From a virus: a stretch of DNA of 21,131 bases. Where the stretch lies: positions 1-21,131 of the IMG/VR virus record IMGVR_UViG_3300043409_000099; one strand, given 5' to 3'. Shown one piece after another: positions 1 through 21,131 of this stretch (position 1 is the stretch's first letter; each line of letters opens with the position of its first letter). The notes below the pieces were generated by a model. It worked only from the letters and a program-made list of their open reading frames with translations. It searched no databases and had not been told where the DNA came from. The translations under genes were made by a program, and so were the position numbers.

Positions 1-129
1 GAAGTGCTCTGGTGCCCATTCCAGAATGGCCCGGTCAAACCAACCAAACTTATCGGCAAGGGTGTAGCCACCCCCAATTGCCGCGATGCTTGCTGCAACC
101 GCTCCAATGGCCTTGGTGAGGTCAATCAT
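1..129 (-). CDS. Small phage protein with N-terminal hydrophobic segment, partial
   Basis: Only the first 43 codons are in the window; the gene runs off the left edge. It starts at an ATG overlapping the TGA of the gene before it (ATGA, 4 bases), so it is translationally coupled and the start is firm. Residues about 5-23 are an Ala/Gly/Ile-rich stretch (AIGAVAASIAAIGGGYTL) that could be a membrane segment or signal anchor, followed by a Trp-rich part ending in WAPEHF. I recall similar short N-termini in uncharacterised proteins of environmental phages. Its place after a small membrane protein suggests the late or lysis end of the operon, but the function is not known. Confidence 0.6.
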   Translation of the reverse strand, partial: MIDLTKAIGAVAASIAAIGGGYTLADKFGWFDRAILEWAPEHF

Positions 130-278
130 TTGTCTTTCCGGTTAAACAACTCAAACAGGGTCTTGATTTTTTCCTCTAAGACTGCCACTCGCAAGTCCAG
201 TTTACTCAGCACGATGATCAGCGTGATCAACGCCAGCAGTATCGGCCAGCTTTTTGAGAGCAAGTCGAAGAGTTCCAT
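126..278 (-). CDS. Small single-span membrane protein, holin/spanin-like topology
   Basis: 50 residues from an ATG two bases after the TGA of the preceding gene. A longer version from 314 is possible but has no ribosome site and would overlap the previous gene by 35 bases, so 278 is preferred. Residues about 10-27 (WPILLALITLIIVLSKL) form one clear transmembrane helix, and residues 28-50 form a charged amphipathic helix (LRVAVLEEKIKTLFELFNRK), probably a coiled coil. This layout fits a small holin accessory or inner-membrane spanin-like protein. No lysin lies in the window to confirm a lysis cassette. The role is inferred from topology and location only. Confidence 0.65.
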   Translation of the reverse strand: MELFDLLSKSWPILLALITLIIVLSKLDLRVAVLEEKIKTLFELFNRKDK

Positions 279-279
279 G

Positions 280-540
280 TCAATATCCAGATTTCGTTCG
301 TGCCTCGACCTCATACGGACTTTTTAAATAACCGTACCTGATCAGGTAGTAGAAAATCTTCACCGTCCACTTGATAGCCCCGTCCCGCTCGATCTGTGCC
401 ACATGCACCGCCTCGTGAGCGGCGAGTGGGTAGTTGTTTTCCTGTCCGGGTCGGCAGTAGACGGTCTTCCACGGCATGGTCACCGCCAGCGAGTTGCTGG
501 CTTTCAGGAACCACAGAACGGGGAACGGGGCGGGTTTCAT
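280..540 (-). CDS. Mini metallopeptidase-like protein with HExxH motif
   Basis: 86 residues. The start is taken at the ATG overlapping the previous stop (ATGA at 537-540); an upstream extension to 645 in the same frame lies inside the neighbouring gene and is unlikely. The protein carries HEAVH at residues 42-46, the zinc-metallopeptidase signature HExxH followed by Gln, and a later YEVEA (76-80) whose Glu could be the third zinc ligand. It is far shorter than typical secreted peptidases, but very small HExxH proteins of this form occur in phages and bacteria. It sits between the tail-fibre partner gene and membrane proteins, so a role in wall passage, lysis or virion maturation is possible. 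Activity is unproven. Confidence 0.7.
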   Translation of the reverse strand: MKPAPFPVLWFLKASNSLAVTMPWKTVYCRPGQENNYPLAAHEAVHVAQIERDGAIKWTVKIFYYLIRYGYLKSPYEVEARTKSGY

Positions 541-848
541 ACGGCCCAAGGAAGTGGCGGGGTCACCACGGGTGGGTTGATCTGGTAGTCGATCTGCTGC
601 TGCACAGCGGCCTCGGTAGCGTCTTTGTCCACGCCGTTGTCCCAAATCCAGCCCAGCACTTGCTCTTGCGTCAGGTCGGCGTAGGGCGTGAAGGTAGTGC
701 CGGTGGGGGTGGGCACAGAGCAGGTGGAGTAGACGCTGCTGGAGTAGGTGCCGTCAGTGCCAGAGCAAGTCCAGTGGCAAACGATTACGGTGTCGGGGTT
801 CTGCTCAGTGGTTGAGCAGTTCATGGCGGTGATTGTCCAAGTGATCAT
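537..848 (-). CDS. Conserved phage protein encoded beside the tail fibre
   Basis: 103 residues. The ATG at 848 overlaps the TGA of the fibre gene (ATGA), so it is coupled to fibre translation. The N-terminus MITWTITAMN, a central Ser/Thr/Tyr-rich beta-like stretch, the segment FTPYADLTQEQVLGWIWD (residues about 53-70) and a Pro-rich C-terminus match a family I recall from many phages next to tail fibre or structural genes (DUF7936-type; the number is from memory). Four Cys residues lie in the first half (11, 24, 28, 43), unusual in this operon. The function is unknown; position suggests a fibre assembly factor or a small virion component. Confidence 0.75.
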   Translation of the reverse strand: MITWTITAMNCSTTEQNPDTVIVCHWTCSGTDGTYSSSVYSTCSVPTPTGTTFTPYADLTQEQVLGWIWDNGVDKDATEAAVQQQIDYQINPPVVTPPLPWAV

Positions 849-3800
849 GGTTTGCTTTCGAGTTGAGCCACACGGGCGCGGAGGGATTGGAGTTCGGCAA
901 CAAGGTCAGCAATGACCTCAGAGGTGCTTGCTTGCATGGATTGGTACACGGGCTTGCCGTCAGCGTCTACAGCGTCTTTATCGCCTGTTACGCTGCTTGG
1001 GTAGACCTCTTGGAATTGATGCGCCAAGAAACCGCGAGTGCTTGAGCCGTTGGAGTTCCATGTGTACTCAATAGGCTGAAGTGCATCAATGCGTGAGCCT
1101 TGACCTGATACTGCACCACTGACTGTTTTTAAGCGGTAGTCGGAGGTGGTGTTGTAGGAGGTTAGTAAAGTTGTTACGGATATATTTCCAACAAGAGAAC
1201 CGCTCCGCAAAATTGATTGAATTATTCCGTCAGAGTCTCTGTTTACAGTAAGAGCACCGGCTCCTGTCACAGAAATACCATCAGGTCTAATGGCGACCCC
1301 TGCAACATTACTTTGCGCTGGTGTTGTGTTGGTAGTCCCCACCAGCAAGTTACCGTTGGAGTCAAGGCGCATACCTTCAACTGCATTTGTATAAAATATT
1401 ATTGGGTAAGCACCCGTACCATACAAAATGTGATTGTTGCCGCCAGCACTGTTGCCAACAATGAAAGTGCTTGTACCGTTGTTAAAAGTTACTTGTGGTG
1501 CTGTTGCATCGTAAACAGTTAGCTTTGTAGTAGGCGAAGTCGTCCCAATACCTACGTTGCCGTCCGGGCCAACACGCATACGCTCAGTTAGGCTACCTGC
1601 CGTAGGAGCAGTGGCAAACGCTATTCCTGTATTATTATTACCGCCGTCAGTTTCTAAGAATCTAATTTCAGATACAGAGCTTCCACTATTACTTTGAGAC
1701 CTTATAGATTTATAAACTCCGTCTGTCTGAACACCTGTAACATTATCATTGAGTAAAAGTGCAACAGCGTTAGTAGAAGATGTACGAGAAACATATACTT
1801 CCAGCTTTGCCCCCGGCGATGTAGTACCCACCCCCAAGTTACCGCTGGAGTCGAGGCGCATCCGTTCTGTCATTACTCCACCGGTAGTGGTGGAAAATAC
1901 TCCATACCCTTCATTGCCACTTGAACCACGACCGCCAGTTATTCTAAAATTAAGATTTCCGTTGGTATCTTGAAATTCAATTGAGTTCTGGTTCGTGTTA
2001 TTGGTTGCGTTAATGCCGCCAATACTTAATTTTTGGTACGCAGATGTTGTCCCAATACCCAAGTTACCGCTTGCATCCAGCGTCATTGCTTGGGTTAAAG
2101 CCGCTGCGTTACCTGCCGTGCCGGAGGGGGCGTTGTACCATTGGTGTTGACCGCTGGCTTGAATATAAACCGCTGCAAAACCATTGGCAATGTACGTGCC
2201 TGCGTCACTAGCATTGTAAAAAAAGTTTTGACCTAAGAACGTGCTTCCAGTTCGACTAAACAAAGCCGCACCATTTGTTAATTGCAATGCGGGTCTGCTT
2301 GCGCTACTCCAAGCACTCGGAGTAACCCCCAAGCCGAGGTTGCCGGAGGAGTCGATGGACATTCTTGTGGTGTTTGCCTTAATATCATAGAAATAAAACG
2401 CCCCGTCACCACCAAGTCCCGAACTGTTGGAACTACGGCCCACTTGCCATCCATAGTCAGTTCCCCCAGTGCCTCCACCAAAAGTAACATATTGATATTG
2501 ATTTGCACCCGATGATGTACCGATGAGTAAAGCACCGCTTCCATTTGAATCAGCAACTCTTGCAGAATTTCCAAGGACATCCAACTTATAAGCAGGCGAA
2601 CTCGTCCCAATACCCAGCCCTGTGGTGGTGAGGCGCATTTGTTCGGCGTTGTTGGCCTGAAAACCAATAACTGAACTAGCACCTGTTGCACGCAAAAACA
2701 TTGAATTAGTAGAAGCAATATCAAAAATTGCATTTCCACCAGTATCTGAACCAAGTGTTCCAATATCCGATCCAGCAAGCTGAACTTTTACTGTTGCACC
2801 AGAAGTAGTTGTGCGATTAAAGTTTGCCGCTAATGCCCCAGATGCTGTTCCAGTTAGCGTAGTCCCATCAAACGTCAGCGCAGACCCCGTCGTCAGCACC
2901 TTGGAGCCGTCAAGGTAAGCCACGCCGTTGGCTGTGCCGCCTGAGAGGGTTACAGCGCCCGTTGCACTCAGCGTCCCGGTGACTGCTACTGCATCCGTAA
3001 TAGCCCAGCTTGTGCCATCATGCCGCGCTTTAATTGTGCCAGCGCCATTAGCTAAAATGATGTTGTTAGTTAGACCGGCGGCTAATCCACCTACTTGAGC
3101 GCCAAGGACAGTGTTTCCTGAGCCTGTTGTAATACCACGACCTGTGTTGTATCCAACAATGCTGTTGTTGGCTCCTCCTATAATGTCTGCCCCGCTATAC
3201 GCACCTAGTCCTGAATTTTGAATGCCAGTGGTAGAACTTAAAGAAGTACCACCTATTGCAGTATTATCCGAGCCTGATATATTTGTAATAAGCGCACCGC
3301 TACCAACAGAAGTATTACGGTTTCCACCTACAATCTCTGCCGAGGCACGATAGCCAAGAGAAGTATTGTCAGTGCCAGTTGTGTTCTTTTGCAATGAGCC
3401 TTTGCCTACAGCGGAGTTAAAATATCCGGTGGTGTTTAATGAAAGTACGTCCTCCCCTATCCCGACGTTATAACTGCCATTAACACCGGTGCTTCCGGTC
3501 ATGGTAAAGTTTCCGGCATTAACGCCAAAAAAAGTATTAAATCCGTCTGTGCCAGCAAGTTTAAAGTTATGCAGGAAACGATTAGCACCCGATTGAATAA
3601 CACCTACCGTAGCACTGGTGGTTGCGGGGATAGTGATAGTCTGACTTGCACTCAGCGTAGTAAAAGCCCCCGTCGTAGGCGTTGTAGCCCCGACAGTGCC
3701 GTTAATGTTGATTGAGGCAGTGCCGGTCAGGTTTGTCACTGTGCCGCTGCTGGGTGTGCCGAGTGCCCCGCCGTTGACTACAAACGCCCCGGCAGTGCCT

Positions 3801-5020
3801 GTATTGACCCCTAGAGCCGTGACTACACCTGTGCCAGTGGTTGTGGTGCTTGGAGCCGCACCCGCCCCGCCGCCGATGACCAAAGCATTGGCTGCAAGTG
3901 CAGTAGAAGTCGCCCATGTGGTTCCGCTGGAGAAGTAAGGTACGCCGCCTGATGTTCCAGCAACTGTCAAGGCTAAAGTGCCGCTGGTTGTAATGGGAGA
4001 ACCAGCAACTGAAACTATGCCTCCAGTGAACGATTGAGCTACGCTGGTAACTGTTCCAATGGTTGCGTCGGTAGCCCAACTTGGCACACCAGCGGCAACT
4101 ACAAGCCTTTGACCCGCTGAGCCAATAGCGAGCTTAGCTAACGTGTTGGTGGCGCTTGCGTAGACTATATCGCCAGTAGCATACGAAGTTTGGCCAGTGC
4201 CCCCTTGGTCATATGCTAGTGTGCCCGAGCTAGTTAACGCTTTAGATGCGTCGGTAAATACAGGCTTGCTGGCAGTCAAAGCTGTCAGGACTGGAGCCGC
4301 CGCAATAGTTGCTACGCCAGTAGCATCAGCCAAAACAATTGCCGCAGTACCGTCTTTGGCCTTGATGTTTGTCACTTCGAGGTTGGTTGTGTCGATTGTG
4401 GTGACGTTCAGCGTCGCAATTGTTGCAGTGCCGTCAATGTACAAGTCTTTCCACGAATTAGCGGAAGAGCCTAAGTCGTAGGTGTTGTCTGCGGAGGGGA
4501 TCAGACCCGAGGCAAACCGCGCCGTAGCAGTGATTGTGTCGCTTGTTGCGTTACCCAGTGTGGTGTTACCGTCCACAGTCAGGTTGCCAGTGATATGGCC
4601 ATTGACGATGGTCGTTACGCAAGAGTTGACGTTGGTGCCGTCACAGAACAAGAACGCTGTATCCCCAGCGGCAACCGCCACACCTGTACCTGCGGAGGTC
4701 TTCAAGGTAACAGCAAAGGACGTGTTGTTCTGCAACACGTAAAGTTTGGCTGCGGCGGGGCAAATAATTTCAGCAACAGCAGTGGGAGCGCCACCACCAG
4801 TAGCCGCAACCAGCATGGCGCAACGTGACTCGGAAGTCGTACCGTTGGCTGTAGTTAAAGTGTGGGCGTTGCCAGTCCAAGTGTTGATTGTTGAGAGGCC
4901 AGCAATGGCTTGCTCAATCATTGAAGTGATGTTGTCGTTTACAACGTCGCCCCATGTACCCGAAAGTTCCCCAGTGACGGGAAGCGCCAATTTCAGCGTT
5001 GGTGTGTATTGTGTGGTCAT
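845..5020 (-). CDS. Tail fibre/spike with YadA-like repeats and S74 self-cleaving chaperone
   Basis: 1391 residues; ATG at 5020 with GAGGG 8 bases upstream. The N-terminus (TPTLKLALPVTGELSGTWGD) resembles the virion-attachment part of environmental phage fibres. The middle is low-complexity Gly/Thr/Ser beta-sequence. A block around residues 490-660 repeats GxNTxxG-type units like the trimeric YadA head, and then come many 'LGIGTTSPxxKLxV' units and 'xMRLDSSGNLGIG' linkers. The last ~99 residues form a Peptidase S74 intramolecular chaperone: SDYRLK with the Ser-Asp dyad at residues 1293-1294, 'IDALQPIEYTW', 'GFLAHQFQEVYPS' and a terminal coiled coil. In this family the chaperone trimerises the fibre and is then released just before the Ser. 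The protein is expected to form the host-recognition fibre. Confidence 0.93.
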   Translation of the reverse strand: MTTQYTPTLKLALPVTGELSGTWGDVVNDNITSMIEQAIAGLSTINTWTGNAHTLTTANGTTSESRCAMLVAATGGGAPTAVAEIICPAAAKLYVLQNNTSFAVTLKTSAGTGVAVAAGDTAFLFCDGTNVNSCVTTIVNGHITGNLTVDGNTTLGNATSDTITATARFASGLIPSADNTYDLGSSANSWKDLYIDGTATIATLNVTTIDTTNLEVTNIKAKDGTAAIVLADATGVATIAAAPVLTALTASKPVFTDASKALTSSGTLAYDQGGTGQTSYATGDIVYASATNTLAKLAIGSAGQRLVVAAGVPSWATDATIGTVTSVAQSFTGGIVSVAGSPITTSGTLALTVAGTSGGVPYFSSGTTWATSTALAANALVIGGGAGAAPSTTTTGTGVVTALGVNTGTAGAFVVNGGALGTPSSGTVTNLTGTASININGTVGATTPTTGAFTTLSASQTITIPATTSATVGVIQSGANRFLHNFKLAGTDGFNTFFGVNAGNFTMTGSTGVNGSYNVGIGEDVLSLNTTGYFNSAVGKGSLQKNTTGTDNTSLGYRASAEIVGGNRNTSVGSGALITNISGSDNTAIGGTSLSSTTGIQNSGLGAYSGADIIGGANNSIVGYNTGRGITTGSGNTVLGAQVGGLAAGLTNNIILANGAGTIKARHDGTSWAITDAVAVTGTLSATGAVTLSGGTANGVAYLDGSKVLTTGSALTFDGTTLTGTASGALAANFNRTTTSGATVKVQLAGSDIGTLGSDTGGNAIFDIASTNSMFLRATGASSVIGFQANNAEQMRLTTTGLGIGTSSPAYKLDVLGNSARVADSNGSGALLIGTSSGANQYQYVTFGGGTGGTDYGWQVGRSSNSSGLGGDGAFYFYDIKANTTRMSIDSSGNLGLGVTPSAWSSASRPALQLTNGAALFSRTGSTFLGQNFFYNASDAGTYIANGFAAVYIQASGQHQWYNAPSGTAGNAAALTQAMTLDASGNLGIGTTSAYQKLSIGGINATNNTNQNSIEFQDTNGNLNFRITGGRGSSGNEGYGVFSTTTGGVMTERMRLDSSGNLGVGTTSPGAKLEVYVSRTSSTNAVALLLNDNVTGVQTDGVYKSIRSQSNSGSSVSEIRFLETDGGNNNTGIAFATAPTAGSLTERMRVGPDGNVGIGTTSPTTKLTVYDATAPQVTFNNGTSTFIVGNSAGGNNHILYGTGAYPIIFYTNAVEGMRLDSNGNLLVGTTNTTPAQSNVAGVAIRPDGISVTGAGALTVNRDSDGIIQSILRSGSLVGNISVTTLLTSYNTTSDYRLKTVSGAVSGQGSRIDALQPIEYTWNSNGSSTRGFLAHQFQEVYPSSVTGDKDAVDADGKPVYQSMQASTSEVIADLVAELQSLRARVAQLESKP

Positions 5021-5032
5021 CTGTTTACCCTC

Positions 5033-5803
5033 TTATGTGACAACTTGTTGCCAGCCCGCAGTTTGCGTATCACTCACGACAGTCCATGTAGGTGTCTGAG
5101 TATTGTTAACATTTTGCCAGTTTGCTGATTGCGCGTTATTTATTTGCGCCCAAGTAGCAGTCTGACCATCGTTGATTGTGCCCCAATTAGCATTTTGACT
5201 GTCGTCTATTTGGCCCCAGACGTTAACTTGCCCAATCTCACCCGTGGCAAAAACCCCGGTTACGCTAACTGTAGCGCCACCAAAAACTACTACCGTCCCA
5301 AGCCCCATTGTGCCAAAAACACCAGTGACGGGGACAATGTTTGCGGTTACTACTGTGACGACGCCAAGTTGAGTAGTACCACTGATGCCCGTAACCTGTA
5401 CAAGAGCATCTGCTGTGACCACCACAGTGCCCACGGCACCCGTAGCAGAAACCCCGGTGGGGGAAGCAGTTGCGTCTGCTGTAACAACAACCGTACCAAC
5501 ATTACCCGTGGCAGAGACCCCCGTGGGGAAAATGTTTGCTTCCGCAACCACCACCACAGTGCCTACAGCGCCTGTAGCAGAGACTCCTGTAGGGAAGACG
5601 TTTGCAGTGCCGGTAACTGTAACCGTACCTACGGCACCCGTAGCAGAAACCCCGGTGGGGGAAGCAGTTGCGTCTGCTGTAACAACAACCGTACCAACAG
5701 CACCGATGCCGGTTACGTTTGTGTGGCCAACACCCCACTCTTGAGAGCCCCAAGCAACGCCCGAAGCACCCCAACCTTCAAAGGCTACTATTGCATCAGC
5801 CAC
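5033..5803 (-). CDS. Repeat-built virion protein (22-residue and 11-residue Trp repeats)
   Basis: 256 residues. The start is GTG at 5803, directly after an in-frame TAG; no ATG is available and the ribosome site is weak, so coupling to the previous gene is likely. After a Trp/Gly-rich N-terminus, residues about 30-195 hold roughly eight repeats of 22 residues with consensus TGVSATGAVGTVVVTADATA, the first shortened by about three residues. Residues 193-256 hold five and a half 11-residue repeats of the form W-x-x-(I/V)-(N/D)-(D/N)-x-Q-(T/S/N)-(A/P)-x. Both patterns suggest elongated beta structure. The gene directly precedes the fibre, so it may be an adhesin, fibre connector or surface protein. 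No catalytic motif is visible. Confidence 0.85.
   Translation of the reverse strand: MADAIVAFEGWGASGVAWGSQEWGVGHTNVTGIGAVGTVVVTADATASPTGVSATGAVGTVTVTGTANVFPTGVSATGAVGTVVVVAEANIFPTGVSATGNVGTVVVTADATASPTGVSATGAVGTVVVTADALVQVTGISGTTQLGVVTVVTANIVPVTGVFGTMGLGTVVVFGGATVSVTGVFATGEIGQVNVWGQIDDSQNANWGTINDGQTATWAQINNAQSANWQNVNNTQTPTWTVVSDTQTAGWQQVVT
5433..5699 (-). repeat. 69-bp perfect direct repeat pair inside the repeat-protein gene
   Basis: Bases 5433-5501 and 5631-5699 are identical over 69 bases and lie 198 bases apart, which is exactly three 22-codon repeat units. The other repeat copies in the gene have diverged in sequence. The identity points to recent duplication or recombination among repeat units, and deletion or gain of three units would keep the reading frame. 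Confidence 0.9.
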
Positions 5804-5813
5804 CTATTTACCA

Positions 5814-6233
5814 TCAAGCGATTCGTATGATCGCGTTAGTAGCATCGTTGGCAGGGAATTGAACAGTGAAGTTTCCAGCAGTTGAAGTCTTATCCCCACC
5901 AAAGTCCAACACGGCAATAGCTTTATTTGCTTGACTGCTGTTGTAGATCAAAGCGCCACGAGCAGTAATGGTTGAAGTTGTCCATGTCGTGTCTGTAAAA
6001 TCAACAAACGCAGTTGTGCCAGATAACGTAACTACTGCGCCCGTTAGCGTGTTGCCCCCGGCTGTATAACCCGTGCCAACAACCTCATTTGAAGTGCTGT
6101 ACGCAGTTGTTGCCGCACTTAGTGTTGCCGCACTGGTAAACAAGGCAATCTTGATAGTATTTGTGTCAAGATCATGCTCACCCAACAAAAGTTGTTCTTT
6201 AAACGATGAGCACATTGCTTGTGTAATTGCCAT
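5814..6233 (-). CDS. Conserved phage virion-type protein (MAITQAMCSSFKEQLL family)
   Basis: 139 residues with ATG at 6233 and AAGGAG upstream. The N-terminus MAITQAMCSSFKEQLLLGEH, a middle part 'IKIALFTSAATL', 'GYTAGGNTLTGA', 'FVDFTDTTWTTSTITARGALIYN' and the C-terminus 'FTVQFPAND' are typical of a family I have seen encoded among structural genes of environmental phages. Predicted structure is mostly beta strand. It lies between a head-tail adaptor and the fibre-side genes, so it is probably a particle component such as a tail or baseplate-like protein. I do not know its exact role. Confidence 0.8.
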   Translation of the reverse strand: MAITQAMCSSFKEQLLLGEHDLDTNTIKIALFTSAATLSAATTAYSTSNEVVGTGYTAGGNTLTGAVVTLSGTTAFVDFTDTTWTTSTITARGALIYNSSQANKAIAVLDFGGDKTSTAGNFTVQFPANDATNAIIRIA

Positions 6234-6243
6234 TTTTTACTCC

Positions 6244-6879
6244 TTAACTTACCGGATTGCGGACTTGAACAGTACGATACGTGTCTGTACGTAATTTACC
6301 ATCACCCAAATTCTTCAAGAGACCAATTGCCTGAACGTACAGTTGTTGGTACTGGGTTACCAAGTCTTGTTCGCCCTTCATGAAGCGAATAGCCTCAATC
6401 AGTGCGCCGTTCAAAAGAGCGGAATCAAACTCAGTGCCCAGCCATGTGGTGCCTGCTGTGACAATGGACTCGGGGTAGTAGCCGTAATGCAACTCTGCAC
6501 TGTACGACTGATCAGGCGTGGGGCCAACAATAAACGCAGAAGCATCGAAGATAGCGTAATACTTGGGCAACGTGCGCGTAGCGGTTACATCCCTTGGGTA
6601 TGCTTCGCGGATGAAGTTCACATCCTTGTCAATCAAGTAGTGGTACTCACCAGTGGACTCAATCACGGCTAACGAATAGACGTAGAGAAAATCAGACGGA
6701 ATCTGAAGGTACTTAACACCAACCGACAGCGCCCCCGTTACGTTTTTGCGAATAGCAGGAATCTGCACCGTGTTGTAAATCTTCTGCTCAGCCTGTTCCG
6801 TGAACATAGCCAACGTAGCCGCTGAAAACTCGTTTTCGCAGATGTTCTCAATGTTGGTGCACAACTCGGTGTAGTTCAT
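6244..6879 (-). CDS. Head-tail adaptor-like structural protein (second adaptor)
   Basis: 211 residues; ATG at 6879 with AGAGG six bases upstream. An N-terminal helical region (residues 1-45) leads into a beta section with 'YLQIPSDFLYVYSL' and 'AFIVGPTPDQSYSAELHYGYYP' (about 115-137), and then a long C-terminal helical region 'LLNGALIEAIRFMKGEQDLVTQYQQLYVQAIGLL'. This helix/beta-insert/helix plan, with the P-S-D and P-T-P-D turns, matches phage adaptor or tail-tubular-A-like proteins that sit under the portal. The 318-residue gene upstream carries the same PTPDQ turn, so this phage encodes two related adaptors. The assignment is by pattern, not by search. Confidence 0.7.
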   Translation of the reverse strand: MNYTELCTNIENICENEFSAATLAMFTEQAEQKIYNTVQIPAIRKNVTGALSVGVKYLQIPSDFLYVYSLAVIESTGEYHYLIDKDVNFIREAYPRDVTATRTLPKYYAIFDASAFIVGPTPDQSYSAELHYGYYPESIVTAGTTWLGTEFDSALLNGALIEAIRFMKGEQDLVTQYQQLYVQAIGLLKNLGDGKLRTDTYRTVQVRNPVS

Positions 6880-6889
6880 GAGCTACCTC

Positions 6890-7153
6890 TTAGGCCATGG
6901 GGCCACGGGCCATTTTGCCTTTGGTCTGAGCCTTACCACCACGCACAAGAATGCCGCTGGTTTTTGGGCCAGCATCATCGCGTTTGTAGATATTTCCAAC
7001 AGACATGTTTACAGTATCCAAGTTACTGTGGTCTGGGTTACTGCCGGGATTGCTTGACATCTTGACGGGCTTACCCTTCATCGTGTGTGGCTCGGCGTAG
7101 ACGCTGGCAGCGCCAACTTCTTTGCCCATCATTTTTTGGCTATATTTGGCCAT
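6890..7153 (-). CDS. Small basic phage protein with TKGKM tail
   Basis: 87 residues; ATG at 7153, with GGAGG lying in the last codons of the preceding gene. It is rich in Lys, Met, Gly and Ser and looks unstructured, with no membrane segment. The segment 'SNLDTVNMSVGNIYKRDDAGPK' sits mid-protein and the C-terminus is 'SGILVRGGKAQTKGKMARGPMA'. The RGGKAQTKGKM part is a looser version of the RGK-T-K/R-G-K-M tail found in three other small proteins of this island. A particle-associated or nucleic-acid-binding role is possible; no function is known. Confidence 0.75.
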   Translation of the reverse strand: MAKYSQKMMGKEVGAASVYAEPHTMKGKPVKMSSNPGSNPDHSNLDTVNMSVGNIYKRDDAGPKTSGILVRGGKAQTKGKMARGPMA

Positions 7154-7154
7154 G

Positions 7155-7331
7155 TTAACCTCCGCGAGATGCGCCGCGCTGATTCATTGCGCGAGCTACG
7201 TTACGGCCACTGGCCTTCATTGCTGCGCCAGTCACGCCACCTTTGGCAAACTTGGCTGGGCCTTTGTGCAGACGCTTTTCATGCGCTGAAACTTCTTTGT
7301 CGGCAATAGCCTTCACTTCTTTTTTGTCCAT
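7155..7331 (-). CDS. 58-residue basic protein of the small-protein island
   Basis: A short gene read directly from the minus strand: ATG at 7331, TAA at 7157-7155, with AAGGA seven bases upstream of the start. It begins MDKKEVKAIADKEVSAHEKR and continues with AKGGVTGAAMKASGRNVARAMNQRG near the end. It starts ten bases after the stop of the zinc-ribbon gene, and its own last codons contain the GGAGG for the next gene, which supports it as real. It is highly basic with a helical N-terminal half; the KGG and GRNxARAxNQ motifs recur in small phage proteins. Function unknown. Confidence 0.8.
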   Translation of the reverse strand: MDKKEVKAIADKEVSAHEKRLHKGPAKFAKGGVTGAAMKASGRNVARAMNQRGASRGG

Positions 7332-7340
7332 GATGATTCC

Positions 7341-7730
7341 TTATGTGATTACAACCGTTACTGTACCAACTTGTCCAACCCCCACCAAGTTATTTGGTGT
7401 AAGTTCGGAATCGAAACTTTGAGCCATTCCCACAGGGTTCCATCCCCACTGGATGTTTCGACTACCCTCACCAATCGACCCAGTTGCGGTTGTACCCGAC
7501 TGGTAGTACGTATTATCCTTACGTGGGTTTCGCAACGCTTGCGGATCATCCACTGGATACATACCCAGTTGCAACTGAGGCTGATCAGGTTCCCAACATT
7601 GTTTGCAAACCAGAATATTGACCTGCTTCGTCTTGACAATCAGCGTGCGCAACTCGCGCAAACGAAACTGAAAGCCACAACGGTCGCAGATCGCAATCGC
7701 AATCTTGCCAGAGGCAAAACGATTGCTCAT
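7341..7730 (-). CDS. Zinc-ribbon phage protein
   Basis: 129 residues. The ATG at 7730 shares one base with the previous stop (TGATG) and has a GGGGGTGG stretch upstream; a TTG at 7733 is an alternative. Residues about 16-19 (CDRC) and 43-46 (CKQC) form a C-x2-C...C-x2-C zinc ribbon or treble clef, followed by the conserved-looking 'WEPDQPQLQLGMYPVDDPQALRNPR'. I recall this family from many environmental phages beside adaptor and structural genes. The C-terminus 'LVGVGQVGTVTVVIT' resembles the 22-residue repeat unit of the protein at 5033-5803. A structural or assembly role is likely; DNA binding is possible but unsupported. Confidence 0.85.
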   Translation of the reverse strand: MSNRFASGKIAIAICDRCGFQFRLRELRTLIVKTKQVNILVCKQCWEPDQPQLQLGMYPVDDPQALRNPRKDNTYYQSGTTATGSIGEGSRNIQWGWNPVGMAQSFDSELTPNNLVGVGQVGTVTVVIT

Positions 7731-8686
7731 CAACCACCCCCAATGTAGGAGCGACGCGGCACAAACCGAATCGCAGCCTTTTCTCTATCCTCTCCTGCTG
7801 CCAAGTCAAACTGTTCGTCGTATGCGGCTTTTAACATTGGGATGCGCGGCGCAAGTTCAGGCACCTTCATGGCAATGTGATAGGCCAAGCCAGCCGCTAC
7901 GCAGGGCAAAAAGCGGAAATTCATATCTGCGGTCTCAACACCCGCTCCAGCATCCTGAATACGGCGCATACGCCAGTAAGCAAGCTGGTAATAGGGCGAG
8001 GCTGCGGTGCCTTGATCTGGGGTTGGCCAGACGGTCACAGCGGGCACTTGGGGCCAATAAACTGAGGCTCCAGCAGTATGCGCGGCAGGGAAGGTGTCTT
8101 GTTGGCCACGGCCACAATTAGAGAGCGTTCCTTGCGTGCTGCCCACAACAGTCGTAATGTAGCCGTAGCTGATGATTTCACTGTCCAGACGGATAAAACC
8201 CGCCGCTGGCAAAGCCGTTACGTCACTCAGAGTGATGGTAGTAGCAGTTGAGGTAATGGTGGAGGACAACAGGCCAGCAGTCAGACTTTCTTGGCCCGAC
8301 ATACGCTGAATCCAAATTTGGATTGGGCGTGCTTGCTGTAACTTGTTTGGGATCGTCGCGTACGTGGAGACACTGATGCGCGTGATTGAGAGGTCTGACT
8401 GCGTAGACACATTGCCAGCACCCGTGCGAATGACATGTTCCAACAGGTCAATGGTGTCGTTGGGCAGCGCGTAAGTATTAACGCCTTGCACGAGGTTGAT
8501 CACCCCTTGCTCAATCGTCCACATGTTAATGCCACGGTTCTGCCACTCGATGGTCATCAGATTCATGGAGCGACGTGCGGTGCGCAGGTCATAGCCTGTA
8601 CGCATCTCGCGGCCAGCACGCTCCCACGATTCCTCAGCAATCTCTGTGAATTCGAGGTTGAAGCCGGAGGTGCCTGAAGTGCTCAT
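7730..8686 (-). CDS. P22 gp4-like head-tail adaptor / tail accessory factor
   Basis: 318 residues; ATG at 8686 immediately follows the TAA of the preceding gene. The N-terminal helical part (FNLEFTEIAEESWERAGREM, then LRTARRSMNLMTIEWQNRGIN, residues about 9-55) and 'NTYALPNDTIDLLEHVI' are typical of gp4-like adaptors that bind below the portal ring. A beta-rich insertion lies at about residues 138-215 (from SLTAGLLSSTITS to HTAGASVYW). The core resumes with 'VTVWPTPDQ' and C-terminal helices that end in RFVPRRSYIGGG. In P22, gp4 closes the portal channel and recruits the tail. The assignment rests on recalled family sequence and length. Confidence 0.82.
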   Translation of the reverse strand: MSTSGTSGFNLEFTEIAEESWERAGREMRTGYDLRTARRSMNLMTIEWQNRGINMWTIEQGVINLVQGVNTYALPNDTIDLLEHVIRTGAGNVSTQSDLSITRISVSTYATIPNKLQQARPIQIWIQRMSGQESLTAGLLSSTITSTATTITLSDVTALPAAGFIRLDSEIISYGYITTVVGSTQGTLSNCGRGQQDTFPAAHTAGASVYWPQVPAVTVWPTPDQGTAASPYYQLAYWRMRRIQDAGAGVETADMNFRFLPCVAAGLAYHIAMKVPELAPRIPMLKAAYDEQFDLAAGEDREKAAIRFVPRRSYIGGG

Positions 8687-8920
8687 TTACCGATACCCCG
8701 CTGTTTTCTTTGCTATGCCTTTGGGTTGGGCAACAAACTGTTTGCCTTGCGCTTTACCCGCACGTTTGGCGCGAGTTGTCGCTGCGTATTCTGCGGGGCT
8801 AAGGGATTGTATGGCTTTCTCGGGCAAATACCTCTCCCCCGTCTTAGAAGACGGTTTACCAGACTTGGTGCGCCACTTCTGGTCGCCCCAATCTTTGAGG
8901 GACTGCTGCGGTGCTCGCAT
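8687..8920 (-). CDS. Small basic conserved phage protein
   Basis: 77 residues; the ATG at 8920 shares one base with the previous TAA (TAATG), so translation is coupled. The sequence contains 'SLKDWGDQKWRTKSGKPS', 'GERYLPEKAIQSLSPAEYAATT' and a basic C-terminus 'GKQFVAQPKGIAKKTAGYR'. I recognise this as a widespread family of small phage proteins, also seen in large myoviruses, with no established function. It is strongly basic and likely soluble. It directly precedes the gp4-like adaptor, so it may be packaged or assist head-tail joining. Confidence 0.8.
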   Translation of the reverse strand: MRAPQQSLKDWGDQKWRTKSGKPSSKTGERYLPEKAIQSLSPAEYAATTRAKRAGKAQGKQFVAQPKGIAKKTAGYR

Positions 8921-9255
8921 TAACGCATCCGACCTTTGGTTTTACCACGCTGGGCAATACCGTCCGCACGTTTGGAGGTGGAGATTAAACCGCCTTTTTT
9001 CTTACCCTCGTCGTCGTCTAAAGAGTCAAGTCCAATAGCAATGCGTCCCAATTTTTTAGCCTCAGAATACCCCCGGCCTTCCCGCGTTTCTTTTGTAAGC
9101 CGAGGATTGTCTTTGTCCACAAGCCCAGAGTTATACAACGCTTGGTCGGCAGCTTTACCCGCAGCTAGACCGCCCAAAATTGCAACACGTCCGGGGTATG
9201 ACAAAACTTTTTCGGTCGTCGTCATTTTGCGTTTTTTGTCTTTTTCATCAGTCAC
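8920..9255 (-). CDS. Small basic phage protein with RGKTKGRM tail
   Basis: 111 residues from a GTG at 9255. A GTG nine bases further upstream (9264) has GGAG touching the codon, too close to work, whereas the same GGAGG is about eight bases from 9255. The N-terminus is very Lys-rich, the middle 'RVAILGGLAAGKAADQALYNSGLVDKD' is Gly/Ala-rich with a weakly hydrophobic stretch, and an acidic cluster (DSLDDDEG) follows. It ends 'KKKGGLISTSKRADGIAQRGKTKGRMR'. That tail matches the tag on the proteins at 9707-9967 and 9978-10331 although their codons differ. Function unknown; it overlaps the previous gene by 8 bases. Confidence 0.75.
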   Translation of the reverse strand: MTDEKDKKRKMTTTEKVLSYPGRVAILGGLAAGKAADQALYNSGLVDKDNPRLTKETREGRGYSEAKKLGRIAIGLDSLDDDEGKKKGGLISTSKRADGIAQRGKTKGRMR

Positions 9256-9535
9256 GATAGCCACCTCCAGCTTGTTTGTATCGTTTAGCCATAACTTGTG
9301 CTTTTCTGGCCGACCATTCCCCAGCGCCTGTACCTACAATTGCCGCAGCTTTGACGCTGTTGAAGATGCGCTTGCGAAGGCTGGGTTTGGTGTAGTTGCC
9401 AGCTTCGTTTACTTTAGATTTGACTTCCCCACCCTCTTTGTACTGCGTGAAGTCCGTGTTGTCACGGCGCTTCTTGCGCTTGCCAGTAGGCATCTTGTTG
9501 GGGTCAATGGCCCCCATGCCGCGACTTGCCATCAT
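9248..9535 (-). CDS. DUF5872-type small phage protein
   Basis: 95 residues; ATG at 9535 overlaps the previous stop (ATGA), and a second ATG follows directly. The C-terminal half, 'NEAGNYTKPSLRKRIFNSVKA' and then 'GEWSARKAQVMAKRYKQAGGGYRD', matches my memory of the DUF5872 family, in which a W-S-A-R-K-A-Q helix and a GGGY end are conserved. The N-terminal half has 'KMPTGKRKKRRDNTDFTQYKEGG', another phage-typical motif, and carries the GGxV element found in its neighbours. It is highly basic and of unknown function, and occurs in phages and some bacteria. Nucleic-acid binding is a reasonable guess. Confidence 0.82.
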   Translation of the reverse strand: MMASRGMGAIDPNKMPTGKRKKRRDNTDFTQYKEGGEVKSKVNEAGNYTKPSLRKRIFNSVKAAAIVGTGAGEWSARKAQVMAKRYKQAGGGYRD

Positions 9536-9705
9536 TTAACACTGCCTTTGGACTTTTTGGCTAGAAACAGTTTATCAACCATCTCTATCCGTTGTGGCTT
9601 GGTTGTAACCTTGTTGATAATACCCAGCCGTTTGGGTTTACTTGCGCCGTAAAACCCAGCCTTTTTTAGAGACTGCGCTACTTGCTTTGGCCCAGAGGTT
9701 GCCAT
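9532..9705 (-). CDS. 57-residue basic phage protein
   Basis: The start is taken at the ATG one base after the TGA of the preceding gene (TGATATG). A frame extension to 9771 would lie inside that gene and is not favoured. The product begins MATSGPKQVAQSLKKAGFYG and is Lys-rich throughout (GIINKVTTKPQRIEMVDKLF), with no Cys, membrane segment or repeat. It overlaps the next gene by 4 bases. It belongs to the run of small basic proteins here but lacks the KGG and GKTKG motifs. Function unknown. Confidence 0.7.
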   Translation of the reverse strand: MATSGPKQVAQSLKKAGFYGASKPKRLGIINKVTTKPQRIEMVDKLFLAKKSKGSVK

Positions 9706-9706
9706 A

Positions 9707-9967
9707 TCAGCACATCTTCCCGCGAGTTTTGCCCCGTTGCTCAATACCACCGCCACGGGCGTACTTAGCAACCTTGCCGCCTTTTTTCATGGTCGGGGGC
9801 ATGGCTTGGGCTGCTTGCGCTCCCGCATCCATTGCGTCGTCTTTTGCTTGTTGAACCATCATGGCGCGTTTGGCCCGAATTTCAGGCGTAACAACGTCAT
9901 CTAGGGTTTTACCCGGACGGCGAGGAACATAGTTCTTCATCCCGGCTTTTGTGCTACTTACTGGCAT
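9707..9967 (-). CDS. Small basic phage protein with RGKTRGKM tail
   Basis: 86 residues; ATG at 9967 with AAGGAG seven bases upstream. The N-terminus has 'MKNYVPRRPGKTLDDVVTPEIRAKRAM', the middle is a Gln/Ala/Met helix, and the C-terminus is 'KKGGKVAKYARGGGIEQRGKTRGKMC'. The KGGKV element and the GGGIExxGKTxGKM tail recur in the next gene upstream (9978-10331), and the GIxxRGKTKGxM part recurs in 8920-9255. The helical middle is followed by a flexible basic tail, as in many particle-bound or scaffold-binding small proteins. No function is known. Confidence 0.78.
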   Translation of the reverse strand: MPVSSTKAGMKNYVPRRPGKTLDDVVTPEIRAKRAMMVQQAKDDAMDAGAQAAQAMPPTMKKGGKVAKYARGGGIEQRGKTRGKMC

Positions 9968-9977
9968 ATCGTTCTCC

Positions 9978-10331
9978 TTAGCAGGCCATGCCGCCGCTTT
10001 TCATTTTGATCATCTTGCCCTTGGTCTTACCCTTGGACTCAATGCCGCCACCTTTAGCGTAGGCCATGCCGCCCGATTTCATGCCCATCATCTCGGCTTT
10101 TTCGTGCCTAATCATGGACTTAGGAGCGCCAGCTTTTTTCATAAAGCCAACTTCTTTTTTTGCCATCGCTTTAGATTCTTTCATATCACCACCTTTTGAA
10201 AATTTGCGGCCTTTGTCGGCCTCGTTAAAGTCTTTACCCACGGACTGTGGGACACCTGCCTTCTCTGCAAACGCAGGGCTGTGCGCCACGGCTTGCATAA
10301 AGTTTGCCTGTTTCTTACTGCTGGATGGCAT
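9978..10331 (-). CDS. Small Lys/Met-rich phage protein with GKTKGKM tail
   Basis: 117 residues. The ATG at 10331 shares one base with the previous TAA and has GGAAGAG upstream; a GTG at 10349 is less likely. The N-terminus 'MPSSSKKQANFMQAVAHSPAF' and 'VGKDFNEADKGRKF' resemble a family of short phage proteins whose starts read MPSxSxxQxxFM. The remainder is very rich in Lys, Met and Gly and ends 'YAKGGGIESKGKTKGKMIKMKSGGMAC'. The MKSGGMA phrase occurs twice. It carries the clearest form of the tag shared by this island. Function unknown; DNA binding or packaging into the particle is possible. Confidence 0.8.
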   Translation of the reverse strand: MPSSSKKQANFMQAVAHSPAFAEKAGVPQSVGKDFNEADKGRKFSKGGDMKESKAMAKKEVGFMKKAGAPKSMIRHEKAEMMGMKSGGMAYAKGGGIESKGKTKGKMIKMKSGGMAC

Positions 10332-10498
10332 TACGCTCTTCCAGTCCACCGCTTAACGGTGTCCGTTTCCCAGATTCGGATTCCCGTCCAGATGATCGTG
10401 AACAAGGCTGCAATAGAAGGTAGCATGTCCGCCAATGTTCCAATTACCGTTACGATAGAAAGCGCGTCAAGCACGTGCTTAAAAGATTCGTCTTTCAT
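10331..10498 (-). CDS. Holin-like small membrane protein
   Basis: 55 residues from an ATG one base after the preceding TGA (TGACATG). After a short charged N-terminus (MKDESFKHVLDAL) there is a hydrophobic stretch at residues about 14-46, 'LSIVTVIGTLADML' and 'PSIAALFTIIWTGIRIW', broken by an Asp and a Pro. This suggests one long or two short membrane helices, followed by a charged tail ETDTVKRWTGRA. Size and layout match small phage holins, and I recall near-identical proteins in other environmental phages. Its place in the middle of head genes, far from the membrane proteins at 1-278, is unusual; it could instead be a virion membrane component. Confidence 0.7.
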   Translation of the reverse strand: MKDESFKHVLDALSIVTVIGTLADMLPSIAALFTIIWTGIRIWETDTVKRWTGRA

Positions 10499-10499
10499 G

Positions 10500-10757
10500 T
10501 CAGCACTTCCATCTTGCAAGAGCAGCGGCCTTGCGGGTCGGCTTGCCTTTTTCGTCTTTCATCGGCCCCGGCATACCTGACATTCTGGCGCAGAATGAGT
10601 CCTTGCGGGGGCCACCTTGGGGCTGTGGAGCCTTCAGGTTGCTGCCCGTTGCTGCGTTGTACTTGGCCCTGCCCTTGGCAGTCAGACCAGCCCCCTTGGA
10701 GATAGGGAGCTTCTCGCCCCGACCCACAGAGAGAACCGGGCCTTTTTTCTTAGCCAT
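10500..10757 (-). CDS. DUF6321-type phage protein
   Basis: 85 residues; ATG at 10757 overlaps the previous gene by 8 bases. The sequence 'LSVGRGEKLPISKGAGLTAKGRAKYNAATGSNLKAPQPQ', then 'DSFCARMSG' and a final 'KPTRKAAALARWKC', is highly characteristic of a conserved family of small phage proteins (DUF6321 as I recall) found in many cyanophages and other tailed phages. Two Cys residues sit in the FCARM and RWKC motifs. It is basic, probably soluble and of unknown role. Its occurrence across phage types argues for a basic task in particle or DNA handling. Confidence 0.85.
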   Translation of the reverse strand: MAKKKGPVLSVGRGEKLPISKGAGLTAKGRAKYNAATGSNLKAPQPQGGPRKDSFCARMSGMPGPMKDEKGKPTRKAAALARWKC

Positions 10758-11046
10758 AAAACACCGAGAGGCTGGTTAACGAGCCAACGCTCAGCGTCAA
10801 ATACAAACCTGTACTTGCTAAAATACCTTCGCCGGGGACGAGGACATACGTAGAGTTGGCTACGGTTTGACTTGTAATGTCCATTGTGAACAAAACCGCG
10901 CCCGAGGCGCTACCGTCACGAATTTCCAATGTGCAAGCAGTGCTTACGGCTGGCGTAACAATGAAGCCTTTTAGCCGTGTACGCCCTGCATAATATGACC
11001 CAGCGGTACTGCGGTGCGCTGACTTAACGTCGGTTTGCATTCCCAT
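10750..11046 (-). CDS. Small beta-rich virion-type protein
   Basis: 98 residues. ATG at 11046 has AAAGGAG seven bases upstream; an in-frame TTG at 11052 is not needed. The protein starts MGMQTDVKSAHRSTAGSYY, followed by alternating beta-like stretches (RLKGFIVTPAVSTACTLEIRDG, LYLTLSVGSLTSLSVFYG). Composition and length fit a small decoration or structural protein, and the TDVKS...G...RxKG pattern is familiar from environmental phage genomes. No motif gives a function. It lies one gene after the capsid terminator, within the second transcribed block. Confidence 0.72.
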   Translation of the reverse strand: MGMQTDVKSAHRSTAGSYYAGRTRLKGFIVTPAVSTACTLEIRDGSASGAVLFTMDITSQTVANSTYVLVPGEGILASTGLYLTLSVGSLTSLSVFYG

Positions 11047-11089
11047 AATCAATCTCCTTTAGAACAGGGGCCGAAGCCCCTTGGGTTGA

Positions 11090-11614
11090 TTAAGCGGACG
11101 CTGGGAACTGCGAACCGTTAGAGTTGGCAACCGTGTAGACGATGGTGTACTGCACCGTACCGGCGGTCACTGCGGCAACCGTTGGGGTCATCGTGGCAAT
11201 CACTTTAACGTCCAAGGGGCCAACACCAATACCGTTAGGGGACGCAGTAGAAGCCGCACCACACCATTCGCCCAACTTAGCGGCTGCGTTGCTGATAGCC
11301 GCACGGCCAGCAGTAGTCACATCTGTAGCGGCCCAATACAAGGCGGCGGTAGTGCCATCCCCAATGCTGACGTTGGCGGCAGTGGAGCCGGTAAACGCAA
11401 CAGTGGTGTCAATGTTGATGTCAAGGATTTGAGCGCCAGCAGGCAACACGCAGATGGTGTCAGTGGTCGCAGAAGCGGCTTGGCCTGTGTAGTTCTTCTT
11501 GAAGGTCTGAGAAACGACGGTTGCGCCGCAGTTTTCAATAGTGCCAACGGTTGTGCCAGTTGTGTTGCGGACAGTGCCAAGCAGCCAAGGGCCAAGGTGA
11601 GTTGCGAATCCCAT
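11090..11614 (-). CDS. Putative head surface or decoration protein
   Basis: 174 residues; ATG at 11614 with AAGGA eight bases upstream. The N-terminus 'MGFATHLGPWLLGTVRNTTGT' and 'NCGATVVSQTF' resemble an environmental-phage family encoded next to capsid genes. The rest is Ala/Thr/Gly-rich beta structure ('ICVLPAGAQILDINIDTTVAFTG', 'VQYTIVYTVAN'). It is the first gene after the terminator that follows the major capsid gene, and its leader contains an inverted repeat, so it may be expressed separately. A capsid decoration or vertex protein is plausible, but the role is inferred. Confidence 0.72.
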   Translation of the reverse strand: MGFATHLGPWLLGTVRNTTGTTVGTIENCGATVVSQTFKKNYTGQAASATTDTICVLPAGAQILDINIDTTVAFTGSTAANVSIGDGTTAALYWAATDVTTAGRAAISNAAAKLGEWCGAASTASPNGIGVGPLDVKVIATMTPTVAAVTAGTVQYTIVYTVANSNGSQFPASA

Positions 11615-11639
11615 GATGAGTTCCTTACATACAAGTGGA

Positions 11640-11704
11640 GTGCATCAATCGGTATGTCGTCTGCCGGGACAGTTTGATGCACCGGAATTCCCGGTTGGTG
11701 TCAA
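11640..11704 (-). promoter_or_regulatory. Leader region with possible promoter and 9-bp inverted repeat
   Basis: Between the capsid terminator and the gene starting at 11614 there is a perfect TTGACA on the minus strand (11704-11699). The best -10 at a 17-base spacing is only TGCATC, so a complete promoter is doubtful. GTGCATCAA (11640-11648) and TTGATGCAC (11674-11682) form a 9-base inverted repeat with a 25-base spacer. ACCGG/CCGGT arms (11681-11695) flank a 5-base centre. This could be an operator pair or an RNA stem in the 5' leader. Confidence 0.45.
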
Positions 11705-11718
11705 TATACACTAAATAC

Positions 11719-11750
11719 CAAAAAAGAAAAGCCCCCGAAAGAGCTTTTCT
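11719..11750 (-). terminator. Rho-independent terminator after the major capsid gene
   Basis: On the minus strand a 9-bp stem (GAAAAGCTC paired with GGGCTTTTC, one G-U pair, arms 11749-11741 and 11734-11726) with a 6-base loop is followed by a run of six T. It begins about 10 bases after the capsid stop codon. It probably limits read-through and lets capsid and upstream genes be transcribed at a higher level than those downstream. Confidence 0.85.
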
Positions 11751-11759
11751 TCGCGCCGT

Positions 11760-12668
11760 TTAAGCGCCGGGAGAGCCGAAGATGCCCAGAGGGTCGGAAA
11801 CACCGAAGCTGTAACGCTCACGGGCCTTGTAACGGCTGTTGCCGGTATCAAAGTCAGAGTCCATGCCATTCTGCAATGGACTACGGACAAAGTGCTTCAG
11901 GCCGTTAGGCACGTCAGTCATCAGGAACCATGCGTTGGCGTCTGTCAGATAGTGGTTGACACAGTAACCTTCGCGGATGGAACTGTTGTTCTTGAGCGCG
12001 TTAACGTCGTTGTCGTTGGTGCCGACACGGAGTTCGGTTTCCAGCAGACGGGTTGCGACGAATTGCAGCGCGGGAGGAACAACCAGCTTCTTGGGCTGGG
12101 CAGCGATCAACAGGCCACGCTCGTCTGTCCAAGCAGCGATCTGAATGACGGCGGCTTCCAAGGAAGTCTCATTCAAGTCGGCAGCGACAGTAGGACGATT
12201 GCTGTTGGTACCACCATTCACCAGAGGGTGAGCCGTCGAGCACAAAACAACACCGTCACCGTAGGTGGGGCCACCAGTAAAGGCGTTGTTCAGGATCGAA
12301 GCAGCTTTAACCTGCTTGGTGTAGGCCATGGCGCGAGCCAGAGCCTTGGTGTACCGAGCAGACAACGAGTCATACAAGTTGTCTTCGATAGCTTCTTCGG
12401 TCAGGGAGAAACCCATTGCAATGGTTTCGTGCACGTAACGTGCAGTCCACGCTTCTTGGGCGTTGTCGTACGCCAATGCAGAACCCTCGTTCTTCACCGG
12501 AGCGGCACTAAAGCCAGACAGCTTGGTTTCTTCCTCAAAAGAACGCTCGGAGGTTTCGGTCTCGAAAATCTCTTTGTGCTCTTCGCCGTACTTTTTGTAC
12601 TCCAAACCAAACAAAGCGTTTAGGCCGGGGAGCAGTTCTTTAAGTAGTTGCGCGCGTGAAATTGCCAT
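11760..12668 (-). CDS. Major capsid protein (Mu gpT-like, HK97 fold)
   Basis: 302 residues; ATG at 12668 with AAGGAG eight bases upstream. The sequence follows the Mu gpT-type major head subunit: 'LLKELLPGLNALFGLEYK', 'EIFETETSERSFEEETKLSGF' (residues about 34-54), 'TARYVHETIAMGFSLTEEAIEDN', 'KALARAMAYTKQVKAASILNNAF', 'LCSTAHPL', 'LLIAAQPKKLVVPPALQ', 'RLLETELRVGTNDNDVN', and an end 'YKARERYSFGVSDPLGIFGSPGA'. It forms the icosahedral shell around the scaffold, here probably with help from host GroEL and the phage GroES-like protein. The gene is followed at once by a strong terminator, consistent with high expression. Confidence 0.92.
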   Translation of the reverse strand: MAISRAQLLKELLPGLNALFGLEYKKYGEEHKEIFETETSERSFEEETKLSGFSAAPVKNEGSALAYDNAQEAWTARYVHETIAMGFSLTEEAIEDNLYDSLSARYTKALARAMAYTKQVKAASILNNAFTGGPTYGDGVVLCSTAHPLVNGGTNSNRPTVAADLNETSLEAAVIQIAAWTDERGLLIAAQPKKLVVPPALQFVATRLLETELRVGTNDNDVNALKNNSSIREGYCVNHYLTDANAWFLMTDVPNGLKHFVRSPLQNGMDSDFDTGNSRYKARERYSFGVSDPLGIFGSPGA

Positions 12669-12679
12669 GATTTAGCTCC

Positions 12680-13288
12680 TTATACGCCAGTTGAGTTGTT
12701 GTACTGGTGCATAGTTGCATTTATCTTGACGATAAACTCAACAAATGTATCAGAGCCTGTTGCTGTCTCCCGAACCACATCAATGATGCGGATAGGCAGC
12801 GTATTGGTAGTGTTTTGAGTGCCTTCATCAATAGCCACTGCTGAGTTACCAGAAGTGGTAGAGCCAGCGTTTTGAATCAAAGCAATGTTGTTACCAATAG
12901 CAGAAATGCCCATTCCGGCCACGACCGTGGTACCAGAACAAGAGACTACTTGGAACAGCGTGTCAGGATCATCTGCAACCACAGCAAAGATTTTAGTCCC
13001 CGAAGCAATTGCTTGGCTGGCTGGGTAATACTGTTGTTGCTGGACTTGACCAGTTGACTGGTTAGTAAACTGCACGCCCAAGAACACACCGCAAGGCGTG
13101 GCAGTAGCTGTGCCCGTGTCTTTTTCGATAGTGCCATCAGAAATACGTTTCACCAAGTCACCATAGAAAATGCTTGTAGCGTAGCCACTTGCAATTTGCA
13201 TCAAGCGGGTTGCACCCGCAAATACCTGCCCACCAATCAGGTTTACAGGTTTTAGCCCGTAGGGGGCGTCTACCGTAGGATAAGCCAT
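12680..13288 (-). CDS. Putative capsid decoration / minor head protein
   Basis: 202 residues; ATG at 13288 with AGGAG seven bases upstream. The N-terminus 'APYGLKPVNLIGGQVFAGATRLMQIASGYATSIFYGDLVKR' and the following 'CGVFLGVQFTNQSTGQ' and 'VADDPDTLFQV' match a family I recall directly beside major capsid genes in environmental phages. Mixed beta structure with 'FVEFIVKINATMHQ' near the end. Placement immediately before the capsid gene supports a head decoration or stabilisation role; no direct evidence for that role is visible. Confidence 0.75.
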   Translation of the reverse strand: MAYPTVDAPYGLKPVNLIGGQVFAGATRLMQIASGYATSIFYGDLVKRISDGTIEKDTGTATATPCGVFLGVQFTNQSTGQVQQQQYYPASQAIASGTKIFAVVADDPDTLFQVVSCSGTTVVAGMGISAIGNNIALIQNAGSTTSGNSAVAIDEGTQNTTNTLPIRIIDVVRETATGSDTFVEFIVKINATMHQYNNSTGV

Positions 13289-13305
13289 ATTAAGCTCCTA
13301 AAAAA

Positions 13306-13758
13306 TTAAGTACCGTTGCCAAAACGAGACACCGTAGTTTTGCGCTCATTGTAAAGCGGCATACGGGGGTCGTTCTCGCGCATGAGGTTGTTGTCAACTG
13401 ACTTCATCTGTAACGACGCTTGGTTGTTGAACCAACTGTTACGATCATGGACAAACTCAGTGGGGGTTTTGCAAAGCATCAGACCACCAATTACGATATT
13501 GTCCTTGAAGCGGTCGTTTTCGACGCCTGCAACGAAAATCTCGGGGTGATCAGCAGCCTTAACGGGCTCCCAGCCTTCTTGTAGTTTCAAGGACACGTTC
13601 ATGGCGTCGGCTTCGCCGCGAGTGCTGATGCGAACCCAGTGGAATTCATAGCCCTCCTCGGGTAGAGGAGTTGGCAAGGTTTCAGGTCGAGACCACGATT
13701 TCTTGCGAGCCGTTTTTTCACGGGTATCCAGTTCACGATTAAGTCTATTCTCAGCCAT
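13306..13758 (-). CDS. Conserved phage head-region protein of unknown function
   Basis: 150 residues; ATG at 13758 overlaps the scaffold stop by 8 bases and has GAGGAA upstream. After a charged N-terminus (RELDTREKTARKKSW) come 'GYEFHWVRISTRGEADAMNVSLKLQEGWEPVKAADHPE', 'DNIVIGGLMLCKTPTEF' and a C-terminus 'SVDNNLMRENDPRMPLYNERKT'. The WVR...N...K...GWEPV pattern is well conserved in my memory of podovirus-like and environmental phage genomes, always between scaffold and capsid. It may act in capsid assembly. No catalytic motif is visible. Confidence 0.8.
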   Translation of the reverse strand: MAENRLNRELDTREKTARKKSWSRPETLPTPLPEEGYEFHWVRISTRGEADAMNVSLKLQEGWEPVKAADHPEIFVAGVENDRFKDNIVIGGLMLCKTPTEFVHDRNSWFNNQASLQMKSVDNNLMRENDPRMPLYNERKTTVSRFGNGT

Positions 13759-14785
13759 TTTGTTTCCTCAATTCAATAGCAACCTGTTTGGCGTATTCAT
13801 TCAGTGGCACTCCAAGCCTGTTGGCCAGAGCAACTTGCGTACGCGATAGAGTGATCTTTCTAGGGGCCACACTTCGTGTTGCAGATGCAACGACTGTCGT
13901 CTTACGACGACGCTCTTCGGTCACCTCCTCGTGGTCATCATCGCCCTCAAAGGACTCTGGGAACACTTGGCGCATACGAGAGTTGATCTTCTCGTAGTAG
14001 TCGTCAGATCGCGGGTTGACGCCCTGTTTGACCAGTTTTTGGTGCAACCCCAGCGCAAAACTGGTCATCTCATCGTCATCTCCGAACCATTTATTCTTGG
14101 CTTGCCAAGTTATGGCGCGGTCGTCAACTGACTGTGCTGGGGCGGTTGTTTGAGTTTGTACATCAAAATTGTCTTCTTGTAAAGTAGGAAGTTTGAAGTT
14201 GTTTACTCGCTCAACTTTCATTTTTGCAGCGGTCAGTGCCTCTTGGGCCTCGACTACGGCATCCGCTTCCCCAGATTCGTACGCCTTTTTGTACTGGGCT
14301 CGGGCGTCGTCATGCTCAGCAGCGGCCATTTTCTTAGCCGACTCCAGCATTGCTTCTTGGTTCTTGGAGACAGTGCCCTTGAGCTTTTTGTTCTCCTCAG
14401 CAATCTGCTGTGCATAACGCAACGCTTCCTCGCGTTCCTTGGTGGCGGACTCTGCGGCTCGCCGTTGGTCGTGGTAGCCTTTGCTAAAGTGTTGCAGGCG
14501 CTTTCGCACCTTTTCGGAATACTCGTCCATCTCCTCTTCGGAAAGCTCCATAGGAGCTTTAGAACGCTTCTTCCCTTGATCTTCCTCGGAGCGGTCGTCA
14601 ACCACCTCGATTTCAAAATCATCTTCCTTGGCTTTGGCCTTGGACTTCTCTCGCTTAGCTTCTTCATCCGCAGGGCGTCCTTCAACCTTCAGCGCAAAGC
14701 TGCCGTCGTTCTTTTCCACAAAGTCTGCGGTACCCGATTCTTTATCGGGATCGGGAAACTCAAACTCTACTTTTTGCAGTGCCAT
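13751..14785 (-). CDS. Scaffolding protein
   Basis: 344 residues; ATG at 14785 with AAGGAG seven bases upstream. The N-terminal third is very acidic and charged (residues about 45-95 include EDDFEIEVVDDRSEEDQGKK and ELSEEEMDEYSEKV). Residues about 95-195 form a long predicted coiled coil rich in Ala, Glu, Lys and Gln. 'WQAKNKWFGDDDEMTSFALGLHQKLVKQG' sits mid-C-terminal, and the end is basic (APRKITLSRTQVALANRLG, ending ELRKQNG). This composition and the position two genes before the capsid are characteristic of internal scaffolds that direct procapsid assembly and then leave. No protease domain is seen. Confidence 0.85.
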   Translation of the reverse strand: MALQKVEFEFPDPDKESGTADFVEKNDGSFALKVEGRPADEEAKREKSKAKAKEDDFEIEVVDDRSEEDQGKKRSKAPMELSEEEMDEYSEKVRKRLQHFSKGYHDQRRAAESATKEREEALRYAQQIAEENKKLKGTVSKNQEAMLESAKKMAAAEHDDARAQYKKAYESGEADAVVEAQEALTAAKMKVERVNNFKLPTLQEDNFDVQTQTTAPAQSVDDRAITWQAKNKWFGDDDEMTSFALGLHQKLVKQGVNPRSDDYYEKINSRMRQVFPESFEGDDDHEEVTEERRRKTTVVASATRSVAPRKITLSRTQVALANRLGVPLNEYAKQVAIELRKQNG

Positions 14786-14795
14786 TTATTTCTCC

Positions 14796-15173
14796 TTATG
14801 CACGCGATACGCCACGCGGGTCGGCTACGACAGCCTCAATTGAGTCGTCGTTCATAAGACGGTACTCCACACCATTCACACTGACACGAGTGCCAGAGTA
14901 TGCGGGGAACACCACGTAATCACCTACCTTGCACCAAGGGCCGTTTGGAAAACGGGTAAGGTCTGAGTAGGCTTGATCGCCCATGTCAAGCACAAGGCCA
15001 ACAGTGGACATGACACGTTCTTCACGCATCGTTTGCTTTGCTTTGAGGATGCCCATCTCACCGAGGGTTTCTTCAATTTGCGGCAAAGCAATCAGCAGCC
15101 GGTATCCAACGGGCTTTGGAAGCTGGGCTTCCACTTCGTCGTCGGTAACAGCGTTTTCGACTTGATCAGTCAT
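14796..15173 (-). CDS. GroES-like co-chaperonin
   Basis: 125 residues. ATG at 15173 has GGAAGAAG upstream and overlaps the previous gene by 8 bases; an in-frame start at 15227 would overlap it by 62 bases. The Cpn10 fold is readable: 'PKPVGYRLLIALPQIEETLGEMGILKAKQ' (first strands and a mobile-loop region), 'STVGLVLDMGDQAY', and 'GPWCKVGDYVVFPAYSGTRVSVNGVEYRLMNDDSIEAVV', matching the GroES G-x-V-x-x-x-G and V-G-D-x-V-x-F/Y elements. It should cap GroEL during folding of the capsid protein, as T4 gp31 does. The loop differs from bacterial GroES, with 'MREERVMS' before the V-G-L-V strand. It lies between portal and scaffold genes. Confidence 0.87.
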   Translation of the reverse strand: MTDQVENAVTDDEVEAQLPKPVGYRLLIALPQIEETLGEMGILKAKQTMREERVMSTVGLVLDMGDQAYSDLTRFPNGPWCKVGDYVVFPAYSGTRVSVNGVEYRLMNDDSIEAVVADPRGVSRA

Positions 15174-15366
15174 TGTCTTCTTCTTCCATTTGAGAGCGCG
15201 AAAGGTCTTTGGTGGTTTGGATAGCAAGCTGGAGACCCCGAATCCTGCCTACTACTTCCCGGTATTCAGAGTGGTCTTTAGCTCCTCCGTTTGCCAGAAA
15301 CTGGGTTGCCGAGGAGACATCCTCCTCGTGTTTCATGATGAGCACGTCAAAGACGGTTTTGGCCAT
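15166..15366 (-). CDS. Small conserved phage protein after the portal gene
   Basis: 66 residues; ATG at 15366 with AAGGAG six bases upstream, only three bases after the portal stop. The sequence MAKTVFDVLIMKHEEDVSSA is followed by 'FLANGGAKDHSEYREVVGRIRGLQLAIQTTKDLS' and an acidic end (EEEDND). It is predicted almost wholly helical. The FxxNGGAKDxxxYRxxxGxIRGL pattern is common in my memory of phages with this gene order, always beside the portal. It may assist portal assembly. Function unknown. Confidence 0.85.
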   Translation of the reverse strand: MAKTVFDVLIMKHEEDVSSATQFLANGGAKDHSEYREVVGRIRGLQLAIQTTKDLSRSQMEEEDND

Positions 15367-15369
15367 GGA

Positions 15370-17784
15370 TTACTCCTTTCTACCTTGAGGTTTTGGTGTG
15401 GCTAACACCTTGAGCGCATCAAGTTTCATGCGTTGTGCGGCTTGAGTTTCTTGTGACTTGACACGATTGGCTTCTTTGTCAGCCTCAATCTTGACGCGCT
15501 CTTTCTCCATGATGAGTTTTGCTGCGGCAATCTCTGCGTCGGTCTGGTCTTTCTGCGCCTTGCGAGTGACCTCCATCTCTTGCACCTTGACCTTGGCCTG
15601 CTCCAACTGGAACAACGGGTCTGCGGCTTGCTGCTGGGCTTGTGTCTGCGCAGCTTGCTGCTGGTGCTGTTGAGCCAACTGCTTGCCGCCATCGGCAATG
15701 AGTTTGGACAGTTGAACCTCGACATCCTCGGGCAGTTCTTCGTCTGGCGGTGGCAAAGTGACGCCAAGGCGTTCTTCCATCTGCTTGCGATAGCTGAACC
15801 CCAAGTGCTCGGCAATGTGCGCCTGCAACGAAGCCATGATCTGCTGAGCCTGTGGGTTCTGGCCAATCGTTTGCGCAATCATTGGGTCTTGCATAAACGA
15901 CGTGTGGGTCGCAATGTGTGCCTCATGGTCTTGGTGGATAAACGCTTTCATCGGTTTGCCCACCAACGCTGACATGTTTTCAGACACTGGGTCACGTGGC
16001 TTCTGATCTTCGCTCGTTGGCACAATCTTGTCGGCGTTCTTAATGCCCAGCACCTCGATCATCTGGCGGTGCAAATAGGGCAAGTCGTAAATCTGTGGTG
16101 CAGACTGCGACATCTGGAACACAGCTTGGTACTGCACCACACGCTGAGCCATCGTGCTGCTGTTGGGGTCGCTGACGGGGATGACATCCACCATCGCGTA
16201 GTCCATCTTGCGAGCTTTGGCCAGACCGGTCTCTGGCTGGTAGCCGTAGTCCTCGGGCGCTTCTTCTGCAATAATCTTTTTCAAGAGCTTGAACTCTTGC
16301 TTCATCGCGTAGTGCACACGGGCTTGCACCGCTGCCATGGGCTTGAGTGTGCGTTCCAGCAACGCCAGCGTAGTGCCCACGGGCGCGTTTGCGCTCATGT
16401 CCGATATGTTCATGTCGCTGATTGCACCGAGGCGACGGCCTTCTTCGGTGATGCGCTGTAACAACGCAAGCAGTGTCTGTGACGGCTCCTTGTACGGGAG
16501 CATCATGATGTTGTCTTTGATCGAGCCGCTTGGCACGTCCACGTCGCGGAACTCGCCCGGAGCAATCGGTGTGTCGTCGCCTTTAACGCGCAAGCCACGG
16601 GCTTTCATGCCGCCCGGCAAGTTCGACAGCGTACCTGCGTCCACCAACTGGCGAATGATTGAAGTGCCAGCGCGAGCGTAACCGCCGATGATATGGATCA
16701 GACCCAGACCATAGAAGCCAAACCCCGGCACATAGACATAGTGCACGAAGTGGTCGTCCTTTAGCCGCAGTGGGTCTTCTTCTTTCCAGTTACGGCGCAC
16801 GGCCAACACCTCAGTGGTGCCCCGGTCAATGGTCACAACGTACGGTTTAGGTAACTCGTCTTCCTCGTCGTCCACGCCATCAATCAGCATGTCAACGCTA
16901 ATCTCCAACAACGTATACCGGTCGTCATTTTGAATTGTGTATCCGCCTTCCTCGGCCTTTTTCTTCTCCACGTCTGTGGGGAACGACTGGGGGTCACCAA
17001 GGTCAATCTCACGGTAGAACCCGCTGGCCATCAGCTTGTCCATCTCATTCTTTGTCTTGCGCATCACGTGGGTGACACGCTCTGCGGTCTCAATGTGCGA
17101 CGCACCGTACGGCACCACAACATCTTCTGCTGGCAGGTAGATAGAGACTTGACGGCCCAGCAGCGGGTCAAAGTACACCTTCTTGAACGCGCTACCTGCA
17201 AGCCCCAGTGAGTACAACATGCGCTCATGCTCTGGCCGGTACTCGACCATACGCTCTGTCAACTGATAGTTCATATCGTTGCGCACGCGCTCAGCCGCTT
17301 CTTCCTTCTCCTTTGTGGTTTTGCCAAGAATCTTTGTCTTGACAGGGCCAGCGGCAGGGAATGTCTCGCTCATGGTCTCAGCTTGGAACCGTATCGCAGC
17401 TTCTGCCAGCACGGTTGAGTACACACCGCAGGCGTCGTCCCACGGCTCAGTGCGCTCTTCATACTTGAACCCCAGCACCTCCAGACCCTTGACAAACGTG
17501 TCAGCCCAGTCTTTCCGGGCCACCATGTCAGCCTCAAACAACTCAATCAGGTCGGTTGACAGGGAAGTTAACTTGCCCTCGTCGATATGCTCCGCAAGGT
17601 TAGCCTCAAAGTCAGACTCGTCCTTCTCATCCTCGGCCTCGCCCATGATGATCTCTGCACCACCATCTGGCAACATGTTTACTGTGGACTCCTCGTCCAT
17701 CTCAATCTCCATGCTGTCGCCCAAACTCTCCAGTCCTTGCGGCGCGGAGTACAAGCCCTTACTCATTGAATCTGCTGCTGCCAT
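15370..17784 (-). CDS. Portal protein
   Basis: 804 residues; ATG at 17784 with AAGGAC upstream, ten bases after the terL stop. After an acidic N-terminus (residues 24-85) the core has 'PWDDACGVYSTVLAEAAIRFQAE', 'MLYSLGLAGSAFKKVYFDP', 'DVVVPYGAS', 'HYVYVPGFGFYGLGLIHIIGGYARAGTSIIRQLVDAGTLS' and 'ISDMSANAPVGTTLALLERTLKPM', the stem and wing elements of long portals. Residues about 700-800 are a Gln-rich stretch and then a long Lys/Glu/Ala coiled coil, like the C-terminal barrel of P22-type portals. Twelve copies should form the DNA channel at one vertex, docking terminase and later the adaptors at 7730-8686 and perhaps 6244-6879. The length favours a podovirus-like virion. Confidence 0.93.
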   Translation of the reverse strand: MAAADSMSKGLYSAPQGLESLGDSMEIEMDEESTVNMLPDGGAEIIMGEAEDEKDESDFEANLAEHIDEGKLTSLSTDLIELFEADMVARKDWADTFVKGLEVLGFKYEERTEPWDDACGVYSTVLAEAAIRFQAETMSETFPAAGPVKTKILGKTTKEKEEAAERVRNDMNYQLTERMVEYRPEHERMLYSLGLAGSAFKKVYFDPLLGRQVSIYLPAEDVVVPYGASHIETAERVTHVMRKTKNEMDKLMASGFYREIDLGDPQSFPTDVEKKKAEEGGYTIQNDDRYTLLEISVDMLIDGVDDEEDELPKPYVVTIDRGTTEVLAVRRNWKEEDPLRLKDDHFVHYVYVPGFGFYGLGLIHIIGGYARAGTSIIRQLVDAGTLSNLPGGMKARGLRVKGDDTPIAPGEFRDVDVPSGSIKDNIMMLPYKEPSQTLLALLQRITEEGRRLGAISDMNISDMSANAPVGTTLALLERTLKPMAAVQARVHYAMKQEFKLLKKIIAEEAPEDYGYQPETGLAKARKMDYAMVDVIPVSDPNSSTMAQRVVQYQAVFQMSQSAPQIYDLPYLHRQMIEVLGIKNADKIVPTSEDQKPRDPVSENMSALVGKPMKAFIHQDHEAHIATHTSFMQDPMIAQTIGQNPQAQQIMASLQAHIAEHLGFSYRKQMEERLGVTLPPPDEELPEDVEVQLSKLIADGGKQLAQQHQQQAAQTQAQQQAADPLFQLEQAKVKVQEMEVTRKAQKDQTDAEIAAAKLIMEKERVKIEADKEANRVKSQETQAAQRMKLDALKVLATPKPQGRKE

Positions 17785-17793
17785 GATTTGTCC

Positions 17794-19356
17794 TTAGTAG
17801 TACCCGCCTTTGCGGGATTTGAAATATCGAATCTCATCTGGCTCATCCGAAGGCAATCGGATGAAGCCCCCTTGGCGAAACCGCATCAGCGCCATCACCG
17901 TCGAGTCCACCAAGTCATCGTTACTCATGAATGGGAAACCTGCAATCTCTTCTACAACCTCCTCGGCCCAGCGGGTGTCAGGCACCCAGCACAGCCCAGA
18001 GCGCACAATGTCTGCCACAGAGTTTAACCGTGCCAGCTTGTCTCCGCTACCTCTGTGCGGAGTGAACTCCCCTACAGGAATACCTGTACGTCGCATCTCT
18101 TGGTACAACTGCGTACCTGCGGATTTTTTCTCCACAATGAACGCATCTGGCTCCCACTCCTTGTACTCAGCATACGCAAGTTCCTTCAACTCTGGGAACT
18201 CCAGACGTTTCTTAATCGAGTTCAGGAGGATGATGTTGTGGCACCCCTCTGCCTCGTTCATGAACACGCCCCACGTAGTCAGGGCAGTAAAGTCAGCGCG
18301 GTTGTGGCTCTCAGCCGCCGCGTCCAAACTCATGATCACGTACTCACATGTTGGTGGGTCTTCCTTCTCCCAGCGTTTCCACCAGTCACGCTTAACGACT
18401 GATGCTTCTTCTGCGGTGGGATTCTGCTGGTACTGTGCGTTCCACTGGAACGTAGGCATCGACGCCTTGGTGCGCAGCAGCGCCTTCATGTCAAAGAACT
18501 CAGGCCACAGCGGTTTTTGCACGATAGAGCCGTCAGTCTGCTCCGTGTCCACGATGGCCGGGAACTCAATCACCTCATATTGATCAGAGCCCTCGTTGGC
18601 CCTCATGTCATTGGTGACGCGCCCTGTCAGGTCATTCTGGTGCCACCTCGTTTGCACAATGGCAACCCGCCCACCGGGCATGAGACGGGTACGAGCACCG
18701 TACGTAAACCACTCGTAGGCTTTGTCAAACACATCGTAATTGCCGTTAATGATGTCTTGCTCGTTATGAGGGTCGTCAACAAGAAGCAAATCAGCACCAC
18801 GGCCAGCCAAAGCAGAACCGACACCGCAAGCAAAATACTCTCCGCCTGCGCTTGTGCTCCAGCGTCCTGCACTCTTGGAGTCTGTGGAAAGCCCGACGTT
18901 TGGAAAGACAAGTTTGTAGTTATCTGAGTCAATGATGTTCCTGACCTTGCGGCCAAAATCCACGGCAAGGTCTGTGGTGTGCGAGACCATCAGCACCTTC
19001 TTGTTCGGGTACTTCCCCAAGAACCAAGCTGGGAAATAAATAGACACCATCTGAGATTTGCCATGGCGTGGTGGCATGTTCACGCACACACGATCCTTGT
19101 TCCCCGCAGCAATGTCCATGAGCAAGTTAGCCAACCTGCGGTGGTGCTTGCCCACTATGTAATCGGGCTGCATGTGCTTGCAAAATGCAATCAGATCGTC
19201 AAAACATGCCTTGGCTGTCTTGCGGCTCTCAATAATGTCTGCAATTTTCTCAATCTCAGCCTGTTCCTCGGGCTCGTAGGCGTCAAGATTGTCCAGCATC
19301 AACTGGATTTCGGCCTCCGTGAAGTCATCTAGGCCAAGAAGTGCGGCCTCAGTCAT
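17794..19356 (-). CDS. terL: Terminase large subunit (ATPase and nuclease)
   Basis: 520 residues. ATG at 19356 has GGAAG six bases upstream and overlaps terS by 8 bases; a TTG start at 19404 would overlap by 56. The ATPase domain has a Walker A PPRHGKS (residues 95-101), Walker B LLLVDD (190-195) and the coupling motif QTRWH (235-239). The nuclease domain has the RNase H-like acidic residues: Asp345 in MSLDAAAE, Glu409 in FIVEKKSAG and the Asp cluster NDDLVDST (479-486). The motor translocates DNA through the portal and cuts the concatemer. All key residues are present. It ends ten bases before the portal gene. Confidence 0.96.
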   Translation of the reverse strand: MTEAALLGLDDFTEAEIQLMLDNLDAYEPEEQAEIEKIADIIESRKTAKACFDDLIAFCKHMQPDYIVGKHHRRLANLLMDIAAGNKDRVCVNMPPRHGKSQMVSIYFPAWFLGKYPNKKVLMVSHTTDLAVDFGRKVRNIIDSDNYKLVFPNVGLSTDSKSAGRWSTSAGGEYFACGVGSALAGRGADLLLVDDPHNEQDIINGNYDVFDKAYEWFTYGARTRLMPGGRVAIVQTRWHQNDLTGRVTNDMRANEGSDQYEVIEFPAIVDTEQTDGSIVQKPLWPEFFDMKALLRTKASMPTFQWNAQYQQNPTAEEASVVKRDWWKRWEKEDPPTCEYVIMSLDAAAESHNRADFTALTTWGVFMNEAEGCHNIILLNSIKKRLEFPELKELAYAEYKEWEPDAFIVEKKSAGTQLYQEMRRTGIPVGEFTPHRGSGDKLARLNSVADIVRSGLCWVPDTRWAEEVVEEIAGFPFMSNDDLVDSTVMALMRFRQGGFIRLPSDEPDEIRYFKSRKGGYY

Positions 19357-19996
19357 CAAAACTTCCGTTTTCTGGCTCAAACGGGGCTTGTTGCGCGGAT
19401 ACAACAGGTTTTAGGCCCATTTCTGCGTCTACGTCAATGACATCACCGCCAATTTCGACTGCATCAGTGGCCAACTCAGGCTTTTGGATGAGTCTTTGGA
19501 GCTTGGCACGCAACCGCGCCTTCAATTCGTCCGTCGATTGGTGCGTAATGGTCACTTCAGCGCGGTCTGTAAACAACCCCACATCGGAATGCTTGCCCAA
19601 AAGCTCCAATGCACGGATTCTGATGCGTGGGTCAGGGTTCTGAGACTCCTCCAGCAGCCGGTTGGTCACCATGTGACGCACCTCAAGAGCATGTGTGACC
19701 ACAGCCCTACCGTATTCGTCAAGATACGAACGGATGTTTAGGAGTGAGGCAGGTGTCAGTGATGACGCACGTGCATGTGATACCGCGTTGCTGGCGTTGT
19801 GCGGACTATTGGCGTATGCCGTGACGATTGCAGCCGCTGCTTGTGCATCTTCCTCGTTGGGTTCCTGCACCCCCAACCCGTGTTCCTCTAATAGAAGGAT
19901 GGAACGGCAAGCAGCCTCGGCCCTTTCTCGCAGGTCGAGGTATGGAATGTCGGGGATGATCTCCACCCCAAATTCTGGTGTGAGTTCAATTGTCAT
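19349..19996 (-). CDS. terS: Terminase small subunit
   Basis: 215 residues from ATG at 19996; a TTG nine bases upstream is possible. The ribosome site is weak (ACGGAC) and the leader from the predicted promoter is only about 24 bases. 'LRERAEAACRSILLLEEHG' near the start and a central helical section precede 'DPRIRIRALELLGKHSDVGLFTDRAEVTITHQSTDELKARLRAKLQRL' (residues about 126-175), typical of small terminases: a helix, then a strand-turn, then an oligomerisation helix. It should recognise the packaging site on phage DNA and hand it to TerL, whose gene overlaps by 8 bases. The nearby G-run repeats are candidate recognition sites. Confidence 0.82.
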   Translation of the reverse strand: MTIELTPEFGVEIIPDIPYLDLRERAEAACRSILLLEEHGLGVQEPNEEDAQAAAAIVTAYANSPHNASNAVSHARASSLTPASLLNIRSYLDEYGRAVVTHALEVRHMVTNRLLEESQNPDPRIRIRALELLGKHSDVGLFTDRAEVTITHQSTDELKARLRAKLQRLIQKPELATDAVEIGGDVIDVDAEMGLKPVVSAQQAPFEPENGSFDD

Positions 19997-20026
19997 TGTG
20001 CGCAAGTCCGTGTAGACCGATGCGTA

Positions 20027-20054
20027 ATAGTACCTTATTTTCTTAGGGTGTCAA
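20027..20054 (-). promoter_or_regulatory. Sigma70-type promoter for the terS operon
   Basis: On the minus strand a perfect -35 TTGACA (20054-20049) is followed after 16 bases by TACTAT (20032-20027, 4 of 6 consensus bases). Transcription would start near 20020, about 24 bases before the terS ATG. The parS-like palindrome ends 17 bases upstream of the -35 box. Confidence 0.75.
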
Positions 20055-20065
20055 ACTTCCCTACC

Positions 20066-20245
20066 GGGGGTGTTCCACGTGGAACAAGGGGGTGGGTCTA
20101 TGTAGGTATCTGGAAAGATGTTATGGGGGGTAGTGCCACAAAACTACTGAAAAATTTTTATGGGTAACGTATAAACATGATAGGGGGTAGTCTCTACGTG
20201 AATGTAGAGTTATTTTATGAAACGTATTACTTTCTGGGGGTGGTG
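20066..20245 (+). repeat. Five G-run repeats, GGGGGT(A/G)GT-like
   Basis: Same-direction copies lie at 20066-20074 (GGGGGTGTT), 20088-20097 (GGGGGTGGGT), 20126-20135 (GGGGGTAGTG), 20183-20191 (GGGGGTAGT) and 20236-20245 (GGGGGTGGTG). A further run of seven G is at 20301-20307. They are confined to the gene-free region next to terS. They could be protein-binding iterons, packaging sites or G-quadruplex-forming DNA. Confidence 0.7.
20071..20086. promoter_or_regulatory. parS: parS-like centromere palindrome
   Basis: TGTTCCACGTGGAACA is a perfect 16-base palindrome that matches the near-universal bacterial chromosomal parS consensus, TGTTnCACGTGnAACA, bound by ParB. Only one copy is seen in the window, and no parA or parB gene is visible here. 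The site could recruit host ParB to the phage genome or be bound by a related phage protein. Confidence 0.8.
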
Positions 20246-20351
20246 AGTATTTGTTTGGAATAGCATACCTACGCGGCCACAGGGACTCCAAACCCTACAA
20301 GGGGGGGCCGGGTACGGGTGGGTCGCCCATAGGGTCATATGCGCTTTGCCA

Positions 20352-20370
20352 TGTTAGGGAATCCCTAACA
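20352..20370. promoter_or_regulatory. 19-base palindromic operator, copy 1
   Basis: TGTTAGGGAATCCCTAACA is a perfect inverted repeat with 9-base arms around a central A. Its centre is about 70 bases upstream of the predicted start of the plus-strand transcript, where an activator or upstream repressor site could sit. The same arms recur at 21098-21116. Confidence 0.8.
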
Positions 20371-20395
20371 GATCGTATCAGATCGTGCCATTACC

Positions 20396-20424
20396 TTGAC
20401 AATCATGCCATGCTTTGTTACAGT
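20396..20424 (+). promoter_or_regulatory. Sigma70-type promoter for the plus-strand gene
   Basis: A perfect -35 TTGACA (20396-20401), a 17-base spacer and TACAGT (20419-20424, 4 of 6 consensus bases) predict transcription starting near 20431, about 63 bases before the chosen start codon at 20494. Confidence 0.8.
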
Positions 20425-20493
20425 AGAGGCCTCGGTTGAGCAATGCGGACATACGAAGCGCGGTTCAATCGGGTAATCCTTGAAAGGGATTGT

Positions 20494-21021
20494 ATGAAAG
20501 CAGCTATCGTGAAACTGTCAGCCTCGACCGTGACCAATATCAGCACATGGGCCAACAAGTCTCTGACCACTGAGAAGGCCAAGGTCAAGGCGGTTGACAG
20601 CTTGCATGCGGATGGTGTGACGGCAGCAATGCTGCGCGCTCCTAAAAACGGAGAGAGCACAGTATTGTTTGACAGTGTGAAGGTTGGCATCGTGCTCGGG
20701 TTCACTGCATCGGTGCAGGCACTGCTTAAGAAGGACACGAAGGGGCTGAGTGATTCGCAGAAAACTGAGAAGCGCCACTGGTCGATGCAAATCGGCAGCA
20801 AGATGAAAGACTTGCGCAATGCACTCACAAGGCGTGAGACACAGGGTAAGGACTCTGATGGTGCAGGGGACGATAAGTCAACATGGGAAAGCACTAAGCG
20901 CAAAGTGCTGGCTGAGATCATTGCTCAGGCACAGAAAAAGGAGGCCAGCACGGTAACCAACATGCCAGCCTTCATCAAGGACTTGCAGTCCGCACTGGCA
21001 AGGATTCCAGCTACCGCCTAA
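20494..21021 (+). CDS. Unknown phage protein in its own transcription unit
   Basis: 175 residues. ATG at 20494 has GAAAGGGA six bases upstream; an in-frame ATG at 20443 would lie only about 12 bases after the predicted transcript start with no good ribosome site. The protein begins MKAAIVKLSASTVTNISTWA and is Lys/Ala/Thr-rich, mostly helical and basic. It has 'LFDSVKVGIVLGFTASVQALLKKD' (residues about 58-81), a charged 'SQKTEKRHWSMQIGSKMKDLRNAL' and a C-terminal 'FIKDLQSALARIPA'. No known domain is recognised. It is the only plus-strand gene here, has a strong promoter and terminator, and is flanked by the 19-base palindromes, so it is probably an early or regulated gene, perhaps DNA-binding. 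Confidence 0.85.
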   Translation: MKAAIVKLSASTVTNISTWANKSLTTEKAKVKAVDSLHADGVTAAMLRAPKNGESTVLFDSVKVGIVLGFTASVQALLKKDTKGLSDSQKTEKRHWSMQIGSKMKDLRNALTRRETQGKDSDGAGDDKSTWESTKRKVLAEIIAQAQKKEASTVTNMPAFIKDLQSALARIPATA

Positions 21022-21039
21022 TAACTAGGCACCACGAAG

Positions 21040-21069
21040 CCCCTGATCGAAAGGTCAGGGGTTTTTTTT
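21040..21069 (+). terminator. Rho-independent terminator of the plus-strand gene
   Basis: A 9-bp stem, CCCCTGATC/GGTCAGGGG with one G-U pair (21040-21048 and 21053-21061), closed by a GAAA tetraloop and followed by eight T. It lies 19 bases after the stop codon, so the gene forms a single-gene transcript. Confidence 0.95.
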
Positions 21070-21097
21070 CGTCTGTACTTTCCTGCATATCCGATCT

Positions 21098-21116
21098 TGT
21101 TAGGGACTCCCTAACA
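21098..21116. promoter_or_regulatory. 19-base palindromic operator, copy 2, with adjacent half-site
   Basis: TGTTAGGGACTCCCTAACA has the same 9-base arms as the copy at 20352-20370, with C instead of A at the centre; the flanking T and A extend the inverted repeat to 10-base arms (21097-21117). A further half-site, CCCTAACA, lies at 21124-21131, 15 bases after the matching half here, at the window edge. It probably controls a gene that begins outside the window. Confidence 0.8.
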
Positions 21117-21131
21117 AATGAGACCCTAACA

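Follow-up and report, generated by a model that had tools for sequence, protein, structure and literature searches.

A chromosomal-type parS site at the terminase promoter of an aquatic phage and in its relatives, a candidate loading site for host ParB

The terS promoter region of the window

The window, i.e. the whole stretch of DNA analysed here, is the entire IMG/VR virus record IMGVR_UViG_3300043409_000099 (21,131 bases) and represents a fragment of a phage genome with genes for TerL, portal, GroES, capsid and tail fibre proteins. Judged by the homology of its TerL, portal and GroES proteins, the phage is a relative of the HTVC023P-type phages, in which a GroES-like co-chaperonin is a core gene (PMC9599517). 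Its closest cultured relatives by TerL (45–47% identity) were 023Pt_psg01, the Pelagibacter phages HTVC027P and HTVC023P, and DSL-LC04, and no close DNA relatives of the window were found among annotated phage records. The following features surround the site described in this study:

14796..15227, minus strand: GroES-like co-chaperonin
15370..17784, minus strand: portal protein
17794..19404, minus strand: terminase large subunit, TerL (phrog_38, E 4e-101)
19349..20005, minus strand: putative terminase small subunit (terS) ORF, assigned by place and gene order
20054-20027, minus strand: predicted sigma70-type terS promoter (TTGACA, 16 bp, TACTAT), from a consensus match
20066..20070, plus strand: left G-run GGGGG abutting parS, retained in relatives without parS; a G-run/parS composite occurs in many family members
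20071..20086, no strand: parS palindrome TGTTCCACGTGGAACA, an exact match to TGTTNCACGTGNAACA, with intact counterparts in L219 and L221
20088..20096, plus strand: right G-run element GGGGGTGGG, from the alignment of relatives and the composite scan
20103..20137, plus strand: conserved right flank (GTAGGTATC..AAAGATGTTATGGGGGG in relatives), from the alignment of relatives
20443..21021, plus strand: divergent 192-aa ORF on the far side of the intergenic region, function not assigned

The terS ORF yielded no match in Pfam or PHROG. The -35 region of its predicted promoter (TGTCAAACTTCCCT) was conserved across 26 viral stretches. Several GGGGGTRGT-like repeats are present at 20066-20245, in the intergenic region between terS and the gene at 20443, and a consensus scan revealed a terminator-like hairpin, CTCTACGTGAATGTAGAG, at 20192-20209, which is followed by TTATTTTATG.

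parS is usually regarded as the chromosome's own tag. The palindrome at 20071-20086 has no mismatch to the chromosomal-type consensus and is unique, as no second position in the whole window came within fewer than three mismatches of parS. Using a first-order Markov (dinucleotide) model of the window, we calculated a chance expectation for an exact parS of 1.2e-8 per position and 2.5e-4 per window. The perfect parS palindrome noted in the initial annotation was confirmed. The rarity argument given there, based on 4^16 possible sequences, set the specificity too high, because the site has merely 14 fixed bases and is palindromic. It is located between two divergent genes, and its distance to the -35 box of terS, previously given as 17 bases, was measured as 16 bp.

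The site in close relatives and in a primase gene

The intergenic region was alignable throughout in relatives with a TerL identity of about 90% or more. They have conserved the promoter side (TGTCAAACTTCCCTAYNGGGGGTGTT) and the opposite side (GTAGGTATCC..AAAAGATGTTATGGGGGG), with 10-15 variable bases in between. parS is absent from the homologous spot in most close relatives, where it is replaced by TGTTCTACATAAACG, TGTTCTATATAAGAG or TATCACACGTGGAAGA, and the 63.7-kb record G001 (TerL 94% identical) contains no parS anywhere. Given its absence from this spot in most of the nearest relatives and from G001 altogether, the site is dispensable or host-dependent. Because the G-runs are retained in relatives without parS, they seem to form a regulatory element of their own. 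At the spot homologous to window positions 20071-20100, where the window has parS, the short segment AAACGCAGAGTTAA appears to be inverted (TTAACTCTGCGTTT) between the close relatives L005 and L007/L011, in the manner of a flipped hairpin loop.

Scanning for the conserved flanks recovered two further relatives with about 82% flanking identity and about 82-84% identity in terS. One of them (L219) carries TGTTCCACGTGAAACA at the homologous spot, an exact parS whose sole difference from the window is at an N position, and the other (L221) carries TGTTCCACGTGAAACC with one mismatch. The initial annotation had named absence or degeneration in related phages as a refuting outcome, and the answer is divided: the site is degenerate at the homologous spot in most relatives with more than 90% identical TerL, but intact there in L219 and L221. 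Other relatives have it at a different place in their genomes, and it is found upstream of terL in distant clades as well. Initially, we favoured a chance palindrome, with none of 80 TerL-selected relatives containing parS near terS within two mismatches. A fast-evolving spot between two G-runs would then have become a perfect palindrome in one phage, which agrees with the unrelated bases at this spot in most near relatives; moreover, GTGTT is part of a conserved element in many relatives, so that only about 11 new bases would have been needed.

Analyzing whole records of the window's relatives located parS about 20 kb from the terS spot, without mismatch in G002 and with one mismatch each in G003 and G036:

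L227 1501-1516 (= G002 45262-45277), L231 1501-1516, and L232-L263: intragenic parS in the primase-polymerase/DUF927 helicase gene of sister phages

The product of this gene matches DUF927 and, weakly, a LigD-type primase-polymerase domain. Within the gene, GTTTCACGTGAAAC codes for V-S-R-E-T, a loop which is variable in the aligned distant homologues (VGIQN, ILPDD, VPYDK). The homologues encoding V[SP]RET retain the DNA core GTTTCACGTGAAAC to an amino acid identity as low as about 70%, and the exchange of S for P in L243 and L267 alters an N position of parS alone. Where the T codon has been lost (L240, L244 and L289), the synonymous positions have drifted too. In a test conditioned on amino acids only, the VSRE codons exhibited a synonymous identity of 0.88 in pairs with less than 75% nucleotide identity, vs. 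0.48 on average over the gene, which placed them ninth among 483 windows of codons; the sequences share ancestry. With a position in about the top 2% of windows among related sequences, the codon constraint at VSRE appears supportive but not overwhelming.

Distribution of parS across the phage family

The parS pattern was present in at least 120 stretches of IMG/VR, compared to 34 for the reversed palindrome, and a composite with 17 fixed bases, GGGGTGTTNCACGTGNAAC, in at least 119 stretches vs. about one expected from the control. Among the matches listed, the AT-rich ones to the composite were mostly intergenic sites of diverse family members, beside terS or terL, and the TerL proteins of the composite-carrying members were 43-69% identical to that of the window. 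Because the GGGG prefix of the composite skews the scan towards G-run promoters, we assembled a set by TerL homology alone. This set represents a sister clade, termed clade A, which was picked with a query TerL from a parS-bearing phage. In 65 of its loci the sequence extends 900 bp or more beyond the start of terL, and the best match was scored in the last 1.6 kb upstream. A parS was found there in 29 of these 65 loci, which are not independent inside one clade, 18 times without mismatch and 11 times with a single one; the remaining loci showed no match with two mismatches, one with three, and otherwise only matches with four or five. None of three control palindromes occurred at up to two mismatches upstream of terL in the 65 loci. 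Comparing 30 such sites, we observed 11 invariant fixed positions, while N5 (C/T), N12 (A/G) and the outer T1/A16 varied and G9 was changed in two sites. This pattern of free N positions and otherwise fixed bases across relatives is that of a chromosomal-type parS, and the bimodal mismatch counts together with variation where ParB sites tolerate change indicate selection for a parS-type site.

The cultured phage HTVC027P, which was grown on SAR11 strain HTCC1062, contains CGTTTCACGTGAAACA, with one mismatch, in the gap that separates two small genes close to terS (16412-16427), and this site is common to some HTVC027P-like contigs. The site TGTTACACATGTAACA of HTVC023P and that of MW202426, with one mismatch each, are probably due to chance and were excluded from the convincing sites. 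The text of the publication on HTVC023P-type phages (PMC9599517) contains neither "ParB" nor "palindrom".

We also selected 42 long records on the basis of homology. A parS with at most one mismatch was present in 15 of them, convincingly in 13, compared to none with the reversed-pattern control. Every one of the 13 convincing records has a single parS; two apparent sites in G060 are one site duplicated by a 4.2-kb terminal redundancy. The site is located at the terminase genes in G053, G068, G069, G070 and G072, and in the primase gene in G002, G003, G036 and G060; in pelagiphage-type records, it precedes terL by 3.5-5 kb. None of the 13 convincing records combines a terminase with a primase site. 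Two parS sites were present in some records that had been selected for containing parS (G054-G056). Moreover, arrays of 3-5 exact copies of TGTTTCACGTGAAACA lie upstream of terL in three distantly related phage contigs with about 26% identical TerL (L113 2657-3444, L169 10535-11462 and L183 240-961), and no ParB_N was found in these short contigs. In a TerL tree of 92 rows, which includes some long branches and unsure forks, the presence of parS requires eight changes, six of which are forced by well-supported branches, suggesting that parS was gained and lost at least six times in the family.

A chance palindrome was finally rejected on the basis of the L219 and L221 sites, the primase sites, the composite enrichment, and the counts in clade A and the 42 records with their controls. 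In addition to the low expected count of 2.5e-4 and the sites preserved at the homologous spot of L219 and L221, the family-wide recurrence, the lack of two-mismatch intermediates and the clean controls render this explanation highly improbable. The comparisons show that parS recurs and is under purifying constraint, as read from the aligned genomes, either at the terminase promoter or in the primase gene, and without parA or a canonical parB. We conclude that the palindrome is very probably a selected, ParB-type site.

Partition genes, possible roles and known systems

The initial annotation stated that no parA or parB is present in the window, which holds true but is uninformative alone, the window being a 21,131-base fragment record. 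Searching beyond it in 26 records, we detected neither a ParA-type ATPase (PF13614) nor a tyrosine integrase (PF00589), both of which were recovered from 14 of 14 positive control genomes. No match to PF02195 (ParB) was found in the window's clade (G001, G002, G003, G036 and G060), and the longer relatives contained no canonical ParB. We observed neither the ParA nor the canonical ParB of a self-sufficient ParABS partition module. Segregation as an extrachromosomal prophage, another proposal of the initial annotation, is not supported, considering the missing tyrosine integrase and ParA in the 26 records and the isolation of the cultured relatives as infecting phages.

PF02195 yielded only weak matches to a divergent ParB_N-like protein of 284-289 aa in part of clade A. 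Proteins of this type, which combine an HTH-like stretch with a C-terminal coiled coil, are encoded at L456 865-1731, L457 877-1737 and L458 1501-2352. The protein is absent from the parS-containing records G002, G003, G036, G060, G072, G080, G082 and G083 and present in G071, G074, G075 and G076, which lack parS. Because it occurs with and without parS alike and is missing from many parS-containing records, it is an unlikely partner of the site, and we rejected it as such for lack of association across the members. More generally, the palindrome might be read by a phage protein, e.g. the terminase small subunit, a late regulator or the ParB_N protein of clade A. The site does adjoin terS, part of clade A has the ParB_N-like protein, and a DNA-binding phage protein of unrecognised fold could read a palindrome. 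However, the ParB_N protein does not follow the presence of parS, mere coincidence would have to explain why the site agrees with the bacterial consensus and tolerates change at just the N positions, and parS also occurs within a primase gene; we regard this explanation as improbable.

With a parS-type site apparently under selection and ParA and canonical ParB missing, use of host ParB, as suggested in the initial annotation, is the best reading. We therefore propose, with a probability of roughly 0.6, that the site functions as a host-type parS and is a candidate loading site for host ParB, with less certain consequences for timing or genome handling. In the first step, the chromosomal ParB of the host would load on the phage parS as a CTP clamp. 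Such binding is likely because the sequence equals the chromosomal consensus and ParABS is present in about two-thirds of bacterial species (PMC7333895). As to the hosts, scanning genome contigs by DNA pattern and TerL gave a single match, L628, which lacks parS. This contig (TerL 72% identical) belongs to the MAG of an uncultured member of the Rhodobacterales, which weakly hints that some phages of the clade infect alphaproteobacteria.

In a second and weaker step, the loaded ParB clamps might slide along the adjacent phage DNA and repress the terminase promoter early in infection. Multiplication of the genome might then titrate the limited ParB pool and release the packaging genes, so that parS would act as a copy-number timer. 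A precedent comes from Pseudomonas aeruginosa, where ParB represses the promoters adjoining the intergenic sites parS3 and parS4, while intragenic parS is not repressive for adjoining genes at the native ParB level (PMC5521831). The near-terminase sites in several lineages favour a local role, whereas the primase location does not fit terminase-promoter control; we retain the timer only tentatively as our first choice of function.

The primase sites favour either a role at the genome level or a decoy. Alternatively or additionally to the timer, ParB loading may tether, compact or position the phage genome, the sole role fitting the intragenic primase sites. In this model, ParB-CTP clamps loaded at parS, perhaps together with SMC or ParA, would position, tether or compact the phage DNA or label its packaging region, and any regulation of terS would be incidental. 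About one site per genome would suit such handling, the arrays of 3-5 copies in L113, L169 and L183 resemble chromosomal parS clusters, and sites in the primase gene cannot serve as operators of the terS promoter. Against this, close relatives do without parS, and such handling of the genome is conceivable but rather doubtful. In the decoy model, multiplying phage parS copies would strip ParB from the host origin and block segregation, division or origin/SMC functions, and the position of parS in the phage genome would not matter. This agrees with sites varying in place between terminase promoter and primase gene, yet at about one per genome, and copy-dependent parS incompatibility is known for SGI1 vs. 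IncC (PMC10954446). Many copies would be expected of a decoy, though, but most genomes have one, and its repeated placement beside the terminase in several lineages points to a local role, making a decoy unlikely.

The repeated occurrence of parS in an apparently lytic aquatic phage family, usually as one copy, often by the packaging genes and without parA or a canonical parB, suggests that a host segregation protein is used. A bolder version, that lytic aquatic phages including those of SAR11 repeatedly acquired the host centromere and employ ParB-CTP clamps as a copy-number switch or packaging device, is conceivable at clearly less than even odds. If selected parS sites in lytic-looking phages are real, viruses would exploit the ParB-CTP clamp, ParB would be predicted on phage DNA during infection, and these phages would allow a test of what ParB clamps do outside segregation. 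They would also offer a testable reason for host support of or resistance to these phages, including relatives of the abundant SAR11 phages.

The open-access literature searched contained no description of a host-type parS in a lytic phage. Extrachromosomal prophages of mycobacteria reportedly encode their own ParA and ParB for prophage partition. They likewise have parS sites on phage genomes, but together with their own parABS, whereas no ParA or canonical ParB was found here. The phage sites share with the parS of chromosomal ParABS systems (ParB/Spo0J) the identical 16-bp sequence, the tolerance at N positions, occasional clusters and occasional intragenic V-S-R-E-T copies, but they lack parA and canonical parB, are usually single, and lie near the terminase or in the primase gene instead of near oriC. 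In SGI1, parS mimics recruit the ParB of the IncC plasmid, with stabilising and owner-displacing effects (PMC10954446). Like these phages, SGI1 is a mobile element with parS and without parAB. SGI1 borrows the ParB of another replicon, with a copy-number-dependent effect on the owner of that ParB, and in a hijack of this kind the phages, in which parS occurs without parA or a canonical parB, would receive ParB from another replicon; SGI1, however, mimics a plasmid parS and is maintained, while the phages carry a chromosomal parS and look lytic. The P. aeruginosa sites parS3 and parS4 (PMC5521831) resemble the window in that parS adjoins a -35/-10 promoter, but they control host genes, whereas a phage promoter would be the target here. 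Finally, the HTVC023P-type pelagiphages (HTVC023P and HTVC027P; PMC9599517) share TerL, portal and GroES homologues with the window, and HTVC027P has its CGTTTCACGTGAAACA near terS, although the window's TerL is only about 45-47% identical to theirs.
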